From positions 119,262-183,261 of the forward strand of contig NZ_ML974134.1 in assembly GCF_004143485.2 (NCBI RefSeq): a DNA stretch of 64,000 nucleotides, in the 5' to 3' direction. Both the position numbers and the translations under genes were made by a program. Each line of letters begins with the position of its first letter. Position 1 is the first letter of the stretch. Positions 1 through 64,000 of this stretch are shown here, piece after piece. The stretch is from Halorussus amylolyticus. GTDB lineage: Archaea; Halobacteriota; Halobacteria; Halobacteriales; Haladaptataceae. The notes below the pieces were generated by a model. The model saw nothing but the letters and a program-made list of their open reading frames with translations. It had not been told where the DNA came from and made no database searches.

Positions 1-200
1 CCCCACGGGGGGGGGTGGCCCACTGCCACAGGCGGGGGGGGGAGGGGGGGCGGCGTCCGCGCCCCCGCGCCCGGTTTACGCGCCACATCGAATCGGCGAT
101 ACTTAAATCAACGGTGAGCGTCGCGCGTCGTCGCGGTTCGGTCGGTCTCCCGAACGTCTCGCCCATGAAACATAAGCCCCCTGTCGTCGTAGCGCGGTGT
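1..200. other. Non-coding start of window, G-run rich
   Basis: No supported gene begins or ends here. Positions 7-15 are nine consecutive G, and 31-50 hold a further run of G broken by a single A, so the + strand has several adjacent G tracts. Candidate TATA-like sequence (acttaaatc) lies near 101-109. The upstream neighbour gene lies outside the window. Confidence 0.5.
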
Positions 201-320
201 ATGAAGCTTCCGAGTCTCACGACCCCGGAGGGGTTGTTCGACTACCTCATCGGGGGAATCGTGTTGCTGGCGGCGCTCGTCGGAATCGTGCTACTGCTCG
301 CGGTGTTCGGGTTTCTCTGA
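201..320 (+). CDS. Small single-pass membrane peptide, 39 aa
   Basis: A 39-residue reading frame starting at the ATG at 201. A polar N-terminal stretch of about 15 residues (MKLPSLTTPEGLFDY) is followed by one long hydrophobic helix of about 23 residues rich in Leu, Val, Ala, Ile and Gly that runs to the C-terminus. This is the layout of a tail-anchored or single-span micro-membrane protein. Longer in-frame extensions upstream are Arg-rich and look like GC-driven shadow sequence, so the short start is preferred. No family is recognised. It stands alone, convergent with the gene at 393-866. Function unknown. Confidence 0.55.
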   Translation: MKLPSLTTPEGLFDYLIGGIVLLAALVGIVLLLAVFGFL

Positions 321-392
321 CCGTTCGGTGGGCGGCCTTTTCTGACGGACCTATCGGTGAAAACCCCCGCGAGGCGCGTCCGGGGACCCCGG

Positions 393-866
393 TTACAGTT
401 CGACGCCGCTCGGGATGAGACTGTGCTGACGGAGCAGATTGCCCTCGCTGTTGTAGACGAGGAACGTTCCCTTGTCGTACTCCACGAGGTCGTCGCCCTC
501 GATGCTGATTTCGACGTGGTAGCGCCCGTCGGCGTCGCCAGCCTTCTTGCCGTACTCGCGGGCGGCCCGGATGAACTTCAGCACGTCGTCGGCGTCCTCG
601 TTGAGTTCGAGCACGAAGTCGCCCGTGATGCGATTCGTGACGCTCACGACGCCCGCCGTCTCCGGGTCGTCAACAGGTCCCTGGAGGCGGAACGCTACGT
701 CCGTCTCCGTGGCGTCGAGCAGTTCGTCGTTCGTCCCCGTGAGGCGCTCGCGGAGCGTCGAAGACGGGCCTTCGAAGTCGATGAGTACCGTCGGTTTGCG
801 AGCCTCGTCGCCCGTTTCGACCCAATCGACGTTTCTGACATCCAGCGTGAAGTAGTCGCGCCTCAT
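393..866 (-). CDS. Haloarchaeal conserved hypothetical protein (DUF5793-like)
   Basis: A 157-residue acidic soluble protein beginning MRRDYFTLDVRNVDW. The predicted pattern is a beta-rich domain (YFTLDVRNVDW, PTVLIDFEG, VSVTNRITGDFVLEL), then a helix (DVLKFIRAAREYGKK), then two more strands (RYHVEISIEG, GTFLVYNSEGNLL). I associate this N-terminus with a haloarchaeal domain of unknown function of the DUF5793 type, from memory and not checked. The much longer antisense extension over the mutase gene is rejected because it is low-complexity Arg/Val/Asp shadow. It is divergent from the phosphomutase at 1014 and shares a 147-bp promoter region with it. No catalytic residues are visible. Confidence 0.7.
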   Translation of the reverse strand: MRRDYFTLDVRNVDWVETGDEARKPTVLIDFEGPSSTLRERLTGTNDELLDATETDVAFRLQGPVDDPETAGVVSVTNRITGDFVLELNEDADDVLKFIRAAREYGKKAGDADGRYHVEISIEGDDLVEYDKGTFLVYNSEGNLLRQHSLIPSGVEL

Positions 867-1013
867 TCCGTACCGGGTGGTACGGTCCGGCGCGTCATGA
901 ACGTAACGCCGTCGGGTGTCCGCAAGGCGCGGGCCGAACGCGCCCCGACCCGACTCGGAGACATCCGACACGAACCGCGGAAAGCTAAGTACGCGGACCC
1001 GTGAGTGTCGGGC

Positions 1014-2393
1014 ATGGACCTCTTCGGAACCGCGGGAATCCGCGGAAGCGCAGTCGAGACGGTGACGCCCGAGTTGGCGCTGGCGGTCGGCCGGGCCGCC
1101 GGGCGAGCGGCCGAGCGGGGCGACCCGGACGGACGCGAGTTCGTCGTGGCTCGCGACGGACGACAGACCGGTGCCGCGCTCGCGGCGGCGATGGAGGCCG
1201 GACTGGAGAGCGCCGGGGCCGACGTTCGCCGCGCGGGCAGACTCCCGACGCCCGCGCTCGCGTTCGCCTCGCGGGGGCGGCGCGGCGCGATGCTGACCGC
1301 GAGCCACAATCCGCCGACCGACAACGGAATCAAACTGTTCGCCGACGGCCAGGAGTACGACCGCGAGGCCGAGACGACCGTCGAGGACCGCGTCGAGGCC
1401 GACGACCCGCCTGTCGCGTGGGACGAGTGGGGCGAGAGCGAGCGCGCGAACGTCCTCGACGCCTACCGGGAAGCGGTCGTGGACTACGCCGCCGAGCAGG
1501 GCGCGCCTCTCGACGGTCTCCGGGTCGCGGTCGATTGCGGCAACGGGATGGCCGCGGTCGCCACGCCCCAAGTCCTCCGGGAACTCGGCGCGAACGTGGT
1601 CACGCTCAACGCGAACGTGGACGGTCACTTCCCCGGCCGGGAGAGCAAGCCGACGCCCGAGACGCTCACTGACCTCCGGGAGTTCGTACGAGCCGGTGAC
1701 TTCGCGCTCGGAATCGCCCACGACGGCGACGCCGACCGAATCGTCGTTCTCGACGCCGACGGCGAGGTCGTCCACGAGGACACCGTCCTCGCGATTCTGG
1801 CGGCTCACTACACCGAGCGAAGCGACGCCGCCGACCCCGTGGTCGTGACGACGCCGAACGCGTCGGGGCGCATCGACGAGCAGGTCGAAGCTGCGGGCGG
1901 GCGAGTCGAGCGCGTCCGACTCGGCGCGCTCCACGAGGGCATCGCTCGGGTCCGCGAGGCGGGCGCGCCCGAGACCGAGGTCGCGTTCGCGGCCGAACCG
2001 TGGAAGCACATCCACACCGGCTTCGGCGGCTGGATTGACGGCGTGGCGAGCGCCGCGGTCGTCTGCCGACTCGTCGCCGAGGCGGGCGGCGTCTCGGCGC
2101 TCCGGGACCCCGTGACCGAGCGACCCTACCGAAAGGAGAGCGTCTCGTGTCCCGACGACGCGAAAGCCGACGCGATGGCGCGCTTGGCGACCGACGTTCC
2201 CGAGCGGTTTCCGACCGCGTCGGTCGAGACCGAGCACGGCGTCCGGGCGTCGTTCCCCGACGACTCGTGGGTGCTGGTCCGGCCGAGCGGCACGGAGCCG
2301 TACGTCAGAGTGTACGCCGAGAGCGACGATGTGGACGCGCTGATTGCGGACGCGGTCGGCGTCGTCGAGAACGCCATCGCGGAGCTCGAGTGA
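1014..2393 (+). CDS. Alpha-D-phosphohexomutase family enzyme (GlmM/ManB/phosphopentomutase-like)
   Basis: A 459-residue four-domain phosphosugar mutase. Visible motifs are the phosphoserine loop TASHNP (S97), the Mg-binding loop DGDADR (237-242) and the C-terminal phosphate-binding loop RPSGTEPY (423-430). The sugar-specificity loop, usually GE-x-S/N-GH, is instead AEPWKHIHTG (about 327-336), so the substrate cannot be assigned from the classic signature. The ATG at 1014 gives the standard N-terminus MDLFGTAGIRG; a GTG nine bases earlier is ignored. Next to nucleoside uptake and phosphorolysis genes, a role in interconverting pentose 1- and 5-phosphates is plausible, but glucosamine- or mannose-phosphate mutase activity cannot be excluded. 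A T-rich tract at 2429-2444 follows the gene. Confidence 0.88.
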   Translation: MDLFGTAGIRGSAVETVTPELALAVGRAAGRAAERGDPDGREFVVARDGRQTGAALAAAMEAGLESAGADVRRAGRLPTPALAFASRGRRGAMLTASHNPPTDNGIKLFADGQEYDREAETTVEDRVEADDPPVAWDEWGESERANVLDAYREAVVDYAAEQGAPLDGLRVAVDCGNGMAAVATPQVLRELGANVVTLNANVDGHFPGRESKPTPETLTDLREFVRAGDFALGIAHDGDADRIVVLDADGEVVHEDTVLAILAAHYTERSDAADPVVVTTPNASGRIDEQVEAAGGRVERVRLGALHEGIARVREAGAPETEVAFAAEPWKHIHTGFGGWIDGVASAAVVCRLVAEAGGVSALRDPVTERPYRKESVSCPDDAKADAMARLATDVPERFPTASVETEHGVRASFPDDSWVLVRPSGTEPYVRVYAESDDVDALIADAVGVVENAIAELE

Positions 2394-2428
2394 ACGCTCG
2401 TCGCGGACGTCGAAGGTATATCTATCAT

Positions 2429-2444
2429 CTGTCTTTTTCTCTCG
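2429..2444 (+). terminator. T-rich terminator candidate after the mutase gene
   Basis: The tract tctgtctttttctctc lies 36 bases after the stop codon. Archaeal RNA polymerase terminates on oligo-T without needing a hairpin, so this is a reasonable 3' end for the phosphomutase transcript. Confidence 0.45.
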
Positions 2445-2471
2445 AATTGGAATTTTGATTCCAAAGCGACG

Positions 2472-2480
2472 GTTTTATGG
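2472..2480 (+). promoter_or_regulatory. TATA box for first BMP lipoprotein
   Basis: The sequence gttttatgg is centred about 31 bases upstream of the ATG at 2507. That predicts a transcript with almost no leader and supports 2507 over the in-frame ATG at 2477, which would lie inside the promoter. Confidence 0.6.
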
Positions 2481-2506
2481 CTGATTGTCGAACTCGATAC
2501 AGTAAG

Positions 2507-3673
2507 ATGTCGAATATTGACAAACGGAGACGGCGATTGCTGAAGGTCGGCGGTACCGGTGCGGTCGGCATGACGCTCGCTGGCTGTACCGGCGAGGGCG
2601 ACGGGAGCGACGAGACGACCGCCGAGGAGAGCGGAAGCGACGAGAGCGGCGGCGACGAAAGCGGTGGCGACGAGACGACCACCGAGGAGAGCGGCGATAG
2701 CGACGAGGGCAGCGACTCCCTCGACATCGGGATGGTGTACGCCACGGGCGGTCTCGGCGACAATTCGTTCAACGACATGGCCCACACCGGCGTTCAGGAC
2801 GCCGAGTCCGAGTTCGGCGTCTCGTACCAGAACTCCGAACCCGGCAGTCCGAGCGAGGTCGCGAACCTCCAGCGTCGGTTCGCCCAGTCGAGCGACCCCG
2901 ACTACGACCTCATCTGCTGTATCGGCTTCGTACAGGCCGAGGCGCTCGCCGAGAACGCCCAGCAGTTCACCGACCAGAACTGGACCGTCGTGGACGAAGT
3001 CGTCGAGGAGGACAACGTCGATAGCAACGTGTTCCGCGAGGAGGAGGGGTCGTTCCAGGTCGGCCACATGGCTGGTCTGCTGACCCAGATGGACTTCAGC
3101 GCGGGCGCTGGCGAGACCGACACCGACAACACGGTGGTCGGGTTCGTCGGCGGGCAGGAGACGCCGCTCATCGAGAAGTTCGAAGCCGGGTACACCGCGG
3201 GCGTCGAACACGCCAGCGAGGACATCGAGGTCCGGTCGGCGTACGCTGGCGCGTTCAACGACTCTGCACAGGGTCAGGAAATCGCGCTCTCGATGTACGA
3301 CGAGGGTGCGGACATCGTCTTCCACGCCGCGGGCGGCACGGGCAACGGCGTGTTCCAGGCGGCCCAGGAACGCGGTCGGTTCGCCATCGGCGTGGACGCC
3401 GACCAGTCGATGAGCCTCCCCGACTACGACGACGTGATTCTCGCGAGCATGGTCAAGCGCGTGGACGAGGCGGTCTACCGCTCCATCGAGAACCTCGAAA
3501 ACGGCGAGTTCGCGGGCGGCGAGATCAACACGCTCGGTCTCGAAGAGAACGGCGTCGAAGCGGTGTACGGAAACGGCATCGGCTCTGAGATTCCCGACGA
3601 CGTCACGTCCGCAGTTGACGAGTCCCGCGAGGCGATTATCGACGGCGACATCGACGTCCCGACCGAAGTTTGA
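2507..3673 (+). CDS. BMP family ABC transporter substrate-binding lipoprotein (PnrA/TmpC-like)
   Basis: A 388-residue precursor. The N-terminus carries basic/twin-arginine residues (DKRRRRLLKVGG), a hydrophobic stretch and a lipobox LAGC, so it is probably Tat-exported and lipid-anchored outside the membrane. A Ser/Glu/Asp/Gly linker of about 45 residues follows, then the binding domain starts at DIGMVYATGGLGDNSFND. This is the BMP (basic membrane protein/PnrA) family, whose characterised members bind purine or other nucleosides for ABC import. The ATPase and two permeases are at 4902-8862. A paralogue follows directly at 3769. I chose the ATG at 2507 because of the TATA box at 2472. Confidence 0.92.
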   Translation: MSNIDKRRRRLLKVGGTGAVGMTLAGCTGEGDGSDETTAEESGSDESGGDESGGDETTTEESGDSDEGSDSLDIGMVYATGGLGDNSFNDMAHTGVQDAESEFGVSYQNSEPGSPSEVANLQRRFAQSSDPDYDLICCIGFVQAEALAENAQQFTDQNWTVVDEVVEEDNVDSNVFREEEGSFQVGHMAGLLTQMDFSAGAGETDTDNTVVGFVGGQETPLIEKFEAGYTAGVEHASEDIEVRSAYAGAFNDSAQGQEIALSMYDEGADIVFHAAGGTGNGVFQAAQERGRFAIGVDADQSMSLPDYDDVILASMVKRVDEAVYRSIENLENGEFAGGEINTLGLEENGVEAVYGNGIGSEIPDDVTSAVDESREAIIDGDIDVPTEV

Positions 3674-3768
3674 ACGAGTCGAGTTCGCTCGTCGTCTTCG
3701 TCGGTTTCGGGCGGCCGAACCGGTAACAAAGCGTCGATTTCTTTGTTCCTGATATCGAGAGAGTGGGT

Positions 3769-4821
3769 ATGCGGGGGAGAACCACAAGAAGGCGGGTGCT
3801 GGGGGGTATCGCGGGTGCGGCGGCGTTCGGAGCCACCGGACTCGTTCAAAACGACACGACGAACGTCGGGATGGTGTACGCCACGGGGGGTCTCGGCGAC
3901 AATTCGTTCAACGACATGGCTCTCACCGGGGTCGAGAACGCGGCCGAGGAGTACGACGTGGAGTTTCGGAACGCCGAACCCGGCAGTCCGAGCGAGGTGG
4001 CGAATCTCCAACAGCGATTCGCCCAGTCGAGCAGTCCTGATTACGACCTCATCTGCTGTATCGGCTTCGTCCAGCAGGACGCACTCGCCGAGAACGCCCA
4101 GCAGTTCTCCGACCAGAACTGGATGGTCGTAGACACCATAGTCGAGGCGGACAACGTCTCTAGCTACGTCTTTCGCGAACAGGAGGGGTCGTTCCAGGTC
4201 GGCCACCTCGCCGGACTCCTCACGACCGAGGAGTTCAGCGGGGGCGCTGGCGAGACCGACCCCGACAACACGGTGGTCGGATTCGTCGGCGGCCAAGAGG
4301 TGCCGCTCATCCGGCGGTTCGAAGCCGGATACCGGGCCGGGGTCGCGTACGCGAACGACGACGTGGAAGTCCGGGTGGCGTACGCAGGGGAGTTCAACGA
4401 CCCCGCGCAGGGCCAAGAAATCGCGCTCTCGATGTACGACGAGGGTGCGGACATCGTCTACCACGCCGCGGGCGGCACGGGCAACGGCGTGTTCCAGGCG
4501 GCCCAGGAGCGCGGCCGGTTCGCCATCGGCGTGGACGCCGACCAGTCGGTGAGTCTTCCGGAGTACGACGACGTGATTCTCGCGAGCATGGTCAAGCGCG
4601 TGGACGAGGCGGTGTTCCAGTCGGTCGAGAGCGTCGTGAACGACGAGTTCGCGGGCGGGTCGGTCAACGAACTCGGACTCGAACAGGACGGCGTGGCCGC
4701 GGTGTACGGGCAGGGTCTCGAATCCGAGATTCCCGAGGCGGTCAAAGAGAGCGTCGCGGAGTCGCGCGAAGCCATCATCGCGGGCGACATCGAGGTGCCG
4801 ACCGAACCGGGCGAGGTCTGA
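3769..4821 (+). CDS. Second BMP family substrate-binding protein, no lipobox
   Basis: A 350-residue tandem paralogue of the preceding gene. Its signal (RGRTTRRRVLGGIAGAAAF) has the twin-arginine pattern but no Cys, so it should be released or held by other means. The Ser/Glu linker of the first copy is also missing and the binding domain starts almost at once (NVGMVYATGGLGDNSFND). Long blocks are almost identical to copy 1 at DNA level, for example the stretch coding for EIALSMYDEGADIV and the following 50 residues, while other parts differ. The ATG at 3769 is preferred over a GTG at 3763. Probably a nucleoside-binding protein serving the same transporter. Confidence 0.9.
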   Translation: MRGRTTRRRVLGGIAGAAAFGATGLVQNDTTNVGMVYATGGLGDNSFNDMALTGVENAAEEYDVEFRNAEPGSPSEVANLQQRFAQSSSPDYDLICCIGFVQQDALAENAQQFSDQNWMVVDTIVEADNVSSYVFREQEGSFQVGHLAGLLTTEEFSGGAGETDPDNTVVGFVGGQEVPLIRRFEAGYRAGVAYANDDVEVRVAYAGEFNDPAQGQEIALSMYDEGADIVYHAAGGTGNGVFQAAQERGRFAIGVDADQSVSLPEYDDVILASMVKRVDEAVFQSVESVVNDEFAGGSVNELGLEQDGVAAVYGQGLESEIPEAVKESVAESREAIIAGDIEVPTEPGEV

Positions 4822-4901
4822 CCCTCGAAGTGGTCACTTTTCCGAGAATCGCGTCGGAAATCCGGGTATCTTAAGCGTACCGGCCCGGAACACCGACTAA
4901 G

Positions 4902-6458
4902 ATGAGCGTAGCCGTCTATCTCGACGGAATAACCAAACGGTTCCCGGGCGTCGTCGCCAACGACGAGGTCGACCTCGAAGTCGAGGCCGGGACCGTCCAC
5001 GCCCTGCTCGGCGAGAACGGCGCGGGCAAGACCACGCTGATGAACGTGCTGTACGGTCTGTACCGCCCGAACGGGGGAACGATACATCTCAACGGGGAGC
5101 CACGCGAGTTCGCGACCCCGCGGGATGCAATCGACGCCGGAATCGGGATGATACACCAGCACTTCATGCTCGTAGACACCCTCACCACGGCCGAGAACAT
5201 CGTCCTCGGCCACGAACCCCGAAAGTGGGGCGGCCTCGCGGTGGACCGCGAGCGCGCCGAGCGCGAAGTTCGGGAACTCAGTCAGCGCTACGGCTTCGAC
5301 GTGGACCCCGAAGCCCGCGTCGAGGACGTGAGCGTGGGCGTCCAACAGCGCGTCGAGATTCTCAAGGCGCTGTACGGCGGTGCCGACGTGCTGATTCTCG
5401 ACGAACCGACCGCCGTCCTCACGCCCCAGGAGGTCGAGGACCTGTTCGGGGTGTTCGACGAACTCGCAGACCAGGGCAAGACGATTATCTTCATCACCCA
5501 CAAACTCGGCGAGGCGATGGAGGCCGCCGACGACATCACGGTGCTTCGGGACGGCAAGAACGTCGGGAGCGTGGACGCCGACGCGACGACCCGCGAGGAG
5601 CTCGCGGAGCTGATGGTGGGGCGCGAAGTCCTGCTCGAAGCTGACAAGGACCCCGCGAATCCCGGCGAGGTCGGACTCGCGGTGTCGGACCTCCGCGTGA
5701 CCGACGACCGCGGCGTCGAGCAGGTCAGCGGCGTGGACATCGAAGCCCGCGAGGGCGAGGTGTTCGGCATCGCGGGCGTGGACGGCAACGGCCAGTCCGA
5801 ACTCGTGGAGGCCGTCACCGGTCTCACGACGCCCGAGGAGGGACGCGTCTCGATTCACGGCGAGGACGTGACCGGGCTTTCCCGGCGCGACCGAATCGAC
5901 GACGGGATGGCCTACGTGCCCGAGGACCGACAGGAGCGCGGTCTCGTGATGGAGTTCGACCTCGTGGAGAACGGCCTGCTCGGGAGCCAGCACGCCCAAC
6001 CCTACGCCGAGGGCGGGCGCATCGACTGGACCGAGACTCGCGGCCACGCCGAAGCCATCATCGAGGAGTACGACGTGCGCCCGCCGGACCCGGACGCCGA
6101 CGCGAAATCACTGTCGGGCGGCAACCAACAGAAGTTCATCGTGGGCCGGGAGTTCGCTCGCGACCCCGACGTGGTGGTCGCCTCGCATCCGACTCGCGGG
6201 GTGGACGTGGGGTCCATCGAGTTCATCCACGACCGACTGCTCGACCTCCGCCGGGAGGGAAAGACCATCCTGCTCGTCTCCTCGAAACTCGACGAGGTCC
6301 AACAGCTCTCGGATAGGCTCGCGGTGATGTACGAGGGCGAAATCGTGGACATCGTGGACCCCGACCGCGTGACCGAGGAGGAACTCGGCCTGCTGATGGC
6401 CGGAGAGATACCCGAGGACGCGCCGAGCATCGCCGACTCCACGGGGGGTGAGCGATGA
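4902..6458 (+). CDS. Nucleoside/sugar ABC transporter ATPase, two NBDs (RbsA/NupO-like)
   Basis: A 518-residue fused double ATPase. NBD1 has Walker A GENGAGKTT (37-45), the Q-loop HQHFML, a signature-like VSVGVQQR and Walker B VLILDEPT. NBD2 has a degenerate Walker A (GVDGNGQSE), signature LSGGNQQKF and a Walker B-like VVVASHPTRGVD. This asymmetry is normal in the ribose/nucleoside (CUT2-type) importers that pair with BMP binding proteins. It starts after a TATA-like tatcttaag at 4868. The stop overlaps the next gene as ATGA at 6455-6458, so the transporter is translationally coupled. Confidence 0.93.
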   Translation: MSVAVYLDGITKRFPGVVANDEVDLEVEAGTVHALLGENGAGKTTLMNVLYGLYRPNGGTIHLNGEPREFATPRDAIDAGIGMIHQHFMLVDTLTTAENIVLGHEPRKWGGLAVDRERAEREVRELSQRYGFDVDPEARVEDVSVGVQQRVEILKALYGGADVLILDEPTAVLTPQEVEDLFGVFDELADQGKTIIFITHKLGEAMEAADDITVLRDGKNVGSVDADATTREELAELMVGREVLLEADKDPANPGEVGLAVSDLRVTDDRGVEQVSGVDIEAREGEVFGIAGVDGNGQSELVEAVTGLTTPEEGRVSIHGEDVTGLSRRDRIDDGMAYVPEDRQERGLVMEFDLVENGLLGSQHAQPYAEGGRIDWTETRGHAEAIIEEYDVRPPDPDADAKSLSGGNQQKFIVGREFARDPDVVVASHPTRGVDVGSIEFIHDRLLDLRREGKTILLVSSKLDEVQQLSDRLAVMYEGEIVDIVDPDRVTEEELGLLMAGEIPEDAPSIADSTGGER

Positions 6459-7783
6459 GCGATTCCGACCGCGACGAGTCGGGACCGGGACGAATCGGTC
6501 GCACGCTCGGGCGACTCGTGGACGCCTCGGCGGTCGAGCGCATCCTCATCAGTCTCGCCGCGCTCGCGCTGTCGGTCGTGGTCGGCGCGCTGGTCGTCCT
6601 CGTCTCGGGGTTCATCCTCTCGCCGTGCGCGTCGTCGCCGTTCCTGGCGACCGGCTTCGGCGACTTCTGTTACGACCCCCTCGAAGTGTACTGGGTGTTG
6701 CTTCAGGGCGCGTTCGGCTCGACGTTCAACCTCGCGATTACGCTGAAAGAGACCACCCTGCTCGTGTTCACCGGGCTGTCGGTCGCGGTCGCGTTCCGCG
6801 CCGGGATGTTCAACATCGGGACGCAGGGACAGCTCGTGCTGGGCGCGCTCGCGACCGGCCTCGCAGTGCTGTGGGTCGCGCCGTTCGTGCCCGCCGGACT
6901 CGTCGGCGGCGTCGTCCTGATGGGAGTCGGGCTGCTCGCCGGTGCGGTCGTCGGCGGCGTCTGGGGCGCGATTCCGGGCGCGCTAAAGGCCTACGCCGAC
7001 GCGAACGAGGTCATCACGACCATCATGCTCAACTTCGTCGCGACGGGGCTGGCGTTCACCCTCGTCTCGGAGGTGTTCAAAGACCCCGAGAGCCAGACGG
7101 TCCAGACGCGGTCGGTCCCCGGCAACGCGGAGTTCCCGCCGTCGCTCCTCGAAGTACAGGACTTCTCGATTTTCGTCCTCGTCGGCGCGATTCTCCTCGC
7201 GGTCGGCATCTTCTGGCTCCTCAGAGGCACCACGTTCGGCTACGACCTCCGGACCAGCGGCGAACAGCCCGAGGCCGCCGAGTACGGCGGCGTGGACTCG
7301 AAGCGAATGATGGTGTCGAGCATGGCGCTGTCGGGCGCGCTCGGCGGTATCGGCGGCGCGGTGTACGTGCTGATGGTCGCGGGCTACTGGCAGTCGGGCA
7401 TCCCGGACCTCGGTTTCGACGGCATCACCGTCTCGATTCTGGCGGGCAACAACCCCATCGGGGTGCTTCCCGCGGCGCTCCTGTTCGGCGCGCTCAAGGG
7501 CGGGAGCCTCGCCATCGAGTTCGACCTCGCGGTTCCGAAGGAACTGGTCGGCGTCCTCCGGGGGCTGGTCATCCTGTTCGTCGCCATGCCGGAGTTCTTC
7601 CGGATGATTGGCGCGCGGTACGGCTACGGCGGCGACGACTACGCGGTCGCCGCCGACGGGTCGGGCGCGGATGATGCGTCTGACGCCGACACCGACTCGG
7701 AACCCGACGACGCTTCCGAAACCGACGGTGAGACGAGCCAAATCGACGATTCGGGCCTCGAAGACGGAGGTGATGGCCGATGA
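6455..7783 (+). CDS. ABC transporter permease, BPD_transp_2 type, first subunit
   Basis: A 442-residue membrane protein with about ten hydrophobic segments between residues 25 and 390. It includes the TGLSVAVAFRAGMFNIGTQG and NEVITTIMLNFVATG segments typical of the BmpB/NupB permeases in nucleoside importers. The last 50 residues are a very acidic Asp/Ser/Thr/Glu tail, which is common in halophile cytoplasmic termini. It overlaps the ATPase and the next permease by ATGA at both ends. With its partner at 7780 it should form the membrane channel used by the two BMP proteins. Confidence 0.92.
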   Translation: MSDSDRDESGPGRIGRTLGRLVDASAVERILISLAALALSVVVGALVVLVSGFILSPCASSPFLATGFGDFCYDPLEVYWVLLQGAFGSTFNLAITLKETTLLVFTGLSVAVAFRAGMFNIGTQGQLVLGALATGLAVLWVAPFVPAGLVGGVVLMGVGLLAGAVVGGVWGAIPGALKAYADANEVITTIMLNFVATGLAFTLVSEVFKDPESQTVQTRSVPGNAEFPPSLLEVQDFSIFVLVGAILLAVGIFWLLRGTTFGYDLRTSGEQPEAAEYGGVDSKRMMVSSMALSGALGGIGGAVYVLMVAGYWQSGIPDLGFDGITVSILAGNNPIGVLPAALLFGALKGGSLAIEFDLAVPKELVGVLRGLVILFVAMPEFFRMIGARYGYGGDDYAVAADGSGADDASDADTDSEPDDASETDGETSQIDDSGLEDGGDGR

Positions 7784-8862
7784 GCTTCGGCCGACTCCCG
7801 ACCGACCGGCGACTGCTCGCCGGGGTCGCCGGTCTCGTCCTCGCGGCGCTCCTCGCGGTCGAGGTGCTGTTCCCCGCGAATCCGGTCACCGACGTCGGGG
7901 CCGTCCTCGTCACCATCGTCGCGGACGCCAACTACGTGAGTTCGGTGCTCCGGCTGACGGTTCCCATCGCGTTTGCGGCGCTCGGCGGTATCTTCGCCGA
8001 GAAGTCCGGCGTCATCAACATCGGACTCGAAGGCCTGCTCATCATCTCGGCGTTCACGTCGCTGGCGGCCGCCGCCGCGCTCGGCGGCGGCGACCCGAAC
8101 CAGACTCAGCTCTGGCTCGGGTTCGGCATCGCCGTGCTGGTGAGCACGCTGTTCGCGCTCCTGTTCGCAATCGTCTGCATCGAGTTCAAGGCCGACCAGA
8201 TTATCGCGGGCCTCGCGGTGTGGCTCATCGCGCTCGGTCTCGCACCGTTCGCCAGCAAGGTCATCTGGGGGCAGGTCAACAGCCCGACCATCGGTACGTT
8301 CAACAACTGGACGATTCCGGTCCTCTCGGAGATACCGTTCGTCGGTCCCGTGCTGTTCGACGCCAGCCCGATGGTCTACATGCTGCTCGTCGCGGTCGTC
8401 GCGTCGTGGTACGCCCTGAATCGAACGTCGTTCGGCCGGTGGATAGAGGCCTCCGGCGAGAACCCGAAGGCGCTCGACACCGTGGGCGTGGACGTGCGGC
8501 GGGTCCGGTACACCGGCGTCCTGCTTTCGGGATTCCTCTCGGGCATCGGCGGTGCGGGGCTGGCCATCGGTCGCGTCGGCCAGTTCATCGGCGGCGGGAC
8601 CACGATGGTCAACGGTCGGGGCTGGATAGGCATCACCGCGTACCTGTTCGGCAACTACAACCCCTTCGGCGCGTTCGGCGCGTCGTTCCTGTTCGCGAGC
8701 CTCGACGCGCTCCAGTTCCGCCTCCAGCAGGTCGGCTACAACATCCCGAGCGAACTCATCGGCATCATCCCCTACGTGACCGTGGTGGTCGTGCTGGCGT
8801 TCGTGGGCCGGACTCGGATTCCGTCTGCGGCGGGCGACCACTACGAGTCTGGCGAGGAGTAG
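7780..8862 (+). CDS. ABC transporter permease, BPD_transp_2 type, second subunit
   Basis: A 360-residue membrane protein with about nine or ten hydrophobic segments. The conserved FAALGGIFAEKSGVINIGLE and EFKADQIIAGLAVW stretches match the NupC-like second permease of nucleoside ABC importers. Glycine-rich motifs near the C-terminus (SGIGGAGLAIG) and a glycine/phenylalanine-rich loop (LFGNYNPFGAFGASF) fit the family. It is last in the coupled ATPase-permease-permease run. About 110 bp later the repeat element at 8973 begins. Confidence 0.92.
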   Translation: MSFGRLPTDRRLLAGVAGLVLAALLAVEVLFPANPVTDVGAVLVTIVADANYVSSVLRLTVPIAFAALGGIFAEKSGVINIGLEGLLIISAFTSLAAAAALGGGDPNQTQLWLGFGIAVLVSTLFALLFAIVCIEFKADQIIAGLAVWLIALGLAPFASKVIWGQVNSPTIGTFNNWTIPVLSEIPFVGPVLFDASPMVYMLLVAVVASWYALNRTSFGRWIEASGENPKALDTVGVDVRRVRYTGVLLSGFLSGIGGAGLAIGRVGQFIGGGTTMVNGRGWIGITAYLFGNYNPFGAFGASFLFASLDALQFRLQQVGYNIPSELIGIIPYVTVVVVLAFVGRTRIPSAAGDHYESGEE

Positions 8863-8972
8863 GACTGAACGGTTCGTTTGGCTTCCGCGCTCGAATCTGA
8901 ACGCTATTCGTCTTCGGTGTTCATTTTCGATGTGAACGTCGTCGAGCCTGAGTCTCGTTTTTCTTCGTGACC

Positions 8973-9309
8973 GCTACTTGCACGGTACCTATGAAGACCG
9001 CACAGCACCGCGACCGCAGGCCACGCCCTCCCCAACCGACTGCGTTTCTCAGTCGCTTCGCTCCCTGCGATACTCATCCCTCGCACGCATGGGCGCGCCA
9101 CGAGGGCGCGCCAGCGCGCGCCGTGAATCAAAAGCGGGGATTCGCGCATCTCAACTTCGGCGCGGCGCGTGCGGTCGCACCCCTGGTGGGTGCGACCAGC
9201 CGCGCGAGGGACGACCGAATGCCCCGAAGGGGCAGGAGGGAGTCGGTTGGGGAGGACGTGGCCTGCGGTCGCGGTGCTGTGCGGTTTCATATGTACCGGG
9301 AGTAGCTAG
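8973..9309. repeat. Long inverted-arm repeat R1, copy a
   Basis: About 337 bp. The left arm (8973-9041) and right arm (9241-9309) are close to reverse complements over nearly 70 bases, sharing blocks such as ccgcacagcaccgcgaccgc and ctccccaaccgact. The central ~200 bases contain ccctcgcacgcatgggcgc (9078-9096), ccagcgcgcgccgtga (9111-9126) and a cgcgcgagggacga return. The same blocks occur in the same order and orientation at 28319-28664. Reading frames through it are not gene-like. It could be a non-autonomous mobile element (MITE-like), a structured RNA, or a recombination-generated repeat. Confidence 0.8.
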
Positions 9310-9328
9310 CTCTGGCTCGTTTACGTCG

Positions 9329-9403
9329 GTCTCATCTCGAATGCTATCACTTCAAACAGTGTCATCTCGAACAGTCCCATCAGGAATAGTCTCATCTCGA
9401 AAA
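9329..9403. repeat. Five tandem copies of a 15-bp unit
   Basis: Units begin at 9329, 9344, 9359, 9374 and 9389. The best copies read gtctcatctcgaatg, gtgtcatctcgaaca and gtctcatctcgaaaa; units 2 and 4 are more diverged (ctatcacttcaaaca, gtcccatcaggaata). The array sits between repeat R1a and the cytidine deaminase gene at 9489, in its upstream region. Confidence 0.8.
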
Positions 9404-9488
9404 CATACCTCCTTCTCACGTCCGACTCCCGAGTTCGAAATCGAGAATCCCCGAAGTATTTCGTCCCCCCGGCCAACGTTCGAGTACC

Positions 9489-9875
9489 ATGAACGACCTC
9501 ATCGAGGCCGCCCGCGAAGTCCAGGACCGCGCGCACGTCCCGTACTCCGACTACCCGGTCGGTGCCGCCCTGCGGACCGCCGACGGCACGGTGTACGTCG
9601 GCTGTAACATCGAGAACGCGAACTACAGCAACAGCCTTCACGCCGAGGAAGTCGCCATCGCGGAGGCGGTCAAGCAGGGCCACCGCGAGTTCGACGCGCT
9701 CGCGGTGAGTTCCGCGCGCCGGGACGGCGTCACCCCCTGCGGGATGTGTCGCCAGACGCTCTCGGAGTTCTGCGACGACGACCTGCCGGTGTACTGCGAC
9801 GAGGGCGACGGCGCGAGCGAGTACGCGCTCGGCGAACTCCTGCCGAACACCATCACCGAGGAGATGCTGGAGTAG
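9489..9875 (+). CDS. cdd: Cytidine deaminase
   Basis: A 128-residue enzyme of normal length for homotetrameric cytidine deaminases, which hydrolyse cytidine or deoxycytidine to uridine and ammonia. Zinc and catalytic residues are visible as H51-A-E53 and PC84-GM-C87. The first zinc ligand is His, where many tetrameric bacterial enzymes have Cys. The substrate-binding CNIENANYSNS is present. It lies between the nucleoside importer and the nucleoside phosphorylase, which fits pyrimidine nucleoside salvage. It is convergent with the lipoprotein gene at 9876, with stop codons directly abutting. Confidence 0.95.
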   Translation: MNDLIEAAREVQDRAHVPYSDYPVGAALRTADGTVYVGCNIENANYSNSLHAEEVAIAEAVKQGHREFDALAVSSARRDGVTPCGMCRQTLSEFCDDDLPVYCDEGDGASEYALGELLPNTITEEMLE

Positions 9876-10346
9876 TTACTCTCGAACGTCGGGGAAGCAG
9901 TTGAACTCGACTGTAATTGAATCGACCGTCTCGTCGCTCTCGTCCACCGCGACGACTCGGTATCGCCCGTGCAAGGGACGCTCGCCGAGGTACTGCTCGT
10001 ACCGGAGTTTGCCGTCGCTGACGCCGTCCTTGTTCGCCATCACGTCGGCGTCGCCCGCCGAGACGGGAATCACGTGAGCTAGTTTCCCGGCGGCGTCGTA
10101 CAGTTCGAGGGCGTTGACGTTCTGCTCGCGCACGTCGTCGACCGAGAGGGGAACGGCGAACCGCACGTCGTCGTCTTCGACCGTCGCCATCGCACCGCCG
10201 TCGAGAAAGTCGCCGTCGCCGTGTTCGATCGCGCTCGTATGACAGCTGATCGTATCTGACCTGCCCGAGTCGGACCCGCTACAGCCAGCGAGTCCGACGG
10301 CTGTCGCGCTCCCGAGGAGGGAGAGTACTCGTCGTCTGGAGGGCAT
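9876..10346 (-). CDS. Haloarchaeal lipoprotein of unknown function
   Basis: A 156-residue precursor with a basic N-terminus (PSRRRVLSLLG), hydrophobic stretch and lipobox LAGC, so a surface lipoprotein, probably Tat-exported. The mature domain of about 130 residues is beta-rich and ends in NCFPDVRE. It has two further Cys (about 35 and 150) that could form a disulfide. The start at 10346 lies 25 bases from a TATA-like box at 10368-10375 on this strand. It is divergent from the nucleoside phosphorylase and convergent with cdd. No family is recognised, and a link to nucleoside uptake is positional only. Confidence 0.75.
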   Translation of the reverse strand: MPSRRRVLSLLGSATAVGLAGCSGSDSGRSDTISCHTSAIEHGDGDFLDGGAMATVEDDDVRFAVPLSVDDVREQNVNALELYDAAGKLAHVIPVSAGDADVMANKDGVSDGKLRYEQYLGERPLHGRYRVVAVDESDETVDSITVEFNCFPDVRE

Positions 10347-10367
10347 AGAATGGGGTTGAGATGATGA

Positions 10368-10375
10368 CAATATAA
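10368..10375 (-). promoter_or_regulatory. TATA box for the lipoprotein gene
   Basis: Minus-strand ttatattg lies about 25 bases upstream of the ATG at 10346. This predicts a leaderless transcript and decides the short start. Confidence 0.55.
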
Positions 10376-10429
10376 CCGTTTTTACTGCGTGGCGATGTTC
10401 GGCGGGCGTGTCCGGACGGAACGGCGTCC

Positions 10430-10437
10430 CTTTATGT
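10430..10437 (+). promoter_or_regulatory. TATA box for nucleoside phosphorylase
   Basis: ctttatgt lies about 28 bases upstream of the ATG at 10462, giving a leaderless or near-leaderless message. Confidence 0.5.
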
Positions 10438-10461
10438 CCGGCCGTAGAGTAGTCACGAGTC

Positions 10462-11283
10462 ATGACCGGCGACAGCGAAGACCCCAACGACGAAGTCCAG
10501 TACCACGTCGAAGTCGGCGAAGGAGACGTGGCCGACGCCGTGCTCCTCCCCGGCAACCCCGAGCGCATCGAGAAGATTACCCGATTCTGGGACACGGCCG
10601 AGGAGGTCGCCCACCACCGCGAGTACCGCACCGTCACCGGCGACTACGAGGGGACGCCCATCAGCGTCACCTCGACCGGCATCGGAAGCCCGTCGGCCGC
10701 AATCGCGGTCGAGGAACTCGCGCGCGTCGGGGTCGAGACCTACATCCGAGTCGGCTCCTGCGGGGCCATCCAGCCCGACATGGAAGTCGGCGACCTCGTC
10801 ATCACGACCGGCGGGGTCAGACAGGAGGGGACCAGCGAGGCGTACGTCCGCGAGGACTACCCCGCGGTCGCCGACTACGAGGTGGTCTCGGCCTTGGTCG
10901 CGGCCGCCGAACGACTCGGCTACGACTACCACACCGGTATCACGATGAGCGCCGACAGCTTCTACGCCGGGCAGGGCCGCCCCGGATTCGAGGGGTTCGA
11001 AGCCGCCGGAAGCGACGAACTGGTCGAGAGCCTGAAAGAGGCGAACGTGAAGAACATCGAGATGGAGGCCAGCGCCATACTCACGCTCGCCAACATCTAC
11101 GGACTCCGGGCGGGCGCGGTCTGCTCGGTGTTCGCCAATCGCGAGACGGGCGAATTCCTGACGGAGGGCGAGAACCGCGCCGCAGAAACTGCGAGCCTCG
11201 CGGTGAAGTTACTGGCGCAGATGGACGAGGTGAAAGCAGAAGCGGGCGTGGACAGGTGGCATCCGGGGCTGAGTCTGGAGTAG
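10462..11283 (+). CDS. Nucleoside phosphorylase, uridine phosphorylase type
   Basis: A 273-residue member of the PNP/UDP phosphorylase family (family I), which splits nucleosides with phosphate into base and (deoxy)ribose 1-phosphate. Signatures include VLLPGNPERIEKI near the N-terminus, the phosphate-site stretch VGSCGAIQPDMEVGDLVI and the ribose/base region NIEMEASAILTLANIYG, followed by GAVCSVFANR. These resemble uridine phosphorylase more than trimeric purine phosphorylases, but archaeal members can be broad. It follows importer and deaminase genes, so uridine made by Cdd is the obvious substrate. Confidence 0.9.
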   Translation: MTGDSEDPNDEVQYHVEVGEGDVADAVLLPGNPERIEKITRFWDTAEEVAHHREYRTVTGDYEGTPISVTSTGIGSPSAAIAVEELARVGVETYIRVGSCGAIQPDMEVGDLVITTGGVRQEGTSEAYVREDYPAVADYEVVSALVAAAERLGYDYHTGITMSADSFYAGQGRPGFEGFEAAGSDELVESLKEANVKNIEMEASAILTLANIYGLRAGAVCSVFANRETGEFLTEGENRAAETASLAVKLLAQMDEVKAEAGVDRWHPGLSLE

Positions 11284-11707
11284 TCCGGCGACTGTTTCTC
11301 AGGAGAGCTCTGACGCGAGATTTTAAATACGAAAACGGAACCAACTTCGTCCGGACGCTTCGTGCGGTTACGGGCAGATAGCTGGCGAGTCAGTCAGCAG
11401 TGTCCCAAAGCGGTTTCGCCGCCAAGCGGCGGCGAAACCGCCCCACCTCGTGACCGCCAGTCCGACTAACCTGAAAAGGCTGAGCCAACACCAAGCGCGA
11501 CTAGCGGGTCAATCCACGGCCAGCGCACCGAAGGTGCGCGCACGAGCAGTCGCACCGCGAGCGGTAGCGAGCGGCTTTTTGGTCCAGATTTTTGCGCCGA
11601 GCGGTGCCCGAAGTACTCGAACGAAGTGAGAGTACGAGGACACCCGAGGCGGAAAAAGGTGGGTCTCGACTACCCTGAAAGAAGGCTGAGCCAACGCAGA
11701 ACGGGAA
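11284..11707. other. Gene-free stretch with orphan promoter, hairpin and short repeats
   Basis: A promoter-like gattttaaatacg (TATA 11321-11329) is not followed by a convincing gene. A perfect hairpin (11411-11440) lies downstream. The phrase ctgaaa(g)aaggctgagccaac occurs twice (near 11471 and 11675). Between them runs GC-rich sequence with cgcgagcggtagcgagcggc and a tttttgg tract. Could hold a small RNA or decayed repeat; no protein is supported. Confidence 0.4.
11411..11440. repeat. Perfect 13-bp-arm hairpin
   Basis: Arms cggtttcgccgcc (11411-11423) and ggcggcgaaaccg (11428-11440) with loop aagc. No T tract follows, so it is not an obvious terminator. Confidence 0.8.
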
Positions 11708-12157
11708 TCAGCCGACACGACGGGCGACCGCTTGCGCGGCCCGCCACCCGAGACCGGCGACCAGCGCCGACACGGCGGCGAGCGACAGTACCAGCCACGC
11801 GAGAACCGAAAATTCGGTCGCGAAGACAGTCGAAGCCAGCACCGGCCACGCGACGAACGGCACGACGAGACTCGCGACCGCCGCCACCGCGGCACCGACG
11901 AACAGGCGACGTTGCCATCGGTTGAACCGAATCCCGACGTTTTCGCCCGGCGGGATGGCGAGTCCGAGCGCTGCGACGACGAACCCGACGAAGCCGACTG
12001 CAAAGAACAGGAGGACGGCCAACCCCTCGACGAAGCCGTCGCTGTCCGGCGGTGACGGCGGAATCGCGGAGAGTTGGCTCGCTGCGAACGCCACTCCGAG
12101 AAAACCGACGCCTGTGACCGGGAGTTGGAGGACACCGAGCCGGGACCGAAGACTCAT
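11708..12157 (-). CDS. Integral membrane protein, hypothetical
   Basis: A 149-residue protein with four hydrophobic segments: about residues 12-30, 45-68, 85-105 and 115-138. A short basic loop (RFNRWQRRL) between TM2 and TM3 places that side in the cytoplasm. The C-terminus is basic (AQAVARRVG). It is on the same strand as ribH-aspC, starting 45 bases beyond the end of the aminotransferase gene, and could be the last gene of that transcript. No family or catalytic residues are recognised. Confidence 0.65.
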   Translation of the reverse strand: MSLRSRLGVLQLPVTGVGFLGVAFAASQLSAIPPSPPDSDGFVEGLAVLLFFAVGFVGFVVAALGLAIPPGENVGIRFNRWQRRLFVGAAVAAVASLVVPFVAWPVLASTVFATEFSVLAWLVLSLAAVSALVAGLGWRAAQAVARRVG

Positions 12158-12202
12158 GCTCTCTGCTGGACGTGTCGCAAAAATAAGCCTTGTGTCGGCG
12201 GG

Positions 12203-13345
12203 CTACAGCAGGTCGGCGTCCACGAGTCTATCGACTGCTTCGCCGATTCGCTTCTTACTGTTGGCGTAGGAGATGCGCGCGTAGCCCGGCGCGCCGAACG
12301 CGCTTCCGGGGACGGTGGCGACGTGGGACTCTTCGAGGGCCTCCTCGCACCACGCCTGGTCGTCGTCGGCGACCGGCATCATCAGGTAGAACGCGCCGTC
12401 GGGTTCGGGGGCCTCGACGCCCTCCTCGCCCAAGCGGTCGAGCAGGAACTCGCGGCGCTCGGCGAACGCTTCGACCATCTCTTCGACGGCCTCGTCGGTG
12501 TTCTGGAGGGCTTCGACGCCCGCATGTTGGACGAAGTTGGTCGCACACGACACCGAGTGGGAGTGGAGCTTTCCGGACTCCGCGAGCAGTTCCTCGGGAC
12601 CCGCGTAGTAGCCGAGTCGCCACCCGGTCATCGAGTAGGCCTTCGAGAAGCCGTTGACGGTGACAGTCCGGTCGGCCATCCCCTCGAAGGTGCCGAGGCT
12701 GGTCGGCTCCGCGCCGTAGGTGATTTCGCCGTAGATTTCGTCGCTGATGACGGTCACGTCGTGTTCGACCGCGAGGTCGGCGACCCCTTCGAGCGCGGCG
12801 TCGGAGTAGACCGCTCCGGTGGGGTTGCTCGGCGAGTTCACGATGAGGAGTTGAGTGTCGTCCGAAATCGCGTCGGCGAGGTCGTCGAGTGCGGGTTCGA
12901 GTTGGAAGTCGTAGGGCGCGAGGTCCACGCGGTTGAGGTCGCCGCCCGCGAGTTTGACCATCGCCTCGTAGGACACCCACGCGGGGTCGAGCAGGACGAC
13001 CTCGTCACCATCGTCCACGAGCGTCTGGACCGCCTCGTAGAGCGCCTGCTTCGCACCGGGCGTGACGATGACGTTTCCGGCTTCGTGGTCGAGACCGTCG
13101 TTCTGGAGTTTTTCCGCGATAGCTTCTCTGAGCGCCGGAACCCCGTTCGAGGGCGTGTAGCCGGTGTGGCCCGCGTCCATCGCTTCCTTTCCGGCCTCGA
13201 CCACGTTCTCGGGCGTCGGGAAGTCGGGTTCGCCCACGCTCAGGTCCACCACGTCCGCGCCCTCGGCTTCGAGTTCCGACGCGAGGTTGCTGATGGCGAG
13301 GGTCGCGCTCGGTTCGACGCGCTGAATGCGGTCGCTGAAGTTCAT
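12203..13345 (-). CDS. Class I PLP-dependent aminotransferase (aspartate aminotransferase-like)
   Basis: A 380-residue fold-type I aminotransferase of the AspC-like Ibeta/Igamma group. PLP contacts are visible as SNPTGA (N174), SDEIYG (D202) and the Schiff-base lysine in NGFSKAYSMTGWRLGYY (K235). The N-terminus LSVGEPDFPTPENV and GYTPSNGVPALREAI are typical of aspartate/aromatic aminotransferases. The 5' end overlaps the ribH stop by four bases, so the two genes are coupled. The amino donor cannot be fixed from sequence; aspartate is the usual annotation. Confidence 0.92.
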   Translation of the reverse strand: MNFSDRIQRVEPSATLAISNLASELEAEGADVVDLSVGEPDFPTPENVVEAGKEAMDAGHTGYTPSNGVPALREAIAEKLQNDGLDHEAGNVIVTPGAKQALYEAVQTLVDDGDEVVLLDPAWVSYEAMVKLAGGDLNRVDLAPYDFQLEPALDDLADAISDDTQLLIVNSPSNPTGAVYSDAALEGVADLAVEHDVTVISDEIYGEITYGAEPTSLGTFEGMADRTVTVNGFSKAYSMTGWRLGYYAGPEELLAESGKLHSHSVSCATNFVQHAGVEALQNTDEAVEEMVEAFAERREFLLDRLGEEGVEAPEPDGAFYLMMPVADDDQAWCEEALEESHVATVPGSAFGAPGYARISYANSKKRIGEAVDRLVDADLL

Positions 13346-13743
13346 AGTGCCTCCACGAGGTCGGCAGCGGCGTTTACCGCGTCCGCGCCCTTCTCGACTC
13401 GCTCGCGCGCTTCGGCCCCCGACATTCCGGGGCCGCTGACGCCGAACGCGACCGGCGTGTCGCGGTCGAGGCTCACGTCGGTCAGCCCCTGCGCGGCGGC
13501 GTCGGCGATGACTCGGTCGTGGTCGGTGTCGCCGGTCACGATGGTTCCGACGACGGCCACGGCGTCGATATCGTCTTTACGGGCAAGCCGGTCGGCCGCG
13601 AGCGGCGTGTCGTACGCGCCGGGGACCTGAATCGTCTCGACGACCGCGATATCGCGGTCGTCGGCCGCCTCGTGGGCGTGCGCTTCCATCTGCTCGGTTA
13701 CCTCGCGGTTGAACCGCGAAACCACCAATCCGAGGGAAATCAT
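13342..13743 (-). CDS. ribH: 6,7-dimethyl-8-ribityllumazine synthase
   Basis: A 133-residue lumazine synthase, which condenses 5-amino-6-ribitylaminouracil with 3,4-dihydroxy-2-butanone 4-phosphate in riboflavin synthesis. Length fits the short archaeal type. Visible are the N-terminal strand SLGLVVSRFNREVTEQM, the VPGAYDTP substrate loop and VVGTIVTGDTDHDRVI, where bacterial enzymes have a GxVIxGxTxHxxxI-like sequence with the catalytic His. It overlaps the aminotransferase start (ATGA-type). No other rib genes are in the window. It is divergent from the TIGR03663 gene, 80 bases away. Confidence 0.92.
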   Translation of the reverse strand: MISLGLVVSRFNREVTEQMEAHAHEAADDRDIAVVETIQVPGAYDTPLAADRLARKDDIDAVAVVGTIVTGDTDHDRVIADAAAQGLTDVSLDRDTPVAFGVSGPGMSGAEARERVEKGADAVNAAADLVEAL

Positions 13744-13823
13744 GGTCGGAAGGTCGCTTGGGCGGGTAAAAGAACTACCGTTCTCCGGAAAATTTGTATC
13801 CCTTCGAATGTTTTCGACGGGTA

Positions 13824-15596
13824 ATGAGTCGGGATGCGGCGTCCGCGGAGTCCCGCAGTGCGGGACTCCGCGGACGCGCTGGCGAGTACGCGAGTGCGCT
13901 CGGCCGGGCCACCGGAAATCGGACGCTGGCCGCTATCGTCGCCATCGCGGTCCTCTCGCTCGCGATTCGGCTGTTCGCGCTCGAATCGCGTGTGTTCCAC
14001 TGGGACGAGGGCCGGGTCGGCTACTGGATTCTGCGCTACGCCGAGACCGGCGTGTGGGAGTATCGCGCGGTCATCCACGGCCCGTTTTTCTATCACGTCA
14101 ACAAGTATCTGTTCTGGTTGTTCGGGCCGAGCGACTTCCTCGCGCGCCTGCCGGTCGCAGTCGTGGGCGGATTCCTCCCGCTGACCGCGTGGCTGTTCCG
14201 CGAGCGCCTGCGCCGGGCCGAGATGGTCGCGCTCGCGGTGCTGTTCGCGCTCAATCCGCTCTTGCTCTACTACTCGCGGTTCATGCGTAACGACGTGTTG
14301 CTCGCGGCGTTCATGCTCTACGCGCTGGCGTTCTACGTTCGGCTGTTCGACACTCGAAAACCTCGGTATCTCTACCTCGGGTCGCTGATGGTCGCGCTGG
14401 CGTTCACCACGAAGGAGAACGTGCTGGTGTACGTCGTGACGTGGCTCGGGGCGGCCGTCCTCCTGTTCGACCACCGACTCATGCTCGCGGCGAACGCCGA
14501 CGGCCGGCGCGCGGTCGCGTTCGAAACGCTCCGGCGCGGACGAGTCGGGCTTCGACGGTGGGGACCCCATCTCGTCGGCGCGCTCGCGCTCTTTTTCGCC
14601 GTCGTAGTGTTCTTCTACGCGCCGCGCGCTCGCGGCGTTCCGGGTCCGGGTCTCTGGAAGGCGTTCTCGAACCCCAGCCTGTTCCCTGCGGTCGTCGAGG
14701 AGGCGACTCTGGGTTCGTGGGAGAAGTTCGTGGGCAAGTGGGGCGACGGCAATCAGACCGCGTATCTCTCGACGTTCGGGCCGCTCTGGAAGGTCGTCCG
14801 GGCGGGCGCGTTCGGCGTGTTCGTCCTCTCTATCGTCGGATTCGTCGCCGACCGCTACGGAGGTGGCTCTCCCCGCGACCTCGTTTCGTTCACGTTCTAC
14901 TGGGGGTTCGTCAGCGTCCTCGGCTACCCCGTCATCGTCGAGAACCCCTTCCCGTGGGAGCCGATTCACGCCGTCGCGCCGCTGGTGGTCCCCGCCGGGG
15001 TCGGTCTCGCCGTGTTCGTTCGGTGGGGTCTCGAAGCCATCGCGGACGACGACGGTCTCAGTGCCGTCCTCGCCGCGCTGGTCGTGCTGGTCGCTGTCGG
15101 ACAGGCTGGAGCGATAGCGGTCGAGACGTCGTTCGTCCACCCGCAGGACCAGTACCTCGGCGAGAGCGACGAGGAAGAGAACCGACTCGTTCAGTTCGGC
15201 CAGCCAGCAGACGGACTCCGACCCACGCTCGACGTGATTCAGTCGGTCGCCGACCGAAACGACGGCATCGACGTGCTGTACTACGGGTCGGACTTCCACG
15301 TCGCCGACGAGTCCGAAAACGACGACTGGGCCGCGGGCGGCGGATGGTACGACCGCCTGCCGCTCCCGTGGTACACCGAACTGTACGGCGCGGAAGTCGA
15401 TAGCACCGACAGGCTCGGCATCGTCGAGTCCGACCCCGCGCCGGTCGTCATCGCTCGGGCCGACGACCGCGGCGCTGTCGAGTCGCGACTCGCCGACGAC
15501 TACCGGGCGTTCGAACACGAACTCACCATCTACGGGAGCGAGACCGTGTTCTTCGTGGACGAGGCGTATCTCGGTGCCGAAGACGCGCCCGAGTAA
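13824..15596 (+). CDS. Agl23/TIGR03663-type membrane protein (GT39-like)
   Basis: A 590-residue polytopic membrane protein with about ten transmembrane segments in the first 420 residues and an extracellular-type C-terminal domain. After the first TM comes SRVFHWDEGRVGYWILRY; the Asp-Glu pair in that loop is characteristic of GT-C glycosyltransferases such as PMT/ArnT. I recognise the haloarchaeal TIGR03663 family, named flippase activity-associated Agl23 in databases, linked to protein N-glycosylation. The ATG at 13824 is chosen; an upstream TTG is unlikely. Codons 6-18 lie in a perfect 39-nt palindrome (13839-13877). Confidence 0.85.
   Translation: MSRDAASAESRSAGLRGRAGEYASALGRATGNRTLAAIVAIAVLSLAIRLFALESRVFHWDEGRVGYWILRYAETGVWEYRAVIHGPFFYHVNKYLFWLFGPSDFLARLPVAVVGGFLPLTAWLFRERLRRAEMVALAVLFALNPLLLYYSRFMRNDVLLAAFMLYALAFYVRLFDTRKPRYLYLGSLMVALAFTTKENVLVYVVTWLGAAVLLFDHRLMLAANADGRRAVAFETLRRGRVGLRRWGPHLVGALALFFAVVVFFYAPRARGVPGPGLWKAFSNPSLFPAVVEEATLGSWEKFVGKWGDGNQTAYLSTFGPLWKVVRAGAFGVFVLSIVGFVADRYGGGSPRDLVSFTFYWGFVSVLGYPVIVENPFPWEPIHAVAPLVVPAGVGLAVFVRWGLEAIADDDGLSAVLAALVVLVAVGQAGAIAVETSFVHPQDQYLGESDEEENRLVQFGQPADGLRPTLDVIQSVADRNDGIDVLYYGSDFHVADESENDDWAAGGGWYDRLPLPWYTELYGAEVDSTDRLGIVESDPAPVVIARADDRGAVESRLADDYRAFEHELTIYGSETVFFVDEAYLGAEDAPE
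13839..13877. repeat. Perfect 19-bp-arm palindrome inside the Agl23-type gene
   Basis: Arms gcgtccgcggagtcccgca (13839-13857) and its exact reverse complement (13859-13877) around a single central g. It begins 15 bases after the start codon and encodes a Ser/Arg/Ala/Gly-rich part of the N-terminus before TM1. Confidence 0.95.
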
Positions 15597-15665
15597 CCAC
15601 GTTCGTGTATATCGGTGAGCGAAGTTGGGAAATCTTATGCAGATGCGTCCACAATCTCGTCGGCA

Positions 15666-16898
15666 ATGAGCGACACAGAGACGCTCGGCGTCGTCGGCGG
15701 CGGCCAACTCGGTCGGATGCTCGCGGAGGCGGCCGCGCCGCTCGGCGTCGAACTGGTCGTCCTCGACCCGACGCCCGACTGCCCGGCCTCGCCGGTCGCC
15801 CGCGACCAAATCGTAGGGAGCTTCGACGACGAGGCGGGCGTGCGCGAACTCGCCTCGCGCGCGGACTACCTCACGTATGAAATCGAGTTGGCCGACCCCG
15901 ACCTGCTGGAAGCGGTCGAGGAGGAGTACGACGTGACGGTCAATCCCGACCCCGAGACCCTTCGCATGATTCAGGACAAACTCGTCCAGAAGCAAAGTCT
16001 GCGCGATGCCGGGGTCCCGGTGCCGGAGTTCCGACAGGTGGACGACCGGTCGGACCTCGAAGCCGCGGTGGAGGAGTTCGGCTACCCGGTGATGCTCAAG
16101 GCCCGCGAGGGCGGCTACGACGGCCGGGGGAACGTCCCTGTCGAGAGCGCCGACGACTTCGACGCGCTCGACGAACTCGACGGTCCCGCGATGGCCGAGG
16201 AGTTCGTGGAGTTCGAGCGCGAGGTGTCGATTATCGGCGTGAAAGGCGCGGACGGCGAGACTGCCACCTTCCCGCTCGGCGAGAACGTCCACCGCGAGGA
16301 GATTCTGCGCGAGACCGTCGTTCCGGCCCGGACCAGTGAGGACGTGGCCGAACGCGCCCGCGAGGTCGTCGAGGACGTGCTGGCGTTGCTGTCCGGCCGG
16401 GGGGTGTACGGCATCGAACTGTTCGAGACGTGCGAGGCGCGGAGCGCCTCGGATGCGAGCGGTGGCGAACCGCGAGCCGACGGCGAGATTCTGGTCAACG
16501 AAATCGCGCCCCGCCCCCACAACTCGGGTCACTACACCATCGAGGGCGCGCTGACCTCGCAGTTCGAACAGCACGTCCGGGCCGTGACCGGCCGACCGCT
16601 CGGCGCGACCGACATCCGGAGTCCGACGGTAACGGCGAACGTGCTCGGCGACGTGGACGAGACTCGCCCCGCGAACCCCGTCGGAATCGAATCGGTGCTG
16701 GCCCATCCGGGCGCGAGCTTTCACTGGTACGGCAAGCACGAAGTCCGACCGCTCCGGAAGATGGGCCACCTGACCGTCGTGGGCGACTGCGAGGCGCTTC
16801 GTGATTCGGACGGACTCGCGGGCGACGCCCGCGAGACCGACACCGAGGAACTGTTGGCGGATGCGCGCGAACTCCGCGACGAGGTGACCTTCGAATGA
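15666..16898 (+). CDS. purK: N5-carboxyaminoimidazole ribonucleotide synthase
   Basis: A 410-residue ATP-grasp enzyme that makes N5-CAIR from AIR, bicarbonate and ATP in purine synthesis. Visible: nucleotide-fold start VVGGGQLGRMLAEAA, DKLVQKQSLRDAGVPVPEF, glycine loop GYDGRGN and metal/ATP residues in ILVNEIAPRPHNSGH. A Ser/Ala/Asp/Gly-rich insertion of about 18 residues (CEARSASDASGGEPRADG) interrupts the strand region before that last motif and carries a small hairpin at 16434-16450. The ATG at 15666 gives the canonical N-terminus. It overlaps purE by ATGA. Confidence 0.93.
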   Translation: MSDTETLGVVGGGQLGRMLAEAAAPLGVELVVLDPTPDCPASPVARDQIVGSFDDEAGVRELASRADYLTYEIELADPDLLEAVEEEYDVTVNPDPETLRMIQDKLVQKQSLRDAGVPVPEFRQVDDRSDLEAAVEEFGYPVMLKAREGGYDGRGNVPVESADDFDALDELDGPAMAEEFVEFEREVSIIGVKGADGETATFPLGENVHREEILRETVVPARTSEDVAERAREVVEDVLALLSGRGVYGIELFETCEARSASDASGGEPRADGEILVNEIAPRPHNSGHYTIEGALTSQFEQHVRAVTGRPLGATDIRSPTVTANVLGDVDETRPANPVGIESVLAHPGASFHWYGKHEVRPLRKMGHLTVVGDCEALRDSDGLAGDARETDTEELLADARELRDEVTFE

Positions 16899-17527
16899 CG
16901 AAACTTCAGGCTCTCATCGACGACCTGCGCGCGGAGGCGGAGCGCGACAGAGACCCCGAGGACACCCCCGAAATCGGCATCGTGATGGGGAGCGACTCGG
17001 ACCTCGACGTGATGGCTGGCTCCGAGGACGGACGCCCCGGAGCCTACGACGCGCTGACCGAACTGGGCTTCGAGGAAGTGACCGATTACGACGACCCACC
17101 TGAAGCCCGGTTCACCTTCGAGACGTACGTGGTGTCGGCCCACCGCACGCCCGACCTGATGTACGCCTACGCCGAGACCGCCGAAGAACGGGGGCTGGAC
17201 GTGATAATCGCTGGCGCGGGCGGCAAGTCCGCCGACCTCCCGAACATGACCGCGTCGCTGGCGTACCCCCTGCCCGTGGTGGGCGTGCCGGTCCAGGAGA
17301 AGTCGGTGTCGTCGGTCATCGGGATGCCGACCGGCGCGCCCCTCGTCGCGGTGGACGCTGGGAAGTCGTTCAACGCCGCGCTGTCGGCGGTCCAGATGCT
17401 CGCGCGCGAACACGACCAACTCCGCGACGAACTGGTCGCGTACCACGACGACCTGCAGGAGGGCGTGGCCGACGTTTCGCGGCGTCTTCACGAGGAGGGG
17501 ACGCCCGGCTTCCGCGACGACGAATAG
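16895..17527 (+). CDS. purE: N5-carboxyaminoimidazole ribonucleotide mutase
   Basis: A 210-residue class I PurE, which moves the carboxyl group from N5-CAIR to give CAIR. Motifs are GSDSDLDVM, SAHRTPDLMYAYAE (active-site His) and AGAGGKSADLPNMTASL. At 210 residues it is longer than the typical ~165-residue bacterial enzyme, with an N-terminal helix of about 25 residues and an insertion between the GSDSD and SAHRTP motifs (GSEDGRPGAYDALTELGF, then TDYDDPPEARF). It is coupled to purK by a four-base overlap, so the two act in sequence. Confidence 0.94.
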   Translation: MTKLQALIDDLRAEAERDRDPEDTPEIGIVMGSDSDLDVMAGSEDGRPGAYDALTELGFEEVTDYDDPPEARFTFETYVVSAHRTPDLMYAYAETAEERGLDVIIAGAGGKSADLPNMTASLAYPLPVVGVPVQEKSVSSVIGMPTGAPLVAVDAGKSFNAALSAVQMLAREHDQLRDELVAYHDDLQEGVADVSRRLHEEGTPGFRDDE

Positions 17528-17744
17528 CTCGCGCTTACTAACGCCGCTTCCGGTGAAGGCGGTGAGTCCGTGGCAGTTTCAGGCACTTACTATCAATTAT
17601 ATTGGGTCGTCGCCCGATTCGAATCGGGTGCGTCCTCGCGCCCTCTGGAGGTACGCCCCGAAACGTCCCGTTTCCCGACAGTAACCGTCAGGCCGTCGAA
17701 AAGCGTGTGAGGCGACTGGATTCGTAAGAATCGCACAAATCAAC

Positions 17745-17783
17745 GCTTATAGGGGTGCGCTCATAATCTCCGGATGGTAGGAG
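17745..17783 (+). promoter_or_regulatory. nuo operon promoter and Shine-Dalgarno
   Basis: TATA-like cttatagg at 17745-17752, and a taggag ribosome binding site at 17778-17783, nine bases before the nuoA ATG at 17793. Unlike many genes here, nuoA therefore has a leader with an SD site. A 16-bp palindrome (cccgattcgaatcggg, 17613-17628) lies further upstream. Confidence 0.55.
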
Positions 17784-17792
17784 AATATCGGC

Positions 17793-18206
17793 ATGAATCC
17801 ATGGATAGCTATTGGCGCGTTGGCGCTGGTGGGGCTGTTGATACCGCTCGGGATGATGGCGGTGTCCAGCCTGCTCCGGCCGAGCGTCCCCGAAAAAGGA
17901 AAAACCACCGTGTACGAGAGCGGTGAGATTCCGACGGGCGGTACGCGCATCCGATTTAACATTCAGTACTACATGGTTGCGCTACTGTTCGTCGTCTTCG
18001 ACATCGAAACCGTCCTCATCTTCCCCTGGACGGTCATCTACCGGGAGGCGGTTTCGATGGAAGGGGTCGGACTCGCAGGTGCGTTGTACCCGATGCTTGC
18101 GTTCATCGGTATCCTCGTCGTCGGTCTCGGCTGGGCGTGGCGACAGGGTGCCGTCGAATGGGTCCGCAACCCGACCGACTCACAACGGAGCGTGGATAGA
18201 CAATGA
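17793..18206 (+). CDS. nuoA: NADH-quinone oxidoreductase subunit A-like (NuoA)
   Basis: A 137-residue membrane subunit with three TM helices (about 4-27, 58-80 and 90-112). The conserved loop KTTVYESGEIPTGGTRIRFN and FVVFDIETVLIFPW are diagnostic for NuoA/NdhC. First gene of an 11-gene operon whose members overlap or nearly touch. It overlaps nuoB by four bases. Confidence 0.95.
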   Translation: MNPWIAIGALALVGLLIPLGMMAVSSLLRPSVPEKGKTTVYESGEIPTGGTRIRFNIQYYMVALLFVVFDIETVLIFPWTVIYREAVSMEGVGLAGALYPMLAFIGILVVGLGWAWRQGAVEWVRNPTDSQRSVDRQ

Positions 18207-18904
18207 GTAACGAACCACGGGACGTAATTCGCGGGAGTACAGACGCACAGACAAAGACCCAAGAGGCCCGGATGGAGGGGGTGGACAACCGCTTCAACTC
18301 GAAGCTTCGCGAGGCGTTCGGCTCCTCGCCGTTCATCCTCACGAAGTTCGACAAATTCATGAACTGGGTGCGGGGGTCGTCGATGTTCATGTTGCAGTTC
18401 GGTATCGCGTGCTGCAGCATCGAGATGATGCACACGTACGCGGTCAAACACGACCTCGACCGATTCGGGTCGGGCGTGCCGCGGGCGTCGCCCCGGCAGG
18501 CCGACGTGATGATTGTGCCCGGCACCATCGTCACCAAGTTCGCCCCCCGGATGAAGCGGGTGTACGACCAGATGCCCGAACCCAAGTTCGTCGTGAACAT
18601 GGGGTCGTGTGCCATCTCGGGCGGCCCGTTCCAAGAGGGCTACAACGTCATCAAGGGCGCGGAGGAGGTCATCCCGGTGGACATTCACGTCCCCGGCTGT
18701 CCGCCCCGCCCCGAGGCGCTCATCTACGGCGTCGTCAAGATGCAAGAGCGCATCGCCAACGGCGAGTCGAGTCCGGTGACGGTCAAGCCCTACGAACTCG
18801 AACAGTTTAGCGACCTGAAACAGGACGAACTGGTCGATAAGCTGGCGAGCCAAATCGACGAGGACGACCTCGTCATGCGCTACAACTGGGCTGATTCGCC
18901 ATGA
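18203..18904 (+). CDS. nuoB: NuoB subunit, 4Fe-4S (N2 cluster)
   Basis: A 233-residue hydrophilic subunit carrying the last iron-sulfur cluster before quinone. The unusual tandem C70-C71 plus C136 (NMGSCAISGG) and C166 (HVPGCPPRP) supply the four ligands. There is an acidic ~35-residue N-terminal extension and a ~50-residue C-terminal tail. ATGA overlaps with nuoA and nuoCD indicate coupled translation. Confidence 0.96.
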   Translation: MSNEPRDVIRGSTDAQTKTQEARMEGVDNRFNSKLREAFGSSPFILTKFDKFMNWVRGSSMFMLQFGIACCSIEMMHTYAVKHDLDRFGSGVPRASPRQADVMIVPGTIVTKFAPRMKRVYDQMPEPKFVVNMGSCAISGGPFQEGYNVIKGAEEVIPVDIHVPGCPPRPEALIYGVVKMQERIANGESSPVTVKPYELEQFSDLKQDELVDKLASQIDEDDLVMRYNWADSP

Positions 18905-20559
18905 GTTCCTACGAAGAACAACTCGACACGGCCGAGGGCGTCGATTACGACGCGATAGCGGACCTGCTCGGCGACCGCGTGGTCCGCCGGGAGACCCACC
19001 TCAACGCCGAGGGATTCGTCGTCCGACCCGACCAGGTCGCGGAGTCGCTCACGCTGCTGCGCGAGGAGGCCGGGTTCGATCACCTCTCGATGGTGACCGC
19101 ACAGGACTACGAGGACCGCTACGAGACAATCTATCACCTCACGAAGTACGCCGACCGGACCCACGAGGTCAGCGTCGTCGTGCCGACCGACCCGGAGAAC
19201 CCGGTCAGCGAGTCGGCCGCGTCGGTGTACAAGACTGCGAACTGGCACGAGCGCGAGGCGTACGACCTCGTCGGCGTCGAGTACGACGGCCATCCTGACC
19301 TCCGGCGGATTCTCCTGCCCGAGACGTGGCAGGGCCACCCGCTGAGTTCGGACTACGACCAGGACAAGCCCCAAATCGTCCAGTTCGACGAGCACAAGAA
19401 CCCATTGGAGGACGACCACCGGGGCGCGGACTCGGACACGATGTTCCTCAACATCGGGCCGCACCACCCCGCGACTCACGGCGTCCTCCACCTCAAAACC
19501 GTCCTCGACGGCGAGCAGGTCGCCGACGTGGACCCCGACATCGGCTACCTCCATCGGTGTGAGGAGCAGATGTGCCAGCAGGGCACGTACCGCCACCAGA
19601 TTATGCCGTACCCCGACCGGTGGGACTACGCGTCGGCGGGCCTGCTCAACGAGTGGGCCTACGCGCGCGTCGCGGAGGATTTGAACGACATCGAGGTGCC
19701 GGAGTACGCCCAGATTATCCGGACGATGAGCGCGGAGTTCTGCCGCATCGCGGCCCACCTGCTCGCGGTCGGCACGTTCGCGCTCGACATCTACGGCGAC
19801 TTCACCGCCATCTTCATGTACGCGATGCGCGACCGCGAGAAGGTTCAGAACATCCTCGAAGACCTCACCGGTCAGCGGATGATGTTCAACTACTTCCGCC
19901 TCGGCGGCGTGGTCTGGGACCTGCCCGAACCTCGCGAGGAGTGGTTCGAGAACATCCGGGACTTCCTCGACGACCTCCCGGGGACCCTCGAAGAGTACCA
20001 CGACCTCATCACCACGAACGAAATCTTCCAGACGCGGGTCATCGGCACGGGCGTCCTCGACCCCGAGGACGCGAAGCAGTTCGGTACGACCGGACCCGTC
20101 GCCCGCGCGTCGGGCATCGACTACGACATCCGGCGCGACGACCCCTACGGCTACTACGACGAACTCGACTGGAACGTCGTGACCGAGGAGGGCGGCGACA
20201 ACTACGCCCGCTTCCTCGTCCGGATGCAGGAAGTCGAGGAGTCCGCGAAGATAATCAGCCAGTGCGTGGACCTGCTCGAAGACTGGCCCGAGGACGAACG
20301 CAACATCCAGTCGAACGTCCCGCGCACGCTCAAGCCCGACCCCGACACCGAAGTGTATCGAGCGGTCGAAGGCGCGAAGGGCGAACTCGGCATCTATATT
20401 CGGTCGGACGGCACCGACAAGCCCGGCCGGTTCAAGATTCGGAGTCCGTGCTTCTGTAACCTCTCGGCGCTCAACGCGATGAGCAAGGGCGAGTACGTTC
20501 CCGACCTCGTGGCGACGTTAGGTAGCCTCGACGTGATTCTCGGGGAGGTGGACCGTTGA
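18901..20559 (+). CDS. nuoCD: NuoC-NuoD fusion subunit
   Basis: A 552-residue fusion. Residues about 1-165 are the NuoC (30 kDa) domain, with WHEREAYDLVGVEYDGHPDL near its end. Residues about 180-552 are the NuoD (49 kDa) domain, starting LNIGPHHPATHGVLHL and including YLHRCEEQM and the C-terminal GELGIYIRSDGTDKPGRFKI region. Together they form the quinone-side module above NuoB. A fused CD is known in several bacteria and archaea. It ends by sharing one base with the nuoH start. Confidence 0.96.
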   Translation: MSSYEEQLDTAEGVDYDAIADLLGDRVVRRETHLNAEGFVVRPDQVAESLTLLREEAGFDHLSMVTAQDYEDRYETIYHLTKYADRTHEVSVVVPTDPENPVSESAASVYKTANWHEREAYDLVGVEYDGHPDLRRILLPETWQGHPLSSDYDQDKPQIVQFDEHKNPLEDDHRGADSDTMFLNIGPHHPATHGVLHLKTVLDGEQVADVDPDIGYLHRCEEQMCQQGTYRHQIMPYPDRWDYASAGLLNEWAYARVAEDLNDIEVPEYAQIIRTMSAEFCRIAAHLLAVGTFALDIYGDFTAIFMYAMRDREKVQNILEDLTGQRMMFNYFRLGGVVWDLPEPREEWFENIRDFLDDLPGTLEEYHDLITTNEIFQTRVIGTGVLDPEDAKQFGTTGPVARASGIDYDIRRDDPYGYYDELDWNVVTEEGGDNYARFLVRMQEVEESAKIISQCVDLLEDWPEDERNIQSNVPRTLKPDPDTEVYRAVEGAKGELGIYIRSDGTDKPGRFKIRSPCFCNLSALNAMSKGEYVPDLVATLGSLDVILGEVDR

Positions 20560-21641
20560 TGTTCGCTCCCCTGCAGTCCGACCCCGTTCTGCTCCCCGAG
20601 ACCATCGCGCGCCTGCTGTTCGGTTCCGAGATAGCCATCTGGCAGGAGGCCGTCGCGGGGTTCCTCGCAGCGTTCCTCATCGCCAACATCATGCTGGCGA
20701 ACGCTGGCGTGGCCGGTCCGTGGGCCAAGCGGAAGATTACGGCGGCGTTCACCGACCGTATCGCGGTCAACCGAATCGGCCCGGCGGGACTGCTCATCAT
20801 CCCGGCGGCGGCGGTCCAGTTGATGGCGAAAGAGCTCATCATCCCGGACGGCGTGGACCGGCCCGCGTACGACCTCGCGCCGATTCTGCTTGCGCTCTCG
20901 GCGCTCCTCGGGTTTGCGGTCATTCCGATGGGTTCCATCTTCGGAATCAATCTCCAGATGGCCGACCCCGAGACCGGACTCGCGTTCGTGTTCGCGGTGG
21001 CGTCCATCGCGACCCTCGCGCTGACGATGGGCGGCTACGCGTCGAACAACAAGTACTCGCTGATGGGCGGTCTCCGCGCGATTGCGCAGAACATCGCCTA
21101 CGAGATTCCGCTCATCGTGACCGCGGCGTCAGTCGTCATCTTCACCGGCACGCTCCAGACGAGCGAAATCGTCGCCCAGCAGTCCGAACCGCTGGTCACG
21201 ATTGCCGGACTCACGATTCCGTCGTGGTTCGCGTTCGTGAACCCCTTCGCGTTCGTGCTGTTCATGGTGGCGAACCTCGCGGAAGTCGGACGGAACCCGT
21301 TCGACATCCCCGAAGCGCCGACCGAAATCGTGGCGGGGTACATGACCGAGTACTCCAGCATCTACTTCGTCCTGTTCTACATGGGCGAGTTCATCCACAT
21401 CTTCCTCGGGGGCGCAATCGTCGCCACCGTGTTCCTCGGTGGACCGGCCGGTCCGGTACTTCCCGGCTTCATCTGGTTCATCATCAAGATTTGGGCGGTC
21501 TTCCTGTTCACCCAGTGGGCACGGTCGGCCGTGCCGCGGGTCCGAATCGACCAGCTCATCGAGATTGGCTGGAAGGGCATGCTGGTCCTCTCGTTCGCCA
21601 ACCTCGTTCTCACCGCGGTCATCGTCGGGGTGATGCTCTAA
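20559..21641 (+). CDS. nuoH: NuoH membrane subunit
   Basis: A 360-residue membrane protein with eight or nine TM helices, the quinone-pocket subunit that joins the hydrophilic arm to the proton-pumping arm. Conserved loops are RNPFDIPEAPTEIVAGYMTE and WARSAVPRVRIDQLIEIGWK. The ATG at 20559 overlaps the nuoCD stop by one base (TGATG); the in-frame TTG three bases earlier is not needed. It shares one base with nuoI downstream. Confidence 0.96.
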   Translation: MFAPLQSDPVLLPETIARLLFGSEIAIWQEAVAGFLAAFLIANIMLANAGVAGPWAKRKITAAFTDRIAVNRIGPAGLLIIPAAAVQLMAKELIIPDGVDRPAYDLAPILLALSALLGFAVIPMGSIFGINLQMADPETGLAFVFAVASIATLALTMGGYASNNKYSLMGGLRAIAQNIAYEIPLIVTAASVVIFTGTLQTSEIVAQQSEPLVTIAGLTIPSWFAFVNPFAFVLFMVANLAEVGRNPFDIPEAPTEIVAGYMTEYSSIYFVLFYMGEFIHIFLGGAIVATVFLGGPAGPVLPGFIWFIIKIWAVFLFTQWARSAVPRVRIDQLIEIGWKGMLVLSFANLVLTAVIVGVML

Positions 21642-22102
21642 TGATTGGAGTCCTCAAATCAATGGCGACGACGCTGAAGCACGCAATGGACGGGTCCACG
21701 TTCACGGTCGAGTACCCCGACGTGGCACCCGAAGTGAGTCCGCGGTTCCGCGGCGTTCACAAGTTCAGCCAAGAGCGATGCATCTGGTGTCGCCAGTGCG
21801 AGAACGTCTGTCCGAACGACACGATTCAAATCGTTCAGGACGACCAGCGCAACGGCGAACAGTACAACCTCCACATCGGACAGTGCGTCTACTGTCGGCT
21901 GTGCGAGGAGGTCTGCCCGGTGGACGCCATCCTGCTCACCCAGAACTTCGAGTTCACGGGCGACACCAAGGACGACTTGGTGTACAACAAAGAGCAGTTG
22001 AAGAACGTCCCGTGGTACAAGGACATCGACCCGCTCGAATCCCGCGAACCCGACCGGGGTGCGTGGATAGGCGAGGGCGAAGGAGAGGTAGACTACCAAT
22101 AA
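21641..22102 (+). CDS. nuoI: NuoI, 2x[4Fe-4S] ferredoxin-like subunit
   Basis: A 153-residue subunit with two CxxCxxCxxxCP motifs: C47, C50, C53, C57 and C82, C85, C88, C92. It passes electrons from the input partner to NuoB. With NuoE, F and G absent from the cluster, NuoI is the outermost Fe-S subunit encoded here and the likely docking point for a ferredoxin-type donor. The start at 21641 overlaps the nuoH stop by one base. Confidence 0.96.
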   Translation: MIGVLKSMATTLKHAMDGSTFTVEYPDVAPEVSPRFRGVHKFSQERCIWCRQCENVCPNDTIQIVQDDQRNGEQYNLHIGQCVYCRLCEEVCPVDAILLTQNFEFTGDTKDDLVYNKEQLKNVPWYKDIDPLESREPDRGAWIGEGEGEVDYQ

Positions 22103-22160
22103 CGAGACGCCCATCTCGAAACCTTAAAAGGGCGATTCTGAGAAATCCAAGGTGACTGAA

Positions 22161-22430
22161 ATGGTATACGAGACGCTCGCGTTCGGGCTGTTCGCTGTCG
22201 TGACGATAGCGAGCAGTCTGGGCGTCGTCCTGGTGCGGGACGTGTGGCACTCAGCGTTACTGCTGGGTGTCGCGCTACTCTCCGTCGCCGTCCACTACGT
22301 AATGTTGGAGGCGGAGTTCCTCGCGGCGATGCAGATCCTCGTCTACGTCGGCGGGGTTCTGGTCCTCATCACGTTCGCCGTGATGTTGACGCGCCAGGCA
22401 CAGACAGAAGAGGAGGTGACAGAAGCATGA
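22161..22430 (+). CDS. nuoJ1: NuoJ, N-terminal half (split subunit)
   Basis: An 89-residue membrane protein with three TM helices, ending in a polar tail. WHSALLLGVALLSVAVHYVM and AMQILVYVGGVLVLITFAVM match the N-terminal half of NuoJ, including the helix with the conserved glycine-rich pi-bulge region. A ggtga Shine-Dalgarno at 22151-22155 decides for the ATG at 22161 over the GTG at 22152. The C-terminal half is the next gene, overlapping by ATGA. Split NuoJ is seen in haloarchaea. Confidence 0.9.
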   Translation: MVYETLAFGLFAVVTIASSLGVVLVRDVWHSALLLGVALLSVAVHYVMLEAEFLAAMQILVYVGGVLVLITFAVMLTRQAQTEEEVTEA

Positions 22431-22828
22431 CCAACCAAGACAGAGGCAGTTTGTTGCCGGGGCTGGCGGCCGTCGCGCTGTTCGGCGTGCTGGCAGTCGT
22501 GTTCGTCCGGGCGTCGTTCGGCGACCCGGCGGGCGGTTTCGCGGGTAGCGAAGGCGTCACCGCGAGTATCGGCTACGCGATGTTCAACATCGCCCACCCC
22601 GACGCGATACCGAGTGAGGGATTCCTCGTGGCGTTCCTCCTCATCGCGGTGGTGCTCGACGCGGCGCTCGACGGCGCGGTGTTGCTCGCCCGGCGCGACG
22701 AGGGTGGCGAAATCACGACGGCGCTCCGCTCGGACGCGGCCGAGACCGACACGACCGAAGAACGAGTCGCGACCGACGGTGGAACCGTCGACGCTGACAG
22801 CGACGACACACAGGAGGGACATAACTGA
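22427..22828 (+). CDS. nuoJ2: NuoJ, C-terminal half (split subunit)
   Basis: A 133-residue protein with two TM helices (about 10-28 and 65-90) separated by a loop containing SIGYAMFNIAHPDAIPSEG. It ends in an acidic tail of about 45 residues. The helix FLVAFLLIAVVLDAALDGAV resembles the last helix of NuoJ. Position between nuoJ1 and nuoK, with overlaps on both sides, supports the call more than sequence does, since this half is less conserved. Confidence 0.85.
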   Translation: MTNQDRGSLLPGLAAVALFGVLAVVFVRASFGDPAGGFAGSEGVTASIGYAMFNIAHPDAIPSEGFLVAFLLIAVVLDAALDGAVLLARRDEGGEITTALRSDAAETDTTEERVATDGGTVDADSDDTQEGHN

Positions 22829-23130
22829 TGGTACCTATCGAGTACTACCTCCTGCTGTCGGCCGCGGTGTTCTGCATCGGCGTGTTCGGCATCCTGACCC
22901 GCAAGAACGCGCTGTTGTTCCTGATGAGCGTCGAGCTACTGCTCAACGCCGCGAACATCAATCTCGTCGCGTTCTCGCGGTTCCACGGCAATCTGACCGG
23001 ACAGACGTTCAGCCTGTTCACGCTCGCGCTCGCGGCGGCCGAGGTCGCCATCGGTATCGGCATCATCCTCGTGCTCTACCGCAACTTCGCGGACGTGGAC
23101 GTGACTAAAGCGACGACAATGAGGTGGTAA
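22828..23130 (+). CDS. nuoK: NuoK membrane subunit
   Basis: A 100-residue, three-TM subunit of normal length. Conserved pieces are GVFGILTRKNALLFLMSVEL with the glutamate of helix 2 (MSVELLLNAANIN), and the second intramembrane glutamate in AAAEVAIGIGIILVLYRN. These carboxylates belong to the proton path of complex I. It overlaps nuoJ2 by one base. Confidence 0.96.
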   Translation: MVPIEYYLLLSAAVFCIGVFGILTRKNALLFLMSVELLLNAANINLVAFSRFHGNLTGQTFSLFTLALAAAEVAIGIGIILVLYRNFADVDVTKATTMRW

Positions 23131-23134
23131 AACG

Positions 23135-25174
23135 ATGGCAGCACTCCCCTTCGAACTCGCACCGGCCATCGCGGCCCTGCCGTTCGTATCGTTCCTCATC
23201 GCGCTGCTCGTGGGCGCGTTCGCGCCCCGGCTCCTGCCGAAGGGCGGCGCGATTCCGGGCATCCTCGCAACCGCGGGGTCGCTCGTGCTGTCGGTGTGGG
23301 CGGCCGTAGCGGTCTGGAACCACCCCGACGGGATGTACCACGACTCGATAACGTGGGTCGCCGGAGTCGGAGACGCGGCGTTCGACCTCCAGTTCGGCAT
23401 CCTGCTCGACCCGCTCTCGACGATGATGCTCGTCATCGTCTCGCTGGTCGCGGTCCTCGTCCACGTGTTCAGCCTCGGCTACATGAACGACGAGGGCGAG
23501 ACCGGCCTCCCGCGCTACTACGCCGGACTCGGCCTGTTCACCGCGAGCATGCTTTCGTTCGTGTTCGCGTCGAACCTGCTGATGGCGTTCATGTTCTTCG
23601 AACTCGTCGGCCTGTGTTCGTGGCTCCTCATCGGCTTCTGGTTCCGCGAACCCGGTCCGCCGAGCGCCGCGAAGAAGGCGTTCCTCGTCACCCGCTTCGG
23701 GGACTACTTCTTCCTCGTGGGCGTCGTCGGCGTGTTCGCCACGTTCGGCACCACGGCGTTCGTCGGGAGCGAGTCGTTCCCGATACTCGCCGACCAAGTA
23801 CTCGCAGGCGAGGGCGCGAGCGTGACCACGTTCCTCGGACTCGACCCGCAGGCGTGGTTCTCGGTTCTCGGCCTGCTGATTCTGGGCGGCGTCATCGGGA
23901 AGTCCGCTCAGTTCCCGCTCCACACGTGGCTTCCCGACGCGATGGAAGGCCCGACCCCCGTCTCCGCGCTGATTCACGCGGCGACGATGGTCGCGGCCGG
24001 TGTGTATCTCGTCGCGCGAATCTACGGCTTCTACGCCCTGCTTCCGCAGGTAATGGCGCTCATCGCGCTCGTCGGCGGCTTCACCGCGCTGTTCGCCGCG
24101 ACCATGGGCGTCGTCAAGCGAGAAATCAAGCAGGTGCTCGCGTACTCCACCATCTCCCAGTACGGCTACATGATGCTTGGACTGGGCGCTGGCGGCTACG
24201 TCGCGGCCACCTTCCACCTGATGACCCACGCGTTCTTCAAGGCGCTGCTGTTCCTCGGTGCGGGGTCGGTCATCATCGCGATGCACCACAACGAGAACAT
24301 GTGGGACATGGGCGGTCTGAAGGAGAAGATGCCCGTGACCTACTACGCGTTCCTCTCGGGGTCGCTCGCGCTGGCGGGCATCGTCCCGTTCTCGGGCTTC
24401 TGGTCGAAGGACGAGGTGCTGTACGAGGCGCTCGTCCACGGTCTCGAAAGCCCCATCCTGCTCGCGGCGTACGCGATGGGTCTGCTCGCGGTGTTCTTCA
24501 CCGGGTTCTACACCTTCCGGATGGTGTTCCTCACCTTCCACGGGAAGCCCCGGACAGACACCGCCCGCGACCCCCACGCTGTGGGCTGGAACGTGAAGGT
24601 CCCGCTGGTCGTCCTCGGCACGCTGGCCGCGGTCGCGGGACTCGTCAACATGGTTCCGGTCGCGGAAGTGACGGGCATCCACCTCGAATTCCTCCACGAC
24701 TGGCTCGACGCCGGTCCGGAGGCGCTGACTGCCCATCACTACGCCGACCTGATTCCGTACGCGTCGGGCGAAATCGGTAGCCCGCTTCTGACGGTGCTGC
24801 TGAGCGCTGGCGTCTCGCTCGGCCTCGCGCTCTCGGGCGCGGGTGCGGCGTGGCTCCTCTACGACGTGCCGGAGCCGATTCGGCACACCGACCGGCTCGG
24901 TCGGGTCAAGACGGTGCTGTTCAACAACTACTATCAGGACGAGTTCCAGGTGTGGCTCGCCAACGGCGTCACCCTGCCGCTCGCACGCGTCGCGGACAAG
25001 TTCGACCAGGGCGTCATCGACGGCGTGGTCAACGGCGTGTCGAGCGTGAGCCTGTTCAGCGGGGGTCGCATAAAGCGCATCCAGACCGGCGTGGTGTCGA
25101 ACTACGCCTTCCTGCTGACGATGGGCTTAGTCGTCTTACTCGTCTTCATCGGCGTCACAGGAGGTTGGTTCTGA
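23135..25174 (+). CDS. nuoL: NuoL, antiporter-like proton-pumping subunit
   Basis: A 679-residue membrane protein with about 15-16 TM helices, the distal pump of complex I. Seen are FFFELVGLCSWLLIGFWF-type helix 5 with its Glu, the lysine-bearing GKSAQFPLHTWLPDAMEGP segment, SALIHAATMVAAGVYLVAR and KREIKQVLAYSTISQYGYM. The C-terminal stretch after about residue 560 contains the lateral-helix region and the last TM. It directly abuts nuoM. Confidence 0.96.
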   Translation: MAALPFELAPAIAALPFVSFLIALLVGAFAPRLLPKGGAIPGILATAGSLVLSVWAAVAVWNHPDGMYHDSITWVAGVGDAAFDLQFGILLDPLSTMMLVIVSLVAVLVHVFSLGYMNDEGETGLPRYYAGLGLFTASMLSFVFASNLLMAFMFFELVGLCSWLLIGFWFREPGPPSAAKKAFLVTRFGDYFFLVGVVGVFATFGTTAFVGSESFPILADQVLAGEGASVTTFLGLDPQAWFSVLGLLILGGVIGKSAQFPLHTWLPDAMEGPTPVSALIHAATMVAAGVYLVARIYGFYALLPQVMALIALVGGFTALFAATMGVVKREIKQVLAYSTISQYGYMMLGLGAGGYVAATFHLMTHAFFKALLFLGAGSVIIAMHHNENMWDMGGLKEKMPVTYYAFLSGSLALAGIVPFSGFWSKDEVLYEALVHGLESPILLAAYAMGLLAVFFTGFYTFRMVFLTFHGKPRTDTARDPHAVGWNVKVPLVVLGTLAAVAGLVNMVPVAEVTGIHLEFLHDWLDAGPEALTAHHYADLIPYASGEIGSPLLTVLLSAGVSLGLALSGAGAAWLLYDVPEPIRHTDRLGRVKTVLFNNYYQDEFQVWLANGVTLPLARVADKFDQGVIDGVVNGVSSVSLFSGGRIKRIQTGVVSNYAFLLTMGLVVLLVFIGVTGGWF

Positions 25175-26704
25175 ATGTGGATTGAAGCACTCATCGCGGT
25201 CACGCTGGCCAGCGCGGCCGTCGTCTTCCTCGCCCCGAACAAGGTGGCGGGGAAGCTGGCGTTCGTGCTCAGCCTGCTCCCGGTCGGCGGGAGTCTCTGG
25301 ATGTACAGCACGTACGAGGCCAGCGGGAACGCCCTCTTGGAGGGCAGCACGCTGGCGTTCGAGACGAACTACCAGTGGGTCGTCGCGGGTCCGTACAGCC
25401 TGAACTGGCACGTCGGACTCGACGGCATCAGTATGCCGCTCATCGCGCTGACCACGGTGCTCACGTCGCTGGCGCTGCTGGCGTCGTGGACCCCGATTCA
25501 GGAGCGCCAGAGCCAGTTCTATGGCCTGATGCTCTTCCTCGAAGCGAGCCTGTTGGGCGTCTTCTCGGCGCTCGACTTCTTCGTCTGGTTCGTCTTCTGG
25601 GAGATGGTGCTGGTGCCGATGTACGTCCTCATCGGCGTCTGGGGCGGGCCGCGCCGGAAGTACGCGGCCATCAAGATGTTCGTCTACACGAACATCGCGA
25701 GCCTCGCGCTGTTCATCGGCTTCGTCGCGCTCGTCTTCGGTCTCGGCGACTCGGTGACGACGTTCGACATGCCGACGGTCGCCCAAGCGCTACGCGCGGG
25801 CGAACTCGGTTCGCTCGGTCCTATCGGTCCGGAGACGCTGAAGGTCGCGGCGTTCGTCGCGATGTTCGTCGGCTTCGCGGTCAAGGTGCCGGTCGTTCCG
25901 TTCCACACGTGGCTCCCGGACGCCCACGTCGAGGCCCCGACGCCGGTCTCCATCATGCTGGCCGGTGTCCTGCTGAAGATGGGCACCTACGCCCTGCTCC
26001 GGTTCAACTTCACGATGCTCCCGGATGTGGCGCAGGCGAACGCACAGCTCATCGCCATCTTCGCGGTCGTGAGCGTGCTCTACGGCGCGATGCTCGCGCT
26101 CGCACAGACCGACTTGAAGCGCATCGTGGCGTACTCCTCGGTGTCGTCGATGGGGTACGTCATCCTCGGTCTCGTCGCGTACACCGTCTACGGCATGGGC
26201 GGCGCGACGTTCCAGATGGTCGCCCACGGTCTCATCTCGGGACTGATGTTCATGGCGGTCGGCGTCATCTACAACACGACTCACACCCGGATGGTCTCCG
26301 ACATGTCCGGGCTGGCGAGCAAGATGCCGTTCACCGTCGCGGTGTTCGTCGCGGGCGCGTTCGGCTACATGGGACTGCCCCTGATGGCCGGGTTCGCCGC
26401 GGAACTGTTCATCTTCCTCGGCTCGTTCGGCGCGTTCGAGGGGTCGGTGTTGTTCACCGCGGCCGCGATGTTCGGCATCGTCATCGTCGCGGGCTACCTG
26501 CTGCTCGCGATGCAGCGCACGCTGTTCGGGCCGTTCGAGTTGGAGACTGACTACGAGGTCGGTCCCGCGGCGTTCCACGACGTGGCACCGCTCGTGGTGC
26601 TCATCCTGCTCGTGATTCTGCTCGGCGTGGACCCGAACATCTTCTTCGGCATGATTCAAGACGCAGTCAATCCGATTGCGGCGGCCACCGGAGGTGGTGC
26701 CTAA
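25175..26704 (+). CDS. nuoM: NuoM, antiporter-like proton-pumping subunit
   Basis: A 509-residue membrane protein with about 14 TM helices. Conserved features are DFFVWFVFWEMVLVPMYVLI (helix-5 Glu), KVPVVPFHTWLPDAHVEAP, SIMLAGVLLKMGTYALLRF and QTDLKRIVAYSSVSSMGYV. The ATG at 25175 follows the nuoL stop with no gap and the stop directly abuts nuoN, so L-M-N are translated as a block. Confidence 0.96.
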   Translation: MWIEALIAVTLASAAVVFLAPNKVAGKLAFVLSLLPVGGSLWMYSTYEASGNALLEGSTLAFETNYQWVVAGPYSLNWHVGLDGISMPLIALTTVLTSLALLASWTPIQERQSQFYGLMLFLEASLLGVFSALDFFVWFVFWEMVLVPMYVLIGVWGGPRRKYAAIKMFVYTNIASLALFIGFVALVFGLGDSVTTFDMPTVAQALRAGELGSLGPIGPETLKVAAFVAMFVGFAVKVPVVPFHTWLPDAHVEAPTPVSIMLAGVLLKMGTYALLRFNFTMLPDVAQANAQLIAIFAVVSVLYGAMLALAQTDLKRIVAYSSVSSMGYVILGLVAYTVYGMGGATFQMVAHGLISGLMFMAVGVIYNTTHTRMVSDMSGLASKMPFTVAVFVAGAFGYMGLPLMAGFAAELFIFLGSFGAFEGSVLFTAAAMFGIVIVAGYLLLAMQRTLFGPFELETDYEVGPAAFHDVAPLVVLILLVILLGVDPNIFFGMIQDAVNPIAAATGGGA

Positions 26705-28186
26705 ATGGCGTACCAGCTTCCGGGATGGGCGGCACTCGCACCCACGCTGACGTTCGTGGCGGCCGCGTTGGTGCTGTTCCTCATCGATAGTATCGACCCC
26801 GACTCGGAGAACCGCGCCCTGCTGGCTGGCACCGCGACCGTCGGGTCGCTGGTGGCGGCTGGCTTCGCGGCGTGGTTCCTCATCGCGGGCACGGGTGAGG
26901 AACCGTTCACGCTCTACGCCGACTCGCTCGTCGTGGACTCGATGAGCCTGTTCTTCGCGTTCGTGTTCGCGAGCGTGACCGCGATGGTGGTCGTCGCGAG
27001 CTACGACTACATGCGCGACCACTCCTACCAGGGCGAGTACTACGCGCTGGTGATGCTGGCCGCGACCGGGATGACGCTGATGCCCGCCGCGAACAGCCTC
27101 GCGGTGGTGTTCATCAGCCTCGAACTCGCCAGTCTGCCGTCCTACGCGCTCGTCGCGATTCTGAAGAAGAACCGCGGGAGCGTCGAGGCCGGACTCAAGT
27201 ACTTCCTAATCGGCGCGCTGTCGTCGTCGATTCTGGCGTACGGCATCAGCCTCGTCTACGGGGTCAGCGGCACGCTGCTGCTCCCCGAAATCGCGAGCGC
27301 GGTCGAAATCGAGGGACTGACCGGCGTCCTCGGCATCGGCGTGCTCATGATTCTGGGCGGGTTCGCGTTCAAGACCGCGAGCGTTCCGTTCCACTTCTGG
27401 GCACCCGAAGCGTACGAGGGCGCACCCGCGCCCATCTCGGCGTTCCTCTCGTCGGCCTCGAAGGCCGCCGGGTTCGCCGTGGCGTTCCGGGTGTTCACGG
27501 TCGCGTTCCCCGTCGAAGCGTACGTCGCGACCATCGACTGGGTGCTGGCGGTCCAGATTCTCGCGGTCGTCACGATGACGCTCGGGAACTTCGCCGCGGC
27601 CACGCAGGATACGGTCAAGCGGATGCTCGCGTACTCGTCGGTCGGCCACGCTGGCTACGCGCTCATCGCGCTGGCCTCGCTGACCGGCACCGGGAGCGAC
27701 CAGTTCGTTCTCGGCGGCGGGATGGCCCACCTGCTCGTCTACGGCTTCATGAACACGGGCGCGTTCCTGTTCGTCGCCCTCGCGGAGTACTGGTCCGTGG
27801 GCCGGACCTTCGAGGACTACAACGGTCTCGCCAAGCAAGCGCCGTTCGCGTGCGCGGCGATGACGCTGTTCATGTTCAACCTCGCCGGACTTCCGGTCGG
27901 GGCCGGGTTCATGAGCAAGTACTTCCTGTTCGCGGGCGCGGTCGGCGCGGGCTTCTGGTGGCTCACCGCGGTCGGTGCCATCAACTCCGCGCTGTCGCTG
28001 TACTACTACTCGCGGGTCGTCAAGGCGATGTGGATAGAGGAGCCGACTCAGGAGTTCGCCATCGAGTCGAAGCCGGTCGGTCTCTACGCCGCCATCGCGG
28101 CGGCCGCGGTCGTCACGGTCCTGCTCCTGCCCGGGTTCGGTCCGGTGTGGGCGTTCGCGCAGGACGCGGCCGCGGCGCTCGTCTGA
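26705..28186 (+). CDS. nuoN: NuoN, antiporter-like proton-pumping subunit
   Basis: A 493-residue membrane protein with about 14 TM helices. SLELASLPSYALVAILKK (helix-5 Glu), FKTASVPFHFWAPEAYEGAP, SSASKAAGFAVAFRVF and QDTVKRMLAYSSVGHAGYAL are the family landmarks. It is the last nuo gene; T tracts follow at 28202-28227. No nuoE, nuoF or nuoG follows. Confidence 0.96.
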   Translation: MAYQLPGWAALAPTLTFVAAALVLFLIDSIDPDSENRALLAGTATVGSLVAAGFAAWFLIAGTGEEPFTLYADSLVVDSMSLFFAFVFASVTAMVVVASYDYMRDHSYQGEYYALVMLAATGMTLMPAANSLAVVFISLELASLPSYALVAILKKNRGSVEAGLKYFLIGALSSSILAYGISLVYGVSGTLLLPEIASAVEIEGLTGVLGIGVLMILGGFAFKTASVPFHFWAPEAYEGAPAPISAFLSSASKAAGFAVAFRVFTVAFPVEAYVATIDWVLAVQILAVVTMTLGNFAAATQDTVKRMLAYSSVGHAGYALIALASLTGTGSDQFVLGGGMAHLLVYGFMNTGAFLFVALAEYWSVGRTFEDYNGLAKQAPFACAAMTLFMFNLAGLPVGAGFMSKYFLFAGAVGAGFWWLTAVGAINSALSLYYYSRVVKAMWIEEPTQEFAIESKPVGLYAAIAAAAVVTVLLLPGFGPVWAFAQDAAAALV

Positions 28187-28200
28187 CGGACTCGCGCTTC

Positions 28201-28227
28201 GATTTTTGATTTCGGTCGTTCTTTTTC
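28201..28227 (+). terminator. T-rich terminator candidate after nuoN
   Basis: Two T tracts (gattttt and gttcttttt) within 40 bases of the nuoN stop suit archaeal oligo-T termination of the long nuo transcript. Confidence 0.5.
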
Positions 28228-28318
28228 ACTCGGTGTTGTTTTCCGCTTGGTCGAAGTATCGAGAGAATTCCGTAGACCGTTGGAAGTGGTTCGTTGGAAG
28301 TGGCCCGCTGACGACAAG

Positions 28319-28664
28319 AAGCTAGCTACCTCCGGTACCTATGAGAACCGTACCGCACAACACCGCAACCGCAGGCCACATCCTCCCCAACCGACTGCGG
28401 TCCTCACGCCTCACTTCGCTCGGCGTTGCGGTCCTCATCCCTCGCACGCATGGGCGCACCCACGAGGGGTGCGCCAGCGCGCGCCGTGACCCACGGACAC
28501 GGTGTCTCGCATCTCTACTTTGAAATATGGCGCGTGGGGTCGGCCCCTCGGGGGCCGACAGACCGCGCGAGGGATGAGTGAGCGAGCGACCGCAGGGAGC
28601 GAGTGAGCGAATCGGCTGGGGAGGGTGTGGTACGGTCTTCTTAGGTACCGGGAGTAGCTAGCTT
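28319..28664. repeat. Long inverted-arm repeat R1, copy b
   Basis: A 346-bp relative of the element at 8973-9309. The termini aagctagctacc (28319) and gtagctagctt (ending 28664) are inverted, and both ends carry ggtacc close inside. The left arm has the full block with gcaggccaca and ctccccaaccgactgcg, but the right arm lacks part of the matching block, so pairing is shorter than in copy a. The core ccctcgcacgcatgggcgc (28439-28457) and ccagcgcgcgccgtga are identical to copy a and in the same orientation. No gene is supported in 28187-28806. Confidence 0.8.
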
Positions 28665-28806
28665 CATCGTGCGTCCGATTGTTTCGACAGAGCTGACTCT
28701 TCCGACTCCACGCCCGTATCGAGTATCGTTCGATTTTACTCATCGAACCACGCGCACGTTTCGTAGACGGTAGACTTTAGGCCGAGCAAGCGAAACCGCG
28801 GGCTAG

Positions 28807-30297
28807 ATGGTTTCCCGCCTCGTGCTGGGATGCGGACCCGTCGGCCAGACGCTGGTGGAAGCGATAGCCGACACGTCCGGGAGCCTGCTCGTCATCGACG
28901 ACAGCGAGAACCGCGTCGAGACGCTTCGCGACGAGAAAGTCTCGGCGACGTGCGACGACCCCAGCGACCCCGCGGTCGTCCTCGACAGGACGACCGACGC
29001 CGAGGTGGTGATAATCGCGGACGAGGACCCCGAGGCCAACCGTCAGGCCGCCGAACTCGCGGCCGAGGAGTTCCCCGACGCCTACCTGATAGTGTATCTC
29101 GGCCGGGGGTACGACGACGCCGACCGCGAGGCGATGGCGGCGGTCGCCGACCGACTCGTCGACCCGACCGACGTGCTGGCCGACCGCGTCCTCTCGGTCT
29201 CGGTCGGCGAGAACGCAGACCGGACCGCGAAGCTCCAGCGCACCCTTCGGGGCATCGACGGCACGCTCGGGGTGTTCATGCACGACAACCCCGACCCCGA
29301 CGCCATCGCGAGCGCAGTCGCGGTGTGTCGCATCGCCGAGACCGTCGGCGTCGAGGCCGAGGCCTGTTACTTCGGAGAGATTTCCCATCAGGAGAATCGG
29401 GCGTTCGTGAATCTGCTCGCCCTCGACCTGCGGGACTTCGACGCCGCCGACGACTTCGACCCCGAGGAGTTCGGGGCCATCGCGCTCGTGGACCACTCCC
29501 GGCCGGGCGTCAACGACCAGCTCCCGCCCGAGACGCCGATAGATATCGTGGTGGACCACCACCCGCCGAAAGAGCCTGTCGAGGCGGCGTTCGTGGACCT
29601 CCGGAGCAACGTGGGCGCGACCTCGACCCTGATGGCCGAACACGTCCAGCGACTGGGTCTCGAACTCACCGAGGATGTGGCGACCGGGCTACTGTACGGC
29701 ATCCGAGTCGATACCAAGGACTTCGCCCGCGAGGTCTCGACCGCCGACTTCGAGGCCGCGTCGTACCTGCTACCCAACGCCGATACGTCGATTCTCGACC
29801 GGGTCGAGAGTCCGTCGATTAGCGCCGACACGTTCGAGACGATGGCCCGCGCCATCCGAAACAGGCGCATGGAGGGGACCGTCCTCGCCACCTGCGTCGG
29901 GTCGCTGTCCGACCGCGACGCGCTCGCGCAGGCGGCCGACCAACTCCTCAACATGAACGGCGTGACGACGACGCTGGTCTACGGCTTTCGGGACGGAACG
30001 GTGTTCGTCTCCGCGCGCGCTCGCGGGACCGACATCGACCTCGGCGAGACGATGCGGGCCGCGTTCGCCCAAATCGGGAGCGCGGGCGGTCACGCCGACA
30101 TGGCGGGCGCACAGATTTCGCTCGGCCTGCTCGGCGCGGTCGAAGCCGAGGAGGAGTCGTCGCTCACGGAAGTCGTGAGCGACGTCATCACCGAGCGCTT
30201 CTTCGAGACGGTTCGGTCGGTTCCCGAGAGCGACGGCGAGTACGCTCCGGAAGGCGAGATGAGCTTCGACACGCCCGTCGTCGAACCCGAGAGCTAA
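28807..30297 (+). CDS. TrkA-N (RCK)/DHH-DHHA1 phosphoesterase
   Basis: A 496-residue fusion. Residues 1-125 form a Rossmann/RCK-N domain (LVLGCGPVGQTLVEAI, ending near DRVLSVSV). A DHH phosphoesterase domain follows with the metal motifs DNPDPDAIAS (about 159), LVDHSRPG and VVDHHPP (about 247). A DHHA1 domain ends in GSAGGHADMAGAQ (about 425). DHH-DHHA1 proteins hydrolyse short oligonucleotides (nanoRNases), pAp or cyclic dinucleotides; the RCK domain usually binds a nucleotide ligand and may gate activity. It is an isolated gene upstream of the CBS-ParB gene, same strand, 62 bases apart. Confidence 0.88.
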   Translation: MVSRLVLGCGPVGQTLVEAIADTSGSLLVIDDSENRVETLRDEKVSATCDDPSDPAVVLDRTTDAEVVIIADEDPEANRQAAELAAEEFPDAYLIVYLGRGYDDADREAMAAVADRLVDPTDVLADRVLSVSVGENADRTAKLQRTLRGIDGTLGVFMHDNPDPDAIASAVAVCRIAETVGVEAEACYFGEISHQENRAFVNLLALDLRDFDAADDFDPEEFGAIALVDHSRPGVNDQLPPETPIDIVVDHHPPKEPVEAAFVDLRSNVGATSTLMAEHVQRLGLELTEDVATGLLYGIRVDTKDFAREVSTADFEAASYLLPNADTSILDRVESPSISADTFETMARAIRNRRMEGTVLATCVGSLSDRDALAQAADQLLNMNGVTTTLVYGFRDGTVFVSARARGTDIDLGETMRAAFAQIGSAGGHADMAGAQISLGLLGAVEAEEESSLTEVVSDVITERFFETVRSVPESDGEYAPEGEMSFDTPVVEPES

Positions 30298-30359
30298 ATC
30301 GCGCGAACCGGGCGCCACGACCGGGAAACCTTTTCAATCGGGGTCTCGTCGGTGAGTGC

Positions 30360-31184
30360 ATGGACGTGTCGGTGCCGGACGGCGGCGTGGCCGGTGGCAA
30401 GCCGAAGGTCAAAGACTACATGACGCGGGACGTCTCGACGGTTTCGCCCGACGCCACCGTCGAGGAAGTCTCCCGGCGAATCGCCGAGAGCGACGAACAC
30501 AACGGCTTCCCGGTGTGTGACGGCCGCCGAGTCGAGGGGTTCGTCACCGCCCGCGACATGCTGCTGGCCGACCCCAACGAGCCGATTTTCAAGGTGATGA
30601 GCCAGGAGCTCATCGTCGCCCACCCCGATATGAACGTCAACGACGCCGCGCGGGTCATCCTCCGGTCGGGCATCCAGAAGCTTCCGGTGGTGGACGACGC
30701 GGGCAACCTCGTGGGCATCATCTCGAACACCGACGTGATTCGGTCCCAAATCGAGCGCGCGACCCCCGAGAAGGTGGGCAAACTCATGCGAACGCTCGAA
30801 TCCATCCACGACACCGAGGTCGAACAGACCCGACGGCAGGTCCCGCTGGCCGAACTCACGCCGACGCAGGGGAAGGTGTACGCCGACGAACTCGAAGGCC
30901 GGAGCTACGAACTCGAACGCGGTCTCGCCGAACCGCTCGTGGTCATCGACTGCGGCGGGGACGGTGGGGCCGACCTCCTGCTGGCCGACGGCCACCATCG
31001 AGCGCTCGCGGCCGACCGACTCGACATCGACGAGATGGACGCCTACGTCATCGTGGTGGACGAGACAATCGAACTCGGCATGGCGAAGACCGCCGAGAAG
31101 GAAGGCCTCCGGACCATCGACGACGTGAACGTGGTCGATTACGCCCGCCACCCTCTCGTAGAGACGACGAAGCGGTTGCAGTAG
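30360..31184 (+). CDS. CBS-pair/ParB-like protein, candidate free serine kinase (SerK-like)
   Basis: A 274-residue protein. Residues about 15-135 are two CBS domains (VKDYMTRDVSTVSPDATVEE and VMSQELIVAHPDMNVNDAAR). Residues about 160-274 are a ParB/sulfiredoxin-like domain with the motif ADGHHRALAADR (D210, H212, H213, R214). In hyperthermophilic archaea, stand-alone proteins of this fold with a DGHHR motif act as free L-serine kinases feeding O-phosphoserine to cysteine synthesis, so partition (ParB) function is unlikely here. The CBS pair may sense adenine nucleotides. Assignment to SerK is inference. Confidence 0.78.
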   Translation: MDVSVPDGGVAGGKPKVKDYMTRDVSTVSPDATVEEVSRRIAESDEHNGFPVCDGRRVEGFVTARDMLLADPNEPIFKVMSQELIVAHPDMNVNDAARVILRSGIQKLPVVDDAGNLVGIISNTDVIRSQIERATPEKVGKLMRTLESIHDTEVEQTRRQVPLAELTPTQGKVYADELEGRSYELERGLAEPLVVIDCGGDGGADLLLADGHHRALAADRLDIDEMDAYVIVVDETIELGMAKTAEKEGLRTIDDVNVVDYARHPLVETTKRLQ

Positions 31185-31263
31185 GGACCTTCGTTCGACG
31201 GCAGTCGTCGCCATCGTCCCGGAACGCCCGTCCGGACTGTCCGAATGGTTCGGAACCCAATCA

Positions 31264-31273
31264 TATTATTTAG
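31264..31273 (+). promoter_or_regulatory. TATA box for methylmalonyl-CoA mutase
   Basis: tattatttag lies about 27 bases upstream of the ATG at 31295, giving a leaderless transcript. Confidence 0.55.
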
Positions 31274-31294
31274 CTCTGGGGCAAATATTGACCC

Positions 31295-32995
31295 ATGTAC
31301 GACGACGACGACCTCGCGGCGATACGCGACGCGAAGGCCGAGTGGGAAGACGAGACTCTCGACCCGGTCCTCGACGCCTACGGCGAGCGCAAGGACAGCT
31401 TCGCGACCGTCTCGAATCTCGAAGTCGACCGGCTCTACACCCCCGACGACGTGGCCGATTTGGACTACGACGAGGATTTGGGCTTTCCCGGCGAGGACCC
31501 CTACACGCGCGGGGTCTACCCCACGATGTACCGCGGCCGAACGTGGACCATGCGCCAGTTCGCCGGGTTCGGCACGGCCGAGGAGACCAACGAGCGGTTT
31601 CACTATCTCACCGACGAGGGCCAGACCGGCCTCTCGACCGCGTTCGACATGCCGAGTCTCATGGGTAAGGATTCGGACGACCCGCTCTCGGACGGCGAGG
31701 TCGGCAAGGAAGGCGTGGCGGTAGACACCCTTCGGGACATGGAGATTCTGTTCGACGGCATCGACCTCGGCGAGGTCTCGACCTCTTTCACAATCAACCC
31801 CTCCGCGCCGGTCATCTACGCGATGTACATCGCGCTCGCCGACCAGCAGGGAGTTCCGCGCGAGGAGATTCGGGGCACTCTCCAGAACGACATGCTCAAG
31901 GAGTTCATCGCCCAGAAGGAGTGGGTCATCCCGCCCGAACCCAGCCTCGACATCGTGACCGACACCATCGAGTTCGCCAGCGAGGAGACGCCGAAGTTCA
32001 AGCCCATCTCGATTTCCGGGTATCACATCCGAGAGGCCGGTTCGACCGCGATTCAGGAACTCGCGTTCACCCTCGCGGACGGCTTCGCCTACGTCGAGGA
32101 CTGTCTCGACCGCGGGATGGACGTGGACGAGTTCGCCCCGCAACTCTCCTTCTTCTTCAACTCCCACAACTCCATCTTCGAGGAGGTCGCGAAGTTCCGC
32201 GCGGCCCGACGCATCTACGCGAACGTGATGGACGAGTGGTACGGCGCAGAGACCGAGGCGAGCAAACAGCTCAAGTTCCACACGCAGACCGCGGGCCAGA
32301 GCCTGACCGCCCAACAGCCCCTGAACAACGTCGTTCGAGTCACGATTCAGGCGCTCGCCGGAGTGCTGGGCGGCACCCAGAGCCTCCACACCAACAGCTT
32401 CGACGAGGCGCTCGCGCTCCCCTCCGAGAAGGCGGTCAGGGTGGCGCTCCGAACCCAGCAAATCATCGCCGAGGAGTCGGGCGCGGCCGACATCGCCGAC
32501 CCGCTCGGCGGGAGTTTCGCAATCGAGAGCCTGACCGACGAAGTCGAGGAGAAGGCGATGGCCTACATCGAGGAAATAAAAGGGATGGGTGACGGCTCGG
32601 TCCGCGACGGCGTCCTCGACGGCATCGAACAGGGCTACTTCCACCGCGAGATTCAGGACGCCTCCTACGAGTACCAAGAGCGCGTCGAGCGCGGCGAGGA
32701 GACCGTCGTCGGCGTCAACGAGTACCAAATCGAGGAGGACACCAAACCCGAAATCCTCCACGTGGACGAAGACACCCAGCGAAAACAGCTCGACCGCCTC
32801 GCAGAAGTGAAAGCCGAGCGCGACGACGCCGCGGTCGAGTCGGCGCTCGACGACCTCCGGGACGCCATCGAGTCCGACGAGAACGTGATGCCGTCCATCG
32901 TGGACGCGGTGAAGGCGTACGCCACGATGGGCGAGATTATGCAGGTGTTCGAGGCCGAGTACGGGAGCTATCAGGAAACGGTGAGCGTGGCGTAG
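31295..32995 (+). CDS. Methylmalonyl-CoA mutase, large (catalytic) subunit
   Basis: A 566-residue TIM-barrel domain that interconverts (R)-methylmalonyl-CoA and succinyl-CoA with B12. Visible are RGVYPTMYRGRTWTMRQFAG, GLSTAFDMPSLMGKD, the acyl-CoA region ISISGYHIREAGSTAIQELA and the family stretch GGTQSLHTNSFDEALALP. It stops before the B12-binding domain, which in archaea is a separate small subunit and is not in this window. The gene is monocistronic. It would serve propionate/odd-chain or branched amino-acid catabolism; ethylmalonyl-type mutases cannot be fully excluded. Confidence 0.92.
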   Translation: MYDDDDLAAIRDAKAEWEDETLDPVLDAYGERKDSFATVSNLEVDRLYTPDDVADLDYDEDLGFPGEDPYTRGVYPTMYRGRTWTMRQFAGFGTAEETNERFHYLTDEGQTGLSTAFDMPSLMGKDSDDPLSDGEVGKEGVAVDTLRDMEILFDGIDLGEVSTSFTINPSAPVIYAMYIALADQQGVPREEIRGTLQNDMLKEFIAQKEWVIPPEPSLDIVTDTIEFASEETPKFKPISISGYHIREAGSTAIQELAFTLADGFAYVEDCLDRGMDVDEFAPQLSFFFNSHNSIFEEVAKFRAARRIYANVMDEWYGAETEASKQLKFHTQTAGQSLTAQQPLNNVVRVTIQALAGVLGGTQSLHTNSFDEALALPSEKAVRVALRTQQIIAEESGAADIADPLGGSFAIESLTDEVEEKAMAYIEEIKGMGDGSVRDGVLDGIEQGYFHREIQDASYEYQERVERGEETVVGVNEYQIEEDTKPEILHVDEDTQRKQLDRLAEVKAERDDAAVESALDDLRDAIESDENVMPSIVDAVKAYATMGEIMQVFEAEYGSYQETVSVA

Positions 32996-33180
32996 GCGGT
33001 CTACTAGCGACTTGACTCCTTGTGGTGCTGTCGTCGGACGTGAGTCTCGGTCCCGAACCATCCGAATCTCGGGATGGCTCCCGGACTCCGAGGACCGTTT
33101 TCACCTCCGAGCCGCCGGTGTTCGCCGGAACGCGCTTGTTATTTTAACTACGGCAGTAATTCTTACTTAGGCTAGAAAAA

Positions 33181-33190
33181 TTATATTAAA
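33181..33190 (+). promoter_or_regulatory. TATA box for the secreted amidase
   Basis: ttatattaaa, in a locally A/T-rich stretch (33135-33190), sits about 30 bases upstream of the ATG at 33216. It is among the strongest-looking promoters in the window. Confidence 0.6.
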
Positions 33191-33215
33191 TGCCAGTACA
33201 ACGAGTATAACTGCA

Positions 33216-33818
33216 ATGCAATCCAGACGAGACGTACTGAAGAAGCTCGGTGCAGCAAGTACAGCAGGACTCGCAGGGACGGCAGCCCTGTCGGGGTCCG
33301 CCGCGGCAGGCATGCCGGGGGTCGACTGGAAGCCAGCCGACTCCAGCAACTACACGAGTGCGGACCGTGGTGCGAGCGAGATTAACTGGATCATCATCCA
33401 CACGGTGCAAGGGTCGGCCAGCGGCGCGGTCAGCTGGTTCCAGAATCCCGACGCCGACGTGAGCGCCCACTTCACCACTGCCGAGGACGGCTACCTCTAC
33501 CAGAGTCTCTCCGAGGTCAACATCGGCTGGCACGCTGGCAACGGGAGCTACAACGATACCTCCGTCGGCATCGAAAACGGCGGCTACGTCAGCGAACCCT
33601 ACCCGGACGCCCAGTACCAAAAGACGGCCGACCTTGTCGCCTACCTCTGTGAGCAGTACAACATCCCGAAAGAGCGCGCCACCTGGGTACCCGAGAACGC
33701 GTGGGACAACACCACCGGCGGCATCATCGGCCACGACCAGGTCCCGGGTAGCACCCACACCGACCCCGGCGACAACTGGGACTGGAACCACTTCATCGAC
33801 CTCGTCAACTCCTACTGA
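33216..33818 (+). CDS. Secreted N-acetylmuramoyl-L-alanine amidase-like protein (Amidase_2/PGRP fold)
   Basis: A 200-residue precursor. A Tat signal (QSRRDVLKKLG then an Ala/Gly/Ser-rich stretch ending near SAAAG, residue 32) is followed by a compact Amidase_2 domain. Zinc and catalytic residues of the AmpD/PGRP family are in place: H62 (IIIHTV), E120 (VGIENGG), H173 (IGHDQV) and D183 (HTDPGD). The family cleaves the bond between muramic acid and the L-Ala of peptidoglycan. Haloarchaea have no murein, so the target is most likely bacterial wall material. It is monogenic with its own promoter and a hairpin terminator at 33835; no immunity gene is visible. Confidence 0.88.
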   Translation: MQSRRDVLKKLGAASTAGLAGTAALSGSAAAGMPGVDWKPADSSNYTSADRGASEINWIIIHTVQGSASGAVSWFQNPDADVSAHFTTAEDGYLYQSLSEVNIGWHAGNGSYNDTSVGIENGGYVSEPYPDAQYQKTADLVAYLCEQYNIPKERATWVPENAWDNTTGGIIGHDQVPGSTHTDPGDNWDWNHFIDLVNSY

Positions 33819-33834
33819 ACGGACGACTGACCGC

Positions 33835-33858
33835 GCCGACGGTTCGAGTCGGCGTTTT
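33835..33858 (+). terminator. Hairpin terminator after amidase gene
   Basis: gccgac (33835-33840) and gtcggc (33848-33853) pair around ggttcga and are followed by gtttt, 17 bases after the stop codon. Confidence 0.5.
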
Positions 33859-34230
33859 CGGTGAACGGAAACCGAACGCTGTGCAAATTTCTTCCGGTCG
33901 CACTCGTCAGCATCGGCACGGAGTACACCGTTCAGCACTACGACCTCGTAGTCTCGCCATTTCCGCCACGGTGACAATCGGCGCAGGCGTGAGGTATCTC
34001 ACGCGGGTCGTAATTCTGAACACGGTCACCGTCGAATCTTGTCGATGTGGTGTTCGTCATCCATCACCTGTTCGTGAACGGTCCGGCCGATGCACACCAC
34101 ACCCCTCCCGACGGAGTGGACGCTAAAGTGACGACCCCTCACTCGGCAGTCACGTAACCCCCGATTACCGACCTCTCCGACGCCGAACGCCCCGCCACCC
34201 CCGACTTGCGGTGTGCTACAACTCGGCAAG

Positions 34231-34250
34231 CTTTATTGCTCCGCTTAATG
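34231..34250 (+). promoter_or_regulatory. Promoter of acetyl-CoA synthetase gene
   Basis: Two A/T boxes, ctttattg (34231-34238) and gcttaatg (34243-34250), precede the ATG at 34268. The second, ending 17 bases upstream, is at a distance for a nearly leaderless mRNA. The in-frame ATG at 34211 lies upstream of both and is rejected. Confidence 0.45.
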
Positions 34251-34267
34251 AGTATAAGAACGAACTT

Positions 34268-36241
34268 ATGTCCGACGACACAGTCGAACTCGAAGCACGG
34301 CTCGAAGAACAGGAAGCGTTCGAGCCGCCCGAGGAGTTCGTCGAACAGGCGAACGTCTCCGACGCCTCGATTTACGAGGAGTTCGAGGAGAACTGGCCGG
34401 AGTGTTGGGAGCAGGCCGCCGACCTCCTGACGTGGGAGGAGGAGTACGACGCCGTCCTCGACGATAGTGACGCCCCGTTCTACGAGTGGTTCACCGACGG
34501 GAAGCTGAACGCCTCGGCGAACTGTCTCGACCGACACCTCGACGACCGGGGCGACGAGGTCGCAATCGACTGGATAGGCGAGAAGGGCGAGACGCGCACG
34601 TACACATACGGGGACCTCCACCGTGAGGTCAACGAGTTCGCCGCGGCGCTCCGCGAGTTGGGCGTCGAGGAGGACGACGTGGTGACGATGTACATGCCGA
34701 TGATTCCGGAGCTTCCGGTCGCGATGCTCGCGTGCGCTCGCATCGGCGCGCCCCACAGCGTGGTGTTCGCTGGCTTCTCGGCTGAGGCGTTAGCGACCCG
34801 GATGGAGAGCGCGGATTCGGAGTACCTCGTAACGTGCGACGGCTACTACCGCCGGGGCGACCTCCTCAAGCACAAGGAGAAGACCGACGAGGGTCTCGCG
34901 CAGGTCGGCCACGACGTTTCAGACGTGGTGGTCGTAGACCGCGGCGGCGACGAGTACGACCACGACCTCGCGGACAACGAACACGACTACGGCGACCTCG
35001 TCGCCGAGCAGGAGGGCGCGGAGGTCGAACCGGTCACGCGCGACGCCGAGGACATGCTGTTCCTGATGTACACCTCGGGCACGACCGGCGAGCCGAAGGG
35101 CGTCAAGCACACGACCGGGGGCTACCTCTCGTACGTCTCGTGGACCAGTCAGGCCGTTCTCGACATCAAGCCCGACGACACCTACTGGTGTTCGGCCGAC
35201 ATCGGCTGGATTACCGGCCACTCGTACATCGTCTACGGACCGCTCGCGCTCGGCACGACCAGCGTGATGTACGAGGGCACGCCCGATTACCCCGAGCGCG
35301 ACCGCCTCTGGGAAATCGTCGAGGAGTACGGCGTGGACATCTTCTACACCGCACCGACCGCGATTCGGGCGTTCATGAAGTGGGGCACGGAGTACCCCGA
35401 CGGACACGACCTCTCCAGCCTCCGCCTGCTCGGCACCGTGGGCGAACCCATCAATCCCCGCGCGTGGAAGTGGTACTACAAGCACATCGGCGACGAGTCG
35501 TGCCCCATCGTGGACACGTGGTGGCAGACCGAGACTGGCGGCATGATGGTCACGACCCTGCCGGGCGTCGGCACGATGAAGCCCGGAAGCGCGGGCCCGC
35601 CCCTCCCCGGAATCGACGCCAAAATCGTGGACACGAAGGGTGACGAGGTCGAGGCCGGACGCGCGGGCTACCTCACGGTGAACAAGCCGTGGCCGGGCAT
35701 GCTCCGGACCGTGTACAAGAACGACGACCGGTACATCTCCGAGTACTGGGAAGAGTACTCCGACTCCGACGCGGACGAGTGGGTGTACTTCCCCGAGGAC
35801 GGCGCGAAGATAGACGACGACGGCTACATCACCGTCCTCGGACGCGTGGACGACGTGCTCAACGTCTCGGGCCACCGCCTCGGAACGATGGAAATCGAAT
35901 CGGCCATCGTCGGCGTCGAGGGCGTCGCCGAGGCCGCGGTCGTCGGCGGGAACCACCCCGTGAAGGGCGAGGCGGTGTACGCCTACGTCATCACCGAGGA
36001 GGGTCAAGGCGAGGACGACGCGATGCGCGACCGCATCGTCGCGGGCGTCGAGGACGCCATCGGCCCAATCGCGCGACCCGAGCAGGTCGTCTTCACCCCC
36101 GAACTCCCGAAGACTCGCTCCGGGAAAATCATGCGCCGCCTGCTCGAAGACATCGCCAACGAGGAGGAACTCGGCGACACCTCGACCCTTCGAAACCCCG
36201 ACGTCGTCGCGGACATTCAGGCGAAGGTCGGCGACGACTGA
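34268..36241 (+). CDS. acs: Acetyl-CoA synthetase (AMP-forming)
   Basis: A 657-residue acyl-adenylate enzyme of normal Acs length that activates acetate with ATP and CoA. Motifs are YTSGTTGEPKGV (P-loop, about 267), TWWQTETGG (acetyl-CoA-type A5), GRVDDVLNVSGHRLGTMEIE (A8 hinge) and TRSGKIMRRLL (catalytic Lys near 619). Tryptophan in the acyl pocket region (DTWWQTE) favours acetate or propionate over longer acids. It stands alone before the rhodanese-MBL gene, 52 bases apart on the same strand. No acetyltransferase partner is next to it. Confidence 0.94.
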   Translation: MSDDTVELEARLEEQEAFEPPEEFVEQANVSDASIYEEFEENWPECWEQAADLLTWEEEYDAVLDDSDAPFYEWFTDGKLNASANCLDRHLDDRGDEVAIDWIGEKGETRTYTYGDLHREVNEFAAALRELGVEEDDVVTMYMPMIPELPVAMLACARIGAPHSVVFAGFSAEALATRMESADSEYLVTCDGYYRRGDLLKHKEKTDEGLAQVGHDVSDVVVVDRGGDEYDHDLADNEHDYGDLVAEQEGAEVEPVTRDAEDMLFLMYTSGTTGEPKGVKHTTGGYLSYVSWTSQAVLDIKPDDTYWCSADIGWITGHSYIVYGPLALGTTSVMYEGTPDYPERDRLWEIVEEYGVDIFYTAPTAIRAFMKWGTEYPDGHDLSSLRLLGTVGEPINPRAWKWYYKHIGDESCPIVDTWWQTETGGMMVTTLPGVGTMKPGSAGPPLPGIDAKIVDTKGDEVEAGRAGYLTVNKPWPGMLRTVYKNDDRYISEYWEEYSDSDADEWVYFPEDGAKIDDDGYITVLGRVDDVLNVSGHRLGTMEIESAIVGVEGVAEAAVVGGNHPVKGEAVYAYVITEEGQGEDDAMRDRIVAGVEDAIGPIARPEQVVFTPELPKTRSGKIMRRLLEDIANEEELGDTSTLRNPDVVADIQAKVGDD

Positions 36242-36293
36242 CGCCCCCGGAAATCGCCACACCGTTTTCTTTCTCCGGACCGTATCGCCCGCC

Positions 36294-37460
36294 ATGACAG
36301 ACGAATCGCCCGAAACGAACGAACCGTCCGAAACGCCGTCGGTGTCGGCCGAGGAACTCCACCGCCGAATCGCCGCGGGCGAACGCGTGAATCTGCTCGA
36401 CGTTCGAAACCGTGAGGAGTTCGAGTCGTGGCCCATCGAAGGCGAGTCAGTGGACGCGACCCAGATTCCGTACGCCGAGTTCGTGGCCGCGAAGGCTCGC
36501 GGCGAAATCGCCGAGTTCGCCGCCGACCGCGACCTCGCGGAACCGACAATCGCGGTCTGTCCTCGCGGCGAGGCCAGCGCCACCGTCGCCGACCTGCTCC
36601 GCGAGGAGGGCATCGACGCCCGAAATCTCGCGGGCGGGATGGAGGCGTGGGCCCGGGTGTACGCCGCCACCGAACTCCCGGTCGCGCCCGCGGACGCGTC
36701 CGCGGGCGCGACCGTCGTCCAGTACGACAGGCCCGCGACCGGATGCCTCTCGTATCTGGTCGTCTCGGGCGGGGAAGCCGCGGTCGTGGACCCGCTTCGG
36801 GCGTTCGCCGACCGATACGTCGCCGACGCGCGGGCCCGCGACGCCGACCTCGTCTACGCCATCGACACCCACGTCCACGCCGACCACCTCTCCGGAGTGC
36901 GAACGCTGGCCGAGACGACCGCCCGCGGCCTCGAATTCGACGCCGAACTCATCGGCGACGGCGACGAGATTTCGGTCGGTGACGCGACGTTGACCGCGCT
37001 CGCCGCACCGGGTCACACCACCGAACTCACCGCGCTCCGACTCGGAACGGTGTTGTTCTCGGGCGACGCCCTGTTTCTCGACAGTTTCGGCAGGCCCGAC
37101 TTGGAGCGCGGCGACGATGGCGCGCGCGACCTCGCGGCCACGCTCTACGACACCCTGCGCGAGCGCCTGTTCGCGCTCCCCGACGAGACGCTGGTCGCGC
37201 CCGGCCACCGCACGTCCGGCGCAGAACTGGGCGACGATGGCACGTTCACTGCGAGACTCGATGCGGTTCGGGACCGAATCTCTCTGGCCGACGACCGCGA
37301 GGCGTTCGTCTCGCGCGTCACGGAGTCGCTTCCGCCCCGGCCCGCGAACTACGAGCGAATCATCCCGGCGAATTTGGGGCGCGAGGACGTTGACGACGAG
37401 GAGGGGTTCGAGTTGGAACTCGGGCCGAACAACTGCGCTGTGGCGGCCGAGGGCGAGTGA
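36294..37460 (+). CDS. Rhodanese-metallo-beta-lactamase fusion (persulfide dioxygenase-like)
   Basis: A 388-residue two-domain protein. Residues 15-125 are a rhodanese domain with Cys89 in VCPRGEAS; residues about 140-388 are an MBL domain with metal motif DTHVHADHLSG (about 190), APGHTTELT and SGDALFLDSFGRPDL. The MBL part resembles ETHE1/GloB-like persulfide dioxygenases, which oxidise glutathione or similar persulfides. Rhodanese usually follows the MBL domain in bacterial fusions; here it precedes it. The linker LPVAPADASAGAT is encoded by a perfect 36-bp palindrome (36679-36714). A role in sulfur handling is likely; the thiol partner is unknown. Confidence 0.86.
   Translation: MTDESPETNEPSETPSVSAEELHRRIAAGERVNLLDVRNREEFESWPIEGESVDATQIPYAEFVAAKARGEIAEFAADRDLAEPTIAVCPRGEASATVADLLREEGIDARNLAGGMEAWARVYAATELPVAPADASAGATVVQYDRPATGCLSYLVVSGGEAAVVDPLRAFADRYVADARARDADLVYAIDTHVHADHLSGVRTLAETTARGLEFDAELIGDGDEISVGDATLTALAAPGHTTELTALRLGTVLFSGDALFLDSFGRPDLERGDDGARDLAATLYDTLRERLFALPDETLVAPGHRTSGAELGDDGTFTARLDAVRDRISLADDREAFVSRVTESLPPRPANYERIIPANLGREDVDDEEGFELELGPNNCAVAAEGE
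36679..36714. repeat. Perfect 36-bp palindrome in an interdomain linker
   Basis: Arm cggtcgcgcccgcggacg (36679-36696) is followed at once by its exact reverse complement (36697-36714), with no loop. It codes for the flexible link between the rhodanese and MBL domains. Confidence 0.95.
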
Positions 37461-37462
37461 CG

Positions 37463-37882
37463 CTACCGACTGCGTAGCGGCTTCGGACGGTCTCGAACGT
37501 CGAGAAACAGCGAGAGCGACGTGAGTATCAGCCCGAATGCGAACTGAAGCGGGTGGAGCGTGAGTCCGCTCAGGCAGGCACCCGCTTCGAGACACCCCGC
37601 CCTCGGACGAAGGCCGAAAAAAATCGTCGCCGCGAACCCGACGGTGACGCTGAGGGCACCGAGTCTTCGTATCCAACTGTCCATCCGTATCGCACGAAGC
37701 GCCTGACATACTCCGAGGACTCCGAGCAGCAAGTACGTTCCGAGTATCAAAAAGAGGTAAAAGTCCGGAACCGTCCACCTCCAAATCGCGACGTACGCCA
37801 GTATCGGTATCACTGCGATGCCGGTACTGGTGAGTAGCGAGAACGCCACGCTACGACTCGGCGACTTCGCAGTCGGGTTCAT
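37463..37882 (-). CDS. Integral membrane protein, hypothetical
   Basis: A 139-residue protein with four hydrophobic segments at about 12-34, 40-58, 72-90 and 105-125. Two Cys (GCLEAGACL) lie in the loop between TM3 and TM4, probably outside, and could form a disulfide. The C-terminus is basic (DVRDRPKPLRSR). It is convergent with the rhodanese-MBL gene, two bases between stops. No family recognised. Confidence 0.6.
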   Translation of the reverse strand: MNPTAKSPSRSVAFSLLTSTGIAVIPILAYVAIWRWTVPDFYLFLILGTYLLLGVLGVCQALRAIRMDSWIRRLGALSVTVGFAATIFFGLRPRAGCLEAGACLSGLTLHPLQFAFGLILTSLSLFLDVRDRPKPLRSR

Positions 37883-37936
37883 CTACCGTCCTATCTCAGG
37901 AGAACTTACATATACCTACTGTCGAACGCGCTCGGA

Positions 37937-38050
37937 TCACGTTCGAAAAACTGCGCGACCGACTACGCCGAATCGCTCTCTTCGTTCGTCTCGCTCGGCG
38001 ACCATCTCCTTTCGGCGATTTCGTGCTTCCTCGGCTTTGTCGTCGGCCAT
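37937..38050 (-). CDS. Possible 37-residue charged micro-protein
   Basis: An ATG at 38050 opens MADDKAEEARNRRKEMVAER and continues with a helical, heavily charged stretch to AVFRT. The composition (alternating Glu/Arg/Lys, one long helix) is more protein-like than the surrounding shadow frames, and the segment precedes repeat R2a. No clear TATA box or Shine-Dalgarno site supports it. It may be real or a remnant. Confidence 0.3.
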   Translation of the reverse strand: MADDKAEEARNRRKEMVAERDERRERFGVVGRAVFRT

Positions 38051-38403
38051 GTGTGTGAGTTGGCTCGGGATACGTTTTGGCTTGGTGGTCGGATTTGAAG
38101 ACGGCGATGTGGACCGACAGAACGCCTCCGCCACGAATTACGGACATAGCGAAGAACGCCTCGAAAGCCCCCGCCCGGTCGCGGTCGTTCAGCGACTAAA
38201 CTGCACGCGACCGGGCGGCCCCTTTCAGTCCTCCCTGCGGATTGTGTCACCGGCTGTTTCCGGTGGACTGTGTCACCGGCCGATTTCGGCGGTTGTGTCA
38301 CCGAGCTACGCCGTCCGTTCACGCCGTCTCGCTCAATATATTGTTACTTCGCACCCGCGGCCGCGACCGCAACCCCTTCATTTCCGCGCCCCGTTTCGCG
38401 GGT
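38051..38403. other. Intergenic stretch dominated by repeat R2a
   Basis: Apart from the R2a element (38161-38310) I see only promoter-like A/T sequence (caatatattgtta, 38332-38344) upstream of the flavin reductase ATG at 38404. Confidence 0.5.
38161..38310. repeat. Two-hairpin repeat R2, copy a
   Basis: Starts gaaagccccc, then arms ccgcccggtcgcg (38171-38183) and cgcgaccgggcgg (38206-38218) pair perfectly around a 22-nt loop. This is followed by cccctttcagtcc and a second small hairpin (caccgg...ccggtg), then two more tgtgtcacc phrases. The same order occurs at 40425-40605. Confidence 0.8.
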
Positions 38404-38997
38404 ATGGAAATCGACCCGAGCGAGGAGTCGTCGCTCTACCGGACCCTGGCGGGCGCGGTCGTCCCCCGGCCCATCGCATGGGTCAGCACGACCGCCCCCG
38501 ACGGAGTGGACAACCTCGCGCCGTACAGCTTCTTCAACGTCGTATCTGTGGCTCCGCCCGTCGTGATGTTCGCGCCCGTGAACGACGACACCGCGCCCGA
38601 GGGCCTGAAGGACACGCCCCGAAACATCCGGGCGACCGAGGAGTTCGTGGTGAACGTCGTGACCGAACCGCTCGCCGAGGCGATGAACGCTACGAGCGCA
38701 ACCCTGCCAGCGGGCGAGAGCGAGTTCGACCACGCCGAACTGTCCCGAGCCGACTCGCGCGTGGTCGCCCCGCCCCGAATTGCCGAGACGCCAGTCGCCT
38801 TCGAATGCTCGCTCTACGAGATGGTCCCGGTCGGCGACTCCACGATGGTCCTCGGCGAAGTCGAGTGGGTTCACATCGCCGACGAGGTGACGACCGACGG
38901 CAAACTCGACGTGACGAAACTCGACGCCGTGGGTCGGCTCTCGGGGAGTTTCTACACGACCGCTCGCGACCGATTCTCGATGGAGCGTCCGCCATGA
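38404..38997 (+). CDS. Flavin reductase family protein (FMN-binding split barrel)
   Basis: A 197-residue split-barrel flavoprotein. The N-terminal ALAGAVVPRPIAWVSTTAPD-type stretch (LYRTLAGAVVPRPIAWVSTT), NLAPYSFFNVVSVAPPVVMF and NIRATEEFVVNVVTEPLAEAM match the DIM6/NTAB (flavin reductase-like) family, where members reduce FMN or bind it for other redox work. The ATG at 38404 matches the family start; longer upstream frames run into the repeat. It overlaps the AAC(3)-like gene by ATGA, so the two are coupled. Substrate unknown. Confidence 0.86.
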   Translation: MEIDPSEESSLYRTLAGAVVPRPIAWVSTTAPDGVDNLAPYSFFNVVSVAPPVVMFAPVNDDTAPEGLKDTPRNIRATEEFVVNVVTEPLAEAMNATSATLPAGESEFDHAELSRADSRVVAPPRIAETPVAFECSLYEMVPVGDSTMVLGEVEWVHIADEVTTDGKLDVTKLDAVGRLSGSFYTTARDRFSMERPP

Positions 38998-39812
38998 CCG
39001 ACGAAGCGGCGGCCATCGAGCGGTCCGACGAACCGGTGACGGTCGAGCGTCTGGTGGACGACCTCCGAACCCTCGGCGTGGCTGCTGGCGAGACCGTGGT
39101 GGTCCACTCGTCGCTGTCGGCGCTCGGGTGGGTGGTCGGCGGGCCGCCCGCCGTCGTCGACGCGCTGCTGGAAGCCCTCGCGCCCGACGGGACGCTCGTG
39201 ATGCCGACCCACTCGACGCAGTACACCGACCCCACTGACTGGGAGAATCCACCGGTCCCCGACGACTGGATGGACACGATTCGTCGGTCTCGACCGCCCT
39301 ACCGTCCCGCCATCACGCCGACGCGCGGGATGGGCGCGATTCCGGAGTGTTTCCGGACCTACCCCGAAACACTCCGGAGTCGCCACCCCACCTACTCGTT
39401 CGCGGCGTGGGGCGCGAACGCCGAGGAAATCGTCGCCGACCACGGATTCGACCACGGTCTCGGCGAGTCGTCGCCGCTCGCGCGGGTGTACGACCGCGAG
39501 GGGTGGGTCCTCCTGCTCGGCGTCGGCCACGACAGCGACACCTCGCTCCACCTCGCCGAACACCGCGCGGACTACGAGAAGACGGTGATGACCCAAGACG
39601 CGCCGGTCCTCGTCGATGGCGAGCGCAAGCGAATCGAGTTCGCGGAACTCGACTACGACGACGCCGACTTCGAGGACGCCGGGGCGGCGTTCGAACGCGA
39701 TTGCCCGAACGACCTCGCGCGCGGACGGGTCGGGTACGCGAACGCGACCCTCCTCGACCAGCGCGCGCTCGTGGACTACGTGAGCGAGTGGCTCGGCGAA
39801 AACCGGGCGTGA
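38994..39812 (+). CDS. AAC(3) family N-acetyltransferase (aminoglycoside 3-N-acetyltransferase-like)
   Basis: A 272-residue protein of the COG2746/Antibiotic_NAT fold. Landmarks: VVVHSSLSALGWVVGG, DGTLVMPTHSTQYTDP, TPTRGMGAIPECFRTYP, HPTYSFAAWG and LLLGVGHDSDTSLHLAEH, including the family's active-site His/Asp region. Characterised members acetylate aminoglycosides with acetyl-CoA, and relatives act on other amines. Haloarchaea are not normal aminoglycoside targets, so the substrate may be a metabolite. It is coupled to the flavin reductase upstream and convergent with the ferredoxin gene, five bases apart. Confidence 0.88.
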   Translation: MTDEAAAIERSDEPVTVERLVDDLRTLGVAAGETVVVHSSLSALGWVVGGPPAVVDALLEALAPDGTLVMPTHSTQYTDPTDWENPPVPDDWMDTIRRSRPPYRPAITPTRGMGAIPECFRTYPETLRSRHPTYSFAAWGANAEEIVADHGFDHGLGESSPLARVYDREGWVLLLGVGHDSDTSLHLAEHRADYEKTVMTQDAPVLVDGERKRIEFAELDYDDADFEDAGAAFERDCPNDLARGRVGYANATLLDQRALVDYVSEWLGENRA

Positions 39813-39817
39813 AAAGC

Positions 39818-40150
39818 TTAGTCGTCGTCCGCGGCGGCCGTCTCGGTGGTCGCGGCCGACTCGTCTTCGATGCTCGGCGGGTACTTCCCGCGGTCGAGTT
39901 TGAGGTCCGACTGGGGTCGAGCCATGCACGTCAGCGCGTAGTTCTCGGCCTCCTCGTCGGTCAGCCCTCGGGCCGCAGGCTGGGTCACGTCGCCCTCGAC
40001 GATTTCGGCCGAGCAGGCCAGACACATCCCGACCCGACAGGAGTACTCCTGGGCGATGCCCTCTTCGATGCACTTGCTCAGGATTGTCTCCGTGTCGGAG
40101 ACCTCGATGGTCTCGCCCGTCCCGACGAACTCGACGGTGTACTCGGTCAT
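39818..40150 (-). CDS. 2Fe-2S ferredoxin, plant type
   Basis: A 110-residue ferredoxin. Ligands C38, C43, C46 and C75 (YSCRVGMCLACSAEI and LTCMARP) follow the Cx4CxxC...C plan of plant-type [2Fe-2S] ferredoxins. It lacks the acidic helical N-terminal insertion of the classic ~128-residue Halobacterium ferredoxin and has instead an Ala/Thr/Asp-rich C-terminal tail. The ATG at 40150 gives the usual start MTEYTVEFVG. A one-electron carrier for local oxidoreductases is likely; the partner is not shown. Confidence 0.92.
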   Translation of the reverse strand: MTEYTVEFVGTGETIEVSDTETILSKCIEEGIAQEYSCRVGMCLACSAEIVEGDVTQPAARGLTDEEAENYALTCMARPQSDLKLDRGKYPPSIEDESAATTETAAADDD

Positions 40151-40698
40151 ACGCCCGGATACGAAACTCCGACACTTCACTCTTTATCCCCACCCGCGAG
40201 ATGTACGTCGAATCGTTTCGGGTTCAGTGGTTCGTCACTCGTTCTACGTCACAGCACCGAAAACTGCGAACAGCCAGAAGGCCCCTGTCAGGCCGCGGTG
40301 CGGATGCGGTTCTCACTGGCTCAAGCAGTCGCTCGCTTCTTCGTTTCACGATGAACTTCGCCGCTGTGTTGTGGAAAGCCCCGGCCCCTTTCTTTGCACC
40401 GTAAACACTGGAGTCCAGAACAGCCAGAAAGCCCCCGCCCGGTCGCGGTCGCTGAGGCGGATATTTCGGGCCTCTCCGCAACGCCCGGCCCGAAATAGAG
40501 CCGACTCAGACGACCAAGGTAAACGCGACCGGGCGGCCCCTTTCAGTCCCTCCCTACGGATGATTCACCGGCAGATTCCCGGTGGTTTGTGTCACCGGGC
40601 GCGACGACCTCGCGCCCGCCGCCCCCGAGATTGGGCGCGGCGGGCGGCGCGAGGTTGCGTATAAAGAGTTTTGCCCTCTGCGTCTCGTATCCGAATGT
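40151..40698. other. Intergenic stretch with R2b and related fragments
   Basis: No gene is supported. A degraded R2-like piece lies at about 40262-40402 (cagccagaaggcccc near its start and ggaaagccccggccccttt near its end). The full copy R2b follows, then the promoter of the flavoprotein gene with tataaag near 40660. Confidence 0.5.
40425..40605. repeat. Two-hairpin repeat R2, copy b
   Basis: Arms ccgcccggtcgcg (40435-40447) and cgcgaccgggcgg (40524-40536) are identical to copy a, but the loop is 76 nt and contains its own hairpin, tatttcgggc (40462-40471) with gcccgaaata (40488-40497). Then cccctttcagtcc, the caccgg...ccggtg hairpin and tgtgtcaccggg as in copy a. Same orientation as copy a. 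Confidence 0.8.
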
Positions 40699-42069
40699 AT
40701 GGCTACTCACGAGTACGATATCGTCGTCGTCGGGGCGGGGACGGCCGGGTGTTACACCGCCGCCACCGCCAGCGACGCGGGCTACGATGTCGTCGTGGTC
40801 GAGCGAAAGGACGAGGAGGAAGCGGGCCACATCGCCTGCGGAGACGCTTTAAAGGGCGCGGACGCCTTCCCCGAGGCTATCCCGAAGTCCCAACTGGAGT
40901 CGTCGTTCACCAACACCGACGTGGACCACGGCCGATTCGAGATTCCACAGGAGAACACGGTCCTCGAAATCCCGGTGCCGGGCGAACTCGCGGTCATCGA
41001 CCGGTGGGAGTACGGCCGGTCGGTCATCGAGGGCGCGAAGCGCGCTGGCGCGGAGTTCCACTACGACACCGTCGTCAAGGACGTGACCCAGCGCGAGGAC
41101 GGCCGCGTCACGGGCGTCCGGGGCAAACGCGACGGGAGCGTCCAGCGGTACAACGCCGACGTGGTGGTGGACGCCGCGGGGTCGCTGTCGCTCCTGCAGG
41201 ACAAGACCGACCTCTCGGACGCTACCTTCGACACCAACGTCACCTACTCGCAGTTCTGCTCGGCGTACCGGGAAATCGTCCACGTCGAGGAACCGGTCGA
41301 GTGGTCGGACGCGCTCGTGTTCAAGCCGACGAAGCGCGCCGCGGGCTACCTCTGGTACTTCCCGCGAACTGACACCGAGATTAACGCCGGACTCGGCTTC
41401 CAGATGAACGAGGAGCCGATGAAACTGGTCGAGGACCTCAAGCAGGACCTCCGGAATCGCCCGGAGTTCGCGGGCGCGACGGTCGAGGACAAACTCGGCG
41501 CGGCGCTCCCGACTCGGCGACCCTACGACTCGGCGGTCGCGCCCGGCTTCATGTCGGTCGGCGACGCCGCGGGCCACGTCAACCCCACCACGGGCGGCGG
41601 CATCGCGGGCGCGGCCTACGCGGGCAAGTACGCGGCCGAGGCCGCCATCGACGCCATCGAGGACGGCGAGGTTTCGGAGGCGAACCTCTGGGAGTACAAC
41701 GAGAACGTGATGGACCACTTCGGCGCGCGCTACGCCGGACTCGACGTGTACAACATCTTCTCGACCGCGGTGGACGTGGACGACCTGATGGGCCTGCTCG
41801 GCGCGCTTCCGGCGACCAAACTCGCCGAGGCGCTCTACTCGGGGAGCGCCAACGTCGGGTGGTGGCTCAAGATTCAGACCGCCATCAAGGCCATCGGCCA
41901 CTGGGACCTCGTGACCGACCTCTACCGGACGAAGTCCCACGCCGACGACCTCATCGACCACTACGGGTCGTACCCGAACTCGCCCGACCGACTCTCGGCG
42001 TGGCAGGCCAAGCGAGACGCCATCATGGACGACATCTACGCCACGACCGGCGCGGACCCGAAGTACTGA
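40699..42069 (+). CDS. Geranylgeranyl reductase family FAD-dependent oxidoreductase
   Basis: A 456-residue flavoprotein. The FAD site VVVGAGTAGCYTAATASDAG opens the protein, followed by a Cys-containing substrate-side loop (GHIACGDALKGADAFP) and a second FAD segment SVGDAAGHVNPTTGGGIAGA (about 297). The family reduces isoprenoid double bonds, in archaea those of the digeranylgeranylglycerophospholipid core. The ATG at 40699 gives MATHEYDIVVVG. Strong match to the family; which isoprenoid it acts on (lipid or quinone/chlorin side chain) is inference. It is followed by a perfect hairpin at 42130. Confidence 0.9.
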   Translation: MATHEYDIVVVGAGTAGCYTAATASDAGYDVVVVERKDEEEAGHIACGDALKGADAFPEAIPKSQLESSFTNTDVDHGRFEIPQENTVLEIPVPGELAVIDRWEYGRSVIEGAKRAGAEFHYDTVVKDVTQREDGRVTGVRGKRDGSVQRYNADVVVDAAGSLSLLQDKTDLSDATFDTNVTYSQFCSAYREIVHVEEPVEWSDALVFKPTKRAAGYLWYFPRTDTEINAGLGFQMNEEPMKLVEDLKQDLRNRPEFAGATVEDKLGAALPTRRPYDSAVAPGFMSVGDAAGHVNPTTGGGIAGAAYAGKYAAEAAIDAIEDGEVSEANLWEYNENVMDHFGARYAGLDVYNIFSTAVDVDDLMGLLGALPATKLAEALYSGSANVGWWLKIQTAIKAIGHWDLVTDLYRTKSHADDLIDHYGSYPNSPDRLSAWQAKRDAIMDDIYATTGADPKY

Positions 42070-42129
42070 GCGCCGAGGGAGTACCGAGCGCCGAACGGAG
42101 TGATTTTCGACGGTAGGAGAAGCGGCGAC

Positions 42130-42164
42130 GGCGACCGCGATTCGCGAGGCGAATCGCGGTCGCC
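42130..42164. repeat. Perfect 16-bp-arm hairpin between convergent genes
   Basis: Arms ggcgaccgcgattcgc (42130-42145) and its exact reverse complement (42149-42164), loop gag. It lies between the ends of the flavoprotein gene (+) and the 49-residue gene (-), where a bidirectional transcript end would be expected. Confidence 0.95.
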
Positions 42165-42187
42165 ACTGCTGATTCTGTGCTCTGGTT

Positions 42188-42337
42188 CTATTCTTCGACC
42201 CGCTCACGGAGGTCGTCGATGTCCTTCTCCAACCGACTCATCGCGGCGTCGGCGTCGATGTAGCCTCTGTCGTACTCGGTGTACACTTTGCCAGCGTTTT
42301 GGAGGAACTCCTTGACTGCGTCTTCGGTATCGCTCAT
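42188..42337 (-). CDS. 49-residue acidic helical protein
   Basis: A short complete frame with ATG at 42337: MSDTEDAVKEFLQNAGKVYT at the N-terminus, then a middle part with DRGYIDADAAMSRLEKDIDD and a C-terminal LRERVEE. It is acidic and predicted almost wholly helical, with heptad-like spacing near the C-terminus (M, L, I, L) that could dimerise. The reading frame ends cleanly at TAG, and codon choice is typical of the neighbours. Perfect palindromes flank it on both sides (42130-42164 and 42409-42439). Function unknown; it is below common ORF-length limits and easily missed. Confidence 0.65.
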   Translation of the reverse strand: MSDTEDAVKEFLQNAGKVYTEYDRGYIDADAAMSRLEKDIDDLRERVEE

Positions 42338-42408
42338 ACGCCCACGAACGCGGGTCGCCGAGTTAGGTCTGGTGCATTCGGGTTGCGGTCACGCACTCGC
42401 CGAGGGAG

Positions 42409-42439
42409 GCGGTCGGGTCGGCGACGCCGACCCGACCGC
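42409..42439. repeat. Perfect 15-bp-arm palindrome in divergent promoter region
   Basis: Arms gcggtcgggtcggcg (42409-42423) and its exact reverse complement (42425-42439) around one central a. It lies between the divergent 49-residue gene and the Rieske gene. Confidence 0.95.
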
Positions 42440-42501
42440 GCTCGCCGAACGAAAATCGGTATCGAAAGGAAGAATTGGCGTCCCTTCCCTCCCTCGAACT
42501 G

Positions 42502-42921
42502 ATGGACGCAGGCCAACGCATCGCCGCGGTCGAGGACGTGCCCGCCGACACGACGTTCCTGTTCACGGTGCGCGACACCGACTCGGACGAGGAAGACGAA
42601 GCGATTCTGACCCGACTCGACGACGGAATTTCGGGGTGGGTGAACCGATGTATGCACTTCACCCACATCCGCCTCGACAAGGGGTCGGGCGCGCCCACGC
42701 GCGACGGCGAACTCGTCTGCGCGAACCACGGGGCGATGTTCGAGAGCGACACGGGTCGCTGCACGTACGGCCCGTGCGAGGGCGCGTCTCTCGATAGCAT
42801 CCAAATCGAGGTTCGAGACGACGCCGTGTATCTCACTGACGACGACTACGAGTTCGTCCGCGAGGGCGAAATCGAGACCGACCCCGCGGACCTCTCCTCG
42901 ACGTCGAACGTCGAGTTCTGA
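42502..42921 (+). CDS. Rieske [2Fe-2S] protein, small stand-alone
   Basis: A 139-residue Rieske-fold protein. Ligands follow the CxH...CxxH plan with C50, H52 (RCMHFTH) and C73, H76 (VCANHGAMF). There is no signal peptide or TM, so this is a cytoplasmic ferredoxin-like carrier and not the Rieske subunit of a bc complex. The C-terminal 30 residues are acidic. The ATG at 42502 gives MDAGQRIAAV; a TTG 27 bases earlier is rejected. Partner oxygenase or reductase is not visible nearby, although the flavoprotein upstream could be one. Confidence 0.88.
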   Translation: MDAGQRIAAVEDVPADTTFLFTVRDTDSDEEDEAILTRLDDGISGWVNRCMHFTHIRLDKGSGAPTRDGELVCANHGAMFESDTGRCTYGPCEGASLDSIQIEVRDDAVYLTDDDYEFVREGEIETDPADLSSTSNVEF

Positions 42922-43049
42922 TTTCGCTCGGGGAGTCGTTCCGAATCAGAACTCCCGAACCGCTTCCGAACGCGAACCCGGCCGTCTATAGGATTCGGTT
43001 TTGCGAAATTTGAAAATATCTAAAAATACTATCCATAAACTCTTTAAAA

Positions 43050-43057
43050 TTATAATA
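43050..43057 (+). promoter_or_regulatory. TATA box in A/T-rich subtilase promoter
   Basis: ttataata lies within about 55 bases of strongly A/T-rich DNA (43005-43060), well below local GC. It is about 43 bases upstream of the ATG at 43097, so a short leader of roughly 15 bases is expected. Confidence 0.5.
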
Positions 43058-43096
43058 TAGTGTCTGTGGTATGGCTTTCGAGCCGAGACACAACGC

Positions 43097-46000
43097 ATGA
43101 GGAAGAGAACAGCTACCACGAACGACGAATCCGTACCGTCAGTCTCACGGCGGCGAATTCTGCAGGGAACCGCGGCGGCGGGCGCGTTCTCGCTGTTTCC
43201 GATATCCGGAGCGAGCGCGGACGGTCCGACCGAAGTCGTCGTCCGGGCCGAGCAGGTCGATATCCCGTTCTCCTCATCGGACTCCACGGTCGACCGACTC
43301 AAGGCGACGGCCACCGAGAGCCAGAAGCCCATCGTCGGGTACGTCGAGCGAACCGACGGCTTGGAGGTGAAAAATCAGTTCTGGCTCTCGAACTCGCTTC
43401 TACTCGACGTCGAACCCGAGGAGTTCGACCCCGAGACGCTGATGGCCCAGAAGGGCGTCGCGGAAGTCCACGCCAACAGCCAGTTCGAGATTCCGGACCC
43501 CGACGCGGCGAGCGCCGACGCCGAGGAGACCGACGTCACGTACGGTCTCGAACAGATGGGCGTCCCGGAAGCGTGGGACACCTACGGCACGCGCGGCGAG
43601 GGTGCCAAAATCGCGGTCCTCGACACCGGCGTCGACCCCGACCACCCGGACATCGACATCGCGCCCGAGAACTTCTCAGAGTTCGACTCCGACGGGAACG
43701 AGGTCGATTCCGACCCCTACGACTCGGGATACCACGGCACTCACGTCAGTGGGACCGTAGCGGGCGGCGACGACTCGGGAACCGCCATCGGTGTCGCCCC
43801 GGAGGCGGAGCTTCTGCACTCGCTCATTCTACCCGAGGGCGGCGGGTCGTTCACGCAGATTATCGCTGGCATGCAGTGGGCGGTCGAGCAGGACGCCGAC
43901 GTCATCAACATGAGTCTCGGCGCGTCGGGCTACTCGGCTCAGATGGTCGAGCCGGTCCGAAACGCCGAGGACGCCGGGACGCTCGTCGTGGCCGCGGCTG
44001 GCAACGACGGTCCCGGCACGTCGGGGTCGCCCGGCAACGTCTACGACAGCTTCGCGGCCGGTGCGAGCAACGAGGCCGAGGAAATCGCGAGCTTCTCGGG
44101 CGGCGAGACCGTCACCACCGAGGACGCGTGGGGAAGCACTGCGCCCGACGAGTGGCCCGATTCCTACGTCGTCCCCGACGCGGCCGCGCCCGGCGCGGAC
44201 GTGTTGAGTTCGTACCCGGTGGACCACAGCGACGGCCCGTACAACGCCATCTCGGGCACGTCGATGGCGTCGCCGCACATCGCCGGTCTCGCGGGGCTGA
44301 TGGAGTCGGCCTCCGGCGGAGGCTTCTCTCCCGACCGGATGAAGAAAGCGCTCACGGCGACGGCCTGGAAGCCCGACGGAGAACCCGACAACCCCGACAC
44401 CCGGTACGGCCACGGCATCGTGGACGCGGTCGCCGCTGTCGGCCGACTCGCGGCCGACAGCGGCGTGACCGGGACCGTCACCGACGCCGACGGCGCGCCC
44501 ATCGAGGGCGCGACCGTCGAAATCGCCGGCTTCTCGACCGAGACCGACGCCGACGGCGAGTACGAAGTCCGTGCGACGAGTGGGACCTACGACCTCACTG
44601 TCGACGCCTTCGGCCACGCCAGCCAGACCGTCTCGGTCGAAGTCGACGACGAATTCCTCACGCGCGACTTCACGCTCGCGGACAACCTCGCAGTGACGCC
44701 GGTCACCGACCAGCCCGACGGACTGGAGGCCGGTGAGTCGTTCGACGTGGAAGTCGAAGTCGCCAACGCCGAGACGCTCACCGCCGCGCTCGTCGGGGAT
44801 TACGAGGGCGACGCGGCGATTTCGGTAGACGGCGAGGCCGCCGAGTTCGACGAACCGGTCTCGCTCGACGGACCCGTGTCCGACACCGTGACCGTGACGG
44901 TCGAGACCGGAGCCGACGGCGTCGGCGACCTCGACCTCGAACTCACGCTCGCGGGACTCGGCGAGACCGTTTCGGTCACGACCGGCTCTACGTCCGTCTA
45001 CGCGGACTCGGTCTCGGTCGGCATCGTCGACGACTCGGGAGCGTACGGTGCCGACGTACAGAGCCTCCTCGAAGCCGGGACCCACCCGCGGTACGATTTC
45101 GCGACGCTCGACGCCGCGACGGCGCTCGCGGCCGCGACCGACCGCGAGCACGACGCGTACGTCGTCCAGAACCTCGGCACTGACGACGACCTCGTCGCCG
45201 AGTTCGTGGAGGTCGGGTCCGCACCCGAGGTCGGTGTCGTCTACCTCGACCAGTTCGGCGAGGCCAGCGAGGGCGTCTCGCAGATTTCGGACGCCACCGG
45301 CGACCCGAGTTCCACGACCGACGCGTACGTCGAGTTCGAGGCCCCGCCGGTCAACTACACGGTGGACCGCGACCACCCGGTACTCGACGGTATCGCCGAG
45401 GCTGGCGACTCGGTGACGGTCAACGAACCCGACTCGGTCTCGTCGGGGTTCTACTCGTACGGCGGTTTCCACTCGCACTTCGAGGACTACCGCGGTCCCA
45501 TCTCGGGCACGACGCTCGCAGGGGTCGCGCTCGGGGCGGCCGAGTCGGGCGACGCGCTCGCGGTGGACGACCTCTCGCGGGTCGTCGTCGCCTCGTCGCT
45601 CGGGGTCGGCGAGTACGTCGACCGGGACGCGTTCACCGACGACGGCCGCGCGCTCCTCGCGAATCTCGTCTCGTACGCCGCACAGACGCCGCCCGTCGCG
45701 GTCGTCGAGACTCCGGCCGAGCGAATCGCACCGGGCGAATCCGCGACCGCCGAAATCGAGGTCTCGAACCTCCTCGAGGTCGCGTTCGACGTCTCCGGCC
45801 TGCGGTTCATCGACGAGAGCGACCTGACGCTGTCGGTCGAGGGCGAACGGGTCGGTCTCGGCGAGCCGATTACCTACGACGAGCCAATCGACGGCGCCGT
45901 CGAGGCGACCATCGAGACGCCAGCGGGCGAGGTCGGCCAGTTCGCGCTCGACATGCGAGTCGTCTCGCTCGACGACCGCGACCGGGAGGTCGAGACGGCG

Positions 46001-48160
46001 GCGACGTTCCGCCCGACGACCGCCTACGAGTCGCCCATCGAGGTGCCGAATCAGCTCGACGACCTCCAAGCCGCGGTCGATTTCGTCACGTCCGGCGACG
46101 AGGTCGTGGTCGGCGGCGGCACCTACGAAGTCGCCGACGAGCGGGGCACCCAGACGGGCCTGTACGTCGGCACGTCCGGCGTCACGATTCGCGGTGCCGA
46201 GGGTGCCACGCCCGAAATCGTCCACGCCGACGACCTCGACTCGCCGAACGTCGTCAACGTCGCGGCGGACGACGTCACCATCGAGAACCTCTCGGTGAAC
46301 GTCCTCGGCGGCGAGATAGACCCGAAGAACGAAATCGGAAACGCCGTTCGAATCGGCGAACTCGTGACCGGCACTACGGTCCGGAACGCGACCGTCGCCG
46401 GGACGGCAGGCGTACTTCTCGGCCAGGATACGTCCGACCTCCACGTCGAGGACATCACCGTAGTCGATAGTGACATCGGCGTCGGAACCGACGTGAACGG
46501 AGGCGGTCCGGTCGCGAACGCGACCATCACCGACGTCACGTTCGAGCGCCCGGCCGAGTCCGGGTGGGGCGGCGTCTACGTGGAAAACGCCGACGGAGTC
46601 ACGGTGACCGACTCCGACATCACGTACGGCGAGGGCTACCAGGCGGGCGTCCTCGTCTGGGGCGACTTCGATGCGAGCGACGACAACCGCATCGCCGACA
46701 ACACCATCGTCGGTCCCGACGACGACGACCCGGACACCGACACCGACAACGGCATCTTCGTTGACGAGGCCAACGTCGAAATCGAGGGCAACGACATCGC
46801 CGACGCCAACGTCGGAATCCGCGTCGGCGACTTCGGCTTCGGCGAACGCGACGTGTCCATCGAGGGCAACACCGTCGAGAACGCCGCCACCGGCTACCTC
46901 CAGACCGGCGACTACGTCTCGCTCGAAGGCAACGTCTTCGAGGCGGAGACGGGTCTCGATGTCGGAGGCGACTTCTACGGCGTCGATGCCGACGCTGTCG
47001 TGGCGCGACACAACGACTTCTCGGCGACCGACGTGCCGTTCGTCGGCGACCCGTCGGACGGTGCCACCGCTCCCACCGGCCCGTTCGACTTCCGGCTGAA
47101 CTACCTCGGCGAGCGGTCGTACGACGACACCATCGCGGACGGCGACGCCGCCTACGACCCGTTCCTGACGGCACCGCCGGAGGAAGTCGAGGCGTCCGAA
47201 CCGACCCGAATCGCTACCGACCTCTATCTCGACCCGGACGGGTCGTACGGTCTCGGCATTCCCGGCCCGACCGACAGGACCATCTACGAGATTCTCGGCG
47301 TCGAGAGCTTCCGTGAGTTCGCGGGCGACCTCGAATACTGGCACGAGGAGTCCGGCAAGTGGAAGCGCGTCACCGGCCAAGGGAAACTGAAGTACGTCGA
47401 GACGCTGTCGGCGTTCAAGGTCACGCCCGACGAGGGCGTGCGCGCGGTCGTGGACTTCCGAACGCGTGAGGACACGCCGCCGGGCCACCACGAGTCCAAT
47501 CCGGGAACGACCACCCTTCAGAAGGGTTGGAACGTCGTCGCCGCACCGCAGTACGGCGACGCGAGCGAGGTGTTCGACGCCGACGCAATCGATGAGGTCG
47601 CGGACGAACTCGATTCGCCCGGCGGGCAGTTAGGCGAGGGCGACGTGGCGGCGTTCACCGGCTACAAGGTCCGTGCAAGCGAGAGCGCGGAGTTGGCCGC
47701 CGGACTCGACGCCTACGCTCCGACGATGACCGACCTCTACGAATCGCTCGGACTCGACGCCGACATCCACGACGGCGTCGGTCCCGACGCCGACCCGACC
47801 GAGACGGACGTGACGGTCGCGGACGTACTCGACGCGGTGTCCGACGACGAGGCGACCGACGCGGTCGCCTCGCTCGTGGGCCACCGCATCGGCCAGCGCC
47901 TCGAATCGGTCGGGGACGCCGAGACGGCGGCCGACGAAATACGGTCGGTGGCGACCGAAACGGTCGAAGCCGCACCGTCGGGCGACCGCGCCCTCGTCGA
48001 GGACGCGGCCGCCCGAGTCGCCGCCCTCGCGTTCCGGACGACGGTCGGCGCGGTGTCGGCCGAGGAGGACGGTGACTTCGCCACCGAATCCGCGCGAATC
48101 GCGGCCGAGAACGGCGGCGGCGCGACCAGCGCGCTGTCGGTGTTCGGACTGTCGCTCTGA
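43097..48160 (+). CDS. Large secreted S8 subtilase with regulatory, CARDB-like and beta-helix domains
   Basis: A 1687-residue precursor. A Tat signal (SRRRILQGTAAAGAFSLF) is followed by a propeptide-like region (about 40-130). The S8 protease domain has the triad D176 (VLDTGVDPDHPD), H213 (GYHGTHVSG) and S389 (GTSMASPHIAG). Next come a carboxypeptidase-regulatory-like domain (GVTGTVTDADGAPIEGATVE, about 455-535), mixed beta domains, and from about 980 a right-handed parallel beta-helix (VEIEGNDIADANVGIRVGD, SIEGNTVENAATGYL). Near 1475 is a GWNVVAAP module, then a helical acidic tail. Likely a cell-surface or secreted protease with a glycan-binding or carbohydrate-like helix. Halolysins are far shorter. 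Gene stands alone. Confidence 0.9.
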   Translation: MRKRTATTNDESVPSVSRRRILQGTAAAGAFSLFPISGASADGPTEVVVRAEQVDIPFSSSDSTVDRLKATATESQKPIVGYVERTDGLEVKNQFWLSNSLLLDVEPEEFDPETLMAQKGVAEVHANSQFEIPDPDAASADAEETDVTYGLEQMGVPEAWDTYGTRGEGAKIAVLDTGVDPDHPDIDIAPENFSEFDSDGNEVDSDPYDSGYHGTHVSGTVAGGDDSGTAIGVAPEAELLHSLILPEGGGSFTQIIAGMQWAVEQDADVINMSLGASGYSAQMVEPVRNAEDAGTLVVAAAGNDGPGTSGSPGNVYDSFAAGASNEAEEIASFSGGETVTTEDAWGSTAPDEWPDSYVVPDAAAPGADVLSSYPVDHSDGPYNAISGTSMASPHIAGLAGLMESASGGGFSPDRMKKALTATAWKPDGEPDNPDTRYGHGIVDAVAAVGRLAADSGVTGTVTDADGAPIEGATVEIAGFSTETDADGEYEVRATSGTYDLTVDAFGHASQTVSVEVDDEFLTRDFTLADNLAVTPVTDQPDGLEAGESFDVEVEVANAETLTAALVGDYEGDAAISVDGEAAEFDEPVSLDGPVSDTVTVTVETGADGVGDLDLELTLAGLGETVSVTTGSTSVYADSVSVGIVDDSGAYGADVQSLLEAGTHPRYDFATLDAATALAAATDREHDAYVVQNLGTDDDLVAEFVEVGSAPEVGVVYLDQFGEASEGVSQISDATGDPSSTTDAYVEFEAPPVNYTVDRDHPVLDGIAEAGDSVTVNEPDSVSSGFYSYGGFHSHFEDYRGPISGTTLAGVALGAAESGDALAVDDLSRVVVASSLGVGEYVDRDAFTDDGRALLANLVSYAAQTPPVAVVETPAERIAPGESATAEIEVSNLLEVAFDVSGLRFIDESDLTLSVEGERVGLGEPITYDEPIDGAVEATIETPAGEVGQFALDMRVVSLDDRDREVETAATFRPTTAYESPIEVPNQLDDLQAAVDFVTSGDEVVVGGGTYEVADERGTQTGLYVGTSGVTIRGAEGATPEIVHADDLDSPNVVNVAADDVTIENLSVNVLGGEIDPKNEIGNAVRIGELVTGTTVRNATVAGTAGVLLGQDTSDLHVEDITVVDSDIGVGTDVNGGGPVANATITDVTFERPAESGWGGVYVENADGVTVTDSDITYGEGYQAGVLVWGDFDASDDNRIADNTIVGPDDDDPDTDTDNGIFVDEANVEIEGNDIADANVGIRVGDFGFGERDVSIEGNTVENAATGYLQTGDYVSLEGNVFEAETGLDVGGDFYGVDADAVVARHNDFSATDVPFVGDPSDGATAPTGPFDFRLNYLGERSYDDTIADGDAAYDPFLTAPPEEVEASEPTRIATDLYLDPDGSYGLGIPGPTDRTIYEILGVESFREFAGDLEYWHEESGKWKRVTGQGKLKYVETLSAFKVTPDEGVRAVVDFRTREDTPPGHHESNPGTTTLQKGWNVVAAPQYGDASEVFDADAIDEVADELDSPGGQLGEGDVAAFTGYKVRASESAELAAGLDAYAPTMTDLYESLGLDADIHDGVGPDADPTETDVTVADVLDAVSDDEATDAVASLVGHRIGQRLESVGDAETAADEIRSVATETVEAAPSGDRALVEDAAARVAALAFRTTVGAVSAEEDGDFATESARIAAENGGGATSALSVFGLSL

Positions 48161-48192
48161 GCGGCGAGTCGAACTTCGTTCGGCTTTCGGGT

Positions 48193-48232
48193 CGAATCGA
48201 TTCGAAGCGAATCGATTCGAATTCGAGCTTTT
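48193..48232 (+). terminator. Tandem-palindrome terminator after subtilase gene
   Basis: Two copies of the self-complementary 12-mer cgaatcgattcg (48193-48204 and 48208-48219) separated by aag can form one long hairpin, followed by gagctttt. Confidence 0.5.
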
Positions 48233-48329
48233 CTGTCGGTGCGGGATTTTCGGCTCCGCGAGCCACTCCGAGGACACTGTCGGCACTGGCACGGATTTGT
48301 ATCGCTCGAAAAAATGCGGTGCGGTCGGC

Positions 48330-49265
48330 TCAGCGGTGCCGGTCGAGCAGGTCGTAGCTGCGCTCCCACTCGTAATCGTCGTCGAAGTACCGCTCGGCCA
48401 GCGGTTCCTCGGGCATGTCGCCCGTGGCCTGCTTCTCCTGCTGGTAGGAGGGACGGTCGTCGTCCACGTAGAACCGACCCGTGAGGACTTCGCCCTCGTA
48501 GAGGGCGTCCTCGGCCTCGTACATCATCTCGGCCGCCTCACGGCGGTCGTGGATGTCGAAGTCGTAGTCGTCGCTGTCCTGAATGTCGATGTACGGGACG
48601 TACTGCTTCGCGTCCTTGTTCCACGTCGGACACTGCGTGAGGAAGTCGATGTGCGCGAAGCCGTCGTGCTCCATCGCCTCCGCGATGATTTCTTTCGCCT
48701 GGTTCGGGTTGACCGCCGCGGTTCGGGCGATGTACGACGCGCCCGAAGTCAGTCCGAGCGAGAGCGGCCGAATCGGACTCTTGGCGCTCCCGTGGGGCTG
48801 AGTCTTCGACTTGTGACCCTTCGGACTGGTCGGGGAGGTCTGGCCCTTCGTCAGCCCGAAAATCTCGTTGTCGAACACGATGTAGGTCATGTCGTGGTTC
48901 TCGCGGGCGGTGTGCATGAAGTGGTTCCCGCCGATGCCGTAGCCGTCGCCGTCACCGCCCGCCGCGATGACTTCGAGACCGGGGTTCGCGAGCTTCGCGG
49001 CGCGTGCCACCGGGAGCGACCGGCCGTGAATCGAGTGGAAGCCGTAGCTCCGGAAGTAGCTCGACAGCTTGCCCGAACAGCCGATACCCGTGACGAGGAG
49101 CGTCTCCTCGGGGGTGCGACCGACTTCCGGCATCGCCTGCTTCAGCGCCTTGAGGACGCCGAAGTCGCCACAGCCCGGACACCACGTCGCCTGGGGTTCG
49201 ATTTCGGGCGTGAACTCGTCGCGGTCGATTTCGCGGTCTTCGCCGATTGCGTTGAATGCACTCAT
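48330..49265 (-). CDS. 2-oxoacid:ferredoxin oxidoreductase, beta subunit (pyruvate or 2-oxoglutarate)
   Basis: A 311-residue TPP- and [4Fe-4S]-binding subunit. The N-terminal TWCPGCGDFGVLKAL gives the first two Cys ligands (C..C), with a third in GIGCSGKLSSYF. The TPP/Mg motif is AAGGDGDGYGIGGNHFMH. Length and the C-terminal extension after about 240 (YEAEDALYEGEVLTGRFY) fit the haloarchaeal Por/Kor beta subunits. With the alpha subunit upstream it decarboxylates a 2-oxoacid to acyl-CoA and reduces ferredoxin. I lean to pyruvate from subunit sizes, but cannot separate the two from sequence. Confidence 0.88.
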   Translation of the reverse strand: MSAFNAIGEDREIDRDEFTPEIEPQATWCPGCGDFGVLKALKQAMPEVGRTPEETLLVTGIGCSGKLSSYFRSYGFHSIHGRSLPVARAAKLANPGLEVIAAGGDGDGYGIGGNHFMHTARENHDMTYIVFDNEIFGLTKGQTSPTSPKGHKSKTQPHGSAKSPIRPLSLGLTSGASYIARTAAVNPNQAKEIIAEAMEHDGFAHIDFLTQCPTWNKDAKQYVPYIDIQDSDDYDFDIHDRREAAEMMYEAEDALYEGEVLTGRFYVDDDRPSYQQEKQATGDMPEEPLAERYFDDDYEWERSYDLLDRHR

Positions 49266-49267
49266 GA

Positions 49268-51166
49268 TTAATCACCCGTTGCGGATTCGATGCGGACGTT
49301 GTAGTCGCCCACGTCGGCCTCCTCGCCGAGCCGTACTTCGAAGCCGGAGACGACCTCCGCTGGCTCGAAGGGGTTGCCGTCGTACTTGAGCAGGCTGTAC
49401 AGTTTGTCGCCGAACCGGCCGAGTTGGCCCTGAATGTGTCGGCGGAACTGCGCGGTCGCGTTCATCTCCACGACCAGCGCCTCGTCCACGCTTTCGAGGA
49501 ACGCAGTCACGTCGTCCTTCGCGAACGGCATGATGTCGCTGACGTTCATCGCCTTGACCGAGTGGCCCTCGTCGTTGAGGCGGTCCACCGCTTCCTCGGC
49601 GACGCCCTTCGTCGAGCCGAAGCTCAGGATGCCGTACTCGGCGTCCTCGGGTCCGTAGACGGCCTGATGGTCGGCGTTCTCCGAAAGCTCGTCCGCGATG
49701 GAGTCGAGCTTCGCCATCCGACGCTCCATCTGGAGGACGCGGTTCGTCGGGTCCTCGCTGATGTGGCCGACCTCGTTGTGCTCGTTGCCCGACGCGAGGT
49801 AGTTACCGCCCTTCTGGCCGGGGAGCGAGCGCGGACTGACGCCGTTCGCACCGCTCTCGGCGTCGTACATGAACCGCTTGAATCGGCCCGCTTCCTGGGC
49901 CGCGTCTTCGAGGTCCTCCTCGGTGACGATGCTCCCGAGGTCGGGGTTCGGCTCCTCGTCGAAGACCGACTCGGGCACGGTCTGGTGGCCGCCCGAGAGC
50001 TTCTGGTCGTAGATGACGATGGCCGGAATCTGGTAGTCGTACGCGAGCTCGAACGCCTTGCGTGTCTGCTCGTAACACTCCGCGGGGTCGCCCGGCGCGA
50101 ACACCACGCGGTTCGAGTCGCCCTGCGAGGTGTACAGAACGTGTTCGAGGTCGCCCTGCTCGGGCTTGGTCGGCATCCCGGTCGAACCGCCAGCGCGCAT
50201 CGATTCGACGAGCACGATGGGCGTCTCGGTCATCTCCGCGAGACCGAGCGGTTCGGACATCAGCGCGAAGCCGCCGCCCGACGACCCGGACATCGCCTTC
50301 GCGCCCGCGTGGCTCGCACCGATTGCGAGCGACGCCGCCGCGATTTCGTCTTCGACCTGCTCGGAGATACCGCCGAACTCCCCGAGATTCTGGGTCATGA
50401 TGGTGTACACGTCGGTCCACGGCGTCATCGGATAGCCAGCGATGAACCGACAGCCCTCGTCGAGCGCGCCGTAGGCGATGCCGTGCGACCCGGAGACGAA
50501 CACCGGCTCCTCGTCGTGGTCACCCGTGGGCGCGCGCAGGTCGTGCGTGAACTCGTAGTCCTCTTTGACGCCGTCGTAGGCGTCGTGGAGGATGGTGAGG
50601 TTGGCCTCCAGCACGTCGCCGCTCATCGCGTCCTCCATCAGTTCCTCGATGGGGTCGAGGTCGAGGTCGAGCAGCGCGGCGGTCGCGCCCACGCCCGCGG
50701 TGTTCCGCATGACTTCGCGGCCGTGTTCCTTGGCGAGACCTCGAAGGTCGAGGTCGTAGACGTGCCAGTCGTTCTCCTCGACGCGCTCGTCGAAGTTCTC
50801 GACTTCGTCAGTGTCGAGCAGTCCGGAGTCGTAAACGATGATTCCGCCTTCGCGGAGTTCGTCCAAGTTCTCCGAGAGCGGCTTTATCTCCTCGTTGCCG
50901 TAGTACGCCTGCTCCTGTGGGTTCCGGGCGAAACTATCGCCCAGCGCGAGCAGGAAGTTGTACCCGTCGCCCCGCGACTTCACTTCCTCGTCGCTCGCCC
51001 GAATCTCTACGTACGTGTGGCCGCCGCGGATGCGCGACGGATAGTGACGATGCGTGAAGACGTTCAGGCCCGACCGCATCAGGGCCTTCGCGAAGTTCTG
51101 GCTCGTGGAGTCGATTCCGTCGCCGGAACCGCCCGCGACTCGCCAGATGAGTTCGTCATTGGTCAT
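49268..51166 (-). CDS. 2-oxoacid:ferredoxin oxidoreductase, alpha subunit (gamma-alpha fusion)
   Basis: A 632-residue fused subunit. Residues about 1-190 are the gamma domain (WRVAGGSGDGIDSTSQNFAK and SRIRGGHTYVEIR). The alpha pyrimidine-binding domain begins near 215 (FVSGSHGIAYGALDEGCRFI) and includes AGASHAGAKAMSGSSGGGFA-type sequence (IGASHAGAKAMSGSSGGGFA) and SMRAGGSTGMPTKPEQGDL. A transketolase C-like domain ends the protein. It precedes the beta subunit by two bases, so they are one transcript. It starts 246 bases from the divergent PKD gene. Confidence 0.9.
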   Translation of the reverse strand: MTNDELIWRVAGGSGDGIDSTSQNFAKALMRSGLNVFTHRHYPSRIRGGHTYVEIRASDEEVKSRGDGYNFLLALGDSFARNPQEQAYYGNEEIKPLSENLDELREGGIIVYDSGLLDTDEVENFDERVEENDWHVYDLDLRGLAKEHGREVMRNTAGVGATAALLDLDLDPIEELMEDAMSGDVLEANLTILHDAYDGVKEDYEFTHDLRAPTGDHDEEPVFVSGSHGIAYGALDEGCRFIAGYPMTPWTDVYTIMTQNLGEFGGISEQVEDEIAAASLAIGASHAGAKAMSGSSGGGFALMSEPLGLAEMTETPIVLVESMRAGGSTGMPTKPEQGDLEHVLYTSQGDSNRVVFAPGDPAECYEQTRKAFELAYDYQIPAIVIYDQKLSGGHQTVPESVFDEEPNPDLGSIVTEEDLEDAAQEAGRFKRFMYDAESGANGVSPRSLPGQKGGNYLASGNEHNEVGHISEDPTNRVLQMERRMAKLDSIADELSENADHQAVYGPEDAEYGILSFGSTKGVAEEAVDRLNDEGHSVKAMNVSDIMPFAKDDVTAFLESVDEALVVEMNATAQFRRHIQGQLGRFGDKLYSLLKYDGNPFEPAEVVSGFEVRLGEEADVGDYNVRIESATGD

Positions 51167-51375
51167 ATTGGTAGCTCACGGCCGTTAGGCCTAGTGTTTG
51201 AAGAATCGGGATGCACGCAGTAAAGCCTTTGCTATAGATTAGCAAGGAATTTTCGTGAGGGTTGGGCGATACTGGTAGATTTTCTACGTTTCTGAGCTAT
51301 CGTCGGACTGTGAACGAAAGTGTGGGTCGAACTCTCGATTCCACCCCTATATTTTCCGCAAATTTAATCACGTAA

Positions 51376-51384
51376 TTTTTTAAG
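51376..51384 (+). promoter_or_regulatory. TATA box for PKD protein gene
   Basis: attttttaa lies about 30 bases upstream of the ATG at 51412, in an A/T-rich block (51345-51384) between the divergent oxidoreductase and PKD genes. Confidence 0.5.
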
Positions 51385-51411
51385 TGAACGGGAGTCAAAC
51401 CCGGCCCAAGA

Positions 51412-54400
51412 ATGAGGACGCCGAGTTTCGCCGTTGTCACGGTCGTTGCCGCCGTCGCCGTGTTGCTTCTCACCGGTGCGACCGCCGGAGTCACCACCCC
51501 CGAGAACGAACCTCCGCTTCCCGATGCCGGACTCGACCAAGAGGTGACCCGGGGAGCGACCGTCCTGCTCGACGGAACCGAGTCCTACGACCCGGACGGG
51601 GACATCCAGACGCACGAGTGGACGATTCGAACCCCGGACGGCACGACGACGACACCGAACTGTGCGTCGTGCGCCGAAACGTCTTTCGACCCCGACGAGA
51701 CCGGCCGCTATCGGGTCACGCTCACCGTCACCGACGACGAGGGGGCGACTCGCTCGGACACGCTCTACGTGGACGTCTCGCCCGGTGCAGACCCCGAGGT
51801 CTCGGTATCGGGAGAACAGGACTCGACTGCGGGGAGCGAAGAGACGTACACTGCCTCCTTCGAGACCGGAGCCGCGGCGCTCGACTACGTCGTTTGGACC
51901 GTCGATGGAACGGAAATCGCGAACCGCTCGCTCTCGGCCGACCAGTCATCCGACACCGTGACCAAGCGCTTCCCGACCTCGGGGTCGCGAACGATTACCG
52001 CCACCGTCTACGATGCGGACGGTCAATCGAGTACGGATTCTCTGCAAGCCACCGTTCGAAGCGACTCCGACCCGCCCGCCCAATCGCCGGACGACTCGTC
52101 TAAGACTGGTCCCGACACCGCAATTGCTGACCGAGTCTCCCCGACCGTAATCGGCGACGAGGTCGTGACGGGGTCCGAACCGCTCCGCGGCCACTACGAA
52201 CTCCAGACGGATGCGTCCGAAAACCGCATCGAGTCCGTCGAGTGGCGGACGACGGCCGACCGGGTCGGAACGGGTCGGTCGTTGACGCGGACGTGGACTC
52301 CCGGCGACCACGAGATTTACGCGCTCGTCACGTATCGCGACGGCTCGGAGAACGTCGCCACGTTCGCCGACGACTCGACCGACGTTGTCGCCGACCCGCG
52401 ACCCGAAGTGTCGGTCGATTCGCTCGACCGGTTCGGAGCGATTTCGGGTGAGGCCCTCGGCCTCGACGAGTACGGAAATCTCGAGACGGTACGCGTCGAA
52501 GTCGGTGGTGACGTCGTCGCGACTACGCAACCGACGCGACCGGGGCAACGTGGGAACACCGACCGACAGATACTACGGTTCTCTCAGTCGGAATTTACCC
52601 CGGGCGAGCGCCATCGAGTGACGGTCGTCGCTACCGACGAACGAGGGCAGGTCTCGGAGACCAGTACCGAGATCGTGCCAGTGAAAGAACCCGAGATCGT
52701 TCGGTCGGAGTTCGTCAACGGGCCGGTGGACTCGTACCACGAGCGTATCGACCCGAGTCGCTATACAGCGCGTCACGTGCTGGAGATTGATTTGAATGGT
52801 GTCGATCCGGAAAATTTGACAATAAATCATTACTCTAGGAAGTCTGTTGAGCGAGTGAATCACAAATCTTCTCGTCAATCAAACTATATTGAAGAAAATG
52901 ACACAATCTTCGTAAAGACGCTTTGGAAAGCAGACTATCCTGGGAATTATGACATAGATGCAGAATATATTGTGGAAAATAAACAAGAATCATGGTGGAA
53001 GGAGGATACTTCTTATTTTGAGGTCACTCCAAGCAAACCCGAACTCCGTCTCGATGTCGTCAATGATGGAACGAAAGATTACATCACACGAGAACACGGC
53101 ATCGTCGTAGATGCGAGCGACTCCTTCGACCCTGACAAAACCGAGCTAAAATACATCTGGCAGTACGGTGCGAAGCCGACGAAACCCGACAACACGACCG
53201 CGAAGTTTAGTGCCTACGAAAGAGCCGCGAGCATCGTGGAGGACGAGCACGACCTTCGAACGAAGCGTGATTTCGACTTCCTCGAATACTTTGTTCCTGA
53301 AATCGAGGAGACGGAGGTCCTAGACGAGACGCCGTACTACGCTGACGAAACTGTTCGCGTTCGTGTGAAGACGGAAGCGTACGGCCTCTCGAAACGAACC
53401 TACTACGAGGATTTCGAGCTCGGACTCTCCGTTGGTCATCCGGATGCGAAAGTTATCGAATGGAAAGCAGTCGAAGCAACGGACAGCAGCCACTCGGACG
53501 CGACCGAAGACGCGTATCGATACGTGGGACTCCTCGAGATTCCTGCCTCGGCGTTATCTGGAGGTTCTTCGCCACCAACAATAGCAGTTTACAACGAAGA
53601 GAACACGCAAAAAGAGCACGAAGTGGAACTCCCAACTGAGAGCGTGTGGGAGAAGGACGGTCAGTATTGGACGAACCTCACCGTGAGCGACATGACGTAC
53701 GTCGTCGAAGAACCGGAATTCGACGAAGTAACCGTCGATTCCACGGACGAGCGTAATCGGTATCAACGTCGTGGATATTCGGTCGAAGAGAAGGAACAGG
53801 AGACGGAATATGCGCTTCAAGAGCGCGTCAAGGTCCAAGACGCCGAATACGAGACTGAAACGAAAACGTTCGACTCGCGACGAATGCGAGATGCGCTTCT
53901 CGCATCTCAAGACGAGTGGTATCCCGGTGGAACGTCCGAAGAGGAGATCACGCGGACGGAAGTTGATACCGAGTGGCGAGACAGCGTCAAACCAAAGTGG
54001 CGGGATTCGAACCGATGGAACGGCGAATTTACGGGGCAGACGCGCCAAAAGAAGGTGAGGCCTGCAGAGTATCAGATCGAAAAACAGTACGAATACGATA
54101 AAGAGGTCGAGAAAACGGGGACAAAAACGGTCACGAGGACGAGGACGGTGTCGGTTCGCCGCACCGGAACGCGAACAGTGACGCGGTGTCTCGACTTCGG
54201 GTGTTACGAAACGACAGAGACGTACACGTACTACGACACCGAGACTCGTACGTACACCACAACGCGGTCGTACACGTACACGGTCACGAGGACAAAGACG
54301 TACTGGGCACCTTCGAAGACGGACTCAGACCATCGGGCGACTGGTGAGACTCGACGCGTCAAACTGAGGGATGCGGTCTACGAGACCCAGTACGAAATCG

Positions 54401-54843
54401 AGGAAAAGAGTCGGTACACCGACACCAAAACGGTCTACGAAGCCCAGCGGGACGTGCTTACGCAACCTGCAGAGTACGATTGGAGACCCGTAGAAACAAC
54501 TGGAGATAGACAACACGCATACAAAAAGGCCCAACGAGACGAGGATTTACGGATCGGCCAAACGAACACCGATACCTCTTGGGACCTTCGGAAGCAGACC
54601 GGTAGTACTCGCCACGAGCAGGCGACTTACACCAACGAGAGTCAGGTGGTCGAAACTTCGGCTGTCGTAGAGGGTGACGTTGTTCAGCGGTACGTCCGCA
54701 AGGACTCTGGGGAGGAACGAACAAAGCGGGTTTCCGAACAGACTGAAGAATTCACATTCGATGATGTGAAAGATCGTTGGGATATACTCGACAGACTTCG
54801 CCAGCCCAATATAAATTCAAGAAACCAGAAGTTAAATAGATAA
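51412..54843 (+). CDS. Secreted PKD-domain protein with Thr/Tyr/Arg-rich C-terminal half
   Basis: A 1143-residue precursor with a Sec-type signal (RTPSFAVVTVVAAVAVLLL). Residues about 35-125 form a PKD domain (DGTESYDPDGDIQTHEWTIR, RYRVTLTVTDDEGATRS), with further Ig/PKD-like domains to about 430. From about 455 the sequence changes: acidic/aromatic and low-GC at first, then around 780-1100 a long region of alternating charged and Thr/Tyr residues (KTGTKTVTRTRTVSV-like, TYTYYDTETRTYTTTRSYTY, VYETQYEIEEKSRYTDT). I recognise this C-terminal pattern from other haloarchaeal PKD proteins of unknown function. Two Cys flank LDFG (RCLDFGCYET). Probably an extended beta-rich surface protein; no C-terminal anchor, so the next gene may hold it. 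Confidence 0.8.
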   Translation: MRTPSFAVVTVVAAVAVLLLTGATAGVTTPENEPPLPDAGLDQEVTRGATVLLDGTESYDPDGDIQTHEWTIRTPDGTTTTPNCASCAETSFDPDETGRYRVTLTVTDDEGATRSDTLYVDVSPGADPEVSVSGEQDSTAGSEETYTASFETGAAALDYVVWTVDGTEIANRSLSADQSSDTVTKRFPTSGSRTITATVYDADGQSSTDSLQATVRSDSDPPAQSPDDSSKTGPDTAIADRVSPTVIGDEVVTGSEPLRGHYELQTDASENRIESVEWRTTADRVGTGRSLTRTWTPGDHEIYALVTYRDGSENVATFADDSTDVVADPRPEVSVDSLDRFGAISGEALGLDEYGNLETVRVEVGGDVVATTQPTRPGQRGNTDRQILRFSQSEFTPGERHRVTVVATDERGQVSETSTEIVPVKEPEIVRSEFVNGPVDSYHERIDPSRYTARHVLEIDLNGVDPENLTINHYSRKSVERVNHKSSRQSNYIEENDTIFVKTLWKADYPGNYDIDAEYIVENKQESWWKEDTSYFEVTPSKPELRLDVVNDGTKDYITREHGIVVDASDSFDPDKTELKYIWQYGAKPTKPDNTTAKFSAYERAASIVEDEHDLRTKRDFDFLEYFVPEIEETEVLDETPYYADETVRVRVKTEAYGLSKRTYYEDFELGLSVGHPDAKVIEWKAVEATDSSHSDATEDAYRYVGLLEIPASALSGGSSPPTIAVYNEENTQKEHEVELPTESVWEKDGQYWTNLTVSDMTYVVEEPEFDEVTVDSTDERNRYQRRGYSVEEKEQETEYALQERVKVQDAEYETETKTFDSRRMRDALLASQDEWYPGGTSEEEITRTEVDTEWRDSVKPKWRDSNRWNGEFTGQTRQKKVRPAEYQIEKQYEYDKEVEKTGTKTVTRTRTVSVRRTGTRTVTRCLDFGCYETTETYTYYDTETRTYTTTRSYTYTVTRTKTYWAPSKTDSDHRATGETRRVKLRDAVYETQYEIEEKSRYTDTKTVYEAQRDVLTQPAEYDWRPVETTGDRQHAYKKAQRDEDLRIGQTNTDTSWDLRKQTGSTRHEQATYTNESQVVETSAVVEGDVVQRYVRKDSGEERTKRVSEQTEEFTFDDVKDRWDILDRLRQPNINSRNQKLNR

Positions 54844-54880
54844 GATTAAATAAAAAGATAAAATTTATTGTGGTGCACAC

Positions 54881-55813
54881 ATGGATGTGATAAAATGTTG
54901 CTTTGTACTGATAGCTTTATTTCTCTTGTGTGGATTCTCAACGTCAGTTGTTAGTGAAGTCGGTATGACCCAAGAAACAAATCTCTCCAGAACAGTCGCA
55001 GATTCAACGGGGATGTTGTACGAGGTTGATTTCAACCCAAACAATTCTACATTGAGTATAGGTATTACTAACCCTACATCACGAGATGGAGACCATACAG
55101 CATACACCGTAACAGTGGATGAACAACGCGTCCACAGCGCCGATTACAGACTCGACCAGAACGAAAGCCGAACCAACGAAGTGAATATCACGCCGGGACT
55201 CAACGCCAATCAAGACAATCACACCGTCACGTTCTCGACGTACGGCAATGCCACGCAGTTCAATTTCACGCGTGAAATTAACTCCAGTGATTCCGGTCCC
55301 GTGCCAACACCCCACATCACAGACGTAGAGGTGACGAGCGGCACCGTCAAAGGAGAATCCTCTGCGGTGGCGAACGTCACCATCGCTAACCCCTCGAAGC
55401 AACTCTACAGCACCAAGCTCATGGTCCACACCGTCAGAACCGATGGGAGCCTCTATCCCGCGTCAGTTCGCCCCGGCGACTCGCGCACTATCACGGTCGA
55501 ACTGCTCGACGAGGATGGAACCGAAATCGCTGGCGAAGCACGCCTTTACACGGGCAACATGTCCACGCAAGAAGGTGCAATCGACCAGGTAGAGTTCGCC
55601 GGACAGGCCGGAAGCGACACATCGACGTGGAACACGTCGTACGAGCCAGTCCGGCCGACGTGGATGGACGACAATTACGAGTACGAAAACGCCAGCTACG
55701 AACCACCCTTGGACGAAAAGCTGAGTCGTGGGTACGACTTTGCTGGCGTTCCGTTGATCTACTTCCCGGTCGCGCTCCTCGTCGGAGGCATCGCACTGCG
55801 AAAACTTCGGTAG
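54881..55813 (+). CDS. Exported protein with C-terminal membrane anchor, partner of the PKD protein
   Basis: A 310-residue protein. A hydrophobic N-terminus with two Cys (DVIKCCFVLIALFLLCGF) acts as a signal, two beta-sandwich-like domains follow (about 40-130 and 140-230), and one TM helix with a basic end closes it (LIYFPVALLVGGIALRKLR). Several N-x-S/T sequons suggest glycosylation. It begins 37 bases after the PKD gene in A/T-rich DNA, so the two are probably one operon. The first third has the same low GC as the end of the PKD gene. No family is recognised; a cell-surface anchor or receptor for the PKD protein is inference. Confidence 0.7.
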   Translation: MDVIKCCFVLIALFLLCGFSTSVVSEVGMTQETNLSRTVADSTGMLYEVDFNPNNSTLSIGITNPTSRDGDHTAYTVTVDEQRVHSADYRLDQNESRTNEVNITPGLNANQDNHTVTFSTYGNATQFNFTREINSSDSGPVPTPHITDVEVTSGTVKGESSAVANVTIANPSKQLYSTKLMVHTVRTDGSLYPASVRPGDSRTITVELLDEDGTEIAGEARLYTGNMSTQEGAIDQVEFAGQAGSDTSTWNTSYEPVRPTWMDDNYEYENASYEPPLDEKLSRGYDFAGVPLIYFPVALLVGGIALRKLR

Positions 55814-55816
55814 GAC

Positions 55817-56029
55817 TTACGACTCTTTCGTCCGCAGAATCTCGCGCATATTCAGGTAGATGTCCTTCGGCGAAGTCTCCTCGTCGGGGTCGTAGAGGTC
55901 GCTGACGCGATAGAGCATCGCGGAGACTTGCTCGCTCTCGGAGGAGTCGCCGCGAACGTCCTCGGCGATTTCTCGGAGCGTCTCGACGCGCTCCGGGTCC
56001 GGTGTGTGCGTTTCGTGGTCCTGAGTCAT
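55817..56029 (-). CDS. 70-residue acidic hypothetical protein
   Basis: A small soluble protein, mostly helical. VETLREIAEDVRGDSSESEQ and VSAMLYRVSDLYDPDE form two helices and SPKDIYLNMREILRTKES a third. No Cys and no TM. It follows the Mrp ATPase on the same strand with only three bases between, so the two are almost certainly co-transcribed. That context suggests, but does not show, a link to Fe-S cluster work. It is convergent with the exported protein at 55813. Confidence 0.75.
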   Translation of the reverse strand: MTQDHETHTPDPERVETLREIAEDVRGDSSESEQVSAMLYRVSDLYDPDEETSPKDIYLNMREILRTKES

Positions 56030-56032
56030 GGG

Positions 56033-57067
56033 CTACTGTTGGGTCCTGCGTTTGATAATCCCGACGTTGTTGGCGACGTTCTCCGTGAGGACACGGAAGG
56101 CGTCGCCCGTCTCGCTGTCCTCGTCGAGGACAATTGGCTTGCCTTCGTCGCCGCCGGTTCGGACCGACGGGTCGATGGGAATCGACCCGAGGAACGGCAT
56201 GTCGTTGTCCTCGGCGAACTTCGCGCCGCCGCCGCGCCCGAAGATGTCGTGTTCGTTCCCGCAGTCCGGGCACCGAAACGTGGACATATTTTCGGCGATG
56301 CCGAGGACGTTGGTGTCGTGGCGACCGAACATCCGGAGTCCCTTCCGAGCGTCGTCGATGGCGACCGCTTGAGGTGTCGTGACGACGACCGCACCCGTGA
56401 CCGGGACGCTCTGGAGCAGGGTGAGCTGGGCGTCGCCGGTTCCCGGCGGAAGGTCCACGACCATGTAATCGAGGTGCCCCCACTCGACGTCCTCCCAAAG
56501 TTGGGTGAGGACCTTGTGGACCATCGGGCCCCGCCAGATGACGGGGTCGTCCTCGCCGACGAGGAACGCCATGCTCATCAGTTTCACGCCGAACTTCTCG
56601 GGTGGAATCATGGTGTCGTCCTCGGTTGCTCTGGGCACTTCGTCGGCGTCCACCATCCGGGGGACGTTCGGACCGTACACGTCGGCGTCGAACAGGCCGA
56701 CGCGCGCGCCGAGTTGTGAGAGGCCCGCCGCGATGTTGACCGCGACGGTGGATTTGCCGACACCGCCCTTTCCGGAGGCGACCGCGATGATGTTCTCGAC
56801 GTTCGGCAGGATTTGTTCGTCAGCCGAGAGGTCGTCGTCCACGTTCGCGGTGAGGTTCGCCTCCAGTCCCTCGTCGGCGAGGACCGCTCGGACGCGGTTC
56901 GCGATTTGGGTTTCGTGCGGGGAGTACGGCGCACCGAGCGCGAGTGAGATGTCGGCGGTGTCGCCCTCGACCGACACGTCGTTGACGAGGTTCAACGAGA
57001 CGATGTCGTCACCGAGGTCGGGGTCCTCGACCCGTCGGAGCAGGTCGCGTACGGCGGATTCGTCCAT
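56033..57067 (-). CDS. Mrp/NBP35 family Fe-S cluster carrier ATPase
   Basis: A 344-residue P-loop ATPase. Residues about 1-70 are a MIP18/DUF59 domain (VRDLLRRVEDPDLGDDIVSL). The deviant Walker A is GKGGVGKST (99-107), followed by VGLFDADVYGPNVPRM and the switch region DYMVVDLPPGTGDAQLTL. The C-terminal CPDC pair (C266, C269) is the bridging cluster site of ApbC/NBP35 scaffolds, which carry [4Fe-4S] clusters to target proteins. The 70-residue gene follows at once. Confidence 0.94.
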   Translation of the reverse strand: MDESAVRDLLRRVEDPDLGDDIVSLNLVNDVSVEGDTADISLALGAPYSPHETQIANRVRAVLADEGLEANLTANVDDDLSADEQILPNVENIIAVASGKGGVGKSTVAVNIAAGLSQLGARVGLFDADVYGPNVPRMVDADEVPRATEDDTMIPPEKFGVKLMSMAFLVGEDDPVIWRGPMVHKVLTQLWEDVEWGHLDYMVVDLPPGTGDAQLTLLQSVPVTGAVVVTTPQAVAIDDARKGLRMFGRHDTNVLGIAENMSTFRCPDCGNEHDIFGRGGGAKFAEDNDMPFLGSIPIDPSVRTGGDEGKPIVLDEDSETGDAFRVLTENVANNVGIIKRRTQQ

Positions 57068-57167
57068 GCGGGCGAGTACGGGCCGACCGAGCGATAAGGC
57101 TTGTGGACGACGAACTGGATTCGGTTACTTCGAGCGTTTCGGGGCGGCGAGCGGCGTCACGCACCCA

Positions 57168-57177
57168 TTACTTAACC
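57168..57177 (+). promoter_or_regulatory. TATA box for TRAM protein
   Basis: ttacttaacc is centred about 29 bases upstream of the ATG at 57201, a leaderless arrangement that fixes the short start. Confidence 0.5.
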
Positions 57178-57200
57178 TCGAAGAACACGTGTTCAAGGGC

Positions 57201-57407
57201 ATGCCCGACCGCGAATCGGCCCCGGTCGAAGTCGGCGAACACTACTCGGTCGAAATCGAAGACCTCGGGAGCGAGGGCGACGGCGTCGCCCGAATCGGCT
57301 CGTTCGTCGTGTTCGTTCCCGACGCGGACATCGGTGACCGCGTGGACATTCGAATCGAGCGCGTCGGCGGGAATCACGCGACTGCCACCGTGGTCGAAGG
57401 GGATTGA
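57201..57407 (+). CDS. Small TRAM-domain protein
   Basis: A 68-residue stand-alone TRAM (OB-fold RNA-binding) domain: YSVEIEDLGSEGDGVARIGS, FVVFVPDADIGDRVDIRIER, then NHATATVV. Single-TRAM proteins are common in archaea and bind structured RNA, in some methanogens acting like cold-shock RNA chaperones. The TATA box at 57168 supports the ATG at 57201 against a long upstream frame that is antisense shadow of mrp. Monocistronic, 105 bases before moaA. Confidence 0.9.
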   Translation: MPDRESAPVEVGEHYSVEIEDLGSEGDGVARIGSFVVFVPDADIGDRVDIRIERVGGNHATATVVEGD

Positions 57408-57478
57408 AATTGTGAGTCGCCTCACGACCTGTGGCGGCGTAACTAAATTCGGTTACGAAACCCCGTTCTTCCCCCGCG

Positions 57479-57488
57479 ATTTTAAGGG
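57479..57488 (+). promoter_or_regulatory. TATA box for moaA
   Basis: attttaaggg lies about 30 bases upstream of the ATG at 57513, giving a leaderless or near-leaderless mRNA. Confidence 0.5.
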
Positions 57489-57512
57489 TTCGCACGCGAA
57501 AGCTTCAACGTA

Positions 57513-58493
57513 ATGTTGGAGGACGACTTCGGGCGCGAGGTTTCCGGGGTGCGAATTTCGCTCACCGACCGATGTAATTTCGACTGCGTCTACTGTCACA
57601 ACGAGGGGCTCGGCGACACTCGCGGCCCGATGGACCCGCAGGACGGGGAGATGACGGCCGACGAGGTCGTTCGATTTCTGGAGGTGGCTCGGGAGTTCGA
57701 CGTCGAGAAGGTGAAGTTCACCGGGGGCGAGCCGATGCTCCGTGAGGACTTAGAGGAGATAATCCGCCGGACGCCCGACGAGATGGAAGTGTCGATGACC
57801 ACCAACGGCACGTTCCTGCCGGGTCGCGCGCCCGACCTCGTGGACGCCGGACTGGAGCGAGTGAACGTCTCCCAAGACGCGCTCGACCCGAAGGCGTTCG
57901 CCGAGGTGACGAAGAGCGGCGCGTACGACAGAGTGATGGAGGGGGTCGAGGCGGCGCTCGACGCCGGACTCGACCCGGTGAAGCTCAACATGGTCGTCTT
58001 CGAGAAGACCGCGGGCTACGTGCCGGAAATGGTCGAGCACGTCGCTGAAAACGACGGACTACAGCTTCAGCTCATCGAGTACATGCCGGAGTTGACGGGC
58101 AAGCCCGAGTGGGCAATCGACATCGAGCGCGTTCACGGCTGGCTCGAAGAGCAGGCCGAGGAGGTCGAGATTCGGCGGATGCACGGTCGGCGCCGGTACT
58201 GGGTCGGCGGGTCGGCAGAGTCGGGCGAGGGCGGAATGGTAGAAATCGTGGACCCCGTGGAGAACGAGAGCTTCTGCGCGAACTGCCATCGCGTGCGCGT
58301 CACGCACGAAGGATACCTCAAGGGGTGTCTGAATCGAAACGACGACCTCAGACCGATGGGCGAGATGACCAAGCCCGAGATTCGCGAGACGTTCCGCGAG
58401 ACGGTCGCGAACCGGGTGCCGTACTACGGCGAGTACATGGTCCGGGGCGACGACGACGAGTGGGAAATCAACGACGAGTACATCGAAGCCTGA
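57513..58493 (+). CDS. moaA: GTP 3',8-cyclase (molybdenum cofactor synthesis)
   Basis: A 326-residue radical SAM enzyme that starts molybdopterin synthesis from GTP. The SAM cluster is C21-x3-C25-xx-C28 ([15 protein letters not shown]), followed by [11 protein letters not shown]. The second, substrate-binding [4Fe-4S] cluster uses Cys in [20 protein letters not shown] near 255-275. The usual bacterial C-terminal GG is absent; the protein ends in EINDEYIEA. It is monocistronic with its own TATA box, and a perfect hairpin follows at 58557. Confidence 0.94.
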
Positions 58494-58556
58494 TTTTCGA
58501 GGGATTCGAGCGTCGTTTTCGAGGAATTCGGGTCCAGATCGAGGAGTTCGGAACCA

Positions 58557-58590
58557 GCCTGCGGGCCGCGAGGTCTCGCGGCCCGCAGGC
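58557..58590. repeat. Perfect 15-bp-arm hairpin after moaA
   Basis: Arms gcctgcgggccgcga (58557-58571) and its exact reverse complement (58576-58590), loop ggtc. It is immediately followed by ttaacc (58591), the probable TATA element of the next gene, so it could insulate or regulate that promoter. Confidence 0.95.
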
Positions 58591-58618
58591 TTAACCGGAT
58601 TCCAAGCGTTTCGCCGGT

Positions 58619-58945
58619 ATGAGCGACCTCGTCGAAATCCTCGGTGACGTGGACGTGGACGACCACCTCCGGGTGACACTGGACGACGGAACCGAGTTCG
58701 AAGGGTGGGCGAGTCCCGTCGATTACGTGCCCGAGGAGTCGCTGCGAATCGAAGTTCGACCAGAGGGCGGGACGACCGACCGCTACGAAATAAGCGCGGC
58801 GTACGACGACGGATGGACCGACCCGACGGTGCGCCACGCGGAAGCCGACGCCGAGAGCGGGTCGTGGGGGGACCTCGGGGGAGTCGAGGGCGTCGAAGTG
58901 GAATCGGAGAGCGGGCAGATGCAGGGTCGAACGGACGCGCCGTAG
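58619..58945 (+). CDS. Acidic hypothetical protein, 108 aa
   Basis: A soluble, strongly acidic protein. The first half is beta-rich with a small-barrel look (DDHLRVTLDDGTEFEGWASP, SLRIEVRPEGGTTDRYEIS), which could be an SH3- or Sm-like fold. The second half is Gly/Glu-rich and low complexity. The ATG at 58619 lies 28 bases after ttaacc, so probably leaderless. It sits upstream of the tRNA-Ser promoter and is not part of the ribosomal operon. No family recognised. Confidence 0.6.
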   Translation: MSDLVEILGDVDVDDHLRVTLDDGTEFEGWASPVDYVPEESLRIEVRPEGGTTDRYEISAAYDDGWTDPTVRHAEADAESGSWGDLGGVEGVEVESESGQMQGRTDAP

Positions 58946-58963
58946 CTTCCTCGATTCGTTGCG

Positions 58964-58971
58964 TTTATATA
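58964..58971 (+). promoter_or_regulatory. TATA box upstream of tRNA-Ser and the uS13 operon
   Basis: tttatata is the best archaeal box in this stretch and lies about 81 bases before the mature tRNA 5' end. The primary transcript would then have a 5' leader of about 55 bases to be removed by RNase P. Confidence 0.6.
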
Positions 58972-59051
58972 GGTACCGCGGATAGGTTTGGATGCAAACC
59001 TGTAGGGGCGTCGGGTCCCGAGTCCGGAAGGGCGAAAATGAATGCACGCGT

Positions 59052-59136
59052 GTCGAGGTAGCCTAGTCTGGCCCACGGCGCAGGGTTGCTAACTCTGTGG
59101 CGTCAAGCCTCGAGGGTTCGAATCCCTCCCTCGACG
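59052..59136 (+). tRNA. tRNA-Ser(GCT)
   Basis: An 85-nt class II tRNA. Acceptor gtcgagg (59052-59058) pairs with cctcgac (59129-59135), discriminator g at 59136. The anticodon stem cagggttgctaactctg has loop ttgctaa with anticodon GCT, reading AGC and AGU. The long variable arm and T arm (gagggttcgaatccctc) are present. CCA is not encoded. It lies 18 bases upstream of the uS13 ATG. Confidence 0.95.
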
Positions 59137-59154
59137 CTTTCAACACATCAAACT

Positions 59155-59670
59155 ATGAGCACGGAAGAACCACAGGAGGAAGACGAGGACCTCCAGTACT
59201 TCGTCCGCATCGGTCGAACAGACCTCGATGGGACGAAATCTGTCGAGCGGTCCCTGTCCGAGATGAACGGGATCGGTCGCCGAGCGGCGCGCATCATCGC
59301 CGACAAGGCGGGCGTTGACCGAACGGCGACGTTCGGCCGCCTCGACCAGGAGACTATCGACACGGTCGTCGAGACCGTCGAGAGTTTCGCCGACGAGGTC
59401 CCCGAATGGCTCACGAACCATCGCAACGACTACTTCTCCGGTGAGACGACTCACGAGATCGGCAACGACCTCCAGATGAGCCGTCGCCAGGACATCAACC
59501 GGATGAAGATGATTGACTCGTACCGAGGCGTCCGCCACAAGCGCGGCCAGAAGGTCCGCGGGCAGCGAACCCGTTCGACCGGCCGTACCGAGGGCACCAT
59601 CGGCGTCAACGTCGAGGAAATCAAAGAAGAACAGGCCGCCGAAGAGGCCGCCGAGGAGGGTGACGAATAA
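59155..59670 (+). CDS. rps13: 30S ribosomal protein uS13
   Basis: A 171-residue archaeal uS13 from the head of the small subunit. [37 protein letters not shown] and the C-terminal [20 protein letters not shown] are diagnostic. There is an acidic N-terminal extension ([11 protein letters not shown]) and an acidic Ala/Glu tail, as usual in halophiles. The ATG at 59155 follows the tRNA-Ser gene closely, so the mRNA 5' end is probably made by tRNA 3' processing. It overlaps uS4 by one base. Confidence 0.97.
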
Positions 59671-60194
59671 TGGCGCTCGGACAGAACACCAAGTTCTACG
59701 AGACGCCGAACCACCCGTTCCAGGGCGAGCGAATCTCCGAGGAGCACAGCCTCCTCGACCGCTACGGGCTTCACAACAAAGAGGAGCTGTGGCGCGCCCA
59801 GAGTGAGCTTCGCGGCTACCGCCGCGAAGCCCGGAACATCCTCGCACAGCGAGCGCAGGGCGAGGCCGACGCCACCGAGGGCGAGGAGTTCGTCGGTCGC
59901 CTCAAGCGACTCGGCATCCTCGACGACGGCGACGAACTCGACGACGTGCTGTTGCTCGACGTGACCGACGTCCTGGAGCGCCGTCTCCAGACCGTCGCGT
60001 ACCGAAAGGGGCTGGCCCAGACGCCACAGCAGGCGCGCCAGTTCGTGGTCCACGGACACGTCACCGTCGAAGGACAGCGCGTTCAGGCACCGTCCCGAAA
60101 GGTCGAGGTCGCCGAACAGGACACCGTCACGTTCGACGAGAACAGTCCGCTGGCCGACGACCTGCATCCCGCGAGAGCGGAGGGTAACGAATGA
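59670..60194 (+). CDS. rps4: 30S ribosomal protein uS4
   Basis: A 174-residue archaeal uS4, a primary 16S rRNA binder. [20 protein letters not shown] at the N-terminus and the S4 RNA-binding domain with [20 protein letters not shown] are visible. It shares one base with uS13 (TAATG) and overlaps uS11 by ATGA, so the block is translated together. Confidence 0.97.
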
Positions 60195-60583
60195 GCGCAA
60201 ACGACGACGAAAAATGGGGCGTAGCCCACGTTCACGCATCGTTTAACAACACCATCATCACGGTCACCGACCTGACCGGCGCGGAGACAATCGCGAAGTC
60301 CTCCGGCGGAACCGTCGTCAAGCAGAACCGCGACGAGTCCTCGCCGTACGCGGCCATGCAGATGGCCGAGACAGTCGCCGAGGAGGTCAAAGCCGCTGGC
60401 ATCGAGGGCGTTCACGTCCGCGTGCGCGGCCCCGGCGGGAATCTCCAGCAGAACCCCGGACCGGGCGCACAGGCGACGATTCGTGCGCTCGCCCGTGCGG
60501 GTCTCGAAATCGGTCGCATCGAAGACGTGACCCCGATTCCCCACGACGGCACGCGCGCGCCCAAAGGCAAGAGTGGATTCTAA
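60191..60583 (+). CDS. rps11: 30S ribosomal protein uS11
   Basis: A 130-residue platform protein. [39 protein letters not shown] and the C-terminal [15 protein letters not shown] are the family signatures. It overlaps uS4 and precedes the RNA polymerase gene by three bases. Confidence 0.98.
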
Positions 60584-60586
60584 CCC

Positions 60587-61336
60587 ATGACCGAGGACTT
60601 CGACGTTGAGTTCATCGAACGCGGGGACCGGAAGTCGCGGTTCCTCGTCCGGGGCGTGACCCCGGCGTTCGCCAACGGGATTCGGCGGGCCATCGTCGCC
60701 GACGTGCCGACGCTCTCGATAGATTCGGTGCGGTTCATCGAGAACTCGTCGGTCATGTTCGACGAGCAAATCGGGCTTCGGCTGGGTCTCGTCCCCCTCA
60801 GCACGCCGCTGGGCGAGTTCGAGGAGGGCGACAGCGTCACCCTCAGTCTCGACGTGTCGGGACCGGGGACCGCCTACTCGGGCGACCTCGTGAGTTCCGA
60901 CGAGATGGTCCAACCGGCCGACGACAACGTCCCCATCATCGACCTGAAGGACGACCAGCGCCTCGAACTCGAGGCCGACGCCGTCCTCTCGACGGGGAAG
61001 GACCACGCCAAACACCAGGGCGGCGTGGCGGTCGGCTACCGACATCTCCAGCGCGTGGAAGTCGTCGGTGACCGCGACGAGTACGACGACGCCGAGGAGA
61101 CGAACATCATCCGCGGCGTGATAGCCGACGACGGCGAACTCGTCCCGACCGAGTCGTTCGACCACGACCTCACCAACCGGTATCCCGGAAAGGAGGTCGA
61201 GGTCCACGACGTGGACGGCGCGTTCGTCTTCCACGTCGAGACCGACGGCTCGCTCTCGATAGACGAAATCGTCACCGAAGCCGCCGAATCCATCGGCGCT
61301 CGCGCGGACGAACTCGAACAAGCGGTACAGCTTTAG
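60587..61336 (+). CDS. rpoD: DNA-directed RNA polymerase subunit Rpo3 (RpoD)
   Basis: A 249-residue archaeal counterpart of bacterial alpha and eukaryotic RPB3. [20 protein letters not shown] is the assembly motif that contacts Rpo11; [16 protein letters not shown] follows. Many archaeal Rpo3 proteins bind one or two Fe-S clusters in the inserted domain; this protein has no Cys at all, so no cluster is possible. Its place inside the ribosomal operon matches the bacterial alpha operon. Confidence 0.96.
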
Positions 61337-61497
61337 AACCATGCAGGCCACTTCGAACCACGTTTCGGCGCTCGCGCCCGGCAGAGAGCGGAGCGACCGT
61401 CCTCCCGTCGGGCGAACCCCGAGTTACATCGAAACTGGTTTGAAGGGCCACCCAGTACACACTGATGCCCACGAAGGGGCGCACGTGTGTTCTACGT

Positions 61498-61582
61498 GCA
61501 GGGATAGCCAAGTCAGGCCAACGGCGCAGCGTTCAGGGCGCTGTCTCGTAGGAGTCCGCAGGTTCAAATCCTGCTCCCTGCA
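61498..61582 (+). tRNA. tRNA-Leu(CAG)
   Basis: An 85-nt class II tRNA. Acceptor gcaggga (61498-61504) pairs with tccctgc (61575-61581), discriminator a at 61582. The anticodon arm cagcgttcagggcgctg has a perfect 5-bp stem and loop ttcaggg, anticodon CAG, reading CUG. A variable arm and T arm (gcaggttcaaatcctgc) follow. CCA is not encoded. It sits between rpoD and eL18, so it may be cut from the operon transcript or start a new one. Confidence 0.95.
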
Positions 61583-61615
61583 CTTCAGTTCTCATTCCAA
61601 TCAGGAGGCAGTAGT

Positions 61616-61969
61616 ATGAGTAAGACAAATCCGAGGCTCACCAGTCTCATCGCCGAGCTGAAGTCGGAGGCCCGCGATTCGGGCGCCGACGTGTGGAGTA
61701 CTGTTGCGGACCGCCTCGAGAAGCCCCGGAGCACGCACGCGGAAGTCAACCTCGGTCGTATCGAACGATACGCCCAGGAAGACGAAACCGTCATCGTGCC
61801 CGGTAAGGTTCTCGGAAGCGGTGCCATACGGAAAAACGTCACCGTCGCCGCAGTGGACTTCTCGTCCACGGCGGAGACGAAGATTCAGCAGGCAGACGGT
61901 GAGACTCTTGAACTTGAACAGGCAATCGAACAGAACCCCGACGGGACGAACGTGCGGGTGATTCGATGA
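61616..61969 (+). CDS. rpl18e: 50S ribosomal protein eL18
   Basis: A 117-residue archaeal/eukaryotic-type large-subunit protein. [40 protein letters not shown] and [20 protein letters not shown] are clear. A ggagg Shine-Dalgarno-like sequence lies at about 61602-61606, ten bases before the ATG. Overlaps uL13 by ATGA. Confidence 0.97.
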
Positions 61970-62403
61970 GTATCGCAGAATTCGACGCCAACGTCGTAGT
62001 CGATGCCCGCGACTGTATCCTCGGTCGCGTGGCGAGTCAGGTCGCACAGCGCGCCCTCGACGGCGAGCGCGTCGCGGTCGTCAACGCCGAAGACGCAATC
62101 ATCACGGGGAGCAAAGACGACGTGATGGAGACGTACGAGACCCGCGCCAACCTCGGTTCGGACCGCGGTCCGTACTACCCCAAGCGCCCCGACATGATAT
62201 TCAAGCGAGCGATTCGCGGCATGCTTCCCTACAAGAAGGCCCGCGGGCGCGAGGCGTTCGAGAACGTCCGCGTCTACGTCGGCAATCCCTACGACGACGA
62301 CGGCGAGATACTTGAGGGAACGTCGCTCGACCGACTCTCGAACATCCGATTCGTCCAACTGGGCGAAGTCAGCGAAAACTTAGGTGCTAACGTCACATGG
62401 TAA
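61966..62403 (+). CDS. rpl13: 50S ribosomal protein uL13
   Basis: A 145-residue uL13. [39 protein letters not shown] and [20 protein letters not shown] match the archaeal form. It overlaps eL18 by four and uS9 by seven bases. Confidence 0.97.
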
Positions 62404-62795
62404 CGAACACCAGTGGAAAGAAGAAGACGGCCATCGCCCGCGCCACCGTCACCGAGGGCGAGGGTCGCGTGCGAATCAATTCCCGACCAGTCGAACTCGT
62501 CGAACCCGAGATGGCCCGCCTCAAGATGCTCGAACCGTTCCGCATCGCGGGCGACGACCGGCGAGACGCCGTCGACGTCGAAATCGACGTGCAGGGCGGC
62601 GGCATCAGCGGGCAGGCCGACGCGGTCCGCACCGCCATCGCCCGCGGGCTGGTCCAGCACAGCAACGACGCCGAACTCCGTGACGCGTTCATCGAGTTCG
62701 ACCGCTCGCTGCTGGTCAACGACTCCCGGCGCTCCGAGCCCAAGAAGTGGGGCGGCCCCGGCGCTCGCGCTCGATACCAGAAGTCTTACCGTTGA
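62397..62795 (+). CDS. rps9: 30S ribosomal protein uS9
   Basis: A 132-residue uS9. [20 protein letters not shown] at the start and the basic C-terminal tail [16 protein letters not shown], which reaches the P-site tRNA, are typical. It overlaps uL13 by seven bases and lies 47 bases before rpoN. Confidence 0.98.
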
Positions 62796-62842
62796 TTACC
62801 ATGACAGGAAACCCGAACTCGATTACGGAGGCACGATAACCC

Positions 62843-63043
62843 ATGATGGTACCAGTCCGCTGTTTCACGTGCGGTAAAGTCGTCGGGGAGTACTGGGAGG
62901 AGTTCAAGGCGCGCTCCGAGACGAAAGAGGGCGACGAGGACCCCGATAAGGTCCTCGACGAACTCGGCGTCGAGCGTCAGTGCTGCCGTCGGATGCTCGT
63001 CTCGCACAAGGACCTCGTGGACATCGTCTCACCCTACCAGTAA
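62843..63043 (+). CDS. rpoN: DNA-directed RNA polymerase subunit Rpo10 (RpoN)
   Basis: A 66-residue zinc-bundle subunit equivalent to RPB10. Ligands C7, C10 ([11 protein letters not shown]) and the tandem C47-C48 ([11 protein letters not shown]) are complete. A cggagg Shine-Dalgarno at 62825-62830 precedes it. Either of two adjacent Met codons (62843, 62846) could start it. It shares one base with rpoK. Confidence 0.96.
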
Positions 63044-63222
63044 TGGCTCAGCAACGTTACTCCCGATACGAGAAGGCACGCATCATCGGGTCGCGCGCCC
63101 TGCAAGTGTCGTACGGCGCGCCCGTGCTGGTCGAGACCGACCAGACCGAACCCATCCTCATCGCGGCCGAGGAGTACGACGCTGGCGTCCTTCCGTTCAC
63201 GGTTCGACGAGGCCAGCGATGA
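63043..63222 (+). CDS. rpoK: DNA-directed RNA polymerase subunit Rpo6 (RpoK)
   Basis: A 59-residue omega/RPB6 homologue: [20 protein letters not shown] is the omega-fold core, and [20 protein letters not shown] ends it. The TAATG start overlaps rpoN by one base and the ATGA end overlaps enolase. The short length is normal for archaeal RpoK. Confidence 0.96.
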
Positions 63223-64000
63223 CGTTGGTCAGCGACGTTCGACTCCGCCAGATTCTCGACTCGCGCGGGAATCGCACTGTTGAAGCCGACGTCGTGACCG
63301 AGAGCGGCGGATTCGGCCGGGCGGCCGCACCCAGCGGCGCTTCGACCGGCGAGTACGAGGCAATCGAACTCGACCCCGGCCAAGCCATCGCTTCGGCCCG
63401 CGAACACGCTGTCCCTCGCTTAGAGGGGAAGGTGTTCGTCGGCGACCAGCGCGACGTGGACCGCACGCTTCGGGCGGCCGACGCCACCGACGATTTCTCT
63501 GAAATCGGCGCGAACAGCGCTGTCGCCATCAGCATGGCCGCCGCGAAGGCCGCGACCGACGTGCTCGGCACGCCGCTGTACCAGCACCTCGGCGGCGCGT
63601 TCCGCGGGGACTCGCTCCCGACGCCGCTGGGTAACGTCATCGGTGGCGGTGAACACGCCGCGGACGCGACCGCGATTCAGGAGTTTCTCGCCGCGCCGGT
63701 CGGCGCGCCGAACGTCCAAGACGCGGTGTTCGCGAACGCCGCGGTCCACGCCGAAGTCGGCGACCTGCTCGACGAGCGAGGAATCGCCGCCGGGAAGGGC
63801 GACGAAGGCGCGTGGGCACCCTCTATCGACGACGCCCAGGCGTTCGAGTTGATGGCCGAGGCGACCGACGCGGTCGAAGACGAGTTCGGCTTCGAAATCC
63901 GATTCGGTCTCGACGTGGCCGCCTCCGAGATGTTCGAGGACGGCGAGTACCACTACCGAGACGAGACGCGCGACACCGACGAGCAAATCGCGCACATCGC
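63219..64000 (+). CDS. eno: Enolase, N-terminal 260 residues (cut by window end)
   Basis: The frame opens with ATG at 63219 ([20 protein letters not shown]) and runs to the window edge without a stop. Present are the GASTGEYEA loop, [20 protein letters not shown], and the archaeal-type [12 protein letters not shown] lid region where bacterial enzymes have VGDEGGFAP. The first metal Asp region follows ([10 protein letters not shown]). It converts 2-phosphoglycerate to phosphoenolpyruvate. Location in the ribosomal/polymerase operon, overlapping rpoK by ATGA, is a known archaeal arrangement. A full enolase should be about 400 residues, so about one third lies outside. Confidence 0.95.

Follow-up and report, generated by a model that had tools for sequence, protein, structure and literature searches.

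A stand-alone Tat-signal amidase of Halorussus amylolyticus that may open bacterial cell walls as food

The window, a stretch of 64,000 nucleotides from Halorussus amylolyticus, carries a gene (33216..33818, + strand) for a stand-alone Amidase_2 protein with a twin-arginine (Tat) signal, in a group of organisms, the halophilic archaea, that to our knowledge has no peptidoglycan of its own. We propose, with a probability of roughly 0.55, that this amidase, exported by the Tat route, cuts the stem peptides of bacterial peptidoglycan outside the cell, and that its main use is to open the wall as food. The first-pass annotation had offered either an antibacterial weapon or feeding. Both roles are sensible, but feeding is better supported than a weapon, since relatives of the amidase lie inside NamZ-bearing or AnmK-bearing gene clusters in other genomes and the H. 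amylolyticus genome itself encodes a NamZ/NagZ/AnmK/Opp cluster. Feeding and killing are nevertheless compatible and not exclusive. The earlier remark that no immunity gene would be required is logical, but it does not discriminate between the two.

The open reading frame starts with an ATG at 33216, ends with a stop codon at 33816-33818 and encodes 200 aa. Residues 54–186 match the Pfam Amidase_2 profile (PF01510) over positions 3–131 of 131, scoring 111.8 bits (cut-off 26; E 3.7e-32). This is the sole domain that Pfam detects in the protein, and the same domain search returned no wall-binding domain. The closest solved structures in a sequence search are AmpD, XlyA and AmpDh2, all of them N-acetylmuramoyl-L-alanine amidases. 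An AlphaFold model of low confidence (pLDDT 57.7, built from 6 sequences) has AmpD as its first PDB match, followed by endolysin amidases, with TM scores of 0.41–0.45. The His/His/(Asp or Cys) zinc ligands and the catalytic Glu that define PF01510 amidases are present. In an alignment of 68 rows (the window amidase and 67 relatives), the predicted zinc ligands H62 (33399..33401, + strand) and H173 (33732..33734, + strand) are His in 67/68 rows each, the predicted third ligand D183 (33762..33764, + strand) is Asp in 53 and Cys in 15, and the predicted catalytic E120 (33573..33575, + strand) is Glu in all 68. As the first-pass annotation had claimed, these four residues are thus intact, and, the Cys variant at 183 aside, they are near-invariant among the relatives.

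At the N terminus, residues ~1–32 (33216..33311, + strand) form a Tat-type signal, MQSRRDVLKK...SGSAAAG, in which a twin-arginine motif (SRRDVLKK), a hydrophobic stretch and an AxA cleavage site (within AAAG, its position predicted) can be recognised. The TIGR01409 score is marginal, at 17.8 bits against a cut-off of 16.7, and the RR pair is unchanged across six aligned relatives. Altogether, the sequence supports the assignment of the window gene to the exported zinc amidases of the N-acetylmuramoyl-L-alanine amidase family, with an activity predicted from family membership. AmpD is a cytoplasmic enzyme that recycles the cell's own murein. It shares with the window amidase, as does XlyA (PDB 1j3g and 3hmb, respectively), the PF01510 domain, the His/His/Asp ligands and the catalytic Glu, whereas the window amidase is archaeal, bears a Tat signal and has His in place of Lys at position 181, two residues before the Asp ligand. 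Such a substitution would suit an enzyme acting on something other than peptidoglycan, for instance a GlcNAc polymer, a peptide or a surface glycan, whether from archaea or from the environment. We consider this very improbable, since the whole Amidase_2 profile is matched with a strong score. His181 is found in most relatives and is therefore a family trait, with no sign of decay.

The gene appears to be transcribed on its own. A BRE and TATA box (GAAAAATTATATTA, 33175..33188, + strand) lies ~31 nt before the ATG, a spacing that fits a leaderless archaeal transcript, and the same element (GAAAAnTTATATTA) recurs ~31 nt 5' of the ATG at the orthologous sites of other Halorussus genomes, in intergenic regions that have otherwise largely diverged. 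This conservation upholds the earlier claim of an own A/T-rich promoter. A scan for sigma-70 promoters gave no match, as expected for an archaeal host. The claim of an own terminator is plausible at most: a GC hairpin followed by TTTT is present 3' of the stop codon (33833..33859, + strand) and may act as a terminator, but its fold z is only -1.85 against shuffled sequences, which is weak, and a terminator scan requiring at least five T made no call there.

In at least eight Halorussus genomes (at least seven besides H. amylolyticus) the amidase adjoins mcmA, a methylmalonyl-CoA mutase large-subunit-like gene (31295..32995, + strand), and mostly lies ahead of acs, an acetyl-CoA-synthetase-like gene (34211..36241, + strand); in genome G009 it follows mcmA, but no acs is found within the stretch read. 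Both neighbours are named by resemblance and serve here as synteny markers with no functional part. We regard the amidase as a long-standing resident of Halorussus at this fixed site rather than a fresh acquisition. Among the six mcmA-acs-site orthologues compared, dN/dS is 0.16–0.34 and the window amidase is under purifying selection; together with the intact residues and the conserved promoter, this rules out a decaying gene in H. amylolyticus. The H. litoreus orthologue at the same site (5990-6610 of its locus) is frameshifted by a single additional base close to codon 58, possibly through an assembly error, since that genome is a draft. Base composition, considered as a sign of transfer, was uninformative: GC and GC3 are 0.632 and 0.83 for the amidase gene, and ~0.64 and 0.88 for its neighbours.

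The wider family is patchily distributed. An Amidase_2 match of any kind was found in 50/392 genomes of the class, and the short form, judged from open-frame length, in 12. In the tree, the stand-alone haloarchaeal amidases form a clade of 23 rows (support 99/98), within which the mcmA-acs-site lineage is sister to a lineage that takes in the copies on plasmids and in clusters. Another group of short forms lies outside this clade. The nearest bacterial relatives that we found belong to Actinomycetota, at 42–48% identity to the window amidase. The bacterial rows all came from collections of plasmids and phages (Streptomyces, Streptantibioticus, Nonomuraea, Burkholderia and two phages) and the deep branches are unsettled, so that an actinomycete origin is no more than a lead. 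The actinomycete short amidases, such as the plasmid-borne ones of Streptomyces sp. NBC_01324 and NBC_00316, are 40–48% identical and have the same short architecture in several cases, although their hosts, unlike Halorussus, have murein of their own. On the NBC_00316 plasmid (2013-3573 of the locus) the amidase relative adjoins a GH25 lysozyme gene. A recent viral transfer was rejected as the near source: a single-sequence search of IMG/VR gave no relative, an alignment search gave one distant match at 32%, and phage matches reach only ~30–34% identity.

A link to feeding comes from the gene neighbourhoods of the relatives. Across 392 haloarchaeal genomes we found AnmK in 15 and NamZ in 16, in several families, and all 15 genomes with AnmK also have NamZ. 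A relative of the amidase sits inside such a cluster in H. aquaticus, H. limi, H. vallis (G017) and a genome of another family (G099), and those of the three Halorussus species are 62–65% identical to the window amidase. H. aquaticus has five co-directional genes in the order amidase, serine hydrolase, glycoside hydrolase, NamZ and NagZ, separated by gaps of 152, 110, 123 and 6 bp; gene order is the same in H. limi and H. vallis, with the amidase first, and the cluster-borne amidase is apparently the first gene of an operon. In G099 the amidase lies directly upstream of an SDR gene and AnmK, in the same direction. Over the 392 genomes of the class, AnmK is present in 7/12 genomes with the short amidase and in 8/380 of the others (Fisher 1.7e-8, a value that ignores kinship). 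In H. amylolyticus and in G005, G014, G018 and G297, a cluster without the amidase is found and the amidase is elsewhere in the genome. That the H. amylolyticus gene lies outside its cluster, and that genes at the mcmA-acs site and cluster-borne genes fall into different lineages of the tree, counts against the feeding reading.

The H. amylolyticus cluster spans ~28 kb of contig C5 (about 169331-196900), while the window amidase is on contig C6. It encodes an IclR regulator, a creatininase-family protein, NagZ, NamZ, a luciferase-like monooxygenase, a putative glycoside hydrolase, an enolase-superfamily protein, a PF00144 serine hydrolase, a HAD phosphatase, a GNAT protein, a PIG-L deacetylase, an Opp-type ABC transporter with its solute-binding protein, an AnmK-family kinase and a Tat-signal GH18 protein. 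The enolase-superfamily protein resembles L-Ala-D/L-Glu epimerases, though below threshold. NamZ, NagZ and the kinase are encoded within ~20 kb and all three score above curated cut-offs: NamZ with both its N and C domains (PF07075 and PF20732), NagZ with 212.5 against 207 for NF003740 and the motif KHFPGHGDTDTDSH (KHFPGHG....DSH), and the kinase with 450 against 387 for NF007148. No signal peptide is evident in NamZ, NagZ or the serine hydrolase; all three therefore probably work intracellularly, on imported material. Judged by its gene content, the cluster looks like a muropeptide utilisation locus. The Bacillus subtilis genes for muropeptide rescue are namZ, nagZ and amiE, and the cluster resembles them in encoding NamZ, NagZ and a PF00144 serine hydrolase together; it differs in that these three proteins have no evident signal peptides, that an AnmK-family kinase is present and that MurQ, the MurNAc-6-phosphate etherase, was not found. 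None of the 28 family genomes, H. amylolyticus included, has a match above the TIGR00274 cut-off for MurQ. In bacteria, this enzyme converts MurNAc-6P to GlcNAc-6P and lactate (PMC6262408). In a search of the mainly open-access literature, we found no paper on a haloarchaeal NamZ/NagZ/AnmK cluster.

Some of the cluster enzymes have near relatives acting on other sugars, which again bears on a substrate other than peptidoglycan. The kinase is closer to levoglucosan kinases (275 bits) than to solved AnmKs (209 bits) and the closest solved relative of NagZ is a GH3 N-acetylglucosaminidase, so that the cluster might also serve other sugars. On the other side, NamZ and AnmK belong to families whose definition rests on muramic acid, and the H. 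amylolyticus genome encodes a further Amidase_2 protein, on contig C3 (1003-2136 of its locus, - strand), which combines a Tat signal with two PG_binding_1 domains. The first-pass annotation had mentioned the solitary position of the window gene; this is true locally, but not of the genome, which holds both the modular amidase on C3 and the cluster on C5.

As a weapon, the amidase would mainly lyse live competitor bacteria and feeding would be secondary. Strock et al. (2025) reported that about 5% of archaeal genomes encode peptidoglycan hydrolases (PGHs), and described two from Halogranum salarium B-1, Woldo and Danwoldo, with killing of a halophilic bacterium (PMC12352652). Their survey covered modular enzymes only and deliberately excluded stand-alone catalytic domains (PMC12352652). 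Under the modular definition, a catalytic plus a wall-binding domain, the C3 paralogue qualifies as an archaeal PGH and the window amidase does not. All of these are PGH-family haloarchaeal proteins and Woldo likewise carries a Tat signal, but Woldo, the proven killer, combines an M23 peptidase domain with two PG_binding_1 domains, whereas the window protein is a lone Amidase_2 domain. The C3 paralogue, which shares the PG_binding_1 tail, is closer to Woldo-type PGHs than the window amidase is, and its tail is related to NCBIfam models of Halogranum peptidoglycan hydrolases, below their cut-offs (NF052335, 203 bits against 500). The killing of a halophilic bacterium by haloarchaeal enzymes speaks for a weapon, as do the patchy distribution of Amidase_2 across the class and the several Halorussus that keep the amidase although they lack the catabolic cluster. 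Nonetheless, the window protein has no wall-binding domain, the stable vertical inheritance of the gene at one chromosomal site is unlike the turnover of an arms race, and the genes with which it is associated in genomes are those of uptake and catabolism. We consider a weapon as the main role rather unlikely.

Genomes that have the amidase and lack the cluster also raise the possibility that only the peptides matter, with stem peptides freed from debris for general oligopeptide uptake and the sugar cluster separate and optional. A stand-alone amidase is found in 7/13 family genomes without NamZ or AnmK, one of the seven being frameshifted. On a plasmid of G016 (C6:62001-79000, at 7836-8504) the amidase has kept its upstream 45 bp with the promoter, with no cluster on either side. 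As this copy nests among cluster-borne ones in the tree, the cluster was probably lost rather than originally absent, and the amidase would then be useful without sugar catabolism. The consistent lack of a MurQ match points the same way. All of this, together with the likeness of cluster enzymes to those for other sugars, also counts against our preferred reading. However, the cluster-borne copies lie directly in line with NamZ/NagZ or AnmK, and the amidase co-occurs with AnmK above chance, with the caveat on kinship given above, which makes scavenging of peptides alone a distinctly improbable account. That the amidase persists where the cluster is missing argues for a benefit from peptides alone or from killing.

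In the feeding reading that we prefer, the source would be dead or dying bacterial cells, possibly live ones. The amidase would be exported via Tat, as its signal suggests, and its Zn/Glu site, seen in the residues, would hydrolyse the bond between MurNAc and L-Ala, with the exported modular amidase on C3 and its two PG_binding_1 domains and the Tat-signal GH18 on C5 as likely helpers. The Opp-type ABC transporter, whose genes are present, could then import peptides and muropeptides as its presumed substrates. Inside the cell, NamZ, NagZ and the PF00144 serine hydrolase would trim these compounds and the AnmK-family kinase would phosphorylate the product, the genes being observed and the activities predicted. 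The products would enter central metabolism by a route without an identified MurQ. An uptake step of this kind agrees with the observation of Strock et al. (2025) that the OppBCDF-MppA uptake set is commoner in archaeal genomes bearing PGHs (PMC12352652).

The same study left open whether such enzymes serve feeding or competition, and whether they act on live bacteria or debris (PMC12352652). Since archaeal antibacterial PGHs have already been published, our additions are the stand-alone form and, more importantly, the utilisation-like cluster. Tentatively, and at somewhat less than even odds, we suggest that some haloarchaea, H. amylolyticus among them, live partly on bacterial walls by means of exported amidases, Opp import and NamZ/NagZ/AnmK-family processing; a non-MurQ enzyme, probably encoded in the cluster, would then break the lactyl ether of MurNAc. 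Candidates for this step are unassigned cluster proteins, such as the SDR, the HAD and enolase-superfamily proteins and a hypothetical protein of 332 aa (C5:195204-196202). Halorussus species that carry the amidase inside the cluster, outside it or without it make the question of whether they compete or eat testable in culturable strains. If the proposal is true, haloarchaea would be consumers of the bacterial wall, and the cluster would suggest that the muramic acid ether can be cleaved in a way not yet described.
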